Shown one piece after another: positions 1 through 64,000 of a stretch of 64,000 bases of DNA. This DNA is from Terriglobia bacterium. GTDB taxonomy: Bacteria; Acidobacteriota; Terriglobia; Bryobacterales; Bryobacteraceae. Under the pieces are notes generated by a model that ran no database searches, was not told the origin of the DNA, and was given only the letters and a program-made list of their open reading frames with translations. Location: positions 1-64,000 of the forward strand of contig JAIQFK010000030.1 of NCBI GenBank assembly GCA_020073305.1, read 5' to 3'. The translations under genes were made by a program, and so were the position numbers. Numbering within the stretch: the first letter of the stretch is position 1; each line of letters starts with the position of its first letter.

Positions 1-160
1 GCCTTGGGTATCGGCCCTTGTTGCGCAGCCGCTCGCTGCCGCAGTGCGGGCACGATTTCAGCCCGTTATGCCGGGCAGAAATCCTCACCCCACCACCGCT
101 GATCTGTAAATCGGTAATCTCATAGTCGGGCAGTCCTAATACGATCTCTGATTTGATCAA
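1..160 (-). CDS. ISL3-family transposase, N-terminal part
   Basis: Read on the minus strand from a TTG at 160, with GGAGGAA six bases upstream, the translation begins MIKSEIVLGLPDYEI and runs to C-P-H-C-G-S-E-R-L-R, the CxxC half of the zinc-ribbon DNA-binding domain that opens ISL3 transposases. Only about 53 residues are visible; the helix-turn-helix and DDE catalytic domain would lie outside the window. The strong Shine-Dalgarno decides for the TTG start. It moves its own IS by binding the terminal repeats. The frame is intact as far as it can be followed. Confidence 0.75.
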   Translation of the reverse strand, partial: MIKSEIVLGLPDYEITDLQISGGGVRISARHNGLKSCPHCGSERLRNKGRYPR

Positions 161-228
161 AACAATTCCTCCAAGAATGTTTTATCAAGTCAGGAATCCT
201 GGGCTGCCCCCATTTCTGATGAAGAGCC
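1..228 (-). mobile_element. Left end of an ISL3-family insertion sequence, cut by the window edge
   Basis: The minus strand ends at 228 with GGCTCTTCATCAG, a GGCTCTTC-type terminus known from ISL3-family elements, and 68 bases inside it begins a transposase with the ISL3 N-terminal zinc finger. The other end lies beyond base 1, so intactness and the usual 8-bp target duplication cannot be judged. The family call rests on terminus and zinc finger together. Confidence 0.7.
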
Positions 229-336
229 GTTTTGCGCGCGGCCCATACGCTGGCACACCTTCGGGGTGGATTAGATACTCTCTCAACACAGGCCGGCACC
301 TCCTCTTCCCAGGGTCGGTTGTCGGTTCTTAACCCT

Positions 337-395
337 TGTCAGAGGTGGGGGATTTTTCGTCCGGCACTGTGAGGATTTTTGCCCCGGCGCTGACA
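337..395. repeat. Paired 20-bp direct repeats in an IS-end-like sequence
   Basis: Two direct repeats, GGATTTTTCGTCCGGCACTG at 350-369 and GGATTTTTGCCCCGGCGCTG at 373-392, sit between TGTCAG (337-342) and CTGACA (390-395). Short repeated blocks behind a TG...CA terminus are typical of IS21-family ends. No istA/istB frame is present here, so this would be a solo remnant. The rest of 229-539 shows no gene. Confidence 0.4.
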
Positions 396-441
396 GATAA
401 ATGGGATGCCGGCCCGGAGCGCCGATCAGCGGCCGGAATGA

Positions 442-462
442 AGGGCGGCGCCTAGCCGCCCT
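442..462. terminator. GC-rich hairpin
   Basis: AGGGCGGC at 442-449 and GCCGCCCT at 455-462 form a perfect 8-bp stem with a 5-base loop. No T-tract follows, so intrinsic termination is uncertain. It separates the IS debris from the DUF2975 gene. Confidence 0.3.
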
Positions 463-538
463 CGGCGCCTATTCTGGCGGAAAGTGCTAAACCCAGTCGC
501 ATTCGGTACATATCAAATATCAATATGCTACCTTGCGG

Positions 539-563
539 TAAACGATAAGTTGCTTATCGTTTA
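539..563. promoter_or_regulatory. 11-bp inverted repeat, candidate operator of the DUF2975/XRE pair
   Basis: TAAACGATAAG (539-549) and CTTATCGTTTA (553-563) are perfect inverted arms around TTG. A 10-bp direct repeat TATCAATATG occurs at 518-527 and 562-571, so the palindrome is bracketed by repeated AT-rich sequence. It lies 48 bases before the start of a two-gene unit that ends in a small helix-turn-helix protein. Autoregulation by that protein is my inference; a hairpin in the leader RNA is the alternative. Confidence 0.5.
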
Positions 564-610
564 TCAATATGTCATGCTGATATTTCCAAGAGATGGAAGG
601 AGAACGCCAC

Positions 611-1135
611 ATGCCCAGTACGTACCCAAACACCTTAGCCCTCTCGAGCAGAGTCCTCCGCGTACTGACCCAACTGAATCTGCTCATGGGGGTGCTCATT
701 ATGGCGCTGCTGATCGCCAGCCTGATCGCTGAAGCTCCGGTCATGAGAGCCCTCGGCGTGCCGCCCGCTCTCTCCAATTCAATGCTGTTCATCGGCATGC
801 GCCTGATCATGGTGATCGGAATCTGCGCTGTTTCCGTCGTGCACTTCATACTCACACGCCTGCTGATGATCGTCGAGACCGTCAGCACCGGAAATCCCTT
901 CGTAGCTGCGAACGCTGCGCGGCTCCAGGCGATCGCCTGGGCGTTGCTGGCGCTGGAGCTGACGCACTACGCTGTCGGCGCCGTTGCCGCCAGCGTATCG
1001 TCTGCGGCCGTGCCGCTCAATATCAGTTGGGGCTTCTCATTGACGCGATGGCTCGCGGTGCTCCTGCTCTTCGTGTTGGCGCGCGTGTTCGAGCAGGGCG
1101 CACGCATGCGCGAGGACCTCGAAGGGACGGTGTAA
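611..1135 (+). CDS. DUF2975-family membrane protein
   Basis: This is a 174-residue protein with four hydrophobic segments: around LNLLMGVLIMALLIASLIA, LFIGMRLIMVIGICAVSVVHFIL, IAWALLALELTHYAVGAVAA and a final one ending WLAVLLLFVLARVFEQG. The layout and the closing FEQGxxMREDLEGTV match DUF2975 proteins, predicted inner-membrane proteins of unknown function usually encoded next to a small XRE regulator, as here. GGAAGGAG at 595-602 precedes the ATG at 611, so I prefer this start to the in-frame ATG at 593. The next gene starts three bases after its stop codon. A membrane partner of the regulator is the usual guess, not shown by sequence. Confidence 0.75.
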   Translation: MPSTYPNTLALSSRVLRVLTQLNLLMGVLIMALLIASLIAEAPVMRALGVPPALSNSMLFIGMRLIMVIGICAVSVVHFILTRLLMIVETVSTGNPFVAANAARLQAIAWALLALELTHYAVGAVAASVSSAAVPLNISWGFSLTRWLAVLLLFVLARVFEQGARMREDLEGTV

Positions 1136-1138
1136 CCA

Positions 1139-1411
1139 GTGTCGATCATCGTCAAACTGGACGACATGCTCCACGAGCGTCGCATGACGCTGACCGAGCT
1201 GTCCGAGAGAATCGGAATCACGCTCGCCAACCTGTCGGTTCTCAAAACAGGAAAGGCACGCGCGGTCCGCTTCTCCACACTCGATGCCATCTGCGCGGCA
1301 CTGCAGTGCCAGCCGGGCGACCTGCTCGAATTCGCCCCAGCATCGCTAGCCGGCGTCGACCAAGCGGCTGCCGCGCCTGGCCACGAAACTGAACCGCTTT
1401 GTAAACCATGA
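1139..1411 (+). CDS. Small XRE/Cro-type transcriptional regulator (YozG-like)
   Basis: The 90-residue protein is almost entirely one helix-turn-helix: MTLTELSERIGITLANLSVLKTG forms the helices, followed by ARAVRFSTLDAICAALQCQPGDLLEF, the usual end of the Cro/C1-type domain in YozG-like regulators. The C-terminal 20 residues are Ala/Pro-rich. It begins at GTG 1139, three bases after the DUF2975 stop, so the two genes are surely co-transcribed; an ATG at 1166 would remove strand one and is less likely. It probably binds the palindrome at 539-563 and represses its own unit, which is an inference from context. Confidence 0.8.
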   Translation: MSIIVKLDDMLHERRMTLTELSERIGITLANLSVLKTGKARAVRFSTLDAICAALQCQPGDLLEFAPASLAGVDQAAAAPGHETEPLCKP

Positions 1412-1665
1412 GAACATTCCACGTTCAGGAGAACGAGGGAACGGTGGAACACACAAATAGTTGCGCAGCGGAGCGAGTCAGTCGTCTATGAATAGCGTTG
1501 CAACGGTGCCGAGGACGAGGGAGATGTCGCCGCGCGGCCACGTCGGCCAACATCCTGTCGCACGCGCTGTGGTACTGGTGTTTGGTGTGAACGAGCAGCG
1601 CTGGAGGGAGCAGGCAAAGGCAACAGGGCAATGAGGCACACACAAACCAACAAGGAGAATATCGA

Positions 1666-2067
1666 ATGAAAAACAACGTCATGTTAACCGTCGCGTCTCT
1701 GCTCTCGATCCTCTTCATGACGTTTCACCTGACGAGCGATACGCCCCTTGCGAGAGTCGGCACGCCCGAGGCAGGGGGCTCGACTCTCGTCTTGGTGCCT
1801 GTCCTCGTGGTCTGGCTCTGCGGAACGCTGTTGCTCGCAGAACGGCGGTCGGGATACATCATCATGCTCGTTGGGTCGCTCATGGCGCTGGGCATGCCTG
1901 TCTTACACACGATGGGCTCGGGAAGTATTGTGGGCCGCGAAGCCGCCAGCTCGAGTGGGGCCTTCTTGTTCGTCTGGACGCTTCACGCGCTCGGGGTGAC
2001 TGGGATGTTCTCCCTCATCCTCTCGGCGCGCGGACTGTGGAGCCTGCAATCGGGCCAGCCGCGGTAG
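1666..2067 (+). CDS. Small four-helix membrane protein, unknown
   Basis: The 133-residue protein starts at an ATG with AAGGAG ten bases upstream. It has an N-terminal hydrophobic segment (VMLTVASLLSILFMTFHL), two closely spaced ones around VLVPVLVVWLCGTLLLA and IIMLVGSLMALGMPVL, and a fourth near FLFVWTLHALGVTGMFSLIL. I recognise no family. It stands alone after a 254-base gap that shows nothing else. Inner-membrane location is clear; function is not. Confidence 0.6.
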   Translation: MKNNVMLTVASLLSILFMTFHLTSDTPLARVGTPEAGGSTLVLVPVLVVWLCGTLLLAERRSGYIIMLVGSLMALGMPVLHTMGSGSIVGREAASSSGAFLFVWTLHALGVTGMFSLILSARGLWSLQSGQPR

Positions 2068-2554
2068 TTCAACAACCCGAACATGGAAACGTCCGTCGCA
2101 CGGCGTAGGTGATCGGCGGATCGGGCTCTGCCGGCGACCGCCGCGCCCAGTTCTATTCAAGACGAATTGCGGGCTTACAACTCGATGGAGCCGGGCCGGT
2201 GACAAAGCACCGCTCAGCACGGCGAAGCACATCGTAGTCCGGGCTTCACGCGCGCATCACCATTCGGTGCGCCTGCGGCGGTGGACCTTCTCTCGCGCTG
2301 CGGCCGATCCACGGGCAGACTGGAACAAATCCCGTTTGGTTTGAAATCGCCAGGGCTCTGGCACTGTAATTGTGGGAGCACCAGGCAACCCACTTCCGCC
2401 GTCGCGCTTAGTTGCCCAATCTTTGCATCCCGGGTAGCGGGCAGTAGAACTCTGGGGCGGAGGCCCTCGTCCGCGCCGGCCCCCCTGTTCCGGCTCCTCG
2501 AATGCACTCAAAACGGAGGCTGGCGAGGGCCCGGACACGGTCAAAGGGCACCCG
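2068..2554. other. Intergenic stretch without a convincing gene
   Basis: The 487 bases between the membrane protein and the first glycosidase-like paralog contain overlapping open frames on both strands with low-complexity Arg/Pro/Ser-rich translations and no start site or family resemblance. I see no RNA gene or terminator here. Confidence 0.5.
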
Positions 2555-4138
2555 TTACTCGGCTTGCACGTTACGCGCGAGAGTCAGAGATCCGTCCGGA
2601 TTGGTCTTCTGGTGACAGGCCCACCGGACCGGGTATCGCACGCCTTTCACTTCGATTTCCGCTTTGAGCTTCAGACCTTCCCACTTCGCACCCTTGGCCA
2701 GGCGGAACTGGGCTTGGCGAATCTTGCCGGGCAGCGGATACCCGGCGTCGAGCCCGCCCTCCGCCAGCACCTTTCCGTCCTCGCCCAGAACGGAGACGCG
2801 CAACACCCCGGGGACTCCCGCTATGCCATCGTTGGCGAACCCGACGATCAGGCCGGGATTCTCGCCCGCATAAGTCCAGATGAGGGAGGGCCGCACATTG
2901 TAGCCTATCTTGCGGCAAATCCGGTCGATCATCTTGGGATACCGCTGGTAGTAGTTCATGATGGAAGCCGCGCTGATCCGATGGCGGTACCACAAGGACC
3001 AGTAGTGCGGGCCGATGTCCATCACGTGCTGGATGGCGTTATCGCTGGAGGTTACGCCTTCACGAGCGCGAATGGCGGCCTCCGATTCCTCGACGATTCC
3101 ATCCGCGCCGCCCACCTCGACCGCTGCCGCGATCCACGGCGGACGGTTGCTGACCGTCTCGATCTGCTGGTTCTCGATGAAGATGGTGTCCGTGCGTAGC
3201 CAGTTATGGCTTCGGATGGTCCGGTCCACCAGTTCGGCGTTTCCCACGCGGCTGACGTCCGGCTGGGTGTTCGTCACCAAAGGCGTTTTGGTCCATTGCT
3301 CGAGCTGCACTTCGAACATGTTGAGCCAGGTGCGTTCCGCAGTCGCGTAATCCGGGAACGGATTGTTCTTGAAGGGCCAGGTATGGCCCTCGCCCCAGAA
3401 CCCGTACATGAACGTGTCAAAAAATTCCACCAGCGGGTTGCCGTTGTACTCCGCCGCCAGCAGCCCATTGAGTTCCCGAAACGCTTCCTGAAAATAGGGG
3501 TGATCGTAGCGCGGCTCTTCGTAGTACGGGTGATCGTAGCGAGGCTCAACGACGCGAGAGGGTCTCTCCGGGCGCCACACGCCTTCGAGTCTTACCATCG
3601 GGACGTTGTGCAGAATGAAATCGGGCAGAGCTTCCTCGCGGTAGTCCGGAGCTCGCATCTGAATCCGAAACCCTATCCGCTTGTTATGCTGCCGGGCCAG
3701 GTCGAAAACCAGCTTCCAGTATTCCGGAAACTCCAGCCGGCCGCGAACTTTTTGGATCTCGCGCCAGGTCGGGCGAATGTACAACTTCTGGCCCAGCGGA
3801 ATCCGCACGAGGTCATCAATCGCCTGTAGCTTGTTATCGCCGACGATCTCGGCGAGGCCCATATTTCCGGTGATGTAAGTGATCGGCCCTTTCCCGAAGT
3901 TAGGAACGACCTCATCCGTCGGAGTGGTGGCCATCACGACCTCCCCGCCGGGATACAGATCTTCGGGAGCGTATTCTGGAAACGGCCCCTGGTTGAGCCG
4001 GTCTTTCACCGGCGGGACGGAGCCAAAAGCGTACTTGTCCCAGTTGTGGGCAACGACGCGCGCCGCGGATTCTTGCACGGTCAGCGGAGCAGCTAGCCCC
4101 GCCAGAGCCATGGTCTTGAACAAGGCCCGTCGCTTCAT
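2555..4138 (-). CDS. Tat-exported glycosidase-like protein, paralog 1 of 3
   Basis: The 527-residue protein opens with a twin-arginine leader (MKRRALFKTMALAGLAAPL). The body is shared with the next two genes: a QGPFPEYAPEDLYPGGEVVM block, a long alpha/beta region, an acidic-aromatic motif FDTFMYGFWGEGHTWP near the middle, then NTQPDVSRVGN, and a C-terminal beta domain ending in VRWACHQKTNPDGSLTL. The GFWGEGHTW motif recalls the GFxGxWGEWH signature of DUF4832-type TIM-barrel proteins, so a glycoside-hydrolase-like role is a guess. The frame is open upstream to 4282, but MKRR at 4138 gives the proper leader. A local 8-residue duplication (PYYEEPRYDH / PYFQEA) is peculiar to this copy. Confidence 0.7.
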   Translation of the reverse strand: MKRRALFKTMALAGLAAPLTVQESAARVVAHNWDKYAFGSVPPVKDRLNQGPFPEYAPEDLYPGGEVVMATTPTDEVVPNFGKGPITYITGNMGLAEIVGDNKLQAIDDLVRIPLGQKLYIRPTWREIQKVRGRLEFPEYWKLVFDLARQHNKRIGFRIQMRAPDYREEALPDFILHNVPMVRLEGVWRPERPSRVVEPRYDHPYYEEPRYDHPYFQEAFRELNGLLAAEYNGNPLVEFFDTFMYGFWGEGHTWPFKNNPFPDYATAERTWLNMFEVQLEQWTKTPLVTNTQPDVSRVGNAELVDRTIRSHNWLRTDTIFIENQQIETVSNRPPWIAAAVEVGGADGIVEESEAAIRAREGVTSSDNAIQHVMDIGPHYWSLWYRHRISAASIMNYYQRYPKMIDRICRKIGYNVRPSLIWTYAGENPGLIVGFANDGIAGVPGVLRVSVLGEDGKVLAEGGLDAGYPLPGKIRQAQFRLAKGAKWEGLKLKAEIEVKGVRYPVRWACHQKTNPDGSLTLARNVQAE

Positions 4139-4152
4139 GAAATGGCGTTCTC

Positions 4153-5700
4153 CTAGCCCTGCGCCACATTCCGGCGCAAGGTGAGCGAACCATCGGGGTT
4201 GGTCTTCTGGTGACAAGCCCATCGGACCGGGATTCGCATGCCTTTCACATCGATTTCCGCTTTGAGCTTCAGACCTTCCCACTTCGTATCCTTGGCCATG
4301 GGGAACTGAGCTTGCCGGATCTTCCCGGGCAACGGATACCCCGGGTCGAGCCCGCCCTCGGCCAGCACTTTGCCATCCTCACTGACGACGGAGACGCGCA
4401 AAACTCCGGGGACACCGGCGACTCCGTCGTTCGCGAACCCGATGATCAGGCCGGGATTCTCGCCCGCGTAAGTCCAGATAAAGGACGGCCGGACGTTATA
4501 ACCGAGCCTGCGGTTGATATCGTCGTAGGTCTTCTGATACTGGCGGTAATCGTTCATGACACCCGCCGCACTGATGTTGTGGAAGTTCCAGAGCGACATG
4601 TAATTCGCGCCCACATCCAGGACGTGAGCAATGCGGTTCTCCGCATCGCTGACTCCGTCGAAGGAGGACGGCGTGGCCGCGGGGCGACCAGCGTGCATCC
4701 CTACTTCGAGAACAGCCGCAGTCCATGGCGGGCGGTTGCTGAGCGACTCAATCTGCATGTTCTCTATGAAGATGCTGTCCGTACGGACCCAATTATGCGC
4801 TCGGATCGTGCGGTCGAGCATCTCGGAATCTCCAACCCGGCTGTAATCCGGTTGGGTATTGGTAACCAGAGGAGTCTTGGTCCAATGCTCGAGTTGCGTT
4901 TCCATCATCCGCATCCAGGTCCGCTCGGCAGTTGCATAATCCGGGAACGGGTTGCTCGTAAACGGCCAGGTATGGCCTTCCCCCCAGAACCCGTACATGA
5001 ACGTGTCGATGAACTCGATCTGCGGATTCCCATTCAATTCCGCGGCCAGTAGGGCGTTGAGTTCCTGGAAAGCTTCCTGGAACGCGGGATGATCGTAGCG
5101 AGGCTCCGAGAACGTCGTCTTCCCGTGCCGATTCCACTGGCCTCCTTCCAGCTTCACCATCGGAACCTTTTCCAGTACAAAATCCGGTAGGGCCTCTTCC
5201 CGATAGTCCGGCGCTCTCATCTGGATGCGGAAGGCGACGCGCTTGTTGTGCTGGCGTGCCAGATCCAGAGTCTGCTTCCAGTACTCCGGAAAATTCAGCC
5301 GGCCGCGCTGCTGCTGGACCTCGCGCCAGGTCGGACGGATATAGAGCTTCTGCCCCAGCGGCAGACGCACCAGCTCTTCGATGGCCTTGGGTTTGTCGTC
5401 CCCAACTATCTCGGCTGTGCCCGAATCCGCGGCAATGTACGTGATCAGGCCCCGGCCATAATTCGGTACAACCTCCTCGGCGGAGGTCGTGGCCATCACC
5501 ACATCCCCTCCGGGATACAGATCTTCGGGAGCGTATTCCGGAAACGGTCCCTGGTTGAGCCGGTCTTTCACCGCCGGGCCGGAACCGAAATCGTACTTGT
5601 CCCAGTTGTGGGCAACGACGCGCGCCGCGGACTCTTTCACGGTCAGCGGAGCGGCCAACCCCGCCAGAGTCATGGTCTTGAACAATTCCCTTCGGTTCAT
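4153..5700 (-). CDS. Tat-exported glycosidase-like protein, paralog 2 of 3
   Basis: The 515-residue product begins MNRRELFKTMTLAGLAAPLT, a twin-arginine leader. It aligns from end to end with its two neighbours, including the leader, the YPGGDVVMATT block, the IDTFMYGFWGEGHTWPF motif and the terminal RWACHQKTNPDGSLTL. Both copies keep the Glu and His of the WGEGH motif, which would be the candidate active-site residues if the TIM-barrel reading is right. The gap to paralog 1 is only 14 bases, and GAGAACGCC precedes the start, so it is translated from the same message. Acts outside the cytoplasm; substrate unknown. Confidence 0.7.
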   Translation of the reverse strand: MNRRELFKTMTLAGLAAPLTVKESAARVVAHNWDKYDFGSGPAVKDRLNQGPFPEYAPEDLYPGGDVVMATTSAEEVVPNYGRGLITYIAADSGTAEIVGDDKPKAIEELVRLPLGQKLYIRPTWREVQQQRGRLNFPEYWKQTLDLARQHNKRVAFRIQMRAPDYREEALPDFVLEKVPMVKLEGGQWNRHGKTTFSEPRYDHPAFQEAFQELNALLAAELNGNPQIEFIDTFMYGFWGEGHTWPFTSNPFPDYATAERTWMRMMETQLEHWTKTPLVTNTQPDYSRVGDSEMLDRTIRAHNWVRTDSIFIENMQIESLSNRPPWTAAVLEVGMHAGRPAATPSSFDGVSDAENRIAHVLDVGANYMSLWNFHNISAAGVMNDYRQYQKTYDDINRRLGYNVRPSFIWTYAGENPGLIIGFANDGVAGVPGVLRVSVVSEDGKVLAEGGLDPGYPLPGKIRQAQFPMAKDTKWEGLKLKAEIDVKGMRIPVRWACHQKTNPDGSLTLRRNVAQG

Positions 5701-5737
5701 AGATGGCGTTCTCCTGTTTCCAATCTCAGACGCCGAG

Positions 5738-7279
5738 TTAGCCTCGCCCCAGGTTCCGGCGCAAGGTGAGCGAACCGTCCGGGTTGGTCTTCTGGTGGCA
5801 GGCCCAGCGAACCGGGTGCAGCACGCCCTTCACTTCCATCTCCGCCCTGAGGATGAGGCCCTCCCACTTGGTGCCCTTCGGCAGCGGAAGCTGGGCTTGC
5901 CGAATCTTGCCGGGTAACGGATATCCCGGATCCAGTCCGCCGCCCACGTTGATCTTTCCGTCTTCGCTCGCGACCGAGATCCGCAAGATGCCGGGGACTC
6001 CGGCAACACCGTCGTTGGCCAGCCCGATGATCAGACCGGGATTGTCCCCTTCGCAAGACCAGACAAATGATGGCCGCACATTGTAGCCCAGCCGGCGGTT
6101 CGCCTCATCGAGCATCTTGGGGAATTGGCGATGATAATCCATGATCCCCGCGGCGCTGATCTTGTGGAAGTTCCACAGCGAAAAGTAATTCGCTCCCACG
6201 TCCATCACATGCTGGATGATGTTGTCGTTCGTGGTGACGCCTTCGTGGACACGAAGCGAATTCGGAGAGCCATCCGAAGTTCCGACCTCCAGAATCGCCG
6301 CCAGCCAGGGCGGGCGATTGCTGATCGATTCAATCTGCATGTTCTCGATGAAGATCGTGTCGGTGCGGAGCCAGTTGTGTGTGCGCACCGAGCGGTCGAG
6401 CATCTCGGAATTCCCAACGCGGCTGAAATCCGGCTCGGTGTTGGTGACCAGTGGGGTTTTGGTCCAGTGCTCCAGTTGCGTTTCCATCATGCGCATCCAG
6501 GTCCGCTCGGCCGTTGCGTAGTCCGGGAATGGCGTGTTCTTAAAGGGCCAGGTGTGGCCCTCGCCCCAGAACCCGTACATGAACGTGTCCATGAACTCGA
6601 CCTGAGGATGGCCATTCAACTCCGCCGCAAGCAAGGCATTGAGTTCCGCGAAAGCCTCCTGAAAGTAAGGATGGTCGTAGCGCGGTTCTTGAAAGCCTTC
6701 CGGATGCGCAGCCTTGCGCCATTCCCCTTCGAGCTTGACCATCGGCACCTTTTCCAGAACAAAGTCCGGCAGGGCCTCCTCCCGGTAATCCGGCGCTCTC
6801 ATCTGAATCCGGAAAGCGACTTGTTTGTTGTACTGCTTAGCCAACTCGAAAACCTGTTTCCAATACTCCGGAAAATTCAGCCGGCCGCGCTGCTGCTGGA
6901 CCTCGCGCCAAGTGGGACGGATGTAGAGCTTCTGTCCCAGCGGCATCCGCACCAACTCCTCGATGCCTTTTGCTTTGTCGTCTCCGAGTATCTCGGCGGT
7001 GCCCATATCCGCGGCGATATAGGTGATCAGCCCCCTGCCGTAATTCGGCACCACCTCATCGGAAGCCGTGGTGGCCATCACCACACCGCTGGGGTAAAGA
7101 TCCTCGGGTGCATACTCCGGAAAGGGGCCCTGGTTGAGGCGGCCCTTCACGGCCGGACCAGAGCCGAAATGGTACCTATCCCAATTGTGGGCGACGACGC
7201 GTCCAGCGGACTCCCTCACCGTCAATGGGGCCGCGAGGCCCGCAAGAGCTGCGGTCTTAAAAAAGCCCCTTCGCTTCAT
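5738..7279 (-). CDS. Tat-exported glycosidase-like protein, paralog 3 of 3
   Basis: This is the first of the three paralogs in transcription order, 513 residues, leader MKRRGFFKTAALAGLAAPLT. It is full length compared with the other copies and keeps the MDTFMYGFWGEGHTWP motif, the NTEPDFSRVGN segment and the C-terminal beta domain. It is closer to paralog 2 than to paralog 1 in several blocks (for example LAAELNGHPQVEF and WMRMMETQLEHW), which suggests two successive duplications. A fragment of another Tat leader overlaps its start. Function is not recognised with certainty; the family is probably carbohydrate-active. Confidence 0.7.
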   Translation of the reverse strand: MKRRGFFKTAALAGLAAPLTVRESAGRVVAHNWDRYHFGSGPAVKGRLNQGPFPEYAPEDLYPSGVVMATTASDEVVPNYGRGLITYIAADMGTAEILGDDKAKGIEELVRMPLGQKLYIRPTWREVQQQRGRLNFPEYWKQVFELAKQYNKQVAFRIQMRAPDYREEALPDFVLEKVPMVKLEGEWRKAAHPEGFQEPRYDHPYFQEAFAELNALLAAELNGHPQVEFMDTFMYGFWGEGHTWPFKNTPFPDYATAERTWMRMMETQLEHWTKTPLVTNTEPDFSRVGNSEMLDRSVRTHNWLRTDTIFIENMQIESISNRPPWLAAILEVGTSDGSPNSLRVHEGVTTNDNIIQHVMDVGANYFSLWNFHKISAAGIMDYHRQFPKMLDEANRRLGYNVRPSFVWSCEGDNPGLIIGLANDGVAGVPGILRISVASEDGKINVGGGLDPGYPLPGKIRQAQLPLPKGTKWEGLILRAEMEVKGVLHPVRWACHQKTNPDGSLTLRRNLGRG

Positions 7280-7379
7280 ATAATTTGTGGCTCCTTTTGG
7301 TTAACAGTTCACGGCCGGCAGGGCCTGCCCCCATCGCTGACTGGAGAAAGGTCCGGCGATTGACATCTGAATCAGACAT
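7257..7379 (-). pseudogene. Orphan twin-arginine leader, remnant of a deleted gene
   Basis: On the minus strand from 7379, MSDSDVNRRTFLQSAMGAGPAGREL is a good Tat leader (NRRTFLQ followed by a small-residue stretch), but the frame reads only 40 codons and then stops inside the start of paralog 3. No mature domain follows. I take it as the 5' stub of a secreted protein whose body was lost, perhaps when the paralogs expanded. Confidence 0.5.
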
Positions 7380-7389
7380 GTTGTTGCCC

Positions 7390-8940
7390 TTACCGCCTCT
7401 GGTAGCAGCCGGCGTCGACGTTCGAGCCACTGGTCCTCGCGCCGCCGTCAAGGTCCTGTTCGCCCACCACGGGCACTCCCGCATTCGTGCCAGCTCGAAT
7501 CGCCGGAGAAGCTGATTGCAGGTGAAAGTTATTTTTCGATGGATCAACGAACAGTGGATTGGCGAACCGAGAGTGCCGGTCATTCCCGGTCGCTCTAACG
7601 TAGTCAGCGAATCCCGTATAGCTAGCTGGGTACCACGCCCATTTGCTGGTGTCCGCACCGGAAACACAGTAGTACAGGTTGTAATCTATCGACGCAGTCG
7701 GCGTGGCACCATCCGCTGGGCCGGACTTGCTTGACGTCATGAGGCAGCGGCTTCGCGCATACACGATGTTGTTCTCAAATACATTATTTGTCATGTTGAA
7801 TTGCATCTGGAACTCGCCGGATCCCGTGTCCGCGGTATCGTTTTCATAAAGCGTGTTGTTGCTCACGGTGCAGTGGTCGGTGCCGCCCCTCTCGGCTCCA
7901 TAGCCGCCAATCGAAATGCCGGCTGTATTGCAGGCATAGATCAGGTTGTTGCGAGCCAGGATATAGCTGGTGACGCGCCCGCGATGCTCGCTCGCCAGCT
8001 CGATTCCGAAGTCAACGTGGTGAATGACGTTCCCTTCGATCACCACTCGAGACCCACCGTCCACGTAGATGCCATCGGAGGACTGATCATTCCCATACGC
8101 TGGGTTGCCCTTCGAAGTAATGTTATAGACCAGGTTGCCGCGGACCAAACCGTCGCGGGCCTGATCGACCGCTGGATCCGGCGCGGTGTGCTCGGCGCCA
8201 ATGATGTCAATGCCGATGTTGTTGTTGTCGTGGACAACGTTATTCGTGATGCGGAAGTTCGTCACATTTCCGTTGACCACCAGCGACTCGCTGGAGCCGG
8301 TCTGCAAATGGTGAACTTGGTTGCCGTCGATTACGAGTTCGGTGATGGGCGTGTTGGCATCGGTGCCATACACCGCGATGCCGAATCCGTTGCCGCCCCT
8401 GCCCGGAGCGTCCCGCCCCGAAAACGTCTGCTCGATGTGGTGGACGTTGTTGTGGAGAAGCTCAATGTGACTACCGGCGCCGATTACGCTGATCCCCATC
8501 GGAGTGCGCCTTCGATCGCTGGTACGGTAATTGCGGATCTCGAAGCCTTGGACTCGTATGTAGCTCTTGTTCAGGATGACGAGCATGCCGCTTCTGCCTT
8601 CGGGAATCATGTGCGCACCGTCCAGAATGGCTGTCTCGCCTGGATAGCTCCGCAAAGTCACGTATCCGTCGCGCGCATTGCCGGACACGTTGACGGTAAC
8701 CCGTTCTTCGTAAGTTCCTCCGCGCACATTCACCGTGCTGCCGGCTGTGACTGCATCCGCGGCATGCTGAATCGTCCGCCAAGGCGCCTCTATGGTGCCT
8801 GGATTCGTGTCGTCACCTGCCGGTGAGACGTAAAATGCGGGGCGCGGAGAATTTGGCTGCGCCGATGCGGCCGGAAGGAAAAAAAACAGCAGCGCACCAG
8901 CCGATACGCCACGTTTTGCCAGTTTCACTCGTAGACGCAT
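7390..8940 (-). CDS. Secreted right-handed beta-helix protein
   Basis: The 516-residue product has a signal peptide (AGALLFFFLPAASAQP). It then shows AFYVSPAGDDTNPGTIEAPWRTIQHA, the DUF1565-type opening common to beta-helix polysaccharide lyases and related proteins. Repeated short strands follow in the PbH1 pattern, such as IELLHNNVHHIEQ, LVIDGNQVHHLQ, FRITNNVVHDNNN, VVIEGNVIHHVDFGIEL and CTVSNNTLYEND. The C-terminus DLDGGARTSGSNVDAGCYQ is the usual cap of such proteins. It probably binds or cleaves a polysaccharide outside the inner membrane. It is six bases downstream of the 657-residue gene, hence same operon. No catalytic residues can be assigned by eye. Confidence 0.8.
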   Translation of the reverse strand: MRLRVKLAKRGVSAGALLFFFLPAASAQPNSPRPAFYVSPAGDDTNPGTIEAPWRTIQHAADAVTAGSTVNVRGGTYEERVTVNVSGNARDGYVTLRSYPGETAILDGAHMIPEGRSGMLVILNKSYIRVQGFEIRNYRTSDRRRTPMGISVIGAGSHIELLHNNVHHIEQTFSGRDAPGRGGNGFGIAVYGTDANTPITELVIDGNQVHHLQTGSSESLVVNGNVTNFRITNNVVHDNNNIGIDIIGAEHTAPDPAVDQARDGLVRGNLVYNITSKGNPAYGNDQSSDGIYVDGGSRVVIEGNVIHHVDFGIELASEHRGRVTSYILARNNLIYACNTAGISIGGYGAERGGTDHCTVSNNTLYENDTADTGSGEFQMQFNMTNNVFENNIVYARSRCLMTSSKSGPADGATPTASIDYNLYYCVSGADTSKWAWYPASYTGFADYVRATGNDRHSRFANPLFVDPSKNNFHLQSASPAIRAGTNAGVPVVGEQDLDGGARTSGSNVDAGCYQRR

Positions 8941-8946
8941 GCAATT

Positions 8947-10920
8947 CTACTCGAGCCAAACCACCGCGCCTTTGTCGATCGGCGGCAATGTGCACGTCAC
9001 TTTCCCGCCCGTGAACGTTCCTGCCACCTTCTGCACATTGCCCAGAAAGGGAAGAAACGCGATCGTGCCCGGCCCAGCAGTGGAAAAAGTGACCGTTACA
9101 TTCTGTTCCGGAATCTGCCGCGCGACTTCCTTGGACCTCAGACCCTTGAAGTTTGCCAGGAAGACGGAGACCCTGCCGTCGACCCGTGCTACTTGCGTGG
9201 CAACGAACGGGGACGCCGCAACCTCGACCGCAGGGTTGAGACCGGAAACTTCCAGGATTTCGGCAGCAAAAGCTCGCCTGAGCTTATTGAACTCCGACTG
9301 CTCCCAATTGCCCGGCGCCGCAGGATCGTTGAACTCTTTCGCCAGTTGCGCGTAATAAGCTCTACCGGGACACGCCGGATAATAGATGGACTTCTTGCTG
9401 GTCTTCTTCTCCGCCGGGTTGGTAATCCCCAGGAGTTTGTGCAGCCGGTTGGTCTCCCGCGGCGCTCCCGTTTCGTCGTACCTCCCGGTCTCGCCCGTCG
9501 CGATCACCGTATTGCCCGAGTTGGCATAAGAGCCGATCGCATCCAGTTCCTGATTTCCGAGACAACGGGCGTCCGGCAGAATGAGCGCAGGTCCGCGAAA
9601 AGCCCCCAGCGTCCGCGGGGTCACAATCTGGAAATCCAGATGCGATTGCAACAGCAGCATCATGATTCCGCGGTAGGACTCGATGAATTCTTTGGCGAAG
9701 TAGTTCCGGCTGTGGGGAGAGAAGTACACTCCGATCGGCCGCACTGGTTCGCGGGGAAGGAAGAACGTTTTTTCGTGCTCCTTGATCCAGCCGAAAATCA
9801 GCTTGCGTGTCTGGATGTCGTTCGAGCCCGACATGACATGCCCTTGCGCGTCCCATGTATTCGTCCCGGCCATCAACTGTGCCATGGCCAGGTTCTGCAT
9901 GGCCTCGCCGGGCGGAATCTGCTTCTCTTTCTCCCACGAGTAGCTGAGCATCCAGCTGGGCTTGGTGCCGGCGAAGGCGCGGAACGAATACATGCCGACC
10001 ATGTCCTGGAACCAGGCGAGCGGCGTGCGCCCCGCCGACCGGCCGCCAGTCGAGTACTCATGCGCGATCGTGTCAACGACGCGGTACATCTCGTACACAT
10101 CACTGCCCACCCGGACGGCGGATTCCTCGATGCCCGGGTAGATCTCGGGGATGGTTTTGCACTTGGGATTCACCGCTTTGACGTTGGCGTCAATCTCGCG
10201 CACGAAATCGGTGAGCGCATCGATGCGGAAGTCGGCCCACTTACGGAAGTTCGCGTCGCGGAAATCGCCTAGCTTCAGATCGGTCTTAGCGTTCAGGCCG
10301 GTCTTGGCTTTGAAGGCGGCAACCGTGTAGTCGTCGAAACTGACCCAGCTGTCTTCCCAGCCGTCGAAATGCGTCATCCAGTACGGGATGTCCACATAGA
10401 CGCCGTCAATGCCCGTGCCCGCGATCTGGCGGACGCGCTCCATGTAGATCTTGCGCCACTCGGGGGCAAACGGCGTGATCCAGACATCTTCGTCGCCTTC
10501 GCGAATCCAAAAGGCACTGCCACCGCCAAACAGCGCCGGCTCTCCTGTGATTTTACGTTGCAGCCAGTCCGGATGATCCTTGGCCATGCTGTGCGGGCTC
10601 GAAGCGGCGTGGGCCGTGATGCATTCCGTGCCGGCGATGTATACGAAGGCGTAGTTGCCGGCGGCGTGAGCCTTCTCGGCAACCGTGTGAATCGCCTTCA
10701 GCTTCTCGGTGGGGTCGAGAAAACTTTCGTACCGGCCAGGAATGTCGTTGTCGACTTCGATCCCGAAGACGTTGGTGTCAGTGGCCCCGTGGACAATCTG
10801 ATCTGCATTGTCGAGACGCAGGCTGTGACCGGCGATGCGCACATAGTGGCTCCAGTCCTGGCTGGCTTGGCCCCACACGACGCTAAGTGAACAGAGAAAG
10901 ACGGCGAGATTTCTCAGCAT
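8947..10920 (-). CDS. Secreted glycoside-hydrolase-like protein with TIM barrel
   Basis: The 657-residue protein has a short signal peptide (MLRNLAVFLCSLSVVWGQA). The first 350 residues look like a TIM barrel: AIHTVAEKAHAAGNYAFVYI early on, GIDGVYVDIPYWMTHFDGWED (candidate catalytic Asp), then TIPEIYPGIEE and PSWMLSYSWEKE. From about residue 400 comes an alpha/beta domain, with RGIMMLLLQSHLDFQIVTP and GPALILPDARCLGNQELDAI, that resembles the trimerisation/GATase-like domain of GH42-type beta-galactosidases. A final beta domain ends in GGKVTCTLPPIDKGAVVWLE. Overall it fits hypothetical glycosyl hydrolases of clan A/D type; the substrate is unknown. It is the second gene of the operon begun by the TonB receptor. 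Confidence 0.7.
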   Translation of the reverse strand: MLRNLAVFLCSLSVVWGQASQDWSHYVRIAGHSLRLDNADQIVHGATDTNVFGIEVDNDIPGRYESFLDPTEKLKAIHTVAEKAHAAGNYAFVYIAGTECITAHAASSPHSMAKDHPDWLQRKITGEPALFGGGSAFWIREGDEDVWITPFAPEWRKIYMERVRQIAGTGIDGVYVDIPYWMTHFDGWEDSWVSFDDYTVAAFKAKTGLNAKTDLKLGDFRDANFRKWADFRIDALTDFVREIDANVKAVNPKCKTIPEIYPGIEESAVRVGSDVYEMYRVVDTIAHEYSTGGRSAGRTPLAWFQDMVGMYSFRAFAGTKPSWMLSYSWEKEKQIPPGEAMQNLAMAQLMAGTNTWDAQGHVMSGSNDIQTRKLIFGWIKEHEKTFFLPREPVRPIGVYFSPHSRNYFAKEFIESYRGIMMLLLQSHLDFQIVTPRTLGAFRGPALILPDARCLGNQELDAIGSYANSGNTVIATGETGRYDETGAPRETNRLHKLLGITNPAEKKTSKKSIYYPACPGRAYYAQLAKEFNDPAAPGNWEQSEFNKLRRAFAAEILEVSGLNPAVEVAASPFVATQVARVDGRVSVFLANFKGLRSKEVARQIPEQNVTVTFSTAGPGTIAFLPFLGNVQKVAGTFTGGKVTCTLPPIDKGAVVWLE

Positions 10921-10968
10921 GGTGTTTCGTGCTCCCGGGTTAGAGTGCGGCCCGCGGGTCGCGAAGTT

Positions 10969-13900
10969 TCAGAATTCGAAGCGTGCCACAATCTGCATTT
11001 GGCGCGCATGGAATCCGGGTCCTAGGCCGGTGACCTGCCCAAAGCTACCGCTTCCGAAACGGTAGCCCGCGCGACCGAACCGCGTGACATTAAAGGCATT
11101 AAAAGCCTCCCCGCGGACTTGCAGCTTCATTTTCTCTCGGATCGAGAACGTTTTGCGAAGCGCGAGATCGACGTTGTCGATGCCCTGGGAGAATACATTA
11201 TCAAAGTAACGGGGAGCATTGCCAAGCTGCTGGTCACCCGGATCGGCGAAGCATGACGGATTGAACATGCTGAAGCCGCTGGATGCTCCGTTGAGGCGTG
11301 CCGCCGCTGCGTCGTGAAAGCTCAATCCCGTGTTCGGATCGGAACAGGTCACGTTGGGGCGCTGGCTTCCATCGGCCAGACGGTTACGGCTCATCCGGAT
11401 GGCGACCGGCTGCCCGCTCTGCAAGGTCAGATTGGATGAAGCCGACCAGCCGCCGATCACGGCATCGACGACCCGGTTCATGCTGTTTCCGACCAGGAGG
11501 CCGCGGCCGACAGGTATCTGCGCGGTAAACGCCGCTGCCAGGCGGTGCGTCGCATTGCTGGCGCTGAGCGTGGTTTCGTTGCTCAGCCGGTCCAGAGCTT
11601 GCGGGCCGCCCACGCTGTACCAGCCCACCCAGCTATTGTCGCCTGAGGAACTGTCGTCAGTGGAACGCGAGAGTGTGTAGCTGCCCTGGATGGTGAAATA
11701 CTTGCCGCTCCGCTTTTCAAAACGAAGCTGCATGGAGTCGTAACGGGAGTTCGCTCCAAACAGCGGAAATCCGTCAAAGGCACCGTCGAACTGCGGAAAG
11801 GGCTCCAGCAAATTGATCAGTGGAATCGTAGGGTCGTTGTAGCGGGAATCCGGTTCGTTGAATATCGCATTCGGCCCCACAAAGAAAGACTGAAACGGGT
11901 TGGGCACGTCGCTGTTTAGCTGTGCCGTGGTGTAATTCTGCCGTATGTTCGAGGGAATGAAATTACGGTTTCTGGTGCCGGCGGCGAAACTGCCCCATGA
12001 GAGGTGTGTGCTGCGGTTTGCCGAATAATCCACGCTGACCACGAAATCGCCCGGCAACAGCCGCTGAACGCCGACGCTCCACTGGTAAAGCTCCGGGTTC
12101 TTGGGCGTCTCCAAACCCAGATCGCTGCTGTTGTCGAAGCCCCACTGGGCGAGTTTCCCATACTTATTTCCTTGCGGAGGCGCCAAGCCAGCCGGGAATG
12201 GATTCGACAGGGTCGCGTATTGGGTCTGATAAAAATCCTTGGAGAAATAGGTCGGCGCGCTCTTGAAGTATGCGGGACCCGGGTATTGGAAATTGGTCGC
12301 TATGTTCGCGCCATAGTAAATGCCAGCGCCGGCTCGGATGACGGTCTTCGAATCCCAGCTATAAGCCATTCCCACCCTCGGCCCAACGTTGTTCCGATCA
12401 ACCGGGGGGGTACGCATGCCGGACGTTGGAAACACCGTGATGCCCTTCAGCTCACCCAAGCCAGGGACGGTCACGCCCGTGCTGTTGCTGAAATCAGAAA
12501 AAGTTGACCGGTTATAGCGCTCGGTGTAAGGCGTGCTCCATTCGTACCTGAGTCCGAGATTCACCGTAAGCTTGGAATTGACTTTCCAGTCGTCCTGGAC
12601 ATAAAACCCGGTTTCCATGGACTTGTTCGCAACGGGCGGCTTGAGATTCAACGGCCCGGTGCTGTTGTCTCCATAGCCGAGCAGCAGGCTAGCGAAAGCA
12701 TCACCCTGCGTGACTATGCCATTACCAGGTTGTTGATTGGTCGTATCTGGCCCGAAGCTGAACAACCCCGTCGGGTTGTCCGGCTGCCAGAAGTTGTTGA
12801 GGAAGACCCGCTGTTCACCGCCGAATTTAAACGAGTGCGCACCCTTCACCCAAGACAAGGCCGACGAATAAGTATACAGGGCGTGGCTGAAATGCGTATC
12901 CACACAGCATTGATCGAACAGGTTACTGTAGGTCTGGTCGAATTCGATCATCGGCATCCGGGTAAGCCCATTGGCTTCCAGAACGCTTGGGAAGCCGACA
13001 CTCGTCAGATCGGGATACTTGGTGGTGCCAGGCGCGATCGCAAGATCCAAAGCGACGCGGCCTGTGTACAGGAGCCGCGGATTGATCGTCCAGTTGTAGT
13101 CCATGACAGCATTATGCACGTCGGTCAGATAGTCGTAGCCATCCGCCACGAATGTGACGGCGTTGGGATTATCGAAGTGGGCCCGGCTGTACCGGAGACC
13201 GATGCGGTTGTTGTCGCTGAATTGATGATCTCCGCGGATATCGAACTGGTAGCCCGTATTGATCCCCGGCACGTTTCTGAGAAAGTTGTTGTAATGCGTG
13301 CCGGCATCTCCCGACGAGGTCGGTTCGGGGAAGTAGGCGAGCAGTTTCTTGGCCACGGGATCGAACATGGTCGCGGGTATGGTGTTGTTCGCGAATGGCT
13401 GGCGGTTGCCGTCGGCATCGATCGAGAACGGATTGTAGATGGTCACCGGCGCGGGGTTGCCATTGTCGTCGAAGGTCATCGTTTGCGAAAAGTTGCCGGC
13501 CCGCTGGAGATCGGTCGGCATAGTCGCGACGGTCTGACTCGAGCCGGTGTCATTCTGCCTCTCGTAATCGAAGAGGAAGAACGTCTTGTTCTTCCGGATG
13601 GGTCCGGAAACCGAGCCTCCGTACTGGTTATGAACATGGGGCGGCTTTTGAGCGCCTGCCTGGTTGCTGAAGAAATCGTTGGCATCCAATGCGTCGCGCT
13701 GTCCGAACCACCAGCCGCTGCCGTGGATCTGGTTGCCACCCTGCTTCATCATGATGTTGAGCACGGTGCCGCCGTTGTTGCCGTACTCGGCGGAGAAGCT
13801 GTTGTTCTCAACCTTGAATTCCTGGATCACTTCCACCGAAGGCGTGTAATAGACGTTCGAGTTGCCGCCTTCGCCCTGCTCGGGCGCGCTGATGGGGGCG

Positions 13901-14499
13901 CCGTCGAACCGCACTTCCGCCGTCGCATTCCGCTGGCCGTTGGAGATGAAATTGGTGCCCGAAGGGTAATTGTCCCGGGTTCCGCCGCCTGCCGCGGTCG
14001 TAACGCCACCCGATAGGAACACCAAGCCGAAATAGCTGCGGCCATACAGCGGCATTTCGCGCGTGTACTGGCCGCTGATGGTTGTGCCGATTTCGGCGTT
14101 GCCCGTATCGAGTGTGGGCGACGATTCCACAATCGTCATCGAGGTTTCCAGCCCCGCCACTTGGAGCGCGAAATCGACATTGGTATGTTGGCTGACGCCC
14201 AGTGCCAGGTCCTTGGTTTCCTCCGGCCGGAAGCCCGTCGCCTCGGCTTTGACGACGTACGTCGCCGGATGCAGTCCGTTGAAGATATAGGATCCGCGCT
14301 CATCGGTCGTGGTTGAGTTGGAAATGTTCGTGCCGATGTCCGTGATCGTTACTTTGGCGCCAATGATCACGCTACCCGTGGCGTCATGCACGACCCCGCG
14401 AACCTGTGCTTCAAAGCTGGCCTGCCCGAAGACGAGAGCCGGCGTGAGGGCCAATAGCAAGGCGAGCAAGGTCGCCAGCCTGTGTGCGGTATGCAGCAT
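10969..14499 (-). CDS. TonB-dependent receptor with carboxypeptidase-regulatory-like N-domain
   Basis: The 1176-residue outer-membrane protein has a signal peptide ending VFGQA, then a beta-sandwich domain (VRGVVHDATGSVIIGAKVTI, DERGSYIFNGLHPATYVVKAEATGF) of the CarboxypepD_reg type, a plug region with NGQRNATAEVRFDGAPIS and YGNNGGTVLNIMMKQGGNQIHGSGWWF, and a long barrel with many alternating aromatic strands that closes on ARFEF, a proper C-terminal phenylalanine. Such Oar/SusC-like receptors are greatly expanded in Acidobacteriota and are thought to import glycans or peptides. As first gene of a run of secreted carbohydrate-active-looking proteins, it is probably the uptake porin for their products. 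A strong promoter lies upstream. Confidence 0.9.
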   Translation of the reverse strand: MLHTAHRLATLLALLLALTPALVFGQASFEAQVRGVVHDATGSVIIGAKVTITDIGTNISNSTTTDERGSYIFNGLHPATYVVKAEATGFRPEETKDLALGVSQHTNVDFALQVAGLETSMTIVESSPTLDTGNAEIGTTISGQYTREMPLYGRSYFGLVFLSGGVTTAAGGGTRDNYPSGTNFISNGQRNATAEVRFDGAPISAPEQGEGGNSNVYYTPSVEVIQEFKVENNSFSAEYGNNGGTVLNIMMKQGGNQIHGSGWWFGQRDALDANDFFSNQAGAQKPPHVHNQYGGSVSGPIRKNKTFFLFDYERQNDTGSSQTVATMPTDLQRAGNFSQTMTFDDNGNPAPVTIYNPFSIDADGNRQPFANNTIPATMFDPVAKKLLAYFPEPTSSGDAGTHYNNFLRNVPGINTGYQFDIRGDHQFSDNNRIGLRYSRAHFDNPNAVTFVADGYDYLTDVHNAVMDYNWTINPRLLYTGRVALDLAIAPGTTKYPDLTSVGFPSVLEANGLTRMPMIEFDQTYSNLFDQCCVDTHFSHALYTYSSALSWVKGAHSFKFGGEQRVFLNNFWQPDNPTGLFSFGPDTTNQQPGNGIVTQGDAFASLLLGYGDNSTGPLNLKPPVANKSMETGFYVQDDWKVNSKLTVNLGLRYEWSTPYTERYNRSTFSDFSNSTGVTVPGLGELKGITVFPTSGMRTPPVDRNNVGPRVGMAYSWDSKTVIRAGAGIYYGANIATNFQYPGPAYFKSAPTYFSKDFYQTQYATLSNPFPAGLAPPQGNKYGKLAQWGFDNSSDLGLETPKNPELYQWSVGVQRLLPGDFVVSVDYSANRSTHLSWGSFAAGTRNRNFIPSNIRQNYTTAQLNSDVPNPFQSFFVGPNAIFNEPDSRYNDPTIPLINLLEPFPQFDGAFDGFPLFGANSRYDSMQLRFEKRSGKYFTIQGSYTLSRSTDDSSSGDNSWVGWYSVGGPQALDRLSNETTLSASNATHRLAAAFTAQIPVGRGLLVGNSMNRVVDAVIGGWSASSNLTLQSGQPVAIRMSRNRLADGSQRPNVTCSDPNTGLSFHDAAAARLNGASSGFSMFNPSCFADPGDQQLGNAPRYFDNVFSQGIDNVDLALRKTFSIREKMKLQVRGEAFNAFNVTRFGRAGYRFGSGSFGQVTGLGPGFHARQMQIVARFEF

Positions 14500-14588
14500 T
14501 ACGAGCCTCCCAAAGTGTTGGCGTTACCAGAGGGGAATCGTCGCATTCGTATCCCTGGCAGTTTCGCCTATGAAGCGTGCCCGCAAAT

Positions 14589-14616
14589 AGTATATGGGAG
14601 TGTGGGCCGAAGTCAA
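14589..14616 (-). promoter_or_regulatory. Sigma-70-type promoter of the TonB-receptor operon
   Basis: On the minus strand TTGACT (plus 14611-14616) and TATACT (plus 14589-14594) are separated by 16 bases, about 90 bases before the receptor start. Just upstream a TTTCG-containing AT-rich tract (14621-14645) partly resembles one at 14976-14998 before the divergent DeoR gene; these could be operators of that regulator, a weak inference. The 560 bases between the two genes hold no other gene. Confidence 0.6.
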
Positions 14617-15059
14617 TACTGAAAATTTCGTATGCTTTTGTTCTCTTATCACGTAGAATACATAATACACACAATGACTTACGGCAATTTCATCCCCGTG
14701 CTCGACTGCGGCCTGACAAGAAATAGCAACAAACCGCAATGGACATTGGCTCGTGGTTTGAATCGGCTGAACCTTACCGGGCCCAGGTGATGTTAAGACT
14801 AGGCCGATGAACGCAACCAAAAGGCCAATGATCGCGGTGCTCGCGTGTCAGCGACGATGGCAAAGTCAACGTCACCGGATGCGTCGATCCCGGCTATCCC
14901 AAGCCCGTTGGGATACGCCAGGCAATGTTGATGCTGCCGCCAGCAACCGACCGGTCATGTGCGATGAACTTTTTAGAATTCGTTTGTTTACTTTCGATTG
15001 TCAACGGCCAGGAACCGGCTCCTGCCGTTATCGCTTTGGTTGGCATAGACTTGATTTAG

Positions 15060-15848
15060 ATGCGTAGCAAGCGGCCGCGTCTACTTTCCGAAGAGCGTCG
15101 AAGAGAGATCCTCAGCCTCCTCGAAGGGCAGGGGCGTGTCACCGTCAACAGCCTCGCGGATCAGTTTCACATTTCTGCGGTCACGATCCGCTCGGATCTC
15201 GAGGAGTTGGCGAGTAGAGGACTGCTGGTACGCTCTCATGGCGGCGCCATCCTGCCGCTGAGCCCACAGCAGGACTACCCGCTGCAACTCAAGAAGACCC
15301 TACACCACGCCGAGAAGGTTCGCATCGGCCGCGCTGCTGCTCAGTTGATTCAGCCCCGACAGACCGTGATCATTGACGGGGGAACGACCACCGTTGAAGT
15401 GGCCCGTGCCCTCAAACGGACCCCTCCGGAAGCTCTGACCGTGATTACGCACGCTCTAAATATCGCTTTGGAAGCGGCCGATTCGCCCAACATCTCGCTA
15501 ATTATGATCGGCGGCCTTTTCCGGCATGTATCGAGATCGTTCGTGGGCCCGCCGGCGGAGCGTATGATAAGTGATTTGCATGCCGATCATTTTTTCCTTG
15601 CCGTAGACGGCCTGGATCCGGAGACGGGGCCCTCCACGCCCGACGTGCTCGAAGCGCAACTGAACGCGCAGATGATTCGGGCAGCGAGGGAAGTGTCGGT
15701 GATTGCAGACGCAACCAAGGTCGGACGGAGAAGCCTGTCCCTGATCGGAGACATCCGGAGCATCCATCGCTTGATCACCGACAGCCGGGTCAACGAGGAA
15801 ATGGTCTGCCGGCTCCGCAAGATGGGGATCGAAGTGCTTGTAGTTTGA
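15060..15848 (+). CDS. DeoR-family transcriptional regulator
   Basis: The 262-residue protein has the classic N-terminal DeoR helix-turn-helix (RRREILSLLEGQGRVTVNSL, then FHISAVTIRSDLEELASRGL and VRSHGGAI), and a C-terminal sensor domain with IIDGGTTTVEVARAL and FLAVDGLDPETGPST, the phosphosugar-binding fold of DeoRC. Length is typical. It is divergent from the TonB operon and upstream of the YVTN/PLP pair, so it likely controls one or both in response to a sugar phosphate. The start ATG lacks a good Shine-Dalgarno; the next plausible start would cut into the helix-turn-helix, so 15060 is kept. Confidence 0.9.
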   Translation: MRSKRPRLLSEERRREILSLLEGQGRVTVNSLADQFHISAVTIRSDLEELASRGLLVRSHGGAILPLSPQQDYPLQLKKTLHHAEKVRIGRAAAQLIQPRQTVIIDGGTTTVEVARALKRTPPEALTVITHALNIALEAADSPNISLIMIGGLFRHVSRSFVGPPAERMISDLHADHFFLAVDGLDPETGPSTPDVLEAQLNAQMIRAAREVSVIADATKVGRRSLSLIGDIRSIHRLITDSRVNEEMVCRLRKMGIEVLVV

Positions 15849-15945
15849 GGCCATCCCGCCGAGCGCCGCTGATGGTTTTACGTTTGGTTTCGAAATGATG
15901 AGCCCCGCCGAGGTCAGGTTTTGGCTTCAGGGAGCGCTCCGTCAT

Positions 15946-16971
15946 ATGCAGCAGATGAAACGAAGGACTTTTTTGGGGACCGTGGCAGCAGCCGGGCTGA
16001 CAGCGGAGCTGACCGCAAAGCGAGCCGCCGCGACCCCAGCCATGGCCGTCGTGGAGAAGAAGGCTGGAAAGGTGGCCTTCTATACCACCAGCGGCATCCG
16101 GCTGAGCGAAGTGAAGGTCGGCATTTTCCCTCACGAGATGGCGTGGTCACCTGACCGCCGTCTGCTCTTTGTGACGGACAACGGCCTCCTGTGGATGACC
16201 GACACGGGAGAGGGCTCTAATACCATTTCGGTCATCGACGCCGCGGCGCGCCGGAAGGTGGGCATCATAGATCTCGGCATCTATCATCGCCCCCACGGGA
16301 TTGCAGTCCTACCAAAGGGCCAACTCATCGTTACGATTGAAAATCCCAACGGGCTGCTGCTCATCGACCCGGTTGCCAGAAAGGTACTTCGGAAATATGA
16401 GGTCGGGGGCGAACATCCTCACATGGTTCTGTTGGGTCCCAAAGCCGAAACCGCATGGGCCAGCAATACGAACTCGGCAGAAGTCGCTGTTATCAATCTT
16501 GCATCGGGAGAAGTCGAGAAGCGCATTCCGACCGGAAGGAATCCGCAGGGCGGTGTCATAACCAAGGACGGCAATTGGATCTATTTGACGAACAACGCCA
16601 GCAACACCATCTCGGTCATCGATACGAACGAACGTGCCGTCACAGGCGATATCAAGACGGGCAACGGACCAGCTCGGATCGCACTGACTCCGGATGAACA
16701 GACTCTGGCATACAACCTTCAGGCCGGTGAGGCAGTTGGTTTTGCCGACGTTCGGACGCGCACCGAAACGAGCCGCATCAAGCTACCCGGGCGCCCTCTC
16801 TCGCTGGCGCTCTCCACAGACGGCCGAATCGCGTACCTTGGCCTTCAGGACAGCGACAAAATCGCCATCGTTTCTGTGCCGGACAGAAAGATCATCGGCG
16901 TCATTGATACGCCGGCCGGCGCAGGGCCCGACACGGTGCTCCCATTAGAACTGGCAGAAGTACATGACTAA
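15946..16971 (+). CDS. Tat-exported YVTN-type beta-propeller protein
   Basis: The 341-residue product (MQQMKRRTFLGTVAAAGLTA) has a twin-arginine leader and then YVTN/SMP-30-like blades: LLFVTDNG, NTISVIDAAARRKVGIIDLG, HGIAVLPKGQLIVTIENPNG, EVAVINLASGEVEKRIPTG, NWIYLTNNASNTISVIDTNE and AYLGLQDSDKIAIVSVPDRK. GGAG lies eleven bases before ATG 15946; ATG 15955 is an equally possible start, while the upstream frame to 15895 adds a non-leader sequence. Propellers of this kind bind ligands or act as structural partners; enzyme activity cannot be read. It precedes the PLP enzyme on the same strand by 56 bases. Confidence 0.75.
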   Translation: MQQMKRRTFLGTVAAAGLTAELTAKRAAATPAMAVVEKKAGKVAFYTTSGIRLSEVKVGIFPHEMAWSPDRRLLFVTDNGLLWMTDTGEGSNTISVIDAAARRKVGIIDLGIYHRPHGIAVLPKGQLIVTIENPNGLLLIDPVARKVLRKYEVGGEHPHMVLLGPKAETAWASNTNSAEVAVINLASGEVEKRIPTGRNPQGGVITKDGNWIYLTNNASNTISVIDTNERAVTGDIKTGNGPARIALTPDEQTLAYNLQAGEAVGFADVRTRTETSRIKLPGRPLSLALSTDGRIAYLGLQDSDKIAIVSVPDRKIIGVIDTPAGAGPDTVLPLELAEVHD

Positions 16972-17027
16972 GGTGCCTGCCGCGCGCGACCTCCTGGTCA
17001 GGCGTGGTGCATAGAAGAGAGGGTTGA

Positions 17028-18311
17028 ATGAACATCAACGCTATGTTTTCAAATCGTCGCGCTTTCCTGAAATGGGCGGCTGTGCTCCCGACGCTGGGGG
17101 CTTATGCCGTTGAAGACCTGTTCGCCAAGGCGCGAAAATCGGTAGGACGCAGTGCCAAAGCCAACGTCTACACGCGTATCGGCGTAACACCCATCATCAA
17201 TGCGCGTGGCACGTGGACCTATATCAGCGGCTCGCAGGAACTGCCCGAAGTGCGCCAGGCCAAGCAGGAGGCCGCAATGCACTTTGTCGACATGTGGGAA
17301 CTGCACCGTGCGGTGGGCAAGAGACTCGCCGAGCTTTCGGGCGCCGAAGCGGGCCTGGTGACCGCGGGCGCTGCAGCCGCTATGGCAACGGCTACGGCAG
17401 CCTGCATGGCCGGCACGGACCCGGCCAAAATCTGGCAACTGCCCGACACCACCGGCATGAAGAACGAAGTCATCATGTTCGGCGGACGCATTTCGTTCGA
17501 CAGCGCGATTCGCGCTGCCGGCGGGAAACTGGTTGTGGTCCATTCCCATGACGAGCTGCAAGCCGCCTTCAACGATAAAACGGCGATGGTCTACACCACC
17601 GCCCGGGGCGACAGGCTCGAGAAGGCCATCCCCATGACAAAGGAGGCGCGCGTGCCGATCCTGGTGGACTGGGCGGCTGGAATCCCTCCGATCGAGAACC
17701 TGTCCCTGCCCTGGAAGATGGGGGCGGACCTGTACACCTTTAGCGGCGGCAAGGGCCTGTGTGGACCTCAGTGCGCGGGTCTGCTGCTGGGCCGCAAGGA
17801 CCTGATTGAGGCGGCTCTGGCCCAGAGCTGCCCTTGGGAAGGCGCAGTCTGCCGGCCGATGAAGGTCGGCAAGGAAGAGATCATGGGCGTGCTGGCCGCG
17901 GTTGAGGCGTGGAAGACGCGGGATCTGTCGCAGTTGGACAACGAGTGGAACAGGCGGGTGAAAAAAATTGCCCAACTCGTGGAGTCAGTGCCAGGTGTAA
18001 CCACCGAAATTCAGACCCCCCAGGGAGGGAACCGTTACCCGACGCTTACCGTGAAGTGGGACGAAGCCGCATTCAAAATGAACGTACAGGAGTGCGCAAA
18101 GAAGCTGCGCGACGGATCTCCGCGGATCGAAGTGCTGACGGGGAACAACCCCAGTACGGTGCCTGGCGTTCACGAAGGCGACCCCAAGACTCCCAGGCCG
18201 CCTCGCCCCGACTCGTTGCGGATTATTTCAATGACGCTGCAGCCGGGCGAAGATGTAGTTGTCGGCCGGCGTTTGCGCGAGGTCCTGAGTGAGGCCCGGA
18301 AAGCAGTGTAA
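17028..18311 (+). CDS. Tat-exported PLP-dependent enzyme of the SelA / D-glucosaminate-6-P lyase fold
   Basis: The 427-residue protein begins with a twin-arginine leader (FSNRRAFLKWAAVLPTLGA). The catalytic part starts at YTRIGVTPIINARGTWTYIS and contains the SelA-family marks AGLVTAGAAAAMATATAACM, LVDWAAGIPP (Asp214, pyridine-nitrogen partner) and FSGGKGLCGPQCAGLL (Lys242, the Schiff-base lysine). Family members include selenocysteine synthase and D-glucosaminate- or galactosaminate-phosphate lyases. True SelA has a longer N-terminal domain and no export signal, so I do not call it SelA; an elimination or lyase reaction on an amino sugar or amino acid outside the cytoplasm is a better guess. 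A folded PLP protein exported by Tat is unusual. It sits about 0.7 kb from the selenoprotein genes. Confidence 0.75.
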   Translation: MNINAMFSNRRAFLKWAAVLPTLGAYAVEDLFAKARKSVGRSAKANVYTRIGVTPIINARGTWTYISGSQELPEVRQAKQEAAMHFVDMWELHRAVGKRLAELSGAEAGLVTAGAAAAMATATAACMAGTDPAKIWQLPDTTGMKNEVIMFGGRISFDSAIRAAGGKLVVVHSHDELQAAFNDKTAMVYTTARGDRLEKAIPMTKEARVPILVDWAAGIPPIENLSLPWKMGADLYTFSGGKGLCGPQCAGLLLGRKDLIEAALAQSCPWEGAVCRPMKVGKEEIMGVLAAVEAWKTRDLSQLDNEWNRRVKKIAQLVESVPGVTTEIQTPQGGNRYPTLTVKWDEAAFKMNVQECAKKLRDGSPRIEVLTGNNPSTVPGVHEGDPKTPRPPRPDSLRIISMTLQPGEDVVVGRRLREVLSEARKAV

Positions 18312-18419
18312 TCACATTGCTCAGCGTTGGTGTCGTAAGGCCGAGAACACGAAAGGGAAAGCAGGGCTTGCCGCGTTTATAACGGCGAAGGGAGGCGGCT
18401 TACATGCCCGGCCGAACAG

Positions 18420-18745
18420 TGCGGCACGGTCGATACGGGCAACCCATGCCCGGGTCTCGCCAGAGTAAGCATCGTCCTGCCCGAAACCGCCGCACAAAAT
18501 CGTCTGGCCTTGGCGACGATCGTATGCCATAGCATGGTGCACTGTCGGACCCGGGCCGACAACATCAAAGCGCTTCCAGGTTCCATCCCATTTCCACCGC
18601 AAGCCGTCCGTGATGGGCGTAAATCAAGGCACCACGGCGCCCGTTTCCAGTGGGGCACGGGAGCGAACAGGGCTCATCTGGGTGGTGCGCTGCAGCCGGG
18701 CGCTAGTTTCCACGCCATCCTCTCGCGAAGTGACATTCATTGTTA
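18420..18745 (-). pseudogene. Kelch-type fragment, degenerate
   Basis: On the minus strand RWKWDGTWKRFDVVGPGP, then HHAMAYDRRQGQTILCGGF, is one clear Kelch/galactose-oxidase-like blade as found in many Acidobacteriota proteins. The frame upstream has a TGA and no leader, and downstream it runs into unrelated sequence. The remaining part of 18312-19008 shows no gene. I regard it as a decayed propeller gene. Confidence 0.5.
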
Positions 18746-19008
18746 GAGAACCGCTCGCGCATTTCCGTTTGGACTTCGAAGTCCGTGGCGTTGACCTAGC
18801 CAAGTTCGCTGCCGCTGGGAAGTAATGCCAGTCGGAAACCGTGGTTGGACTCGACCACTAACCTCGCAGCCTGAAATCCGGGTGATGGGTCCTACCCAGT
18901 CAGCTTCTATCCAGCGCTGGTCCTCGGGGTGGCCATGGCTTATAAGCTGCCGTGCTAGAAACTGACTTTTAACGCAGATTGAAAGAGGTGCGCCGGCATC
19001 ACTGTCTG

Positions 19009-19548
19009 CTAGGTGGTTTCCAGATATCCTTCCCGGGCCAGCCTGGCGCCACCTTCGCGATACGCCGCCGGACCTTCGGGCGCCCAGGTAGCCAGCCCGT
19101 CCACGTAGCGGTTGTACATGGAGAACGCGGCGGCAATCAGCACGGTGTCGTGAATCTCCAGGTCGGTGGCTCCTTCACGGCGCGCCCGCTCGATGTCCAG
19201 CGGCTGAACGCTCTTGCCGCTGACCCGGACCCTGTCCGCCAAGGCCAGCAGTGCCTTGAGCTTCGCCGAAACGGCGGCGCTTTCGGCATCTTGTTTGACA
19301 TCCCGGACAAGCTCCTCATTGCCTCCAAAGTGATGGGCCGCGACCGCGCCGTGGATCTCGTGTCAAAAGAAGCAATCGTTGCGCGAGGAAACATAGGCAG
19401 CGATCAGTTCGCGCTCTCCGCGCGCAAGCGTGCTCGGCCCTTGCAGCAGAATTTCTGCCAACTCATTGAGCGGCTTTGCCGTCTCCGGACGAAACGCCAT
19501 CGGTCCCGCAATGCCGGGCAATCCTTCGGGGAGTCTAATATACGCCAT
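19009..19548 (-). CDS. AhpD-like / carboxymuconolactone decarboxylase-family selenoprotein (CxxU), with in-frame UGA
   Basis: Read from ATG 19548 (GGAGG just upstream) the frame gives 61 codons to ...YVSSRNDCFF, then TGA at 19363-19365, then HEIHGAVAAHHFGGNEELV and 117 further codons to TAG. The part after the UGA carries the family's second half (ATDLEIHDTVLIAAAFSMYNR, DGLATWAPEGPAAY), and no other stop or frameshift occurs. The AhpD-type redox motif is CxxCxxxH; here it reads C59-F-F-U62-H-E-I-H66, so the UGA replaces exactly the second redox Cys. A hairpin with a GGUC loop follows (19333-19352). I infer a 179-residue selenoprotein, a cytosolic thiol peroxidase-like or alkylhydroperoxidase-type enzyme. 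A disabled pseudogene is the alternative, made unlikely by the position and the intact downstream frame. Confidence 0.85.
19333..19352 (-). promoter_or_regulatory. Candidate bacterial SECIS element in the AhpD-like gene
   Basis: On the minus strand, eleven to thirty nucleotides after the UGA, ACGGCGCGGUCGCGGCCCAU can fold with CGC/GCG at the top, GG/CC below a two-base bulge, and an apical loop GGUC. The loop GGU lies at nucleotides 18-20 after UGA, close to its place in E. coli fdhF, where SelB contacts a G and U in the loop. The stem is bulged, so it is the weaker of the two elements. Confidence 0.65.
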
Positions 19549-19673
19549 GAACCTCCGGCGTCCTGGAGCGATTCAAGAAGGATAAGGGCGAGAGAAGGCA
19601 ACGGTCAATAGCAGTTTTCGACTATTGTCAATTGCATTCCGTTCAGTTAGCCTTTTTCGAACATCTAGAACTA

Positions 19674-20741
19674 ATGCGTATACCGACCGAACCCATCGGC
19701 AGCATTCCGCGACCGGCCGAACTGATTGCTGCCTTCCGGGACCAGCAGGCCGGCCGGATCCCGGCTGACGCATTCGAGCGCATTGCGGAGCGCGCGCTCC
19801 AGGACACTATTCGCCGCTTCGAGGACACCGGCTCGCCAGTCATCACCGACGGCGAGCAGACCAAGCCGAGTTTCGCCACGTATCCGCTCAGCGGCCTGAC
19901 CAACCTGGCGCCCGACGGTGTCGTGATTCCGTTTGCGGACGGGCACACACGCCAGTTGCCCCGGCTGAAGTCCGGACCGTTCCATTACGCCACGTATGCG
20001 TCGAAGTACCTTGCGGCGGCAAAGCAGTTGACGGCACTGCCGGTGAAACAGGCCGTGATCTCAGCTTCTGCGCTGAGCCTGCTTTACCCAAACTCCGGAA
20101 TTCCCGGTTACGCGCGCGATGCCTTCCTCTCGGACCTGGTGGACGAAGCCGTCGCTGATATCCGCCAGTGTCTCGCGCATGGCGCCGACAGCGTTCAAAT
20201 CGATTTCACCGAGGGACGTCTTTCGCTGAAACTCGATCCGTCGGGAGGGTTGCTGCAAAATTTCGTTGCGCTGAATAACCAGGTGCTTGACCATTTTTCG
20301 CGGCCGGAGCGCCGACGCATAGGCGTCCATACGTGTCCGGGCGGAGATCAGGATGCAACGCACAGCGCGGATGTGGATTACGTTGGGCTGCTGCCCATAT
20401 TGTTCCGGCTTCGCGTGGGGCGCTTCTATATCCAGTTGGCGAGCGAAAATGATCCCGAGCGCGTGTTGAAAATCACGCGGCAGCACCTTCAGCCGGATCA
20501 GATCGTATTTGTCGGCGTTATCGATCCCATCAGTCCCGCGGTCGAGACGCCGGAGCGGGTATGCGAGCGAATCCTGCTCGCGGCCAAGCACCTGCCCGTA
20601 TCGCAATTGGGCACGACGGACGATTGCGGCTTCTCGCCTTTCGCGGATGATACTTCCACTTCGCGCGATACCGCTTTCGAAAAGATATGCGCCCGCGTGA
20701 TCGGCACCCAGATGGCCGCTCAACAACTGGCCGGTTCCTAA
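19674..20741 (+). CDS. MetE-core-like cobalamin-independent methyltransferase
   Basis: The 355-residue protein (MRIPTEPIGSIPRPAELI) matches stand-alone C-terminal domains of cobalamin-independent methionine synthase: SPVITDGEQTKPSFATYPL near residue 55-73, the barrel strand SVQIDFTEGRLSLK, and zinc ligands recognisable as H219 and C221 (VHTCPGGD), E258 (LASEND) and C318 (TTDDCGFSPF). At half the length of MetE it lacks the N-terminal folate domain, so it probably transfers a methyl group from another donor to a thiol (or selenol) acceptor. The TTG at 19632 is the only upstream alternative start; the family alignment favours 19674. It is divergent from the AhpD-like gene and directly upstream of the DUF3179 gene (24-base gap). 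Confidence 0.8.
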   Translation: MRIPTEPIGSIPRPAELIAAFRDQQAGRIPADAFERIAERALQDTIRRFEDTGSPVITDGEQTKPSFATYPLSGLTNLAPDGVVIPFADGHTRQLPRLKSGPFHYATYASKYLAAAKQLTALPVKQAVISASALSLLYPNSGIPGYARDAFLSDLVDEAVADIRQCLAHGADSVQIDFTEGRLSLKLDPSGGLLQNFVALNNQVLDHFSRPERRRIGVHTCPGGDQDATHSADVDYVGLLPILFRLRVGRFYIQLASENDPERVLKITRQHLQPDQIVFVGVIDPISPAVETPERVCERILLAAKHLPVSQLGTTDDCGFSPFADDTSTSRDTAFEKICARVIGTQMAAQQLAGS

Positions 20742-20765
20742 ACGACAAATCCAGGACACGTGAGC

Positions 20766-21995
20766 ATGATCGCCAACACTCAACTCAAGCGATGGATATT
20801 CATGGTCGTCATGCTGGTTAGCTTGCTCGTGTCGCTGGCATGCGTGGTTTACCCGATGTATGTGATCCGGCCGTTCCGTGCGCAGGGCGCTGGCGAATTG
20901 GCGGCAGCTCTGGTGGTCGCCCGTTTCCGAGGGCTCACTACGGTGGTTTGCGGGCTCGTGGCACTGGCGGCGGTCGCTCTCTATTGGCGAGTGCAGACTC
21001 GCAGGTGGCGACGAATTCTTACGGCGACCGGCGCCGGGTTTGTGTGCGTTCTGGCCGTGCTGGCACGCGTGAACGTCTACGAGTTGATGTTCCATCCGGC
21101 TGACCATCCGGCGTTCACGGCGGCAGCTCAGGTGAAGATCGACAAAGATGACAAGGTGCTCGTGGTGAAGATCAATGGCGAAGCACGTGCCTATCCGATC
21201 CGGACCATGGGGTACCATCATGTGCTCAACGACGTCGTCGGCAAGACTGCGATCGTTGCGACGTATTGAACGCTCTGTCACACCGGTCTGGTGTGGACGC
21301 GAGATGTGGCCGGTTTGCGGCTGACGTTTCATCTGGCCGGTATCAATAACCAGAACTTTCTCATGCGCGATGAGGAGACGGGAACCTATTGGCAGCAGAT
21401 CAGCGGCCTGGCGATTTCGGGTCCGCTCAAGGGCCGGCAACTGACGCTGGTTCTGTCGGATGAACTCACCTTCGCGACATGGAAGGCTGAGGAACCCCAA
21501 GGCACGGTGCTCAAGGACGTGCCGAAGTATACCTCTGAATACGAAAGCAAGGATTGGGATGTGACCATGAAGCGCGTTCCCGTCGTTATCCGGTTTCCAG
21601 AACATGGTCTGAAGTCGCGCGATCTGATGCTGGGAATTCAGGTGTTCGGCGCCAGCCGCGCGTTCCCGTACGAACAGGTCATCAAGGAGAAACTCGTTAA
21701 GGATCACGTTGGAGCGCAACCGGTGCTGTTGGTGGTCGCACCGGATGGCCAGTCCGTACGCGCGTTTCACGACCGAATCCCGAACCTGGCCGGCGCGCCG
21801 GATTTTTACCGGATAACCGAGACAAAGCCAGACGCACTGCTCATGGACGCAGCAACCGGCAGCGAATGGAATTTCCGGGGCTGCGCCGTTTCAGGAAGCG
21901 CGAAAGGCGCTTGCCTCGAGCGCATTCCGATGCTCAAAGACTACTGGTTCGATTGGCGGAACTACAATCCCAAGACCACGATTTATGGGAAGTAG
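20766..21995 (+). CDS. DUF3179-family membrane selenoprotein (UxxC), with in-frame UGA
   Basis: From ATG 20766 (AGGA nine bases upstream) the frame encodes three hydrophobic segments (WIFMVVMLVSLLVSLACVVY; LTTVVCGLVALAAVALYW; ILTATGAGFVCVLAVLARV). Then comes the DUF3179 domain: KDDKVLVVKINGEARAYPIR, GYHHVLNDVVGKTAIVATY, TGA at 21267-21269, TLCHTGLVWTRDVAGLRLTF, YWQQISGLAISGPLKGRQL, and on to a stop at 21995 in the same frame. DUF3179 proteins carry TYCPLCxTxLV at this point, so the UGA stands for the first Cys of CxxC, giving U168-T-L-C171. A textbook GGUCU-loop hairpin follows. The likely product is 409 residues, membrane-anchored, with its redox motif in the soluble domain. Family function is unknown. 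Automatic annotation would give two short proteins or a 569-codon antisense frame instead. Confidence 0.88.
21277..21298 (+). promoter_or_regulatory. Bacterial SECIS element in the DUF3179 gene
   Basis: CACACC (21279-21284) and GGTGTG (21290-21295) make a perfect 6-bp stem around the loop GGTCT (21285-21289); GT at 21277-21278 and AC at 21297-21298 extend it with one bulged G. The loop GGU begins 16 nucleotides after the UGA, within the range known for bacterial SECIS hairpins, and GGUCU is also the core of the E. coli fdhF loop. The hairpin is coding as well (CHTGLVW). Confidence 0.8.
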
Positions 21996-22017
21996 TGCTT
22001 GCCGTAGCCAGGCGCCC

Positions 22018-24672
22018 TCACCGGAAGTTCTCCACCAGCATCAGGTCGCTGCCGGTCTGATCCTCCTGTGTATATAAAATGTATCGTTCATCCGGAGAGA
22101 CAGACACGCCCCAGGAGACCGGCTGGTGGATCTCCCCCAGGGTAGTCACCTTGCCGGTCGCGAAGCCGTGAAACTGAAAAACCGACGTTCCATCGGGTTT
22201 CAGCGTGGCAAAATAGATTCCCTTATCGGCTACAGTGAACGCTTGGCCCAGCGCCGATTCCAATACCTTTGTCTCGTCACCCCCGCCCACCGGGACTCTC
22301 CAAACACTGGTTTGCCCTGGGGTTCTTGCGAAGTAAACGAACTTGCCGTCGAACGACTCGGAGGCGATGTGCCCGCCATGTTTGGTCACCTGAACGGCTT
22401 GTCCGCCTTCTGCCGGCATCTTCCAGATCTGCCACTCCTTGGTGCGGTTGGAGACGAAGTAAATCCAGCGCCCATCCGTTGACCAGCTGGGCACGGCATC
22501 GTCGGCCTTCTCGTGGGTCATGCGCTGCGGGGTTCCGCCGCTCGCATCCATGACATAGATCTCGAATTCTCCTTGCGCATTCGAGTCGAAAACAATGCGG
22601 CGCCCATCCGGCGACCAGTGCGGGCTCCCGGTTGCTCCTAAGGAGGTCAACTGCAAGGTGTTGGAACCGTCGCTCCCGCACACCCAGATTTCGGAGCTCC
22701 CCGAGCGCCGCGATACAAACACGATCCTCTGGCCATCGGGTGAGTACTGCGGCGCCTCCTCATCATAGGTCGAGGCGATCAGGCTGACCGGCGCACTCGC
22801 CTTCCTGTTGGGACCAGGCACTGGGAGACGCCAGATATTCAAGTCTGAAAAAAGCCGTGAGTACGCGAAACGGTCCCCCTTGCGGGAGATCGCCGGGGTT
22901 AATCCTCGTGCGGAGGTGAAGAGCGGCTCCGGTGGCGCACCACCGGACACCGGCATTCTCCACAGATCGGACTCTCCGGGCGCTATGTACGGGCCGGAGG
23001 AAAAGATGATCTCGCGACCATCCGCAGTCCAAACGGGCGATTTGCTTACTTGCCGTTTGAAAGTGGCCTGCTTCGGCTCTCCTCTTGGAGTGAGCTCGCC
23101 GGAGAGCGCGAGCAGATAGATCTCGGCCGCGCTGAGCGTGGAATGACGGCTGAAAGCCAGGCTCTGGCCGTCGGGAGAGAATGCCGGGGTGTCGTCAATC
23201 TGCCCGGCCGGCGGAAATGTGAGCTTCCGCTTCTCTCCCGTACTTAACGAGAGCGCATATACGCTGTTTTGATCCGTGACTGCAAGCCAATTGCCGTCTG
23301 GGAACCAGGAGAGACCGCCGAAGCCTGTGCCCACCACCGAAATCTCCGGCACTGAGATTTCCGCCAGCTTACGCTCCGGACCACCGATAGCGGGAACCAG
23401 GAAAACTCCGGCCTTAGACCCCGGCAGTTCCCGGAGAAAGGCAATGTATCGTCCATCCGGCGACCATGCGGGACTGTCATCCGGGGCGGGGTCGCTGGTT
23501 AGCCTCACGGCGTGTTCGGTGCCAATCAGTTTGACGTAAATATCGTGGTTGTCCTGCCCCGGCCCGTCCCAGACGAATGCCACCTGGTTGCCATCGGGAG
23601 AAAAGCTAGCGCAACATTCATTGCCAACGTAGCTGGTCAGGGGAACGGTTTTGGGAGCCAAACCCGCACCCGTTGCCGGACGATGGAAACGCAGCCACAA
23701 TCCCGCGGCGAAAACCAGCAGGAGGATGATCAGACCGGTAGTCCACACCAGCCGGCTCCTTCGCCGTACGGGCGGCAAGCGGGTATCCACTACTCCTGAC
23801 AGTTTGCCGGAATTGGATTCTTCTTCCAGATTCAGCAGGGCAATTTTCAAATCATTCATATGCTGGAAGCGCCGCTCCGGGTCCTTCCGCAGACACTGCA
23901 GGATGATTCTTTCCAAGTCCCGCGGCACATCCGGCGTGATGCTGCTCACCAGCTTCGGGTCGTCCTTAAGGATGGACGAAAGAGTCGACATTTTCGAATC
24001 GCCGTGAAAAGCGCGCCGGCCGGTCACCATCTCGTACAGCACCGAGCCGAAGGAAAAGATATCGCTGCGCGCGTCCATCTTCTTGCCTTCCGCCTGCTCC
24101 GGCGCCATGTAGGCCGCGGTCCCGACGATCGTGCCTTCTTCGGTATGCGGGCCAAGCGGCGTTCTTACGGTCGCGGTTTCGCCAAACTCGCTGGTTGCGG
24201 TCTCGGCCAGCTTGGCCAGTCCGAAGTCCAGCACTTTGACCAAGCCGCTCTCGGTCACCATGATGTTGGCCGGCTTCAAGTCCCGGTGAATGATCCCTGC
24301 GGAATGTGCCTTGGCCAGCGCGTCCGCGATCTGGATGGCACATTTCAAAGCTTCATTCAGCCGCAGTCCCTTGCGCCCGATCATCTGGTCGAGGGTTTCA
24401 CCCGCCACGTACTCCATCGCGATAAACTGCACACCGTCCGCCTCCGCGATGTCATAAAGGTGAATGATGTTGGGGTGGTTCAGGGCAGAGGCCGCCTTGG
24501 CCTCCTGCACGAAGCGGCGTTTGCGTTCCGGATCAGCGACTTTTTCGGGGGGTAGAACCTTGATGGCGACGAACCGGTCCAGGTGAGTGTCTCTGGCTTT
24601 GTACACCACGCCCATACCGCCGCGGCCAAGGGTTTCGACAATCTGGTAATGCAGGATGGTGCGTCCGATCAT
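22018..24672 (-). CDS. PknB-like Ser/Thr protein kinase with WD40/PD40 propeller
   Basis: The 884-residue protein has a complete N-terminal kinase: glycine loop LGRGGMGVVYKARD (16-28), VAIKVL with Lys38, HRDLKPANIMV, DFGLAKL and the APE-type segment AAYMAPEQAEG. A transmembrane helix follows near residue 310 (LVWTTGLIILLLVFAAGLWL). The rest consists of TolB-like PD40 repeats (FSPDGNQVAFVWDG, WSPDGRYIAFLRE, FSPDGQSLAFSRH, YSPDGQRIVFVSRR, WSPDGRRIVFDSN) forming an extracytoplasmic sensor propeller. This architecture is a hallmark of Acidobacteriota. Substrates are unknown. It converges on the DUF3179 gene with a 22-base gap. Confidence 0.95.
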   Translation of the reverse strand: MIGRTILHYQIVETLGRGGMGVVYKARDTHLDRFVAIKVLPPEKVADPERKRRFVQEAKAASALNHPNIIHLYDIAEADGVQFIAMEYVAGETLDQMIGRKGLRLNEALKCAIQIADALAKAHSAGIIHRDLKPANIMVTESGLVKVLDFGLAKLAETATSEFGETATVRTPLGPHTEEGTIVGTAAYMAPEQAEGKKMDARSDIFSFGSVLYEMVTGRRAFHGDSKMSTLSSILKDDPKLVSSITPDVPRDLERIILQCLRKDPERRFQHMNDLKIALLNLEEESNSGKLSGVVDTRLPPVRRRSRLVWTTGLIILLLVFAAGLWLRFHRPATGAGLAPKTVPLTSYVGNECCASFSPDGNQVAFVWDGPGQDNHDIYVKLIGTEHAVRLTSDPAPDDSPAWSPDGRYIAFLRELPGSKAGVFLVPAIGGPERKLAEISVPEISVVGTGFGGLSWFPDGNWLAVTDQNSVYALSLSTGEKRKLTFPPAGQIDDTPAFSPDGQSLAFSRHSTLSAAEIYLLALSGELTPRGEPKQATFKRQVSKSPVWTADGREIIFSSGPYIAPGESDLWRMPVSGGAPPEPLFTSARGLTPAISRKGDRFAYSRLFSDLNIWRLPVPGPNRKASAPVSLIASTYDEEAPQYSPDGQRIVFVSRRSGSSEIWVCGSDGSNTLQLTSLGATGSPHWSPDGRRIVFDSNAQGEFEIYVMDASGGTPQRMTHEKADDAVPSWSTDGRWIYFVSNRTKEWQIWKMPAEGGQAVQVTKHGGHIASESFDGKFVYFARTPGQTSVWRVPVGGGDETKVLESALGQAFTVADKGIYFATLKPDGTSVFQFHGFATGKVTTLGEIHQPVSWGVSVSPDERYILYTQEDQTGSDLMLVENFR

Positions 24673-24827
24673 GCCGGAACTCGGATCTTCGACATGCGTG
24701 AGTCAAATTGTACCGCGGTAGCGAGCCGCTGGAATACAGGGCCCGGCGGCTGTGGTGGTCGCGCCAGTATCCAATTGCGCGGGGCGGCGACAACACTCCG
24801 GCAAACGAATGTGCGTGATTTTTCTGG

Positions 24828-26240
24828 TCACAGATCGAGTTGATCCGCCTGAGCTGTCTGAGTCGCCGATTGCGCGCTCCTCGGAGCACACAGGATCAGC
24901 AGCCCTCCGGCAATTGCGGAGATCATCATCAGGGCGAGGCCGTACGAAAAAGATCCCGTTCGAGTGTTCAGGTAACCGAACAGGTAAGGGCCGGCAAAAC
25001 CTGCAACGCTGCCAACGGCGTTGATCATTCCCACTGCGGCAGCCGCGGCCGACTGGCCCAGCAGTTCGGTCGGGATCGCCCAGAAAGTCGGGAGATATGC
25101 ATAAGCCACACACGCCAGGGTGAACAATACCACTGACAGCGGAATTGAGCGGGGTTGGCTGATCAGACCGAGCAATCCAGTTGCCGCGATAAACAGCGGG
25201 ACCGCGGAGTGCCAGCGTCTTTCGCGGGCCTTGTCAGAATGCCATCCGTTGACCTGCATCGCGACGAAGGTTACGAGGTACGGCGCGGCTCCGAGCAGGC
25301 CGACACGCACGTCCGAGAGTCCTGTCTGGCGTTTCAGCATGGTCGGGAACCAGAAAATAAAGCTGTAAAGCACGAAATAATCGAGGAAGGTTACCGAGGC
25401 CAGCAACAGAATCGTGCGAGACCTGAGCGCCTGCCACAGGGTAATCGTTTGCTCACCGGCAGGCTTTTCCTGCTGCATCTTTTCTTCAATCCAATGCCGC
25501 TGCGCGGAAGCCAGCCAGGAGGCTTCGCGCGGCCAATCCGTCAAGAAGAAAAAGGCAACGCCGCCCAGCAGGATTGCTGGTATTCCTTCCAGGAAAAACA
25601 GCCATCGCCAACCCTCCACGGCTAGCCAGTTGTGGCTCAGAATCCAGCCAGCGAATGGGGATCCAAGAACGGAAGACAGCGGAATGGCGCCCATGAAATT
25701 ACTGGTCGCTTTGGCGCGGTCCTCCCGAATAAACCAGTGGCTCAGATAGACAATGACGCCCGGGAAAAAGCCGGCTTCCGCCGCGCCTAGCAGAAAGCGC
25801 GCCAGGTAGAGTTGACCGGGTGTGTGAACCAGCGCCGTCAACACAGTCAGCGATCCCCACGCGATCATCGTTGCGGAGATCATCCGGCGGGCGCTCCAAA
25901 GCTCGACTAAGAGGGCGCCGGGGATCTGCAACGCCACATAGCTGATAAAGAAGATGCCCGCGCCCAGACCAAACACCCTGTCGCTAAATCCCAGGTCGCG
26001 AGACATGCCGAGCGCGGCGTAGGCCAGATTGGTGCGGTCAAGATAATTGGTGATGTATAGGATGAAAAGAAATGGAAGCAGCCGCGCGGCGATGTGGTGC
26101 CGCGTGCGGTCTGCAACCTGAACCGCATGGGGCGCGATCGCGAGTGAGCGATCTACAGCCACCCGGTGTCTATCTCCACTACGTCTTTGACCTGCGGGTG
26201 GGCTCGCGGCATTTTGTTTCTTCCAGAGATCAGCGGGCAT
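24828..26240 (-). CDS. MFS transporter, anion:cation symporter (ACS) type
   Basis: The 470-residue protein begins with about 45 polar residues, then twelve hydrophobic segments. Marks of the ACS/phthalate permease family are ITNYLDRTNLAYAALGMSRDLG, VALQIPGALLVELWSARRMI, LGAAEAGFFPGVIVYLSHWF and EGIPAILLGGVAFFFLTDWP with a cytoplasmic loop before helix 7. Such carriers import sugar acids or other organic anions with protons. The first helix starts around residue 52, so the N-terminal tail may be shorter in reality. No catabolic gene neighbours reveal the substrate. Confidence 0.85.
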   Translation of the reverse strand: MPADLWKKQNAASPPAGQRRSGDRHRVAVDRSLAIAPHAVQVADRTRHHIAARLLPFLFILYITNYLDRTNLAYAALGMSRDLGFSDRVFGLGAGIFFISYVALQIPGALLVELWSARRMISATMIAWGSLTVLTALVHTPGQLYLARFLLGAAEAGFFPGVIVYLSHWFIREDRAKATSNFMGAIPLSSVLGSPFAGWILSHNWLAVEGWRWLFFLEGIPAILLGGVAFFFLTDWPREASWLASAQRHWIEEKMQQEKPAGEQTITLWQALRSRTILLLASVTFLDYFVLYSFIFWFPTMLKRQTGLSDVRVGLLGAAPYLVTFVAMQVNGWHSDKARERRWHSAVPLFIAATGLLGLISQPRSIPLSVVLFTLACVAYAYLPTFWAIPTELLGQSAAAAAVGMINAVGSVAGFAGPYLFGYLNTRTGSFSYGLALMMISAIAGGLLILCAPRSAQSATQTAQADQLDL

Positions 26241-26472
26241 TGTAACGCCGAAGCGAATCGAAATCCATCACCTCGAAGGGTAAACTCAGCAGCGTTGGGC
26301 CGGGCGAAGCTACCGTGTCCAGGATCCCACTCGCAGAGCCTGAAGCGGCTCCAGTTGCTTAATCAGGCAGTCGTATGCGCTTCACGGGTGCGCAAATTTG
26401 AAATCTGCATGCAGGGCAGCGTACAACAGGTCCGGGGCGTCCTCCGAGCCCTCGCGCTTCGCACCAAGAGAC

Positions 26473-27039
26473 CTATCGTGAGGCGGAACCATTATTGTCC
26501 GCCATCTCCCGGCGCAGCCAAGCTTGGGCGAGGCGGAGGTCGCGGCGCACAATATGTACGGGTATGGAAAGGGCCATCGAGGACTCCTCCGCGGTCATAC
26601 CGCCGAAGTACCGCATCTCAATGAGCCGCCCCTTCTGCGGATCTGTTTTTTCGAGCCAATGTAGTGCGTCGTCCAACGCCAACAGGGTACGATCGGGCTG
26701 CGGTCCCTCATCGGGCACGTCCGCAAGCGCCATTTCGCGTCCGCCGGCGCGCTTTTCGGCGGCTCTTGCACGGGCCGTATCCACCAGAACTTGCCGCATC
26801 AGCCTGGAGGCAATCCCATAAAAATGAGCTCGATTCTCATACGACGGGTGCTGGCTCCCAGCCAACTTCAGAAAGGCTTCATGGACGAGAGCTGTGGTCT
26901 GTAACGTGATCGCATTTGCCTCGCGACGCAAGTGCGCCCTGGCCAACTTCTTCAATTCGTCATAAACAAGCGGGATCAGGGCATTCATAGCATCCTGATC
27001 GCCGGCCTGAAGGCGCCGGAGTAGCTGTGTCACGTGCAT
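26473..27039 (-). CDS. ECF RNA polymerase sigma factor, X6-type
   Basis: The 188-residue protein contains the sigma-2 region (LVYDELKKLARAHLRREANAITLQTTALVHEAFLKL) and the ENRAHFYGIASRLMRQVLVDTARARAAEKR segment that marks the TIGR02999/X6 group. It ends with a sigma-4 helix-turn-helix (QKGRLIEMRYFGGMTAEESSMAL, then DLRLAQAWLRREM). These sigma factors are usually paired with a Ser/Thr kinase carrying TPRs. The gene just upstream on the same strand codes for such a TPR region, without its kinase. It would direct RNA polymerase to an unknown regulon. Confidence 0.9.
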   Translation of the reverse strand: MHVTQLLRRLQAGDQDAMNALIPLVYDELKKLARAHLRREANAITLQTTALVHEAFLKLAGSQHPSYENRAHFYGIASRLMRQVLVDTARARAAEKRAGGREMALADVPDEGPQPDRTLLALDDALHWLEKTDPQKGRLIEMRYFGGMTAEESSMALSIPVHIVRRDLRLAQAWLRREMADNNGSASR

Positions 27040-27137
27040 GGGCTATCGTCTAAACGCGAAGACGTCCTTACGTTCAGCTCATTTGTTAACACCTCGACAC
27101 TCGTTGTCGCGAACCACACATTCGCCGGGACAGCTTA

Positions 27138-27986
27138 CTAGTCAAGTTCCGTGGTCGACATACCGATCTTTCGGGCAAGCCTCAACTTGTCGGAGTAGTC
27201 AGCGATGTAACTCCTGGCGGACGGATCCCGGCGCACCATCCCCCTCATGACTTCGAGACACTGGCGCATCCAGCGCCGAGCCTCGCGTATGTCCCCGGAC
27301 AGCATAGCGGCCCGGGTCAAGCCCTCGAACTGGCCGGCGCGGCACTCCAGAATGACCGCGTCCGTCGGATCCATTGCCAGTCCGCGCACGAAACCCTCTT
27401 CAGAAGCCAGAAAGGCCTCTCGAGCTTTTGACGGCTCGCCGCTGTTGATGTACATCCACCCCAGATCCATCTGGATAATACCGAGCAAATACCAACTGCG
27501 CCGGCTTCCCGGATCCAGCACAATCAGCTCTCGCGCGACGTCATTGGCTTTCTCACTCAAGCGCCTGGCGGCGTCGTACCTCTTCATGCTGGTCAGCAAA
27601 TGGCAAAGCCGGGAGCTGTGTGCGATGAACGAGCTCTTGCTGCGGGCACTCCTGGGATCCGCGCGCATGGTTTCATCCGCCAACGAAAGAGCGCGTTGGA
27701 GATATGGAAGCGCCAATTCGAGATGCGTACTGTCAGTCTCGCCAAGGTGGCGCTCGGCGATACCGACGGCGCTGTCAGCGTGCAGAAGCTTGAGGCGCAG
27801 CTGCGGATTGTGCGGATTCCGCGCCCACAGAGGTTCGATCAATTCCAGAGCGCGGCGTCCGTGGAAGAGCGCGTCGGAATAGCGCTTGATGTTAACCAGT
27901 AGCTCGCTGTAGACTCCGTGGGAATCGGATACAAGGATACGAACGGTTTGATCCTCCGGCGCGGCAGCAATATCGCTTCGTGGCAC
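27138..27986 (-). pseudogene. TPR region of a Ser/Thr-kinase-like protein, kinase part missing
   Basis: The 282 codons encode TPR-like helices (YSELLVNIKRYSDALFHGRRALEL, LPYLQRALSLADETMRADP, WYLLGIIQMDLGWMYINSGEPSKAREAF) and end RSYIADYSDKLRLARKIGM, a terminus often seen in TPR-bearing kinases beside X6 sigma factors. No kinase motif is found upstream, where a different frame with a signal peptide begins, so the 5' part looks deleted or frameshifted. It may still be made as a small TPR protein. The sigma factor follows after 98 bases. Confidence 0.5.
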
Positions 27987-28168
27987 ACACCGTGAATCAA
28001 AAGGACGGGATCGCCGGGAGCCAGCGAAGCGGGTTCAGCGAAACTCCGGACAATCGATGAAGAGACGCCCGTGATAGGACGAGAGCCATGCGCGGAGAAG
28101 TTCTGGGCCGCGGACCACCCCACAAACACGGCGGCATAACATGCAATTCGGAGCATTGATGACGTCAT
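27839..28168 (-). CDS. Short secreted-looking frame overlapping the TPR remnant
   Basis: From ATG 28168 (or 28156) the frame encodes MLRIACYAAVFVGWSAAQN, a plausible signal peptide, then SFAEPASLAPGDPVLLIHG. It then enters the TPR coding region out of frame and continues to 27839 without meaning. It may be the 5' end of a lost gene joined to the TPR region by a deletion near 27985. No family recognised. Confidence 0.3.
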   Translation of the reverse strand: MTSSMLRIACYAAVFVGWSAAQNFSAHGSRPITGVSSSIVRSFAEPASLAPGDPVLLIHGVCHEAILLPRRRIKPFVSLYPIPTESTASYWLTSSAIPTRSSTDAALWN

Positions 28169-28385
28169 TAGCCTCTATCTAGAACCTGCGGGAATTCACC
28201 GGCAAAGTTGACGATTTGGACCAATATTAACAATGGTTTCTAAGCATCCTTGGCGATGCAACGCACCTGCCACCACACGACTTACTGATGGCACGAGACA
28301 GTCTGAGTTCGGGAATTTACTGGTGTAAAAGTCTTGGGCGTGGTTCCGGCGTGTGGAACAGTGGTATGAAGCAAGCGGGAGGCCG

Positions 28386-30818
28386 CTACTCCGTCCGCAG
28401 GGCGGTGAGCGGAGAGACCCTCGTGGCCCGCCGAGCCGGAGCGTAGGTCGCACCCAAGGCCGCAGCGAATAAAAGCAAAGCCACGGCGATGAAGGTGAAG
28501 GGATCGGACGCTTCGACGCCGTAGAGCATGCTGGCAATCATGCGCGTGAGCGCGAGAGCCGCGGCCGAGCCAATCAGCACGCCCAGTCCGCCCAGCAGCG
28601 CTGCCTTGCCGAGAACCATTCGGAAGATCGCGCCGCGTGACGCACCGAGCGCAATGCGGACTCCGATCTCGTGGCTTCGCCGGTTCACCGCATAGGCCAT
28701 CACCCCGTAGATCCCGACGGCCGAGAGCAAGAGCGCCAGGCCGGCGAAGATGGCCAGCAGCAGCATGTTCAGGCGGCGAGAAGCCAGCGAATCGGAGACC
28801 AGTTGGTCCACCGTTGCAACGTCGGTGAGGATGGCGCTGCGCTCCAGTTCGGCCGTGACGCGGCGCAAATCGGAAACCAGGGCCGTGGGCTCAGTGTGGG
28901 CGAGCACCACCAGCGTAGTGGCCTGTTGCGGTGAGTGATATTCGGACCAGTAGAACGTGGGAGTAGGGAGGCTATCGGCGCCGTAGTCGCGCACATCCCC
29001 GACCACGCCGATGATGGTAATGGGAGGAAGGCCCATCTCCGGGAAACCCGGCCGGAAGGTCTTGCCGATGGGGTCCTCGCCCGGCCACAACTGCTTCGCC
29101 ATAGCCTCGCTGATGACCACGGAGAAGTGGTTCTGTTTGACCCAATCCAAAACGGCCTCGCGCCTGAAGTTGGTCACGCGGCCGTCCGCTGGAGTGAACA
29201 GCCGGCCCCGCAGCAGTGGCACGCCCATGGTGCGGAAGTACTCGGGCGAGGCGGTCCGCTGATCGGCGCCGGGCAGCTTGCCGCGCTCCGGGATAGGCCG
29301 ATCGTCGCGGAACAGCACCATGCTGGAGAAGAAGCCGCTTAACGGCATGTGGCTGATGGTGCCAGCCGAGCGCACTCCGGGGATGTTCTGCACGCGCGCC
29401 ACCAGCTGTTCGAAGAAGACCGCGTTGCGTTCGGCCGGAAAGTCGGCGGAATCCGGCAGGCTGACGCGCACGCTCAGAATCTTCTCGGTATTGAAGCCCA
29501 GCTGGACGTTCATCAAATGATGGAGAGTGCGGAGCAGAAGGCCCGCGCCCACCAGAAGGACCAGGGCCAGCGCCACCTCGGACACCACCAGCGCGTCGCG
29601 CAAGCGGCCGTGCCCGGATCCGCCGGAAGTGCGCCCGCCTTCGCGCAGAGCATCATTCAGCTTGAGCCGTGATGCGTCGAACCCCGGGGCCAGGCCGAAT
29701 AGCACGCCGGTCAGGATGGAGACCAGCAGCGTGAAGCCCAGCACCCGGAAGTCGATGCTCAGCCCGCCGGCAGCAATGGACGCCGGCACCAGCCGGACCA
29801 GCCCGGCAAAACTCCACCGCGCCAGCAGCATTCCCAGTGCTCCGCCCGCCACCGCGAGCAGCACGCTTTCGAGCAGCAATTGGCGCAGCACCTGCCAGCT
29901 GGAGGCGCCCAGAGCAGCGCGCAGGGCCATTTCCTTCCGGCGGTCGGCGGCCCGCGCCAGGAGCAGGTTGGCCACATTGACGCAGGCAATCAGCAGCACC
30001 AGGCAGACCGCGCCGAGCAGCATCATGACGGGCCGGCGGGCCTCTCCGGATACGCGCTCACGCAAGGTGGTGACCCGCGCACCGATTCCGGTGTTCATCG
30101 CCGGATAGGTGCTCGCCAGCCGCTGCGCGACGGTACTCATCTGGGCCTGTGCCTGCTGCGGCGTGACGCCCGGCTTGAGGCGCGCCAGCACGTACATGTT
30201 GTTGTGGTTCTCGCGCAAGTAGAGGGTCTGGCGGGTTACTGCGTCACTGAGGGGAACCAGGATGTCGCCGCCGCGATAGAAGTGGTACTCCGGCGGGAGC
30301 ACGCCGATAACCGTGTAGCGGCGCCGGTCCACGCTGATGGTGGCGCCCAGAACGGCCGGGTTGGAGCCGAGGCGGGTCTGCCACAGCCGGTTCGTCAGAA
30401 TCGCGACCGGGGGCGCGCCAGGCTGGTCGTCTTCCGGCTTGAAATCGCGGCCCAGCCGCGGCTTGATGCGCAGCACCGTGAGGAAATCGGCCGAGACGTA
30501 GTTCACGGGCAGGCGTTCAGCGCTTCCGGAAACCTCGAGCGTAGCGTCATAGGGCGCGTGCGCTGCGAGGTGCTCGAAGACATCCACCTGCGAGCGCCAG
30601 TCCAGGTAATTAGGGTAAGAGACGGACATGAAGTTCTGGCCCGAAGTCTCCGAAATTTCGACTAGACGCTCCGCTTCCGGATACGGCAGGGGACGCAGGA
30701 ACACCGCGTTCACCACGCTGAAGATGGCTGTGTTGGCGCCGATCCCCAGAGCCAAAGCCAAGACCGCGATGAAGGTAATGCCGCGAGTTTTCAGTAATGT
30801 TCTGAGGGCGTATTTCAT
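28386..30818 (-). CDS. ADOP-type ABC transporter permease (MacB/FtsX-like)
   Basis: The 810-residue protein opens MKYALRTLLKTRGITFIAVLALALGIGANTAIFSVVNAV, the signature of acidobacterial duplicated orphan permeases. It has two periplasmic MacB_PCD domains and two FtsX domains: ARAADRRKEMALRAALGASS with its helices in the first half, YAVNRRSHEIGVRIALGASR in the second, and ends PARRATRVSPLTALRTE. No ATPase gene is adjacent. The role is probably export or mechanotransmission at the inner membrane. The frame extends to TTG 30854, but ATG 30818 fits the family. A TATAAT at plus 30854-30859 on the minus strand may be its -10 box, leaving a leader of about 30 bases. Confidence 0.9.
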   Translation of the reverse strand: MKYALRTLLKTRGITFIAVLALALGIGANTAIFSVVNAVFLRPLPYPEAERLVEISETSGQNFMSVSYPNYLDWRSQVDVFEHLAAHAPYDATLEVSGSAERLPVNYVSADFLTVLRIKPRLGRDFKPEDDQPGAPPVAILTNRLWQTRLGSNPAVLGATISVDRRRYTVIGVLPPEYHFYRGGDILVPLSDAVTRQTLYLRENHNNMYVLARLKPGVTPQQAQAQMSTVAQRLASTYPAMNTGIGARVTTLRERVSGEARRPVMMLLGAVCLVLLIACVNVANLLLARAADRRKEMALRAALGASSWQVLRQLLLESVLLAVAGGALGMLLARWSFAGLVRLVPASIAAGGLSIDFRVLGFTLLVSILTGVLFGLAPGFDASRLKLNDALREGGRTSGGSGHGRLRDALVVSEVALALVLLVGAGLLLRTLHHLMNVQLGFNTEKILSVRVSLPDSADFPAERNAVFFEQLVARVQNIPGVRSAGTISHMPLSGFFSSMVLFRDDRPIPERGKLPGADQRTASPEYFRTMGVPLLRGRLFTPADGRVTNFRREAVLDWVKQNHFSVVISEAMAKQLWPGEDPIGKTFRPGFPEMGLPPITIIGVVGDVRDYGADSLPTPTFYWSEYHSPQQATTLVVLAHTEPTALVSDLRRVTAELERSAILTDVATVDQLVSDSLASRRLNMLLLAIFAGLALLLSAVGIYGVMAYAVNRRSHEIGVRIALGASRGAIFRMVLGKAALLGGLGVLIGSAAALALTRMIASMLYGVEASDPFTFIAVALLLFAAALGATYAPARRATRVSPLTALRTE

Positions 30819-30994
30819 AAGCGGGGATTTTTTTCGGCTTCCGGCTACTGTCAATTATACATCCAACAATCTATCTCAGACCTGTTTATCTTATATGGGC
30901 GCGCCAGCCGGCGCGATCCTGACACTGGCGAACATTGACGACCACAAGCTCTGGCCTCTACGGCATCAGGAGCGCGTTCGTTACACTCAAGGGG

Positions 30995-32716
30995 ATGCTG
31001 GGCGTTGTTCTTCTGTGGGCCTTTTTTCTTCAAGCGGGCCAGATGTCTGCCTCGCTCATGGAAGCCCAAGCGCTGCTGGATCAGGGGAAGTTGAACCAGG
31101 CCGAGCACGCGGTGCGCCGGTATCTCGAGACCCAAAGAGACTCCGCGGATGCGCACTACCTGCTCGGCTACATTCTGTTCAAAGAACAAAATCCCAAAGC
31201 CTCGTTAGAGCAATACACCGAAGGCGCGCGCTACCGGGAGCCGAGCGCGCTCGATCTGGAGGTGATCGGCTGCGACTACTTCCTCATGGAAGACTACGGC
31301 GCCGCCGACCAGTGGCTGACCAAGGCCGTGCAGCGGAATCCTGGCGATGCGGCGGCGCAATACTTCCTCGGGCGTGCTAAGTACAACGAGAAGCGTTTTG
31401 ACGAGGCCGTGCACGCGTTCACGGAATGCCTGAAGCTGGATCCGACGAACGTCAAGGCCGCGGACAATCTGGGGCTTTCATACGAAGGGCTGGGCAAGAC
31501 CGAGGACGCGCTGGCGGCTTACCGCAAGGCCATTGCATCGGACACGACCGTTCCCCGCACTTATCCGGGAGCGTACCTCAACCTGGGTACTCTGCTTGTC
31601 GATAACAGCCACCCAAGCGAGGCTGAGCCGTACCTTGTTCAAGCGGCGACCAGCGCGCCTGGCGAATCGCGCGCCCACCAGCAGCTTGGGAAAGCGCTCC
31701 TACAGTTAAACCGGCTGGAAGAGGCCCAGGCCCAACTCGAGAAGGCGGCTGAACTTACTCCACAGAGTGCTCCCGTTCACCTCCTGCTCGTTCAGGTGTA
31801 TCGAGGGCGCGGTCTGGCGGACAAGGCGCAACTGGAAAGCGACCGCTATGCGGCTCTGACCGGAGCGCATTCCTCGCCGGAGACGCCGCTGGCGGAAGCA
31901 AGAGCGCTGCTCGAAATGGGGAAACTGGCCGAGGCCGAACAGGTAACCCGCCGCTATCTGGAGGTCCGCAAGAACTCGGCGGATGCACACTACCTGCTTG
32001 GATACATCCTTTTCAAGAACCAGGATCCGAAATCTTCTCTGGCTGAATACACGGAAGGCGCCAAATACCGCGAGCCCAGCGCGGCGGAGCTGGAGGTAGT
32101 GGCGAGCGATTACGTACTGCTGAAGGATTACCCGGATGCCGACAAGTGGTTCACCAAGGCCGTGGAGTGGAATCCCAAAGATGCGCTCGGCTGGTATCAT
32201 CTGGGGCGCACGAAATACAACGAGAACCGGTTTGAGGAAGCCATCGCGGCATTCCAGCAGTGCCTGAAGCTCAACTCGAAAGACGTCAAGGCTGAAGACA
32301 ACCTCGGGCTTTCCTATGAAGGTCTGAATCGAACCGAAGAAGCCATAACCGCCTACCGCACTGCCATCGCCTGGCAGACGGATTCACCCTTGAAGGACCC
32401 TGGACCTTTCCTGAATCTTGGCAGTCTGCTGGTGGATGCGGATCGTGTGGAGGAAGGGCTGCCATATCTGCTCGCAGTGGTGCGCCTGGACCCGGGAGAC
32501 TACCGCACACACAGGCAATTGGGAAAAGCATACATGCGCCTGAACCAGCTTGAGAAAGCACGAACCGAACTGGAGAGGGCCGCGGAACTGGCTCCGCAAA
32601 ATGCGCCCGTGCATTTCTTGCTGGCGCAAGTTTACCGGAAACTGGGATGGATGGACAAAGCCAAGACAGAGAACGACCGGTATGTTGCGCTAACAGGCAC
32701 GAGCTCGTCGAAGTAA
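30995..32716 (+). CDS. Secreted TPR protein made of two tandem homologous halves
   Basis: The 573-residue product (ATG 30995 directly after AAGGGG) has a short signal sequence (LGVVLLWAFFLQAG). It then repeats one long TPR module twice, at about residues 20-285 and 295-565. Matching blocks include DSADAHYLLGYILFKEQNP versus NSADAHYLLGYILFKNQDP, YTEGARYREPSA versus YTEGAKYREPSA, and DNLGLSYEGLGKTEDALAAY versus DNLGLSYEGLNRTEEAITAY. A TTG at 30935 would add 20 residues without improving the leader. It is likely a periplasmic protein-interaction scaffold; partners unknown. It is divergent from the ADOP permease. Confidence 0.75.
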   Translation: MLGVVLLWAFFLQAGQMSASLMEAQALLDQGKLNQAEHAVRRYLETQRDSADAHYLLGYILFKEQNPKASLEQYTEGARYREPSALDLEVIGCDYFLMEDYGAADQWLTKAVQRNPGDAAAQYFLGRAKYNEKRFDEAVHAFTECLKLDPTNVKAADNLGLSYEGLGKTEDALAAYRKAIASDTTVPRTYPGAYLNLGTLLVDNSHPSEAEPYLVQAATSAPGESRAHQQLGKALLQLNRLEEAQAQLEKAAELTPQSAPVHLLLVQVYRGRGLADKAQLESDRYAALTGAHSSPETPLAEARALLEMGKLAEAEQVTRRYLEVRKNSADAHYLLGYILFKNQDPKSSLAEYTEGAKYREPSAAELEVVASDYVLLKDYPDADKWFTKAVEWNPKDALGWYHLGRTKYNENRFEEAIAAFQQCLKLNSKDVKAEDNLGLSYEGLNRTEEAITAYRTAIAWQTDSPLKDPGPFLNLGSLLVDADRVEEGLPYLLAVVRLDPGDYRTHRQLGKAYMRLNQLEKARTELERAAELAPQNAPVHFLLAQVYRKLGWMDKAKTENDRYVALTGTSSSK

Positions 32717-32717
32717 C

Positions 32718-34832
32718 TCAGAGGAACAGTTTCGGCAGGTACTCGAGGCGTTCGTTGAATGGCGCTGCCTGTCCATCCGCCACTTGGTACATTCGTTCAT
32801 GGCTCGCCACGGCAGCGCGACTTAGCGCATCGTAAGGGCGGTTACAAGTGTCGAAGAAGCCGATATTGTAGTTCTCGCCGTCATACCGGCCCAGCGCCGA
32901 TTCATCGTACATCGTGAACCAGTGCACGCCTACACAGTAAGGGTCGGCCGCGGCGTCCTCCAGATATACGCGGTAAGCCTTAGCGCGCTGCTCCTGGTTC
33001 TTCAGATGTCCAATTCCTGAAGCCGGCAGCCCGGCGTCGAGCGCGCCGAAGTGCCACTCTCCAACCATCACGGGCCTGCCGACCATCCCTGCAATCTTCT
33101 TCGCCTGCTCCATCGGCAGCCGGTCCCGGTAGCAATTCAGACTGAAGACATCGAAGCACTTCATGCCTTCGACCGCCCAGACCGGAGGCACGCCGGCCCA
33201 CCGCATTCCCAGGTTGAGGTGGTGGGGGTCCACGTGGCGGCACGCCTGCGAGAGCACCTGGAAATACCGCTCCACCATGCGCACACTGAATTCCCGCAGA
33301 TCGTTGAGCGCATCCGGACCGAACACGCCATTCCACTTCCCGGCGGCAATTTTTTCCAGGGACGCGGATCTCTTCCATGCCGCCGCGAGGCCGGCATCAT
33401 CAGCATACCGGCTTCTTAGAAAACCAGCCAGTTCCACTCGCGTCGCGCAGGTCTCCGTGTTGTACAGCATTCCCGCTGCTGGCAATTCCGAAGACGAGCC
33501 CCAGGTGGGCTCGTTCATGAGGAAGTAGCCGATAAACGCGGGATCCGCGGCCGTGTCCTTCAGTTGGGCCGCAAAGGCGGCTGCATCCCGTTCAAACGCG
33601 GGGTGGAATACGTCAGGAAAATCGCGGTACACGCTGCCGGTGCGTGCACCACGAAACTCCATGGGATGGACATAAGGGAACTTCGCGTCACGCGCATAAT
33701 TCCACTCCGACCAGTTGCCGACGGTGTTGAATCGCAGCCGCCTCATTTGGGCGAGCGCAATGCGGGCCCAGTTATCGCGCCAGCCTGCCGGTCCCAAAGC
33801 ACGGATCATATTCGCCGCAAGATAATTGACGGACTCACCGCCTGGTTCATCGCCTTCTCTGGTGCGATATATCGTGCGAAACTCGCCGTGGCGATCCGGC
33901 AGCCACTGTAGCGCGGGCTCCAGCCCGTCATAGCGCGCCTCGGCATCCACACGAACGCAATCGAGACCCGCCGACCAGAACGCGCAGCCGTCGGGATCAA
34001 CCAGCCACCAGCGCTTGCCATCATGGTGTGTCCGGAAAAAACCCGTTCCTTCGCCCAGTTTCTTTGCCCTCCAACCACCCCACACTGAAAATTCGTTCGG
34101 CCACGACTGCTGCGGAGCCTCTTCGTATTGCGCTCGGATCCTGGATTTCAGTTCGTCTACGCTGCGCGTCTTGCCGGGCCAATCGCAGAGAGTGCTCTGT
34201 CCGAATTCATCGAGCAGCGCGCCTTTCGGCAGCACTGGATTTGAGATCTTCTCTACGTCTCCTGGCGCCGCGTAGAAGGGCGTCATGCACCAACGGACCG
34301 GGTTGGGGCTCTTGCGGCGCAATGTGAAAACCATGCGATCCACCTTGTCGAGATCCACACGTTCACCCAGGCACATCGGCTTCAACAGGCCGCCCTCGCG
34401 GTCCGCAAACAGGCGGTTCAGGTCTACCAACCCCAGAGCCATGCGGACACGGAACGTGCACTGGTTCAGGCCGCCGAAACAGAACTGGAACACCCGGCCT
34501 TCGCCGCCCTCGTGCAGCGCGAGCATGAAGGTCGCGAGAGTATTGCCATCCAGCAGCATGTCGGCCGCAAGATATTTTGCCTTGAGCAGGGCACCGGGGG
34601 CGAAACGGTAGACCAGGCCCGCGCCTTCCGCCTCGGCAACGTACCAGGTGGCGCCATCGACCGGCGGCTGGCCATCCTGTTTCTGTATCTGTCCTACGTT
34701 CTCGGAGGGGGTCAGTCTTTGGCCCGCAAGCGCCTTCCCGGACTCTGCCGCGAGCGCTACCCAGCCGGTTGACGCCGCAACTGAAATGAACCGCCGGCGG
34801 TCCAATGTGAGGCCTCTATTGGAAGTGTTCAT
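32718..34832 (-). CDS. Tat-exported clan GH-A glycosidase, agarase-like
   Basis: The 704-residue protein has a Tat leader (TLDRRRFISVAASTGWVAL). An N-terminal beta domain precedes a TIM barrel with ELKSRIRAQYEEAPQQSWP, GTGFFRTHHDGKRWWLVDP, DPAFIGYFLMNEPTWGSSS (candidate acid/base in NEP), KCFDVFSLNCYRDRLPM and MVGRPVMVGEWHFGALDAG (candidate nucleophile Glu). The spacing of the two glutamates and the WWLVDPDGCAFWSAG block resemble GH50-type beta-agarases and related enzymes, so a retaining beta-glycosidase acting on an extracellular polymer is likely; the true substrate need not be agar. Its stop lies at 32718-32720, just past the convergent TPR gene. Confidence 0.75.
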   Translation of the reverse strand: MNTSNRGLTLDRRRFISVAASTGWVALAAESGKALAGQRLTPSENVGQIQKQDGQPPVDGATWYVAEAEGAGLVYRFAPGALLKAKYLAADMLLDGNTLATFMLALHEGGEGRVFQFCFGGLNQCTFRVRMALGLVDLNRLFADREGGLLKPMCLGERVDLDKVDRMVFTLRRKSPNPVRWCMTPFYAAPGDVEKISNPVLPKGALLDEFGQSTLCDWPGKTRSVDELKSRIRAQYEEAPQQSWPNEFSVWGGWRAKKLGEGTGFFRTHHDGKRWWLVDPDGCAFWSAGLDCVRVDAEARYDGLEPALQWLPDRHGEFRTIYRTREGDEPGGESVNYLAANMIRALGPAGWRDNWARIALAQMRRLRFNTVGNWSEWNYARDAKFPYVHPMEFRGARTGSVYRDFPDVFHPAFERDAAAFAAQLKDTAADPAFIGYFLMNEPTWGSSSELPAAGMLYNTETCATRVELAGFLRSRYADDAGLAAAWKRSASLEKIAAGKWNGVFGPDALNDLREFSVRMVERYFQVLSQACRHVDPHHLNLGMRWAGVPPVWAVEGMKCFDVFSLNCYRDRLPMEQAKKIAGMVGRPVMVGEWHFGALDAGLPASGIGHLKNQEQRAKAYRVYLEDAAADPYCVGVHWFTMYDESALGRYDGENYNIGFFDTCNRPYDALSRAAVASHERMYQVADGQAAPFNERLEYLPKLFL

Positions 34833-35237
34833 GGACGGCTCCGGTAAACCGGCGCTTCACGGACGTTGCAAGAACTCGTAGCCCATGGCCATGACGTGGC
34901 TGCCGCGAGCCACTCTTGAAGAAGAACCCAGCCACCGTTTCGGGTTCTTGCAGCCGCGCCCGGACTCCACCGCTCATGCGCAACATGTCCCATCCTCTGC
35001 GCAAAGTATTTTGATGACCGGCAAGACTTAGGAAGAATGCGCCTTCACCGATCTTCACAACCCGAGTCGCAAAGGTCAACTGTCCATGGACCTTCTTTTG
35101 CGGCCCGGGGGCTGGCTAGAGCTGTACGGCGACAGTCCGCCGGTGCAGTTGGCCGCGAGTCTGACGCAGAGTCATCGCACGGCCCGGGCCCAACGGATTC
35201 TTGGCACGCCCGAGTCCCGTTAGCGCCCAAAAAAGGC
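34833..35237. other. Intergenic stretch without a convincing gene
   Basis: The 405 bases between the agarase-like gene and the lactonase-like gene hold only a 45-codon plus-strand frame (35086-35223) of unremarkable composition. I see no start signal, RNA gene or strong hairpin. Confidence 0.4.
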
Positions 35238-36506
35238 TTACGTGAGAAAGAGGATGATTGCCGGCGTGCCCACCGGGGTGTACTGGCCGGTAAAGGTAAG
35301 GCCGCCCGTTTGCCGGTTGATCCGGAAACTGGTGATGGCGTCGGCCCTCTGATTACATGAGTACAGAAAATTGCCGGTGGGATCGATATTGAAACTGCGC
35401 GGATAATCTCCTCGAGTCCATTCCTCGCCGGCGAACGTCAACGTGCCGCTGTGGCCGACGGAAAAGAAAGCGATACTGTCGTGAAGCCGGTCCGCCGCAT
35501 ACACGAATCTCCCATCGGGCGAGACCAGCACCTCAGACGTAAAGTTGGTGCCAGCGAAACCCCTCGGAAGGCTGGGAATGGTCTGTTTTGATGTCAGCTT
35601 TCCACGCGTGGCGTCGTAGTCAAACGTGACCAGCGTCGAACCCTCTTCCTGGAGCGAATACAACCAGCGGCCATTGGGATGAAAGGCGAAGTGACGCGGT
35701 CCGTCTCCCGGAGGCAGTGGCGTCGACACGGGATCATTGGCGGAAAGCGTGCCCTTTCGGACATCGAACCTCCAGACGAAGATCTGGTCCAGGGCCAGGT
35801 CGGTGGCCAGCACGAATTGGCCTGAGGGATCCGACTGGATCATGTGCGCGTGAGGATGATCGTGGCCGCTGATCGCAAAGCTGCCGGGAGGCGCACTGGT
35901 GGCATGCACGGGGCCTATGGCGCCCTGGCCTTTCTTGACATCGGTCGCCGGGCCGAGTTCGCCGTTCGGCCGGATGGTTAGCACCGCCACGGTCCCGCCG
36001 TGGTAGTTGGCGACGAGCGCATATTTGCCGGAGGCGTGGACGCTTAGGTGTGCCGGGCCTGCCCCCTGTGAGCTGACGGTATTGAGTAGCGTCAAATGCC
36101 CGTTCGAGCGATCGATCGAAAACGCGCTCACCGAGCCGGAGTCAGTGCCCTCAAAGTTCGAGATCTCGTTCGCCGCGTACAAGTGTGTTCGGGAGGGATC
36201 GAAAGCGAGCCACGAGGGGTTCGAGCCGGACGAAAAGCACTCGCGCTGCGACAGCGCTCCGGTTGCGCGGTCCATTTCAAACAGGTAAATGCCCTGGCCG
36301 TTCCCCTTGCTGCCCTCCGGCCCTTGCGGGTTACTGTAAGTGCCGACGTAGGCCAGGCTCGGCCCAATACTGAACGATCCGTGCTTGCGTTGGGCCTGTG
36401 CGAGCGCTCGCCGGGTAAGCGCCAGCGCCGCCGCGCCCTTCAGGAACCTGCGCCGCGAGGTGTTGCCGGGGCGGTCGTGCTCGCGTCTTACTTTATCCTG
36501 CGGCAT
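35238..36506 (-). CDS. Tat-exported lactonase-type seven-bladed propeller (6-phosphogluconolactonase-like)
   Basis: The 422-residue protein has a Tat leader (NTSRRRFLKGAAALALTRRALAQ). It then shows the Lactonase/Pgl propeller: AYVGTYSNPQGPEGSKGNGQGIYL, NPSWLAFDPSRTHLYAANE, GAGPAHLSVHASGKYALVANY, HPHAHMIQSDPSGQFVLATDLALDQ, GPRHFAFHPNGRWLYSLQEE, LVSPDGRFVYAADR and YPRSFNIDPTGNFLYSCNQ. These are the family's conserved blade motifs. Export makes a cytosolic pentose-phosphate role unlikely; a lactonase acting on sugar lactones outside is the usual guess. The frame reaches 36563, but ATG 36506 keeps the leader at a normal length. Confidence 0.85.
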   Translation of the reverse strand: MPQDKVRREHDRPGNTSRRRFLKGAAALALTRRALAQAQRKHGSFSIGPSLAYVGTYSNPQGPEGSKGNGQGIYLFEMDRATGALSQRECFSSGSNPSWLAFDPSRTHLYAANEISNFEGTDSGSVSAFSIDRSNGHLTLLNTVSSQGAGPAHLSVHASGKYALVANYHGGTVAVLTIRPNGELGPATDVKKGQGAIGPVHATSAPPGSFAISGHDHPHAHMIQSDPSGQFVLATDLALDQIFVWRFDVRKGTLSANDPVSTPLPPGDGPRHFAFHPNGRWLYSLQEEGSTLVTFDYDATRGKLTSKQTIPSLPRGFAGTNFTSEVLVSPDGRFVYAADRLHDSIAFFSVGHSGTLTFAGEEWTRGDYPRSFNIDPTGNFLYSCNQRADAITSFRINRQTGGLTFTGQYTPVGTPAIILFLT

Positions 36507-36655
36507 TGTTGATCTCAACCGAGCGGCCCTTTGGCTAATATCCTTCCGCCAAATGGAAGACATTTAGCACAGTGCTTAACCCTCTTGCAACATTGTCGGG
36601 CAAGAGGTCTTCGGGTAAATCCGGTTACGAGCGAATCCTGCTACGATTGCTCAAC

Positions 36656-37600
36656 ATGTCGAGGATGATGGTCTCGGGCGCGGCGGGTTTCCTGTTTTTT
36701 ACATATGCGCTGGGCAGCCTCGCCGCAGAAACACTCCAAGACACGCTTCAGGCGGCGAACGTGCCAACGCAGGCGTTTGCCGCGTCGGAGTTGAGCAGAA
36801 AGATCACGAGCTATGCCATATCCAACGATGACCCCTTCCTCCTTGCCTACTACATCGACGACGGATCCGGGCTGATTCGGCCTCCGCTAGACGTCATCCG
36901 ATATGACCGTGCGACAGGAGATCTGCAGCGTGCTGGCCTTCGAGACATAACTGCTCTTTTCCAACGCGAGATCCCCATGAGTTGCCTGGGATCTGCCCTC
37001 TCCATCCGCGAATATCGCGATACCATTTACATCGATACGCATGCCAATCCGTCAGCCGGCTGCGTCATTGTCCTCTCGTCGCGGCTCTCGTTCAAGGCTG
37101 CGCTCTCGGGTTGGCTGCTGGGATTACTGGGAGCAGACTACGCTATATTGCGCGGCAGCGAGGTTCACTTCATGTCTGTCCACCCCATGCACATCGAGGT
37201 TTTTGACCTGAAGCGGAATCATTTGGTGGAAGTCTATCCCTTTGAGAACGATGCGCAGCGCCGCCAGTTCTCACGTTTGATCCAGCCCCATGTCTCCGAG
37301 AAGTGGTGCATGGAGCACAACGCTCAGTGTGATCCTGAGAACTTTGACACCAATCTGAAAGGCCAATTGGTGGTGAACGAGGCTGCCAGGGTCTTCGGGT
37401 TCGAGGCGAAATTCGACGCCGCCGGTTTTGGCGATGCCGCGGAGAAGCAGGTGCCCCCGCGCACCGTCGCCTATATCTTTCGCGAACGTAATGGCACGTG
37501 GGACCACCGGGAACTCGAGAGTTTGTTCGGGGGGATGAGCGTCCAGGAACTAATCAGCCAAAAGCCCAATCTTGCTTTCGAGCCGCAGTCCGGCAAGTAG
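36656..37600 (+). CDS. Secreted protein of unknown family
   Basis: The 314-residue product starts at ATG 36656 (the frame is open from GTG 36572) with a signal peptide MMVSGAAGFLFFTYALGSLAAE. The mature part is mixed alpha/beta, with LLAYYIDDGSGLIRPPLDVIRYDRATG, SALSIREYRDTIYIDTHANPSAGCVIVLS, and VHPMHIEVFDLKRNHLVEVYPFEND. The paired phrases describing displayed data and Cys residues in EKWCMEHNAQCDPENF suggest a stable extracellular fold. I do not recognise the family. It is divergent from the lactonase gene. Confidence 0.6.
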   Translation: MSRMMVSGAAGFLFFTYALGSLAAETLQDTLQAANVPTQAFAASELSRKITSYAISNDDPFLLAYYIDDGSGLIRPPLDVIRYDRATGDLQRAGLRDITALFQREIPMSCLGSALSIREYRDTIYIDTHANPSAGCVIVLSSRLSFKAALSGWLLGLLGADYAILRGSEVHFMSVHPMHIEVFDLKRNHLVEVYPFENDAQRRQFSRLIQPHVSEKWCMEHNAQCDPENFDTNLKGQLVVNEAARVFGFEAKFDAAGFGDAAEKQVPPRTVAYIFRERNGTWDHRELESLFGGMSVQELISQKPNLAFEPQSGK

Positions 37601-37637
37601 CGGTTGGCAGCGCTACCGCGAACCTCCGCCGGAACCG

Positions 37638-39923
37638 TCAGCCGATCTTACTGGCCAGCTCCCGAATCTTCGCTGCCTCATTCGCGGACGGATGGTTGGC
37701 GAGCGCCGCTCCCAGTTCAGTCCTGGCTGCCGCTTTGTCGCCGGTTTCAAGCAGTGCCATCCCCAAATGATAGTGGAACGTCGGGTTGTTGGGATACTTC
37801 TGCACCAGGCCCGAAAAGGTTCGGACGGCGCTGTCGCGCATTCCCTTTTTCAAGTAAACGTAGCCGATGGTGTCGGAGAAACTGGACTGAGAGGGAAACT
37901 TCTGAGCCGCGCGCTGGGCAAGGCTCAGGGCCTCATCCAAGTCACCGCCGGTTTCCGCCAGAAGAAATGCCAGATTGTTCATGGTAGCCCAGCTGTCCGG
38001 ATGCAATTTCAGCAGGTTCCGGTACTGCGTTTGAGCTTCGTCCCTTTGTCCCGTTCTGTCCAGCGCCACGGCCAGCAGGAACCCGGACACCGGATCCTGG
38101 GGAGACAATGCCTGTGCCTCCCGATACAGGGCGATGGCGCTGCTGTTATCGCCTTTGAGCTCGTAGACCTCTCCCAAGCGCACCCGCAGCGGGACGGACT
38201 GCGATTCGCTGGCCAGGAGTTTTTTGAACTCCGCAATGGCCAAATCGTATTGACCCGCGGCGACCGCGGTATTGGCTAACTGCTCGCGAAGCATCAGAGA
38301 GTCGGGCGATTTCTGCAAGGCGCCGTTTAAGAGCTCAATGGCCTTTGCAAACTGGCGCTCGGACGAGGATGCGGCGGCCAGGCCCGACACGGCTCGCGGG
38401 TCATTCCCGCCCAGTTTCCCAAATATCTCTTTAGCCTCCTGGTACTTTTTCTCCGAGAGGGCTACAAGTCCCAGCTCCAGCCTGGGCTCTGCATATTGGG
38501 GAAAATCCCGGCTCAACTGGGTCAGTTCGGTGCGTGCCGATGCCTTGTTGCCCGAACTAAACAGAGCAACGGCATGTAGCATTCGGGCTCTGGGGTCATT
38601 TGGCCGCAAAGAAAGGATCTCGGAGGCTTGCTGCATCGCTTCACTGTTCCGGTGCTGGCTCAAATTGATGGCTGCCAGTTGGAATCGTGCTTCCACAAAG
38701 TCCTTACGCCTGGCGACCGCTTCCTGGAACTGTTTCCGCGCCGTCTCCTGGTCCCCTTTCAGCCGGCTGGCCCGGCCCATCTGAAACCATAGCAACGGGT
38801 CTTCAGGGTGCAGGGCAGATAGTGCCGTGAATTCGCGCAAGGCTTTGTCTACGTTTCCCGGTTGGCGGCTGTCGAGCCACAGGCTGGCACGCACACGCAG
38901 CGCGCTCTCGTCCTTCGGCTGCTCCTTCAAAATCTGCTCGACCGAACTGGATGCTTCGGTCTTCTTCCCTTGGGCCAGCAACGCGTCTGTGATCCGTTTT
39001 TGACAAGCGATGTTGTCTTGCGGATTGGCCCGCGCAGCCTCCTGGTAATATCGGATCGCCTCCGCGAAGTTCCGGATGTTCATGTAAAAGTCGCCAACCT
39101 GGAACGGGGCGTTCGGGAAATCCTTCCGGTTGTCCAGCAGCCTGCCGAGCGTAGCGCTCATCTCCGCGGACTTGTGCAGGCGGTTATAATGAAGGCCCAG
39201 TTGCAGGATGTAATCTGCTTGTTTCGGATTGTTTTTTACCTTCGTCTTTAGAATGTTCTCCGCATCGGCAATCCGGTTTGCCTTGAAGTACCAACCATAG
39301 AGTTGGTCGTAAACTGGGCCGTAAGTCTTGTTCCGTGCAATGAGGTCCAACGCGACCGCTTCTGCTTCCTGAGACTGGCCGTTCTGGTACAGAGTGTCCG
39401 CCAGGGCCGTTGTGAGAGCCGGGTCCGCAGGCTTCACCTGGAGCGCCTTGCGGAAGGAAGCGATCGCCTCCTCGGGCTTCCGGTCTGTGCGCGCGAGGAG
39501 CGCCTTGAACCGCAGTCCGTCGAAGGAATCGGGATTCTTAGCGAGGAGTCTGTCCGCCAACCGCGTGATTTGGTCGTAGAGTTGTTGCGGGTGATGTGGG
39601 TCCCGCAAATAGGAGTTGAGACATAAATCCCCCAGCTTCCCCTTGGCATCTTCATTATCGGGAAGCAGTTCTACGGCTTGCATCAACGCCGCGTACGCCT
39701 GGTTTGCGTCACCCTGCTTTATGGCCGTCAGCCCTAAGCGGTAATAAGCCTCCCCGAATCGGGAATCTTTCTGGATGGCCTTACGATAGTTGATGGACGC
39801 ATCCGCATACTTGCCCGCTTCGAAGAGCTTGTTTCCCCTGGCGATGTAGCTTTGCTTATCGGTGCATGCTGAAAGCGCAACGAAACAGGCCACGGCTGCA
39901 CAAATCTCCACGACGCGTCTCAT
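37638..39923 (-). CDS. TPR lipoprotein resembling PEP-CTERM-system PrsT
   Basis: The 761-residue protein has a lipoprotein signal (MRRVVEICAAVACFVALSAC) with lipobox LSAC, giving the start at 39923. At least fifteen TPR units follow, from YIARGNKLFEAGKYADASINY through SWATMNNLAFLLAETGGDLDEALSLAQRAAQ to PTFHYHLGMALLETGDKAAARTEL. Length and layout resemble TIGR02917 TPR lipoproteins linked to exopolysaccharide and PEP-CTERM sorting. No exosortase or EPS gene is adjacent, so this link is only by likeness. It is convergent with the preceding secreted protein. Confidence 0.8.
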   Translation of the reverse strand: MRRVVEICAAVACFVALSACTDKQSYIARGNKLFEAGKYADASINYRKAIQKDSRFGEAYYRLGLTAIKQGDANQAYAALMQAVELLPDNEDAKGKLGDLCLNSYLRDPHHPQQLYDQITRLADRLLAKNPDSFDGLRFKALLARTDRKPEEAIASFRKALQVKPADPALTTALADTLYQNGQSQEAEAVALDLIARNKTYGPVYDQLYGWYFKANRIADAENILKTKVKNNPKQADYILQLGLHYNRLHKSAEMSATLGRLLDNRKDFPNAPFQVGDFYMNIRNFAEAIRYYQEAARANPQDNIACQKRITDALLAQGKKTEASSSVEQILKEQPKDESALRVRASLWLDSRQPGNVDKALREFTALSALHPEDPLLWFQMGRASRLKGDQETARKQFQEAVARRKDFVEARFQLAAINLSQHRNSEAMQQASEILSLRPNDPRARMLHAVALFSSGNKASARTELTQLSRDFPQYAEPRLELGLVALSEKKYQEAKEIFGKLGGNDPRAVSGLAAASSSERQFAKAIELLNGALQKSPDSLMLREQLANTAVAAGQYDLAIAEFKKLLASESQSVPLRVRLGEVYELKGDNSSAIALYREAQALSPQDPVSGFLLAVALDRTGQRDEAQTQYRNLLKLHPDSWATMNNLAFLLAETGGDLDEALSLAQRAAQKFPSQSSFSDTIGYVYLKKGMRDSAVRTFSGLVQKYPNNPTFHYHLGMALLETGDKAAARTELGAALANHPSANEAAKIRELASKIG

Positions 39924-40303
39924 GAGACTAATTTTCTCATTCGGCTCTCCCAATTACAAAGGCCGGCACGCAATTCGGACAATCCAGCCCGACGGTTAGC
40001 ATCGCATGTATGACACTAGTTAATGCAGATTTAATACCTTGCCAACAATTCTCAAAGTTTCACTTTACAGTCGCGACAAATCATGCTGGTGTCCGGGCGG
40101 GTTTGGCGCAGTTACTATCACAAAGGGCATTCTTATCGATCGAGGCGGGAATCGGGCTGCAGTGGCATTTCTTTCGTCGCGGGCCAGAAACTGGTCGTTG
40201 AGGATGGCCCTCGCGAGATTCGTAACGCACTTTCCTTCTCCTTTCCAGGTCTGTTTAGTCCCTGTACTCTGCGCGGTGATATCATCCACCAAGATCCACC
40301 GCC
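39924..40303. other. Divergent promoter region between TPR lipoprotein and rhamnose isomerase
   Basis: This 380-base region has several open frames of low quality and no clear gene. It must contain the promoters of both flanking genes; I find no consensus boxes strong enough to mark. Confidence 0.4.
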
Positions 40304-41497
40304 ATGATCACCACACGACAATTGGAACAAGCCCGCGCGGCTCTCGACGGCTTCACCATTGAATTGCCCTCCTGGGGGTTCGCCAACACGGGGACCCGGT
40401 TCGGTAAGTTCATCCAGCCCTCCGCGGCCACAACCACGGCAGAGAAGGTCGCCGACGCCGGCGCGGTTCACCGATTCACCGGCTGCTGCCCGAGCGTAGC
40501 CGTCCACGTCCTCTGGGACTTTCCGAACGGCGCGGCCGGCGTGCCTGTCGTCATGAAGTCCGCCGCGCAAAATGGCGTGCGCATAGGCGCCATCAATCCC
40601 AACGTATTCCAGGACCAGTGCTACAAGAACGGGTCGCTCGGCAACCCCGATCCCGAGGTGCGCAAAACGGCCTTGTCTCACATCCTCGATTCGGTCGAGA
40701 TTCAAAACGCCACCGGATCGCGTGACCTTTCGCTTTGGTTCGCCGATGGAATCAGCTACCCAGGTACCGGCTCCATCCGCGCCCGAAAGAACGCGTTCAT
40801 CGAAGGGCTGAAGACAGTGCACACCGCGCTGAGCGGCGATCAGCGGATGCTGGTGGAGTACAAACCATTCGAACCAGCCTTCTATGCCACCGACATCGCC
40901 GATTGGGGAATGTCGTACATCTACTGCAAGCATTCGGGGCCGCGGGCGAAGGTGCTGGTGGACACTGGCCACCACTACCAGACGCAGAACATCGAGCAGA
41001 TCGTGGCGTGGCTGCTCAGTGAGAACATGCTGGGCGGTTTCCATTTCAACGACCGCCGTTACGCCGATGACGATCTCACCCTGGGCTGCATGGATCCCTA
41101 TCAGGTCTTTCGCATTTTCCACGAGATTTGCTATTTCACCTGGGAAACCGGGAAGGCTCCCGACATCGCTTACATGGTGGACCAAAGCCATAACCTGAAG
41201 AACAAGATCGAGGAGACGATTCAAACTTCGAACAACGCGCAGGAGCTGTTTGCGAAGGCGTCGCTGGTGGATCACGAGAGGCTGGCTGCCCGCCAGGCGA
41301 AAGGGGAACTGATCGACGCCGAGGAGACGCTGCGCGAAGCCTTCTTTGCCGACGTCCGGCCACTCATGCGTGATTGGCGGAAGTCCAAAGGGCTGCCGGA
41401 GGATCCCCTCGCCGCCTTCCGCGAAAGCGGCTACCTGCAAAAGGCGGAGAAAGAGCGCGCCGAAAGGAACCAGAGCGCGGTGTCGAGCTACGCCTGA
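40304..41497 (+). CDS. rhaI: L-rhamnose isomerase, RhaI type
   Basis: The 397-residue protein matches the Pseudomonas stutzeri-type L-rhamnose isomerase (xylose-isomerase-like TIM barrel). Visible marks are ELPSWGFANTGTRFGKFIQP at the start, TGCCPSVAVHVLWDFPNG, GAINPNVFQDQCYKNGSLGN, RMLVEYKPFEPAFY (metal-binding Glu), VDTGHHYQTQNIEQIVAWLL, and GGFHFNDRRYADDDLTLGCMDP (metal His/Asp). It interconverts L-rhamnose and L-rhamnulose in the cytoplasm. The symbol follows the family name used for this type and is not RhaA. It is the first gene of a pair with the GH78 gene nine bases on, inside a rhamnose region. Confidence 0.9.
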   Translation: MITTRQLEQARAALDGFTIELPSWGFANTGTRFGKFIQPSAATTTAEKVADAGAVHRFTGCCPSVAVHVLWDFPNGAAGVPVVMKSAAQNGVRIGAINPNVFQDQCYKNGSLGNPDPEVRKTALSHILDSVEIQNATGSRDLSLWFADGISYPGTGSIRARKNAFIEGLKTVHTALSGDQRMLVEYKPFEPAFYATDIADWGMSYIYCKHSGPRAKVLVDTGHHYQTQNIEQIVAWLLSENMLGGFHFNDRRYADDDLTLGCMDPYQVFRIFHEICYFTWETGKAPDIAYMVDQSHNLKNKIEETIQTSNNAQELFAKASLVDHERLAARQAKGELIDAEETLREAFFADVRPLMRDWRKSKGLPEDPLAAFRESGYLQKAEKERAERNQSAVSSYA

Positions 41498-41506
41498 GGA
41501 GCCGCC

Positions 41507-43879
41507 ATGTCCAGGGTTCGTTTCTTACTTGCTATCCTGCCGGTTCTCTCGGCCGGCCTGAGCGATGGCACGCCGCTCCAGGACTGGGCACACAGCCGCT
41601 GGAAAGCCCAGTGGATCTCGTGCCCTGACGCGCCCGAGCGCGATGCGGGGGTCTTTCACTTTCGCAAATCGGTCAGCCTGCCGGACCAACCGAAGAATTT
41701 TGTCATCCACGTCAGCGCCGACAATCACTTCATTCTTTTCGTGAACGGCTCTCGTGTGGGGATCGGGCCGGCCTCGGGCGACCTCGCTCACTGGCGATAC
41801 GAAACGTTCGATCTCGCGCCCATGATGCACAAAGGAGAAAACGTCATCGCGGCCACGGTCTGGAATTTCGGCACCAGCACTCCGGTCGCACAGATGAGTT
41901 CCCAAACGGGCTTCGTTCTTCAGGGTGACGGGGAACCGGAGCAGGCGGCCAACACCGACGCCTCGTGGCAAGTCGAGATCGAAAACGGGCATGGCATTCT
42001 GGCCGTCAATTTCATGGCATTGCTCCAAAGCTATTACGCAGGGCCGCCCGGCGAACTGATCGACGCGCGCAAATACGACTGGAGCTGGAATAGCGCGCAA
42101 GGTGGCGCTCCAGGAACGTGGAAGAAGGCTAAACTGATCGGTCCGGCTGCTGCGCGTGGCACCACCGATAGTCCGACCATCTGGATGCTCATTCCGGATG
42201 CGCTGCCGCAGATGGAGATGACACGGATCCCGGCCGGCCACGTCGTCTCTTCGAAAGGCACGACACCGGCAAATCCGCAGGGGGCGTTCACGGTTGCGGC
42301 CCACTCCAAAGCCTCGGTGCTTCTGGATGCAGGTGCGCTGACCACTGCCTACCCCGAATTGACGGTGAGTGGCGGCTCGGGCTCCCACGTGCGCGTCACT
42401 TATGCCGAGGCGCTGGTCGACGACCACGGACAAAAGGGGAATCGCAACGAAGTCGCGGGAAGGCACATTCTTGGAACGTACGATGAGCTGATCGCCGACG
42501 GCGGTCACCATACATTCGCGCCCCTGATCTGGCGAACGTGGCGCTTCTCGCAGATCGATGTGACTACCGGCGACCAGGCCATCACCATCCAGCCGCCGGC
42601 CGCATGGTTCACCGCCTATCCGTTCCACGAACAAGCACAATTTGCTGCGAGCGATCCGGAATTATCGAAGATCTGGGAAGTCGGCTGGCACACCGCCCGG
42701 CTCTGCGCGCACGACACGTACATGGACACCCCGTATTGGGAGCGGTTGCAGTATGTGGGCGACACGCGCCTGCAGTCGCTGATTTCTTATGCCGTTGCCG
42801 GCGATGACCGGCTGGCCCGCCAGGCCATCGACACTCTCGATGACTCGCGCATTCCCGACGGCATCACGCAGAGCCGCTACCCCTCCGCGCTGCCGCAGAT
42901 GATTTCTCCGTTTGCGCTGATGTGGGTGGGCATGGTGCACGACTTCTGGATGCATCGCGACGATCCGGAATTCGTGCGCCGGCATCTGGCCGGCACGCGG
43001 ACCGTACTGGACTGGTTCATTCACTACCAACGGTCCGACGGGCTGATGGGCCTGCTGCCGTGGTGGAGTTTTGTCGACTGGACCGAGGATTTCATCGACG
43101 GCGTGCCGCCGCAGGAGGCTGACGGCGGGTCTGCGCCAATCACCCTTCAATTCATGGAAGCCTTGCGCAACGCGGCGAATCTGGAGCAGCAGTTCGGAGA
43201 CGCCGTGCGATCCCGAATGTACAGAGAACGCGCCGGCAAAGCCGCTGACGGTCTGCGGCGGTTCTGCTGGAACCAGCAGTACGGCTTGATGGCGGATACA
43301 CCGCGGCAGACGCACTACAGCCAGCATGCCAATGCCCTGGCCGTGTGGCTCGACGTGGTTCCGCCCGAACAGCAGAAGGCGGTCATGAACAAAGTTTTGG
43401 CTGGGAATGACGGAGCGACTCGCCCCGCGATGTCAAAGACGAGTTACTACTTCACCTACTACGTGACGCGCGCTCTGGAGCATTGCGGGCTGGCAGACCG
43501 GTACCTTTCCACACTGGCGCCGTGGCGCAAAATGCTGGCGCTCGGCCTCTCCACGTGGGCGGAAAATCCCGAGCCGACACGTTCCGATTCCCACGCATGG
43601 AGCGCGCATCCGAATTACGACTTGTTGCGACTGGTCGCCGGCATCCGCTCCGCCGCGCCCGGATTCTCCGAGGTCATCATTGAGCCTCACCTGGGTACGT
43701 TGCAGAGCGTGAAAGCCTCCATGCCGCACCCCAAAGGACGCGTCGATGTCTCGTTCGCCGTGTCAGCCAGCGGAACGGAGGCGAGCATCCACTGTCCTGA
43801 TGGCGTGCCGTCCAAGCTGATCTGGCAGGGGAAGACGTACCCGTTGCACGCCGGAGAGCAGAGTCTGCGGCTGCCGTGA
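41507..43879 (+). CDS. Secreted alpha-L-rhamnosidase-like GH78 protein (shorter form)
   Basis: The 790-residue protein has a signal peptide (FLLAILPVLSAGLSDG) and GAGGAG five bases before its ATG. An N-terminal lectin-like domain (FRKSVSLPDQPKNFVIHVSA, YKLFVNG-like FILFVNGSRVGIGP) precedes the (alpha/alpha)6 barrel. The latter has DTYMDTPYWERLQYVGDTRL, the GH78 segment with acidic catalytic candidates, and LIDWFI/LMGLLPWWSFVDWTED. A C-terminal beta domain ends in WQGKTYPLHAGEQSLRLP. It removes terminal L-rhamnose from oligosaccharides or plant glycosides. Neighbour of rhaI in a probable operon; at the end of the pair lies a hairpin. Confidence 0.85.
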   Translation: MSRVRFLLAILPVLSAGLSDGTPLQDWAHSRWKAQWISCPDAPERDAGVFHFRKSVSLPDQPKNFVIHVSADNHFILFVNGSRVGIGPASGDLAHWRYETFDLAPMMHKGENVIAATVWNFGTSTPVAQMSSQTGFVLQGDGEPEQAANTDASWQVEIENGHGILAVNFMALLQSYYAGPPGELIDARKYDWSWNSAQGGAPGTWKKAKLIGPAAARGTTDSPTIWMLIPDALPQMEMTRIPAGHVVSSKGTTPANPQGAFTVAAHSKASVLLDAGALTTAYPELTVSGGSGSHVRVTYAEALVDDHGQKGNRNEVAGRHILGTYDELIADGGHHTFAPLIWRTWRFSQIDVTTGDQAITIQPPAAWFTAYPFHEQAQFAASDPELSKIWEVGWHTARLCAHDTYMDTPYWERLQYVGDTRLQSLISYAVAGDDRLARQAIDTLDDSRIPDGITQSRYPSALPQMISPFALMWVGMVHDFWMHRDDPEFVRRHLAGTRTVLDWFIHYQRSDGLMGLLPWWSFVDWTEDFIDGVPPQEADGGSAPITLQFMEALRNAANLEQQFGDAVRSRMYRERAGKAADGLRRFCWNQQYGLMADTPRQTHYSQHANALAVWLDVVPPEQQKAVMNKVLAGNDGATRPAMSKTSYYFTYYVTRALEHCGLADRYLSTLAPWRKMLALGLSTWAENPEPTRSDSHAWSAHPNYDLLRLVAGIRSAAPGFSEVIIEPHLGTLQSVKASMPHPKGRVDVSFAVSASGTEASIHCPDGVPSKLIWQGKTYPLHAGEQSLRLP

Positions 43880-43886
43880 ATCAATT

Positions 43887-43917
43887 CGTAGTGGCCGGGC
43901 ATGCCCCGGCCACTACG
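43887..43917. terminator. 13-bp perfect hairpin between convergent genes
   Basis: CGTAGTGGCCGGG (43887-43899) pairs with CCCGGCCACTACG (43905-43917) around a 5-base loop. It stands between the stops of the GH78 gene and the convergent RhaT gene, so it can act as a two-way terminator, though no T-tract follows. A REP-like dispersed element is the alternative. Confidence 0.55.
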
Positions 43918-43929
43918 GACAACTGCTCG

Positions 43930-45105
43930 TTACCCACCCTTACCCGTTGTTCCCAGGTAGTTCCCGTATCCCACAATGATCGTCGAGCCGATTAGCACGA
44001 TGAGGCTGAGCGCCACCAGCAGCCTCGTGCGGCCTCCGGTGCCTTTCCATTCTTTGAGCGCGATTCCCCACAACGTGCTGAAGATCATGATGCTGGCCAT
44101 GTGCAGCGTCCAGCTCGAAAACTTGTACCGGCCCATCTGGGTCTCGCCCATGGTGTAGAAGAAGAATTGCATATACCAGGTTGTTCCGGCGAGAGCGCAG
44201 AAGAAATAGTTGCTGATCATGGGCGCTCGCACCGCCTGGGTGCGCGCAACGGCAATCGCCGCCGCCATCTCCTCGCCCGGAGCGTCGGTTACGTTCTCGA
44301 GGATGTGCTCGTTTTCCCGCGCGAGAACTTCACCACGAATTTCTGAATGGAAATATTGGTATCCGGTGCGATTTTGGATATTCAGGTACAGGCACCAGAT
44401 GAAGTTGGTCGTTAAGCCGCCCGCGAGCACCACAACCAGAACCGGAAGACCTTGCCACAACACCGGCGTGCCATGGCGGAGGGTAATCGCCTTGATCGGA
44501 TCTCCCGCCGCGAGTCCGTAGGCGAAGCAGGCGCTCATGATGCCCGAGAACGTTGCCACCAGCAGCCCGCGCTTCAGATCGAATTCCTTGATGGCTTCGC
44601 GCTTCTGCTCCGGCGACATCTCCCGCTCCTTGGAGACGCCCGCCCCGCCCGCAAACGCGATCCCCGTGAGACAGATCCCGACGCCGAACAGAATGATCAT
44701 CCCAGAATGCGTGCCCAGCACCTGCGCCGCGAACTCTCCACGAAAGATGGGCGGCAGCAGCGTGCCGAAAGCAGCGGTATATCCGAGCGCGACCGCCATG
44801 CCGAGCGACATGCCCAGATAGCGCATGGTCAAGCCAAACGTCAGGCCGCCCAATCCCCACAAGACACCGAAGAGGTACGTCCAGACCAGGTTGCTGGTGG
44901 GCGCCTCCCGAAGCACGGCCGCCAGGTCGTTGGTCATGATAAACGCCAGCACCCAGGGCGCGATCAGCCAACTGAACATTCCTCCGGCGAGCCAGTAGGT
45001 TTCCCAGGCCCAGCTCTTCACTCCGCGGTAGGCGACATAGAAGCTGCCGGACGCAAGGCCGCCCAGCCAGTGAAAGCAAACTCCGAGCAATGGATTCGGT
45101 GTCAT
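43930..45105 (-). CDS. rhaT: L-rhamnose/proton symporter RhaT
   Basis: The 391-residue membrane protein has ten hydrophobic segments. It starts NPLLGVCFHWLGGLASGSFYVAYRGVKSWAWETYWLAGG, which fits RhaT (drug/metabolite superfamily). Other marks are LFGVLWGLGGLTFGLTMRYLG, MSLGMAVALGYTAAFGTLLPP and GVGICLTGIAFAGGAGVSKE, then a second half with NFIWCLYLNIQNRTGYQYF and an amphipathic loop with KREAIKEFDLKRGLLVATFSG. It brings L-rhamnose across the inner membrane with protons. Last gene of the rhamnosidase-aldolase-RhaT operon, 36 bases downstream of the fusion enzyme. Confidence 0.92.
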   Translation of the reverse strand: MTPNPLLGVCFHWLGGLASGSFYVAYRGVKSWAWETYWLAGGMFSWLIAPWVLAFIMTNDLAAVLREAPTSNLVWTYLFGVLWGLGGLTFGLTMRYLGMSLGMAVALGYTAAFGTLLPPIFRGEFAAQVLGTHSGMIILFGVGICLTGIAFAGGAGVSKEREMSPEQKREAIKEFDLKRGLLVATFSGIMSACFAYGLAAGDPIKAITLRHGTPVLWQGLPVLVVVLAGGLTTNFIWCLYLNIQNRTGYQYFHSEIRGEVLARENEHILENVTDAPGEEMAAAIAVARTQAVRAPMISNYFFCALAGTTWYMQFFFYTMGETQMGRYKFSSWTLHMASIMIFSTLWGIALKEWKGTGGRTRLLVALSLIVLIGSTIIVGYGNYLGTTGKGG

Positions 45106-45141
45106 GGTTGGCGGGCTAGACGGGACGCTGAGTCGGCCATT

Positions 45142-47373
45142 CTACCTCCAAAATGCTTCGGTCAAGCCACCGTCCACCGGGATAACGTGACCGGTCGTCT
45201 TAGCGCTTTCATCGCTGGCCAGCCACACGATGGCATTGGCGCAGTCGCGCGGCAGAATCGGCCGGCGCGTTAATGTCCGGTCGGCGTAGAAGTCCGCGAG
45301 TTTGGTGCGAAGCTCTTCCGTCGGCTCTGAATTCGTGAAGGGAATTTTATACTTCGCTAGCGACTGGATCACGCGATCGCGCGAAAACATGGTTGAGCCT
45401 GCGACTACGGTCGCCGGCGCGATTCCGTTCACGCGTACGTGCGGCCTGAGACCGATCGCCAGCTCGCGGATCAAGTGGTTCAGCGCGGCTTTGCTGATGT
45501 CATAAGCCTCGCTGCCTTTCTTTGGAACCACGGCGTTGGCCGAGCTGGTCAGCACCATGGCCGCCGGCAGATTCTGGTCTTTGAAGATCCATTCCGTCTG
45601 GCGCGCCAGAAGGAAGTTTCCCGTCACGTTAATCAGAAAAGTCTTTGCCCAGAGCGAGTCAGGCAACTGGCCGTCCGACCCCGGAACCGGATAGATGGCG
45701 GCGGTATTCACGACGACATCGATTCCGCCGAACTGGAGAATCGTGAACTTGGCTGCCTCGGCCAAGCTGTCCGACGAGCTCAGATCCACTGCTGTACTCA
45801 CCACGAACTCCGGGGATCCGATGGCCGCGGCTTCGAGGGCAACTTTGTTGGCGCCTTCGGCGTCGGCGTCCGCGACAACGATATGAGCGCCCTTTCGGGC
45901 CAGCAGCAGAGCCACTTCGCGGCCGATGCCGCTGGCGCCGCCGATCACCAGCACAATTTTACGGGTGAATTCCGCTTCCGTAGGCATGCGCTGAAGCTTG
46001 GCTTCTTCGAGCGCCCAATATTCGATCCGAAACGCTTCGCAACGCGGGAGTGCCACATAATTCCGGAACTGTCTGAACTCTTCGGACTGGCCGGGCCGCC
46101 GCGCCTGCGGAAGCGGGTGTTCTACTTCTCCGTCTTCGAGAGCGTTGGCGCCTGCCATGACATGAATCGCGTTGATGAAAAATTCGGTGGTGATGCGCGC
46201 TTCTTTCTTGTTCTTGCCGAAGCCGAACAGACCGACTCCCGGTATGATCACCACCGATGGATTCGAATCGCGAAGCTTGGGCGAATCGGGCGTGGAACAA
46301 GCGTCGTAGTATTTCTTGTACTCAGCGCGGTAAGCGATGGCCCGTTCCCCTAGGTGGGTCTTCAATGTATCCGGGCTCTCTTTGACCGGGTCCCAGTCGA
46401 CGAACATCGGGCAGATTCTGGTTCGCAGAAAATGGTCCGGGCAACTGGTTCCCAGCTCCCCCAGTTCTTTCGACCACCGGGACCCGGCGAAGGTCAACGC
46501 GTCTTCATCGTCAGCGAAGTGCGCGATCACCCGCCGGTTCGAAGACATTTCTCCGCGCAGCGCCGGCAGAATCCGGGCCGCCACCTTCCGGCGGTCGGCC
46601 AGCGGTGCGTGCTCCAGCCCGCCAAACAGAGCGCCCTTCCTGGCATGGTGCTCCATGATGAATTCGCCCATCTGGTCGATGGTGCGAATGCTGTTCACGT
46701 AGCACTCGTACTGCGTCCGGCCCCAGGTGAACATGCCGTGGCTGCCGAGAATGAGACCGTCGGTGCCCGGATTTTCCTTCACGGCTCTTTCGATCAGGAG
46801 CGCCAGCTCGAATCCAGGACGCTGCCAGGGGACCCACGCGATCCTGCGGCCAAACTTAGCGTTGAACTCTTCCAGTTTCCTTTTGCCATTGGCGCTGGCC
46901 GCCAGCGCAATCGCCCAGTCCGGATGCAGGTGATCCACGTGCGGAAACGGCAAGAACGCGTGCAAGGGAGTGTCGATGGAGGCAGCCACCCGATTCTCGC
47001 CGAACGCCGAAAGCGGGTAATAGGCCACCATCTCGTCTTCGTACTCTTCTCCGCGGTAGATATCTTTGAGTTGTCCCAGCCGATCGAGGTAAAGCAGCGC
47101 GAAGCCCGAATCCTTGATCGATCCCAAATCCCCGCCGCTGCCCTTCACGGCCAGGACGCGAACCGCTTGGCCGGTGAATGGATCCGGAAGCTCGATCTTC
47201 GAGCTGGTGTTGCCGCCGCCGAAGTTGGTGATGCGCAGATCCCCTCCTAGCAGATTGGACCGGTAGCGCAAAAGTGCCAGTTGATTCCCGCCCAGCGCGG
47301 CCGCCTGCCGCTCATCCCACAGATTCTTCAAATACGTTGTCTCGATCGTTTCAGGCATAGACAGATTTGCCAC
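45142..47373 (-). CDS. rhaD: Bifunctional rhamnulose-1-phosphate aldolase / short-chain lactaldehyde dehydrogenase
   Basis: The 743-residue protein is a known fusion. Residues 1-430 are a class II aldolase of the RhaD type (RITNFGGGNTSSKIELP, FPHVDHLHPDWAIALAAS with metal His, ILGSHGMFTWGRTQYECYVN). Residues 480-743 are a short-chain dehydrogenase (VLVIGGASGIGREVALLL as nucleotide-binding motif, VLTSSANAVVPKKGSEAYDISKAALNHL with the YxxxK pair, VIPVDGGLTEAFW end). It splits rhamnulose-1-phosphate and oxidises the resulting lactaldehyde. The GTG start overlaps the TAG stop of the preceding rhamnosidase by one base (TAGTG), showing translational coupling; an ATG at 47358 is the alternative. Confidence 0.93.
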   Translation of the reverse strand: MANLSMPETIETTYLKNLWDERQAAALGGNQLALLRYRSNLLGGDLRITNFGGGNTSSKIELPDPFTGQAVRVLAVKGSGGDLGSIKDSGFALLYLDRLGQLKDIYRGEEYEDEMVAYYPLSAFGENRVAASIDTPLHAFLPFPHVDHLHPDWAIALAASANGKRKLEEFNAKFGRRIAWVPWQRPGFELALLIERAVKENPGTDGLILGSHGMFTWGRTQYECYVNSIRTIDQMGEFIMEHHARKGALFGGLEHAPLADRRKVAARILPALRGEMSSNRRVIAHFADDEDALTFAGSRWSKELGELGTSCPDHFLRTRICPMFVDWDPVKESPDTLKTHLGERAIAYRAEYKKYYDACSTPDSPKLRDSNPSVVIIPGVGLFGFGKNKKEARITTEFFINAIHVMAGANALEDGEVEHPLPQARRPGQSEEFRQFRNYVALPRCEAFRIEYWALEEAKLQRMPTEAEFTRKIVLVIGGASGIGREVALLLARKGAHIVVADADAEGANKVALEAAAIGSPEFVVSTAVDLSSSDSLAEAAKFTILQFGGIDVVVNTAAIYPVPGSDGQLPDSLWAKTFLINVTGNFLLARQTEWIFKDQNLPAAMVLTSSANAVVPKKGSEAYDISKAALNHLIRELAIGLRPHVRVNGIAPATVVAGSTMFSRDRVIQSLAKYKIPFTNSEPTEELRTKLADFYADRTLTRRPILPRDCANAIVWLASDESAKTTGHVIPVDGGLTEAFWR

Positions 47374-50300
47374 TATAGCGCGGAAGCGAACGAGTAATTC
47401 CCCGATTCCACGTCGTAAACCGCCATTCCGTGTTCATCCCGCACGAAATGTACGCCTTTGGCCTTCTCCGCCGGCTGTCCCGACTCGGTTGCTCCGCTAC
47501 CAGGCAAGTAAACGGTAGCTGTGGTATTCGCCGGCACGCTCACGTCGAGCAGGAAGTGCCCATTCTCCTTCTTCCAATGGCCGCTGACGGCGCCGTAGAG
47601 AGATTTGTGCGATGCCTTTACGAACGTCAGGCCCTCGACGGGGTAGGGCCGGATGATGGCGTGCTTGAACCCCGGCTGTTCCGGATCCGCGCGAATGCCG
47701 GCCAGGTACTCGTAGAGCCAAACGCCGAGGTCCCCGATCTGCATCACATGATTGCCGGAGTTCATCGCCGGATCGGCGGTGTCGCCATTCCACAGCTCCC
47801 AGATCGTGGTGGCGCCTTTTTCGATCATGTAACCCCAGCCCGGATAAGTGGTCTGGGTCGCGATCTTGAGGGCCAGATCGGCCCGGCCGTTCTCGGAAAG
47901 TGTCCGCATTAGCCATTGCGCTCCAATCAAACCGACGCCGACATGATCCTGGCTCTCCTGGTGGATCTTGCCGACCAGGTGATCGAAGACCGCCTCGCGG
48001 GTGCCTGCAGGCTCCAGATCGAAAGCCAGCGGCAGAATGGCTGAGGTCTGCGTGCCGTTGTCGAACTGGTTGAGCGAGGAATTGAAGAACCGCTGGAGGA
48101 ATGCGATCTTCATCGTGTTCGCCAGGCTGGCGTACTCGGCGGCATCGTCCTTCTTGTCCAGCAGCGTGGCGTAGCGCTCCATCAGCCGGAGCATCTTATA
48201 GAAATAAGCCGTCCCCAACAGCGTGCCGTTGGTTTTTCGCGCAGGGTCCTCAGAATGAATCAACCGCGGCGATTCCGGCGGCACGCACCAGTCGCCGTAG
48301 GTGTCCTTGGGCATCAGCCCATCTTTCATATACCCCCGCATGTGCGCGATCCACTTCCTGAGCGCCGGATAGTGGCGCTCGATCGTGCGGAGATCGCCGT
48401 ACTGGTCGTATAGCACGCCGGGCACGAGCGCAAACGTGCTCGGCCACGTGACGTCGTCGCTATAGATCATCCAGTAGTTGGGCGCGACATCGGGAATGCT
48501 GCCGTCGGGGCGCTGGGAATCCTCGATATCATCCAGCCACTTGTTGTAAAACGCGGCCACGTCGAACAGGTACGATTCGCTCCGGCTTACGGTTGAGCGG
48601 TCGCCCATCCAGCCCTGCCGCTCGTCGCGCTGCGGGCAGTCCGTGGGAATGCTCCGGTAATTGCCGCGCACGCCCCAAAAGATGTTTTTGTGAAGATGAT
48701 TGATCAGCTCGTTCGACGTAGTGAAGTCGGCCACCTGGGTCATGGCATCCTGCACCACCAGGCCTTCGATGTTCGCCGCCTGCAACTCGCCTGGATAGCC
48801 GGTCACCTCCACATAGCGGAAACCATGGTACGTGAAGTGCGGCTCCCACACCTCGGCCCCGCCGCCTTTGAGTGTGTACGTATCGGTCGCCTGCGCCGAC
48901 CGGAGATTCTCGACGTACAGTTCGCCATTTTCCTGGAGCGTTTCAGCGTGGCGCAGCGTGACCGTATTTCCCGAGGCGCCCGATACCCTCAACCGGCACC
49001 AGCCCACCATGTTCTGGCCCATATCCACAATGAAGACACCTGGCCGGAGCTGCCGGACGTTGACCGGATGAAGCGTTTCCACCACCCGTAGCGGTTCGGC
49101 CATCTCCGCCACCAGTTCGCCTGAAGGCGCCCGAACGAGCTTTGCGGCCCGCCAGCCGGAATCGTTAAAGCCGGGCCGGCTCCAGTCCTTCAACTCCATC
49201 CGCGCGTCGTAGTCTTCACCGTCGTACTCGTTGTTCGCACGGATGGGCCCGTTGGTAGCGAGCGTCCAGCTCTCGTCGGACACGACTTGGCCTCTTGAAC
49301 CGTCCGCATACTCCACGTTCACTTGGACGATTGCCTTGGGGTCGCCGAAGTTGCGGGTGCCGAGCGGTGCGCCCCCGCGCGGCCCGTGATAGCGGCCATT
49401 GCCCAGCATCAGGCCGATCGCGTTGCGGCCCATCGTGAGCTGGCGTGTCACATCGAATGTCACGTACTGAACGTGCTTGTCGTAGTCGGTGAGCCCCGGC
49501 GCCAGAACCTGATCGCCGATCTTGCTTCCATTCACATACAGTTCGAACAAGCCCAGTCCGGATACGTATGCGGTGGCGCGCTCTGGCTTGCGCGAGACTG
49601 CGAACTCCTTGCGTAGTACGCGGGCAGGCAGGGCCCGTTCTTCAACGAATCCCACCTCGCCCCACGGCTTCATGCCGAAGCCGCCGAGATCCCTGGCCGC
49701 GGACCAGCCAGAGTCATTAAAACCCGCCTTCTCCCAATCCGCCGGAGCTGTTTCAGCCGATTTCCATTTGCCGCTCGTGCCAAAAATGAGCGGCTGCCCG
49801 GTAGCAAACTCCACGCGGACCGCTCCAATGAGCCCGGCGGGTTTGCCCGCGCCTTCGTTCTTGGCGCGGACCGCAAGAAGGTTGCTCCCGATCTTGGTTC
49901 GCGAAGTGACATCGATGACCTGGGGAGAGTAAACGTCGTCACCCTTGCCGGCGTGTTCGCCATTGAGGAACAGCTCAAACTCGTGTTCGGCCCCCATCAC
50001 GCAAACCGCCTTGACTACGTGGCTCCCTGGCTGGATCTCAAAAGAAGCGCGGAAATAACGATCCCCGGCGGCAGAGCTTGTGGCGGGCTCGCCTCCAGGC
50101 AACCAGATCCATCGCGCGTTGTCGAGGTTATGGAACGGGCTGCCCGGCCGTTTGTAAAGGCCTGTCTCATCCAGGCCGATCCACTTGCCCTTCCAATCCT
50201 CGGGCTTCAGCAATCCCATGGACCACGTTGCAGTTTTACTCCAGCCCGAAGCGTGGCCGGCCTGGTCCCACGCTTCCACCTTCCAGAATGCTTGAGTTCC

Positions 50301-50627
50301 CGACGCGAGAGCCTTGCCGCGGTAGGCGATCTGCGTGGATTGATCCGAATCCACTTTTCCCGAATCCCATAAGTCGCCGGTTCCGGCCTCGAGCGCCTGA
50401 GCGCTTGATGCGACCAGAATCCGATAAGCGCTCTGCTTCAGACCGCGATCGCCTGGATGGATGGCTTCGAGCACCCAACTCAGCCGCGGGCGAGCGACAT
50501 CGATTCCGAGCGGGTTTGCCAGATACTCGCAACGCGGCTCGGCGGTTCGGATCGAAGACTCCTGAGCCTTGAGGACCGTTACGAGAGCGATCAGGATCAG
50601 GCAAGAGAGACGAAAGGTTCTCCTCAT
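47373..50627 (-). CDS. Alpha-L-rhamnosidase, GH78, full multidomain form
   Basis: The 1084-residue protein has a signal peptide (RLSCLILIALVTVLKAQ). In order it has an Ig-like N-domain (RTAEPRCEYLANPLGIDVARPRLSW), a lectin-like domain (YFRASFEIQPGSHVVKAVCV), the Bac_rhamnosid region (GQNMVGWCRLRVSGASG), and the (alpha/alpha)6 catalytic barrel. The barrel has STDCPQRDERQGWMGD, where the Asp/Glu acids of GH78 lie, YWMIYSDDVTWPSTFALVPG and GATTIWELWNGDTADPAMNS; a beta C-domain ends the protein. It frees L-rhamnose in the periplasm or outside. First gene of the three-gene operon with the aldolase fusion and RhaT. Confidence 0.95.
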   Translation of the reverse strand: MRRTFRLSCLILIALVTVLKAQESSIRTAEPRCEYLANPLGIDVARPRLSWVLEAIHPGDRGLKQSAYRILVASSAQALEAGTGDLWDSGKVDSDQSTQIAYRGKALASGTQAFWKVEAWDQAGHASGWSKTATWSMGLLKPEDWKGKWIGLDETGLYKRPGSPFHNLDNARWIWLPGGEPATSSAAGDRYFRASFEIQPGSHVVKAVCVMGAEHEFELFLNGEHAGKGDDVYSPQVIDVTSRTKIGSNLLAVRAKNEGAGKPAGLIGAVRVEFATGQPLIFGTSGKWKSAETAPADWEKAGFNDSGWSAARDLGGFGMKPWGEVGFVEERALPARVLRKEFAVSRKPERATAYVSGLGLFELYVNGSKIGDQVLAPGLTDYDKHVQYVTFDVTRQLTMGRNAIGLMLGNGRYHGPRGGAPLGTRNFGDPKAIVQVNVEYADGSRGQVVSDESWTLATNGPIRANNEYDGEDYDARMELKDWSRPGFNDSGWRAAKLVRAPSGELVAEMAEPLRVVETLHPVNVRQLRPGVFIVDMGQNMVGWCRLRVSGASGNTVTLRHAETLQENGELYVENLRSAQATDTYTLKGGGAEVWEPHFTYHGFRYVEVTGYPGELQAANIEGLVVQDAMTQVADFTTSNELINHLHKNIFWGVRGNYRSIPTDCPQRDERQGWMGDRSTVSRSESYLFDVAAFYNKWLDDIEDSQRPDGSIPDVAPNYWMIYSDDVTWPSTFALVPGVLYDQYGDLRTIERHYPALRKWIAHMRGYMKDGLMPKDTYGDWCVPPESPRLIHSEDPARKTNGTLLGTAYFYKMLRLMERYATLLDKKDDAAEYASLANTMKIAFLQRFFNSSLNQFDNGTQTSAILPLAFDLEPAGTREAVFDHLVGKIHQESQDHVGVGLIGAQWLMRTLSENGRADLALKIATQTTYPGWGYMIEKGATTIWELWNGDTADPAMNSGNHVMQIGDLGVWLYEYLAGIRADPEQPGFKHAIIRPYPVEGLTFVKASHKSLYGAVSGHWKKENGHFLLDVSVPANTTATVYLPGSGATESGQPAEKAKGVHFVRDEHGMAVYDVESGNYSFASAL

Positions 50628-50760
50628 TTCAGCGACTCCAGTTCTGGGAGGACGTCAGGCATCGCGTCCGCAAGCATTGTATCGGAACTGGATCACGATG
50701 ACGTCAGGCTGCTCTCTGCGCATGAGCATAACGCGACGAACCATGACCACGGCGCATTTT

Positions 50761-51513
50761 TTAACCACTCACTCGCTCGGCCAACCCCTCGTAGTAGGTG
50801 AAATGCGCCCGGAACCCGATGCGCTCGTACGCGCGAATCGCGGCCGGGTTCGTCTGTTCCACATTGAGGCCGAGAGTCCGGATGCCGGCCTCCTTGAGAG
50901 CCATCACCACCGCGGAGGTGACGGTCTGGGCGAGTCCCTGGCCGCGGCAGTCCGGACGTGTAAAGACGTTGCCCACCCCGGCCACGCTTTCAGTGCGCGA
51001 GACGACGTGCACGCCGGCCACGGCGACCAGTTCGCCGCCGCGACGGACCCCTCGAAAGAAGCCCGTGTCGAGTTGGAAGGCGGCAAAGGCGATGCCTCCG
51101 CCATCCCTGCTGGCATAAAGGCGCTCGACTTCGTCCAGATTCACGGCTGTCAGCGGTTCCACGGGTCCGGCCCGGAGCTGGGCGTCTTCGAGAAACATGC
51201 GCTGCATCTGGTGGCGCTCGCGAAAGCGATAGATCCCGCCGGCGGCCTCGAGTTGGTGCGCCTTCAGGTTGAGGTAGCCGGACGCCTCGGGCAGGGCGGC
51301 CAGCAGGTTCCGCGTCGTCGCCGCATCGCCCATCGCGAAAATCGGACGGATCTCGATCCCGCGAAACACTAAGGCGAGGCCGTCTCCCTCGATCCACCAA
51401 TCCGACTGTTCGAACATCCCATCATCGAGATCCGCCAGCGCATAAAGCGACCATTCCCGGTCGATGTTCAGGCGGCGCCGGATCTCGGTTTTGTCATGGA
51501 GGAGTTGCGGCAT
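50761..51513 (-). CDS. GNAT-family acetyltransferase
   Basis: The 250-residue protein starts at ATG 51513 (MPQLLHDKTEIRRRLNIDRE); the frame upstream to 51627 translates repeat DNA. The N-terminal half is the variable domain of GNAT/FR47-like enzymes, and the C-terminal half has the acetyl-CoA fold, GGELVAVAGVHVVSRTESVA, FTRPDCRGQGLAQTVTSAVV (RxxGxG/A loop) and GLNVEQTNPAAIRAYERIGF. It probably acetylates a small amine or protein; the acceptor is unknown. It stands alone between the rhamnosidase and a repeat region. Confidence 0.85.
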   Translation of the reverse strand: MPQLLHDKTEIRRRLNIDREWSLYALADLDDGMFEQSDWWIEGDGLALVFRGIEIRPIFAMGDAATTRNLLAALPEASGYLNLKAHQLEAAGGIYRFRERHQMQRMFLEDAQLRAGPVEPLTAVNLDEVERLYASRDGGGIAFAAFQLDTGFFRGVRRGGELVAVAGVHVVSRTESVAGVGNVFTRPDCRGQGLAQTVTSAVVMALKEAGIRTLGLNVEQTNPAAIRAYERIGFRAHFTYYEGLAERVSG

Positions 51514-51582
51514 GCGGTGGTCAGCTCTTGAGTTTCTGTTCTGCTTACGCTGTCCAGGAGTCTCCCTTAAAATAGCTGTAAC

Positions 51583-51616
51583 CAGAAACGCGAACCAGAA
51601 ACGCGGCAGAAACGCG
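51583..51616. repeat. Three copies of a CAGAAACGCG motif
   Basis: CAGAAACGCG occurs at 51583-51592, 51596-51605 and 51607-51616, the last running into the left arm of the 78-bp palindromic repeat. It mirrors, on the other side of that unit, the GGGTTTCC tandem repeats. Confidence 0.6.
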
Positions 51617-51685
51617 GGACAGTACACTCAATACACCATCATCCGCTTTCAGAAATCCGATTTGAGTGTACTGTCCCGGGTTTCC
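51608..51685. repeat. 78-bp palindromic repeat, copy 1
   Basis: This unit is identical to 51826-51903. It contains a 17-bp perfect inverted repeat, CGGGACAGTACACTCAA at 51615-51631 and TTGAGTGTACTGTCCCG at 51662-51678, with 30 bases between. Such a unit looks like a REP/MITE-like mobile hairpin with no coding capacity. Confidence 0.75.
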
Positions 51686-51825
51686 TCGGGTTTCCGCCTT
51701 CAGAGGGAAGATTGCCTTTGAGGCGCTGGGAAGGCCAGGACGCCCACGCCTTCGTTTTGGAGGAAGCAGCGACTGCAGAAACCGTGCTGCCCGATCCTTC
51801 AGCGTGGGATCAACAGTGGACGGAA

Positions 51826-51903
51826 AGAAACGCGGGACAGTACACTCAATACACCATCATCCGCTTTCAGAAATCCGATTTGAGTGTACTGTCCCGGGTT
51901 TCC
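51826..51903. repeat. 78-bp palindromic repeat, copy 2
   Basis: Exact second copy, 218 bases downstream of the first and in the same orientation, with the same 17-bp inverted arms (51833-51849 and 51880-51896). The 140 bases between the copies contain a short frame (WEGQDAHAFVLEEAATAE) of unknown origin, perhaps captured sequence. Confidence 0.75.
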
Positions 51904-51949
51904 GCCACCGGGTTTCCGCCACCGGGTTTCCGCCACGGGTTTCCGCCAC
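51895..51949. repeat. Tandem 14-bp repeat, four units
   Basis: CGGGTTTCCGCCAC is repeated at 51895, 51909 and 51923, with a fourth copy lacking its first base at 51937-51949. It extends the right arm of copy 2. Copy number is likely variable between strains. Confidence 0.75.
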
Positions 51950-51989
51950 ACCTGGATCTATTATCGAGGCGACGTTACGTTCGTTACGA

Positions 51990-52184
51990 CATAGATGGCT
52001 GCGACGGTGTTTCTCGGTACTGATCTTCGAAAACGACCGGCCCTGGGAGACATGGTGCCGACTTGCCGGGACAATCGGTGAACTCGTCGAAGAGTTCGAA
52101 CACGGTGAAATCTCATCATCACGTGCCGGGCGGTTTAGTCCTGGATTGCTCGTCGGTTGTGATCTGGCGGAGAATCGTGTCTGA
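51990..52184 (+). pseudogene. C-terminal remnant of a gene coupled to the nuclease-like gene
   Basis: In one frame the sequence reads FENDRPWETWCRLAGTIGEL, VEEFEHGEISSSRAG and ends LLVGCDLAENRV with a TGA that overlaps the next ATG (TGATG). Such a coupling suggests a real partner gene, but its 5' part is replaced by repeat DNA and no start is convincing. The family is not recognised. Confidence 0.35.
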
Positions 52185-53440
52185 TGCACCCCGCCGAGAC
52201 CTTTTCAGCATTTGGAGACACGTTTCTCATCGCTGTAACGCGAGATATTACGGAACAGCTCAAACAGCAGGTTGCCAGGGCAGACCTCTCTTATGTTGCC
52301 AGCGTAAACCCTACGGAGTACGTCGCAGGCCTTGCTGAGCAGTTCGCGATCTCGCCGCTTAGGGTCGATGTCGACCATGCGACCATGAGTCCGCGCGAGG
52401 AGACGGTGCGGGCGGAACGGTTCGATGTTTATTCGGGTCGACACGCCGGGGATCCGTACACGCGACAGATTGTTACGGTTCATGTGCCTTTCAACGGCGA
52501 CCCTGCGGTGTTCCGGTATCAGGCCAGCGCGCGCACGATTTGTCCGCGTCCGATCTGGGTTGACGGGGGTGAAGTGTGCTTCGACGTAATCGTGCCCGCG
52601 CACCCGTCGCCCGATATCAAGGGAGAGGTGAAGCGAATGTTGGCGTGCCTCAGTGAGAACGCAAGATGTCTCAACCAGGAGATTGCCGGCTTCAACCAGT
52701 CATTGGCCGGGTTGGCGAAGGGCTTCGTCGATCGGCGTCGAGCGGAACTCCAGGAGCGCTTAGGTATCCTTGAAACGCTGGACCTCCCACTGAGAAAGGT
52801 GGATGCCGTACCCGCGAGCGTGTCCGTCCCTGTTGTGCGAAAGACGTTACCCGCACCCAAGCCCGCGCCGGGTTCGACGCCATATCGGCACGCGTGGACG
52901 CTCGACGAGAACATCTATGAAGAAATGCTCCAGGGCATCCAGGACAGAGGACGATCCTGGGAACGATTGCCGCGAGCTTACGCGGGCAAGGGAGAGGAAG
53001 CGCTTCGGGATGAGCTGATCGTCCAACTCGCGTCGCAGTTTGGTTGGGCATCAACCACCGGCGAGACATTCAACAAGGCAGGAAAGACCGACATCTTGAT
53101 GCGGTACGAGCAGGAAAACTTGTTTGTCGCAGAGTGCAAATTCTGGCGCGGACGCCAGCAGCACCTCGCGACGATTGACCAACTGCTCAAGTACCTAACG
53201 TGGCGGGACGCCAAAACAGCAATCATCTACTTTCTGGATACTCGCGAGGTGACGACACCCCTGCGCGCAGTTCAGGAATGCACACCGGAGCATCCGTGCT
53301 TCGTCGCAGCCAATGGCACACGCGGCGAATCGCGATTCGACTTCACGTTCCATCTTCGCGACGATCCCGAACGAACACTCCACATCGCAATCCTCTGCTT
53401 CCACCTCCCCAAACCCAAGCAGGACGAATCGAGCAACTAG
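52184..53440 (+). CDS. PD-(D/E)XK nuclease-like protein
   Basis: The 418-residue protein has an N-terminal alpha/beta part of unknown family, a basic helical middle (GLAKGFVDRRRAELQERLGILE), then a C-terminal domain. The C-terminal domain has the pattern EALRDELIVQLASQFG, GKTDILMRYEQENLFVAECKFWRG and AIIYFLDTREVT. The D-x15-ExK arrangement (Asp in GKTDIL, Glu and Lys in AECKFW) is that of PD-(D/E)XK nucleases, including Mrr-like restriction enzymes. It may cleave DNA as a stand-alone defence protein. It overlaps the previous frame by one base, lies between repeats and an IS remnant, and has no methylase nearby. Confidence 0.6.
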   Translation: MHPAETFSAFGDTFLIAVTRDITEQLKQQVARADLSYVASVNPTEYVAGLAEQFAISPLRVDVDHATMSPREETVRAERFDVYSGRHAGDPYTRQIVTVHVPFNGDPAVFRYQASARTICPRPIWVDGGEVCFDVIVPAHPSPDIKGEVKRMLACLSENARCLNQEIAGFNQSLAGLAKGFVDRRRAELQERLGILETLDLPLRKVDAVPASVSVPVVRKTLPAPKPAPGSTPYRHAWTLDENIYEEMLQGIQDRGRSWERLPRAYAGKGEEALRDELIVQLASQFGWASTTGETFNKAGKTDILMRYEQENLFVAECKFWRGRQQHLATIDQLLKYLTWRDAKTAIIYFLDTREVTTPLRAVQECTPEHPCFVAANGTRGESRFDFTFHLRDDPERTLHIAILCFHLPKPKQDESSN

Positions 53441-53772
53441 CGAATCCTCATACGTGAAAGTGCTGGATCACTGCAGAGAAACGCTACTCTCCGATCATCG
53501 CACCGACAGCATGGAGTGGCGGTACAACATCGTCGATGATGACGACGTTTTGATGGCGAAGGCGGTGGTGGAGAAGCTCGGGATGAAGAAGGTTTTGTGA
53601 TCGATTCCGATGCCGCATGAGTTATCGGACGCAAATCGGGCAACCCGAGTTCGTGCCAGAGGGCTCCGCCGAGCCATTTAAGAAACACGAGCAATACGGC
53701 GATCTCAATCGACCAAAACTTGACGTTGTGGATGAGCCGGTGTGCGTTGAATCGCCTTCGTCGTTTAGCCAC
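53437..53772 (-). CDS. Small single-helix membrane protein
   Basis: The first 45 residues (RRRFNAHRLIHNVKFWS, then IEIAVLLVFLKWLGGALWHEL) form a basic N-terminus and one transmembrane helix, a layout common among short Acidobacteriota membrane proteins. The remaining codons to 53437 are Ser/Pro/Arg-rich and probably not native, so a frameshift or a shorter original gene is likely. Function unknown. Confidence 0.4.
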   Translation of the reverse strand: MAKRRRRFNAHRLIHNVKFWSIEIAVLLVFLKWLGGALWHELGLPDLRPITHAASESITKPSSSRASPPPPSPSKRRHHRRCCTATPCCRCDDRRVAFLCSDPALSRMRIR

Positions 53773-54039
53773 ACTTATCCCCGTTCTCCGGCTCCGTGGA
53801 TTGGCTAAAGACTACTTTGCTAAACGCTCAAACGGAATCGGTTGATTTCTCAACCGCTGGCCGCTAGCCGGACGCGACCCCATACCAAACTGAACGAGGA
53901 TATTCCAAAATCGTAGTCCTTGCGGACACAAGTTAAAAAGGGCACCTCGCCCACCTTGAATCCTAACACAGTCCGGAAAGCTGAGAAAATGGCTGTCTGA
54001 GGTGCAAGTTTGGCTTTCGATCCCGGAGACGTGAGGACC

Positions 54040-54306
54040 CTAGTCTGCTGATTCTGAAGTGTCTTTATATTTGTTGACCTTGCGGATGATCTGGCTGGCA
54101 CTGGCGATCCACTGAAAAGGCCGGGGCCTTTTGTTATAGAGCCGGATGTAGTCGTTGATGGCTTGGATCAGATCGCGAACGCTGCGGAACGTTCCTCGGC
54201 GGATTCGCTTTCGCGTGATTTCGGCGAACCAGCGTTCAATCTGATTGAGCCAAGAAGCACTCGTGGGAGTGAAGTGTGATCTGCGCGATTTTGCTGCAAA
54301 CTCCAT
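54040..54306 (-). pseudogene. IS630-family transposase, C-terminal fragment
   Basis: The 88 codons contain SRRSHFTPTSASWLNQIERWFAEITRKRIRRGTF, the DDE-superfamily C-terminal region of IS630 transposases with its last catalytic Glu (NQIERWF). It continues with LIQAINDYIRLYNKRPRPFQW. The N-terminal helix-turn-helix and first catalytic Asp are missing, as 54307 onward is unrelated sequence. Dead remnant. Confidence 0.8.
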
Positions 54307-54390
54307 CGGCGCGCCGGTACCATTTCACCGGACACACTGATTATGCCACGCGCGCAAACCCCGATTCGGATGTGTTGGCGGCACGCATTA

Positions 54391-55845
54391 TCAGCTCTGG
54401 AGCTTCTGTTTGGCCGCGCGCAGCAGTTCAGCCTGTGGATGGCCGCGGTAAAACGGATCCAGCGGAAAACAGCCCGACACCAGCCCGTTGCGCGGCCCGG
54501 TGGTGCAATCGCTGAAGGTGCGGCACAGGCGCTTGGTCTCGAGCGGCGCCCCGCGCAGCACGTCCCACGGCAGGTCGGGGTAGGACAGCACCACGCGTCC
54601 CAGCCCCACGAAATCCACCTGCCCGGTCCGCACGTAATGCTGCGCCACGTTCGGTAGCCACTCCTGCAGATAGCTGTAGCCGGTGCCGACGATCGTCATC
54701 TGCGGGTAGCGCGCCTTGACCTCGCTGGTCACTGCGATCAGCCGCGCCGCACCGGCCAGCGGATCTTCGGGCGGCTCGTAACCGTCCGATGGCGGAAACA
54801 GCGCCGGCCGTTGGATGTGCGGAGTGTAATAAGGACTGCCGCCGGAGATGCACACCAGCCGGATTCCGAGCTGATCCAGAATGTCCAGAAAACGGTACGT
54901 CTCCGTCAGTTCGATCTCGACGGGATTCGCCGCATCCACGCCGAAACCGTACTCATACCGCCCGCTGAAGTCCTCGGGTTCGCCGCGGCGATCGCTCCCC
55001 ATGCGAAACGGGATGAGATCGAAGGCGCTCAGCCGGACGCCGATCAGCAAGCCGGGAGCGTCGCGCCGGACGCCTTCGACGATCGCGCGCAAAAACCGTG
55101 TTCGATTCTCAAGGCTGCCGCCGTACTTGCCGCCTCGCGCGCGCGCGCTGAGGAACTCGTGCCCGAGGTAGCCGTGACAATGCTTGATATCGACAAAAGC
55201 GAAGCCGGCCGATTGCGCGCGCACCGCCGCCGCGATGAAGTCCTCGATGATTTGCTCGATTTCTCCATCGGTGAGGCAGGGATGGCCCGGCGCAATGCCA
55301 AACTTCGAATCGAGCAGCGGGTGGTGATAGAGGATGCGGGGTTCGAGCCGCTTTTTGTCGTTGGGCCGCGCAAAGCGCCCCGAATGGGTGAGCTGCAAAC
55401 CGATCAGCAAATCGCCGCTCGCGCCGTGCCGCTCTTCGTGCGCCAGCACGAGGCAGCGGCGCAATGCTTCGAGCGACGCCTGCGTGTTGTCGCTCGACAG
55501 CAATTGGTTCGGATTGGCGCGCCCCTCGTGGCTGACGGCTACGGCCTCGCCGCCCCAGATCAGTTTCGCGCCGCTCTCGCCAAAGTGCCGCCACCGTCGG
55601 ATCGTCAGCTCTGACGGACGGCCGTCGACGGTACCGTCCCATCCCTCCATGGGGAGGATGCAGAAGCGGTTCCCGATGCGCAGCTCGCCGAATGAATAAG
55701 GTTGTGCCAGCGGCGCGCCTTCGCCCGTCGAAACCTCGCGGTCGAATCCCAGGGGGAGGCCCAGGCGCGCGATGTAATCTGCGAACTCATGCGCATGCTT
55801 GAGCGAAGCCATGCGGCCATACCTATGCGACGCGGTGTCGGGCAT
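54391..55845 (-). CDS. NADH:flavin oxidoreductase (Old Yellow Enzyme family)
   Basis: The 484-residue protein is an FMN-binding TIM barrel: [80 protein letters not shown] and [16 protein letters not shown] with [17 protein letters not shown]. These are OYE/2,4-dienoyl-CoA-reductase barrel motifs. A Cys group near the end (C441, C447, C459) differs from the CxxCxxxCx11C cluster of the long enzymes, and no NAD/FAD domain follows. It probably reduces an enone-type substrate. ATG 55845 is preferred; 55812 and 55866 are possible. It is divergent from the hybrid histidine kinase. Confidence 0.88.
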
Positions 55846-55958
55846 GAAAACGTACCAAATTATCACGTTGCGCGCGTTCGAACGTGGGTAAAGGCCTGAG
55901 CCGGTTTCGCCGATAGAGAAAGAGGGCAGCTCGAACTGCCCAACTTATCGGCTGTCGT

Positions 55959-59561
<3,603 letters not shown>

Positions 59562-59573
59562 CCTGAGGTTTAC

Positions 59574-59762
59574 CTACTTGCCGTCTCCGTCGCCATCAGC
59601 GTCCGCATGCTGGTGAGCCTGCGCCGCAGCGCTGAGATGGACCGAATCAGTGGCTGGCTGGGAACTGGCGGAACTCTTCGGTGGGTGTTGTGTCACCCCA
59701 GTGGGTGCAGTGCCTGTAGCTCCGGAAACTGCGTGAATATGCGAAACCGGCGAAATACCCAT
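59574..59762 (-). CDS. Short low-complexity protein, unknown
   Basis: From ATG 59762, with GAGGG eight bases upstream, the 62-residue product (MGISPVSHIHAVSGATGTAP) is rich in Ala, Ser and His, carries DSVHLSAAAQAHQHAD, and ends in an acidic DGDGDGK tail. Proteins with a D[ST]V.LS..AQA pattern are common short genes in this group. It has no membrane segment. The GTG at 59777 would add five residues. Function unknown. Confidence 0.55.
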   Translation of the reverse strand: MGISPVSHIHAVSGATGTAPTGVTQHPPKSSASSQPATDSVHLSAAAQAHQHADADGDGDGK

Positions 59763-59874
59763 GAGATAGTCCCTCACTTCCTCTTATCGGCTTCGCCGGC
59801 TGCTTTTCTAGTTTATTTTTGCGACCGTACCCCTCGAATCTTGCTTTCGATAGCAGGAATTAGCGCCCGCGCGT

Positions 59875-60621
59875 CTACCCGAACGCTGCCGCCCACCCCA
59901 TCTTCACCAAAACGTACACCGCCCACGTCCCCAGCACGCCCCCGAAAGCCGAACCCCAGGTGATCTTGCGGCCGGCTGCGGCAAAACCGGTGGCCAGCAG
60001 AGCCAGGGTCCACAGCGTGAAAACATCGATGGAGGTGCCCAGGCTCAGCAGCCATTTCGGCGTCGAGTTCGGCTCCAGAAACGCCCCGATATTGGTCAAC
60101 GTCGGGTACTGCAGGTCAAACTCTTCCGGGTTCTTCAGAAGCATCACGGCCAGCGCCATGATGCTGCCAAACAGAAGCGGCATCCACGAGTAACAGACAA
60201 TCGCAAACGCCTGGCGGAAGGAAACCTCCGCGCCAAACACCGTGCGGAACAGGAGAAGAAATACGCCCGCCGTCGCCAGCGCCATGATCGGGAATCCCAC
60301 CACGATCGCGACGTAAGAAATGATCGGGCCGAACTTAATCTGTGCGGCTACCGCTTGCTCCTTCTGGTCGGCCGGCATGTTTTGCATGCCCGAGTTGGTC
60401 TCCGCCTGCTGCCGGAAGAACCGCTCCCAGCCCACGCGTTGCGTGAAGCTGTAGGTGAAAATCAAGCTCGCCAGCACCAGGATCACCAGCGGGGGCCACC
60501 AGCGCGGACGCAACGCGATATCGCGAAAAGCCAGCCCAGGGGACCATACCACGCCAGTCAAGCGGGCCAGCTCGCCCATGGGTGCTTCTTGAGGAGGTTG
60601 CGCAGGAATTGCGGCTGCCAT
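59875..60621 (-). CDS. Yip1-domain membrane protein
   Basis: The 248-residue protein begins MAAAIPAQPPQEAPMGELAR and carries the Yip1-like pattern: GVVWSPGLAFRDIALRPRWWPP at the start, then five hydrophobic segments including ISYVAIVVGFPIMALATAGVFLLLF and IVCYSWMPLLFGSIMALAVMLL. The conserved SFRQAFAIVCYSWMP and a terminal GGVLGTWAVYVLVKMGW agree with bacterial Yip1 proteins of unknown role. GGGG four bases upstream supports ATG 60621. Confidence 0.85.
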   Translation of the reverse strand: MAAAIPAQPPQEAPMGELARLTGVVWSPGLAFRDIALRPRWWPPLVILVLASLIFTYSFTQRVGWERFFRQQAETNSGMQNMPADQKEQAVAAQIKFGPIISYVAIVVGFPIMALATAGVFLLLFRTVFGAEVSFRQAFAIVCYSWMPLLFGSIMALAVMLLKNPEEFDLQYPTLTNIGAFLEPNSTPKWLLSLGTSIDVFTLWTLALLATGFAAAGRKITWGSAFGGVLGTWAVYVLVKMGWAAAFG

Positions 60622-60700
60622 TTGGCCCCAATTGTACACCCAACCGGGGCCGGCGCAATCATGCTCTTGCACCTGCCGGGTACCAGGCGAACCAGACCTT

Positions 60701-60914
60701 TTAGTCCCTGTCAGGACACTGGCACTCCTCGAGTTTTCGCCTCAAAAAGCGCCGCTCGGGTTCCGAACAAGGGCACGCCAAGGCCGCGCGGAAAGAGGCC
60801 GCGGCTTCCGCCCTCTGGCCCAGTTCCAAAAGCAAGTGCCCACGCACCGAGAGCAACAAATAGTATTCGCGCAGCTTCGGATCGTTCAGCAAGGGCGCGA
60901 TCACTCCCAGCGCC
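60701..60914 (-). pseudogene. ECF sigma factor, C-terminal remnant
   Basis: On the minus strand DEALGVIAPLLNDPKLREYY leads into VRGHLLLELGQRAEAAASFRAALA and ERRFLRRKLEEC, the C-terminal helical end of large SigJ/DUF6596-type ECF sigma factors. Everything before it is missing and an out-of-frame junction with the following DUF1579-like stub lies at about 60915. It cannot act as a sigma factor. Confidence 0.6.
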
Positions 60915-61160
60915 TCATCGGGTCAGCATGGCGGGCATCTTCTCAGCCGTCTCCTTCTCCACCAGTGCCGTGCCGCCGGCAATGACTTCGTAACTCAAAT
61001 GGGCTTTTCCCATCGCGGTGTCGGCTTCCCATTCGCCCGCCAGCGTCTTGAGGCGCGAGAAGGCCGCGGCATCGTTCGTGTGTTCAGATTTCGAGCTGGC
61101 CGCGTGGACTGCCACCGCCGCCAACAGCAGGCTTGCAAGGACAAAATATTGTCTCTTCAT
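60915..61160 (-). pseudogene. Secreted DUF1579-like protein, truncated
   Basis: The 81 codons start at ATG 61160, with GAGGAGAAAA upstream, and give a signal peptide (YFVLASLLLAAVAVHAASS). FSRLKTLAGEWEADTAMGK and YEVIAGGTALVEKETAEKMPAMLTR then match the first third of DUF1579-type proteins of usually about 170 residues. The frame stops exactly where a conserved histidine-rich part should follow and meets the sigma-factor remnant, so a deletion fused the two genes. Confidence 0.6.
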
Positions 61161-61301
61161 CGTTTTCTCCTCTTGGGTGTTGCGATTGCAGTTGAATAAC
61201 GAACGAGCCCGCCGGAAATCGACACATACCCGGAAAAAAATTCTGGCGCCGGATGCATTGGCATCGCTGGCCACAAAACCTCGGTGTATCATGCTCTCTG
61301 C

Positions 61302-63518
61302 ATGAGGGTATTCTGGGCCATTCCTTTCTCTGTCTTGTTCGTTGGCGCGGGTTGCACCAGGTCTCCCGTCGAACCGGCGCCACAGCGCGCCTCCGCCATC
61401 GTCGTCAACGCGCCCCCAGGCGGTCCCATCGCCATCAAAACCCCGGCGGCGGAATTTGCCATTCTGCCGAGCGGCTACGTCCAGGCTTTTTTCGTCAAGG
61501 GAGGGAGCCGGTTGACGCTGGATGAGCCGCAGGAAGGCGGCGGCTACGTCGTCAGCGCAGGCAAACCGGTCCGGGATTTCACGCTCGATTTCCCTTCTGC
61601 CCAGATTACGGAAGCCCACGGCAAACTCGGCCCGCTCGGCAAACGCGTGGTCGTAACCGGGCGAAGCGCGACGACGGGGCTTGAAGAAACTCTGGCGGTC
61701 GAGGTCTACGACGACTTCCCCAATCTCGCTGTCACCACCTTGGCATTTAAGAACACCCGCAGCCAGGAACTGCAGCTCGATCAAGTGATCGCCGTGCGGC
61801 ATCGGCTGAACGCGTCTCTCGCCGATGCAAAAGCCGCTCCGTACGCCCTCTGGTCGTTTCAGGGATCGAGCTACGATTGGGGCAAAGACGAAATCCTCCC
61901 GATTTCACGGACCTTCGAGCGCCCGAACATGATGGGAGGTCCGTCGCCCAAGGGACTCGGCGGCGGCATTCCCGTGATCGACTTCTGGACGGCTAGTGTA
62001 GGCGAAGCCTTCGGCCACTTCGAAACCGTGCCCATGGTTTTGTCCCTTCCCGTGAAAGTGGAAACCGACGGCCGAGTTAGCGCTTCCATGGTTCTCGAGC
62101 CTCGCACACTTCTGAAACCCGGTGAAGTTTACTCCACGCCGCGCACTTTTGTCGCCGTCCACACGGGTGATTTCTATGAGCCGCTGCATCTCTGGTCTCT
62201 GGCGTTGCAACGCGATGGCTGGACGCTCCCACACTCGACCCGCGCGGATTACGCCGTCAACTGGTGCGGCTGGGGCTACGAGCAGGATTTCACGCCCGCC
62301 CAGATGTTGGGCACCATCCCGAAGCTCAAACAACTGGGCATCCGCTGGGCTACCCTCGACTACCGCTGGTTCGACAACTACGGTGACTGGAATCCGCGGG
62401 CCGACACCCTCCCCGGCGACACGATTAAAAAAATCGTCGGCGAGTTTCATAGGCAGGGGTTCCTGGTCCAGCTCTGGTGGCAACCTATCGCCGTCGAGGA
62501 CGGTCACGGCAAGCACGCTCTTCCTAAACCCATGGCGGTAGCCAAGCTGGTCAAGCAACATCCAGAGTGGCTGATCCTCGACAAAAATGGCCGCCACGCG
62601 CCCATGATCAGTCCCGTGAGCACGGTGGCCGCGCTTTGCCCTGCGTTGCCCGAGGTCCAGGAGTTTCACCGCAAGCTGGTGGAAAAGTTTATTCGCGACT
62701 GGGGCTTCGACGGGCACAAGATGGACAGCGTTTACAGTGTGCCGCTCTGTTACAATCCCGCGCACCATCACAAATCGCCGGAGGATTCCGTCCGCGCGAT
62801 GGCTCAAGTCTATCGAGTGATTTTCGAGACTACGCGCGCCTTGAAACCCGAGAGCGTAATCCAGATCTGCCCCTGTGGCACTACGCCGAATCTGGCATGG
62901 CTTCCGTATGAAGATCAGCCGGTGACTGCCGACCCGGTCGGCGGTTTCCAGATTCGCCGCCGCATCAAAATGTACAAGGCGTTGCTGGGACCGCAAGCCG
63001 CCGTGTACGGAGACCACGTCGAGTTAAGCGAGATGCGGCCAGTGGGAAAGGACTACGTCGAGACCGGCAAGGACTTTGCCTCAACCCTGGGAACCGGCGG
63101 AGTGATCGGCACCAAGTTCATCTGGCCGGACGATCCTCCACGGCCCCACTTCCGCAATGTGGTCCTCACGCCCGAGAAGGAATCCATATGGAAAAAGTGG
63201 ATTGGCATCTACAACGCGAAGATGCTTTCCCAGGGAAACTTTCTGGATCTCTACACCACCGGCTACGATGTCCCGGAAGCTTACGCCATTGAGAAGGACG
63301 GCAAAATGTACTACGCGTTCTTTGCGCCCGGCAGCTCCCAGCCTTGGAAGGGTGAAATTGAATTGCGAGGCCTCCAGCCAGGAACGTACCGCGTCTTTGA
63401 CTACGACAACGGGAGAGACTTGGGAACTGTCGATGCGGGCAAGCCAAGACTTGGCGTCGAGTTTACCGGCCACCTGCTGCTCGAAGCAGGGGCTGAGCAG
63501 GCTCGGCCCGATCGCTAA
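61302..63518 (+). CDS. Lipoprotein GH36-like alpha-galactosidase (melibiase)
   Basis: The 738-residue protein has a lipoprotein leader (MRVFWAIPFSVLFVGAGC, lipobox GAGC), so ATG 61302 is better than GTG 61284. An N-terminal beta-sandwich precedes a clan GH-D barrel: NWCGWGYEQDFTPAQMLGTI, IRWATLDYRWFDNYGDWNP, DWGFDGHKMDSVYSVPLCYN (candidate nucleophile Asp), CPCGTTPNLAWLPYEDQPVTADPVGG (candidate acid Asp) and a C-terminal beta domain. It hydrolyses alpha-galactosides, or related substrates of GH36/GH27 type, at the outer membrane or periplasm. Substrate specificity cannot be read from sequence alone. Confidence 0.85.
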   Translation: MRVFWAIPFSVLFVGAGCTRSPVEPAPQRASAIVVNAPPGGPIAIKTPAAEFAILPSGYVQAFFVKGGSRLTLDEPQEGGGYVVSAGKPVRDFTLDFPSAQITEAHGKLGPLGKRVVVTGRSATTGLEETLAVEVYDDFPNLAVTTLAFKNTRSQELQLDQVIAVRHRLNASLADAKAAPYALWSFQGSSYDWGKDEILPISRTFERPNMMGGPSPKGLGGGIPVIDFWTASVGEAFGHFETVPMVLSLPVKVETDGRVSASMVLEPRTLLKPGEVYSTPRTFVAVHTGDFYEPLHLWSLALQRDGWTLPHSTRADYAVNWCGWGYEQDFTPAQMLGTIPKLKQLGIRWATLDYRWFDNYGDWNPRADTLPGDTIKKIVGEFHRQGFLVQLWWQPIAVEDGHGKHALPKPMAVAKLVKQHPEWLILDKNGRHAPMISPVSTVAALCPALPEVQEFHRKLVEKFIRDWGFDGHKMDSVYSVPLCYNPAHHHKSPEDSVRAMAQVYRVIFETTRALKPESVIQICPCGTTPNLAWLPYEDQPVTADPVGGFQIRRRIKMYKALLGPQAAVYGDHVELSEMRPVGKDYVETGKDFASTLGTGGVIGTKFIWPDDPPRPHFRNVVLTPEKESIWKKWIGIYNAKMLSQGNFLDLYTTGYDVPEAYAIEKDGKMYYAFFAPGSSQPWKGEIELRGLQPGTYRVFDYDNGRDLGTVDAGKPRLGVEFTGHLLLEAGAEQARPDR

Positions 63519-63534
63519 GGTTCTCCGGCAACGC

Positions 63535-63900
63535 TTATAGGGTCAAGCTGCCGTGCGCCGGCACTGCTTTGTCGTGCCGTTCCTGGTCCTCGTGGCAATA
63601 AGGCGTCCAGGGAATCGCTTCCAGCCGGACCGGTTCAATCCGACGTCCGCAGTCGATGCACTTGCCGAAACTGCCGTGTCCGATTCGCTGCAAGGCGTCC
63701 CGCACCTGGACCAGCGTCTGCCATTCCAGGTTGCTTTCTTCAAAGGATGTGGATTTGCCCTCGGAGGAACTGGCCTTATCTAGCGGATCCCCGGCTTCGG
63801 AACTGGCAGCCTCGCGTGCCTCGCTCTCAAAGCGCCCGATGTCTGCCAGCAGTCCCCGTTCTTTGTCCAGCAGCCGCTGCTTGAAATGTTCTAAGTCCAT
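63535..63900 (-). CDS. DksA/TraR-family zinc-finger-like protein with one Cys lost
   Basis: The 121-residue protein has an N-terminal coiled-coil part (FKQRLLDKERGLLADIGRFESEAREA) and a C-terminal TraR/DksA finger (GHGSFGKCIDCGRRIEPVRLEAIPWTPYCHEDQERHD). The usual four ligands are CxxC...CxxC; here C81, C84 and C102 are present, but the fourth position is D105 (with H103 nearby). Zinc may be bound by Asp/His or weakly. Proteins of this family bind the RNA polymerase secondary channel or act in stringent-like control. No partner gene is adjacent; it is convergent with the GH36 gene. Confidence 0.85.
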   Translation of the reverse strand: MDLEHFKQRLLDKERGLLADIGRFESEAREAASSEAGDPLDKASSSEGKSTSFEESNLEWQTLVQVRDALQRIGHGSFGKCIDCGRRIEPVRLEAIPWTPYCHEDQERHDKAVPAHGSLTL

Positions 63901-64000
63901 GGGTTCCCTGTGTCGAGTATACGACGCTGCCGACGAACCTGCGCTACCACCGCCCGGTGACTGCCTGCCACCCGGCCGCTCACTGAGCCGCGCGCAAAGC

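Follow-up and report, generated by a model that had tools for sequence, protein, structure and literature searches.

The stretch of DNA analysed here, which we call the window, is 64,000 nucleotides long and comes from a Terriglobia bacterium; its nearest protein relatives point to the Bryobacterales (Acidobacteriota). On its forward strand there is a gene for a DUF3179 protein whose frame contains a TGA, and the question is whether this codon ends the protein or is read as selenocysteine (Sec). The gene occupies 20766-21995. Its frame runs from an ATG at 20766 to a TAG at 21993-21995, encodes 409 residues if the TGA is read, and has a single in-frame TGA at 21267-21269, which is codon 168. 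Past the TGA there are 241 codons and the stop in the same frame, which bears out the long continuation described in the initial annotation. With U read as Cys, the read-through frame matches PF11376 (DUF3179) over residues 113-404 at 206.3 bits, where the gathering cut-off is 27 bits, and in a profile search of the whole genome the DUF3179 match spans one TGA.

The Cys that opens the Y-C-x-L pair of the family signature Y-C-x-L-C falls at codon 168, and Cys171 (21276-21278), the second residue of the UxxC pair, is invariant in a 55-row alignment. The initial annotation had placed the TGA at 21267 on the first signature Cys from knowledge of the family; the coordinates are correct and the alignment bears out the column, which holds Cys in 11 close and 27 distant homologues and Gln in a single one (L111) of the 161 rows. 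Judged from one sequence, the open frame after the UGA is only moderately unusual: in the six frames of the window, an open run of 240 codons or more comes after 32 of the 1699 TGA triplets. It is the conservation across relatives that puts the UGA and its frame far above chance.

We compared the best 80 of 110 genomic relatives. TGA is found at exactly codon 168 in 79 of these 80 and TGC in one (L189), and the relatives that keep the UGA are 43-74% identical to the window protein. The proposed search for homologues with UGA or Cys at this codon therefore found both. Further stops in close relatives had been named as a sign against the reading: there are none in the gene itself, but one relative copy (L173, 246-1373) does have an extra stop. 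This is a second in-frame stop in a metagenome-assembled copy, and reflects either a damaged gene or an assembly error. Across the phylum, 133 of 396 genomes have a DUF3179 match. Among the 150 matches listed for the 396 genomes, 52 contain an in-frame stop (counted by hand), each of them a single TGA, and TAA or TAG in frame occurs in none of the 150.

The source genome (6.98 Mb, 51 contigs, 99.89% complete) has the full Sec machinery. There is a tRNA-Sec (76.5 bits; anticodon UCA according to ARAGORN), a SelB (359 bits), a SelA (508 bits, contig C3) and a SelD (368 bits), so that selA, selB, selC and selD, which the initial annotation had asked to be looked for, are all present in the same genome. 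The selD gene (L025, 1501-2424) has an in-frame TGA of its own, in AGUASK, and its product is likely to be a selenoprotein itself. In 14 control genomes the SelA profile was over its cut-off in one, the SelB profile in two and the tRNA-Sec model in five. The tRNA-Sec search scored the best 150 first-look candidates per genome. Its model also matches tRNA-Ser, which was over the cut-off in G130 and, as a second match, in the source genome, and for this reason the tRNA calls were cross-read by ARAGORN wherever the locus sequence existed. A pyridoxal phosphate (PLP) protein at 17028-18311 (+), near the selenoprotein gene, has a weak Pfam SelA match (28 bits). It was considered as the SelA of the genome and rejected, as it scores 22.2 bits against an NCBIfam cut-off of 267.9 and the true SelA lies elsewhere, on contig C3.

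Among the matches listed there are 46 UGA-bearing genomes, and a strong SelA was found in 43 of them. Of the 396 phylum genomes overall, 250 have a SelA above the cut-off, so the link between SelA and UGA is, taken alone, a mild association. No strong SelA was found in the other three UGA genomes: G046 and G317 have none and G080 a weak match. SelB is over the cut-off in seven of the ten UGA genomes tested, G046 being one that has it, and below it in G317, G080 and G399; in G399 there are two SelB pieces, one of them at a contig edge. A tRNA-Sec is present in all six of the UGA genomes tested for it beside the source genome, among them G046, G317, G080 and G399.

The Cys forms give the complementary picture. 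Ten Cys orthologues, whose genomes belong to a different family within the class, group together as a single supported clade nested inside the Sec clade of the tree; they show 44-50% identity, and the distant Cys-type rows 22-37%. SelA is over the cut-off in none of the ten genomes of this clade (five have weak matches, E about 1e-5 to 1e-6, and the other five have no match), SelB in none of the seven tested (G094, G130, G370, G155, G163, G171 and G359), and a tRNA-Sec was found in none of the five tested (G094, G130, G171, G370 and G155). ARAGORN reads the best match of the tRNA-Sec model as a tRNA-Ser in four of these five; the best match in G370 does not reach the cut-off. UGA thus accompanies the Sec machinery, and Cys takes its place in the clade for which no machinery was found, which is the behaviour expected of a selenoprotein.

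The direction of change in the ten-member clade, from Sec to Cys, rests on parsimony. The Cys form in L189 (1345-2490, YCGLC) is a second, independent change from Sec to Cys, this time without loss of the machinery: SelB and tRNA-Sec are both still present in its genome, which is of the Bryobacterales. That Cys is used despite SelB and tRNA-Sec indicates that Sec is not indispensable. Sec is probably the ancestral state of the acidobacterial clade and would then have given way to Cys at least twice. A quick tree gives at least seven changes between Sec and Cys, a rough count, as 43 of its 157 forks are open and the root was set at the midpoint. Ten duplicate loci had been removed from the tree input (171 to 161 rows), and the two locus collections overlap in part, L097 and L171 sharing the same Sec-region DNA and lying on equally long contigs.

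There is a hairpin downstream of the UGA, CACACC-GGUCU-GGUGUG, which would be the apical hairpin of a SECIS element. It lies at 21279-21295 (+), with stem strands at 21279-21284 (CACACC) and 21290-21295 (GGTGTG) and the loop at 21285-21289 (GGTCT), and has a folding energy of -7.7 kcal/mol. The stem begins at the 10th nucleotide after the UGA and the loop at the 16th, with 15 nt between; this confirms the 6-bp hairpin with a GGUCU loop, ten nucleotides past the UGA, that had been described from the sequence. The SECIS of E. coli fdhF has GGUCU as its loop too. In stability the first 46 nt downstream of the UGA do not surpass shuffled sequences (z -0.09), and for the 17-nt hairpin alone z is -2.17, with 3 of 200 shuffles as good. 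The bSECIS model specifies a loop of 3-9 nt, a stem of 4-16 bp, a G in the first two loop positions, a minimum free energy (MFE) of at most -7.5 and a distance of 16-37 nt from the UGA to the apical loop (PMC13188914). The 5 nt loop (GGUCU), the 6 bp stem, the G and the MFE of the 17-nt hairpin agree with this model, and the spacing, 15 or 16 nt by counting convention, is at or one below the published range.

The stronger evidence for this element comes from its conservation in relatives. Taking as close those UGA genes whose identity to the window protein is 37.5% or more, we looked at 101, and 88 of them have the exact hairpin. The closing pair is changed from C-G to G-C, with compensation, in four (L164, L173, L174 and L197), the first three from one clade, which makes at least two events. 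The outer pair is lost in two genes and is G-U in one; three have another stem (L075-L077), in L165 and L192 the GGUCU loop is kept but has moved 5 nt downstream, onto a different stem built from other codons, and L090 fits no hairpin class. Codons +4 to +8 (H-T-G-L-V) are almost frozen: the fraction of the most-used codon is 0.90-0.98 in 100 UGA genes (one row with an identical 180-nt window having been dropped) and 0.45-0.73 in the 11 Cys genes that serve as control, ten of which are from one clade. Outside the hairpin, codon choice is far less fixed at most well-conserved residues of the UGA genes, although codons +1, -1 and +28 are likewise highly fixed. The synonymous freezing in UGA and not in Cys genes, together with the compensatory pair, strongly supports the view that the SECIS is conserved as RNA, beyond the protein code.

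Among the distant Sec forms of the phylum, 21 in number, the majority read W-U-P-L-x. In 19 of the 21 the best-scoring hairpin has its loop 20-21 nt past the UGA, a typical one being CGGGCGU-CGUGU-ACGUCCG; these hairpins were picked by score, so the pattern is descriptive. Twelve of the 21 lack the second Cys and have Ala, Asp, Thr or Val instead, whereas in the 38 Cys forms the second position is Cys in 35 and Thr in three. The absence of the second Cys from so many Sec forms, and from so few Cys forms, suggests that the chemistry takes place at residue 168 and that Sec does not need a partner Cys. Within the phylum there is a second DUF3179 group with W-U-P-L-A or W-U-P-L-V (for example L060, L062, L063, L064, L066, L071, L072 and L073), in which Sec has no second-position Cys and the hairpin is differently placed.

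Two other explanations of the TGA have to be weighed against this evidence. If the UGA were a true stop, the locus would be a pseudogene or carry a sequencing error, or it would encode a 167-residue membrane part and a separate 234-residue part starting from a GTG at 21291, and a mechanical 234-codon ORF does begin there. This does not account for the same UGA in 79 of the 80 best relatives, for a protein that is conserved on both sides of the UGA, for codon freezing that is confined to UGA genes, or for Cys standing in place of UGA where the Sec machinery was not found, and we consider a true stop highly improbable. Alternatively, UGA might be read as an ordinary amino acid throughout the genome. 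We found no support for such a reassignment; UGA ends four of the nine window ORFs looked at, so that it is also an ordinary stop in this genome, and the Sec machinery is complete. The probability of reassignment appears negligible.

Four lines of evidence uphold the UxxC selenoprotein proposed in the initial annotation: codon 168 lies in a Cys column, the genome has the Sec machinery, the SECIS is conserved, and Cys forms occur in genomes where SelA was not detected. None of the conditions that the initial annotation named as refuting applies to this genome. The product of 20766-21995 is very probably a selenoprotein in which UGA168 is decoded as Sec.

We next consider what the protein may look like. 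The AlphaFold model, from 55 aligned sequences, has a mean pLDDT of 94.7; three long helices at the N-terminus are joined to a domain that is built from two repeats rich in beta structure. The helices (residues 2-33, 42-76 and 80-99; 20769-21062) are predicted to lie in the membrane from their hydrophobic sequence. Repeat 1 (residues 118-272; 21117-21581) holds Sec168 and Cys171. Repeat 2 (residues 276-409; 21591-21992) is without UxxC. A comparison of the two sequences by hhalign shows the repeats to be homologous (probability 98.9, E 1e-17). Two residues of repeat 2, Cys373 (21882-21884) and Cys383 (21912-21914), are invariant in the 55-row alignment and possibly form a disulfide.

When the full model was searched with VIA-align, the top row, 9umg (Z 10.6), covered the helical part only, and Rieske domains came next, repeat 2 reaching Z 8.9 and repeat 1 reaching Z 7.3. 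Repeat 1 modelled alone (pLDDT 93.1) superposes on the Rieske ferredoxin 3gce with Z 8.8 and an rmsd of 2.6 A over 93 residues, and on NirD with Z 8.1. All 50 rows listed for it are, by title, Rieske-domain proteins or NirD-type relatives, though some titles name only a complex. Models that have no clear match typically reach a best Z of 7 to 8, which 8.8 exceeds by a small margin. Foldseek gave no match below E 0.001 for the full model or repeat 1 (probability up to 0.99 for repeat 1), and solved structures searched by sequence gave no match up to E 1. In hmmscan the protein matches DUF3179 only, and not the Rieske profile (PF00355); profile comparison with seven Rieske sequences gave probabilities of 0.4 for repeat 1 and 18 for repeat 2, values that do not establish kinship. 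High Foldseek E values, a small Z margin and no profile kinship make the fold likely rather than proven, and what favours it is that the structural matches listed agree with one another. On the strength of the models we regard a Rieske-like fold of the DUF3179 repeats as likely, and it is, to our knowledge, the first testable structural lead on DUF3179.

The cluster-binding positions of Rieske proteins are not retained in repeat 1. The equivalents of the CxH and CxxH ligands C46/H48 and C65/H68 of 1vck (residues 180-186 and 199-206, a register obtained by range arithmetic and not by residue-level alignment) hold no Cys or His. The aligned ranges place Sec168 and Cys171 on the hairpin turn that precedes the first Rieske loop, roughly 1vck residues 30-37. 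We considered whether UxxC or CxxC corresponds to the Rieske CxxH loop, and the alignment register argues against it. As the 1vck cluster ligands fall on stretches without Cys or His, Sec168 is probably not a Rieske ligand. His151 and His152 (21216-21221) are invariant in the 55-row alignment, and the pairing of hairpin strands 153-158 and 161-168 in the model would bring them close to Sec168.

These observations suggest the following mechanism. UGA168 would be decoded as Sec by SelB and tRNA-Sec(UCA), directed by the hairpin ten nt downstream, as its conservation and the presence of all parts imply. In the product, three membrane helices at the N-terminus would be joined to a DUF3179 domain that consists of a Rieske-like beta-fold in duplicate. 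This domain most likely lies outside the cytoplasmic membrane, since the N-terminus and the segment linking helix 2 to helix 3 carry positive residues. Repeat 1 would have no cluster ligands at the Rieske positions and would carry Sec168 and Cys171 at a beta-hairpin turn near the conserved His151 and His152. Sec168 would react and Cys171 would resolve, and such a selenol/thiol redox role seems to us, on balance, the probable one. The protein would then most likely be a membrane-anchored, extracytoplasmic selenol/thiol oxidoreductase.

The main rival to thiol-redox chemistry is a metal site, in which Sec168, Cys171 and His151 (perhaps with His152 or His172) would bind a metal ion or small cluster and Sec would be a tuning ligand on a Rieske-like scaffold. 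The Rieske-like fold of the model and the invariant His, Asn and Asp next to the UxxC in the subfamily (55-row alignment) are in line with such a site, but the UxxC does not map onto the Rieske ligand loops, and a single reacting selenol fits the 12 of 21 distant Sec forms that lack the second Cys better than a shared ligand does. We therefore think a metal site unlikely. Keeping to selenol/thiol chemistry, we put forward tentatively a wider history: DUF3179 may be a duplicated, membrane-anchored Rieske-fold domain that lost its [2Fe-2S] cluster and gained a selenol/thiol site at a beta-hairpin turn beside a His pair, that is widespread in the Acidobacteriota, and from which some lineages drop the second Cys once the first is Sec. 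If this is true, DUF3179 would be a Rieske-scaffold selenol oxidoreductase.

The gene neighbourhood was examined as a clue to function and set aside, as the neighbours are not widely conserved and their functions are unrelated. Apart from the DUF3179 gene and an antisense shadow ORF, no neighbouring cluster is present at more than 18 of 141 loci, and those that occur look lineage-specific. Pfam identifies the eight neighbours in the window as a DeoR regulator, a beta-propeller protein, the SelA-like PLP protein, a MetE-like protein, a Ser/Thr kinase, an MFS transporter, an ECF sigma factor and a TPR protein. The antisense ORF (20061-21770, minus strand, 569 codons) overlaps the DUF3179 gene and has homologous antisense ORFs at 34 of 141 loci; it is probably a codon-bias shadow in GC-rich DNA.

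Finally, the protein can be compared with known systems. The initial annotation knew of no description of Sec in DUF3179, and here it has to be corrected: PF11376 (UxxC/T) is already tabulated among the prokaryotic selenoprotein families, in a 2022 review under 'predicted' (PMC9312934, PMC13188914). The tables of both reviews credit Zhang and Gladyshev (2007, NAR 35:4952), on a deltaproteobacterial symbiont of Olavius (PMC9312934, PMC13188914). The NCBI annotation 'DUF3179 domain-containing (seleno)protein' appears, as a name alone, on four of 20 plasmid records listed, all four haloarchaeal. A DUF3179 protein of Idiomarina has been tabulated as a cytoplasmic-membrane protein (PMC9230427). For the Acidobacteria, an early survey gives three selenoprotein families (PMC1794560) and deep-Sep three known selenoproteins in one acidobacterium (PMC12013277). 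The titles and opening abstract lines of the literature on acidobacterial selenoproteins make no mention of DUF3179. Within the parts of the literature covered on DUF3179, acidobacterial selenoproteins, and Rieske proteins with selenocysteine, where the 2007 source is represented by the review tables, there is no account of Sec in acidobacterial DUF3179, of its SECIS variants or of its fold.

The acidobacterial protein shares its domain and motif with the listed DUF3179 selenoprotein family, and the gene is almost certainly a well-supported additional selenoprotein of that family, not a new kind. Set against the Olavius symbiont case as credited in the reviews, the present member is acidobacterial, has a three-helix membrane anchor and comes from a clade where UGA is the usual codon at this site. 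What appears to be new, in relation to the literature as covered here, is the near-universal UGA in an acidobacterial clade, the reversion from Sec to Cys, and a SECIS that shifts while its GGUCU is kept. The sister group that is often without the second Cys, and the duplicated Rieske-like model without Rieske ligands in repeat 1, likewise appear to be new on this footing. In the literature covered here DUF3179 is a table entry, and the present data add strong evolutionary evidence. For most of the acidobacterial relatives in this set, gene-calling software that ends a gene at UGA would yield a fragment of some 167 residues.

The Cys-type DUF3179 proteins of the same phylum also match PF11376, but have Cys where the present protein has Sec168, and the Sec and Cys orthologues in sister lineages are a set with which to test what Sec adds. 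The predicted repeat 1 superposes on Rieske proteins (PF00355; the CarAc ferredoxin 1vck) and on NirD (2jo6), which is not known to carry a cluster. Unlike the Rieske proteins, the DUF3179 protein has no Pfam Rieske match and no ligand Cys or His in repeat 1, is duplicated, and would carry its Sec at another site.
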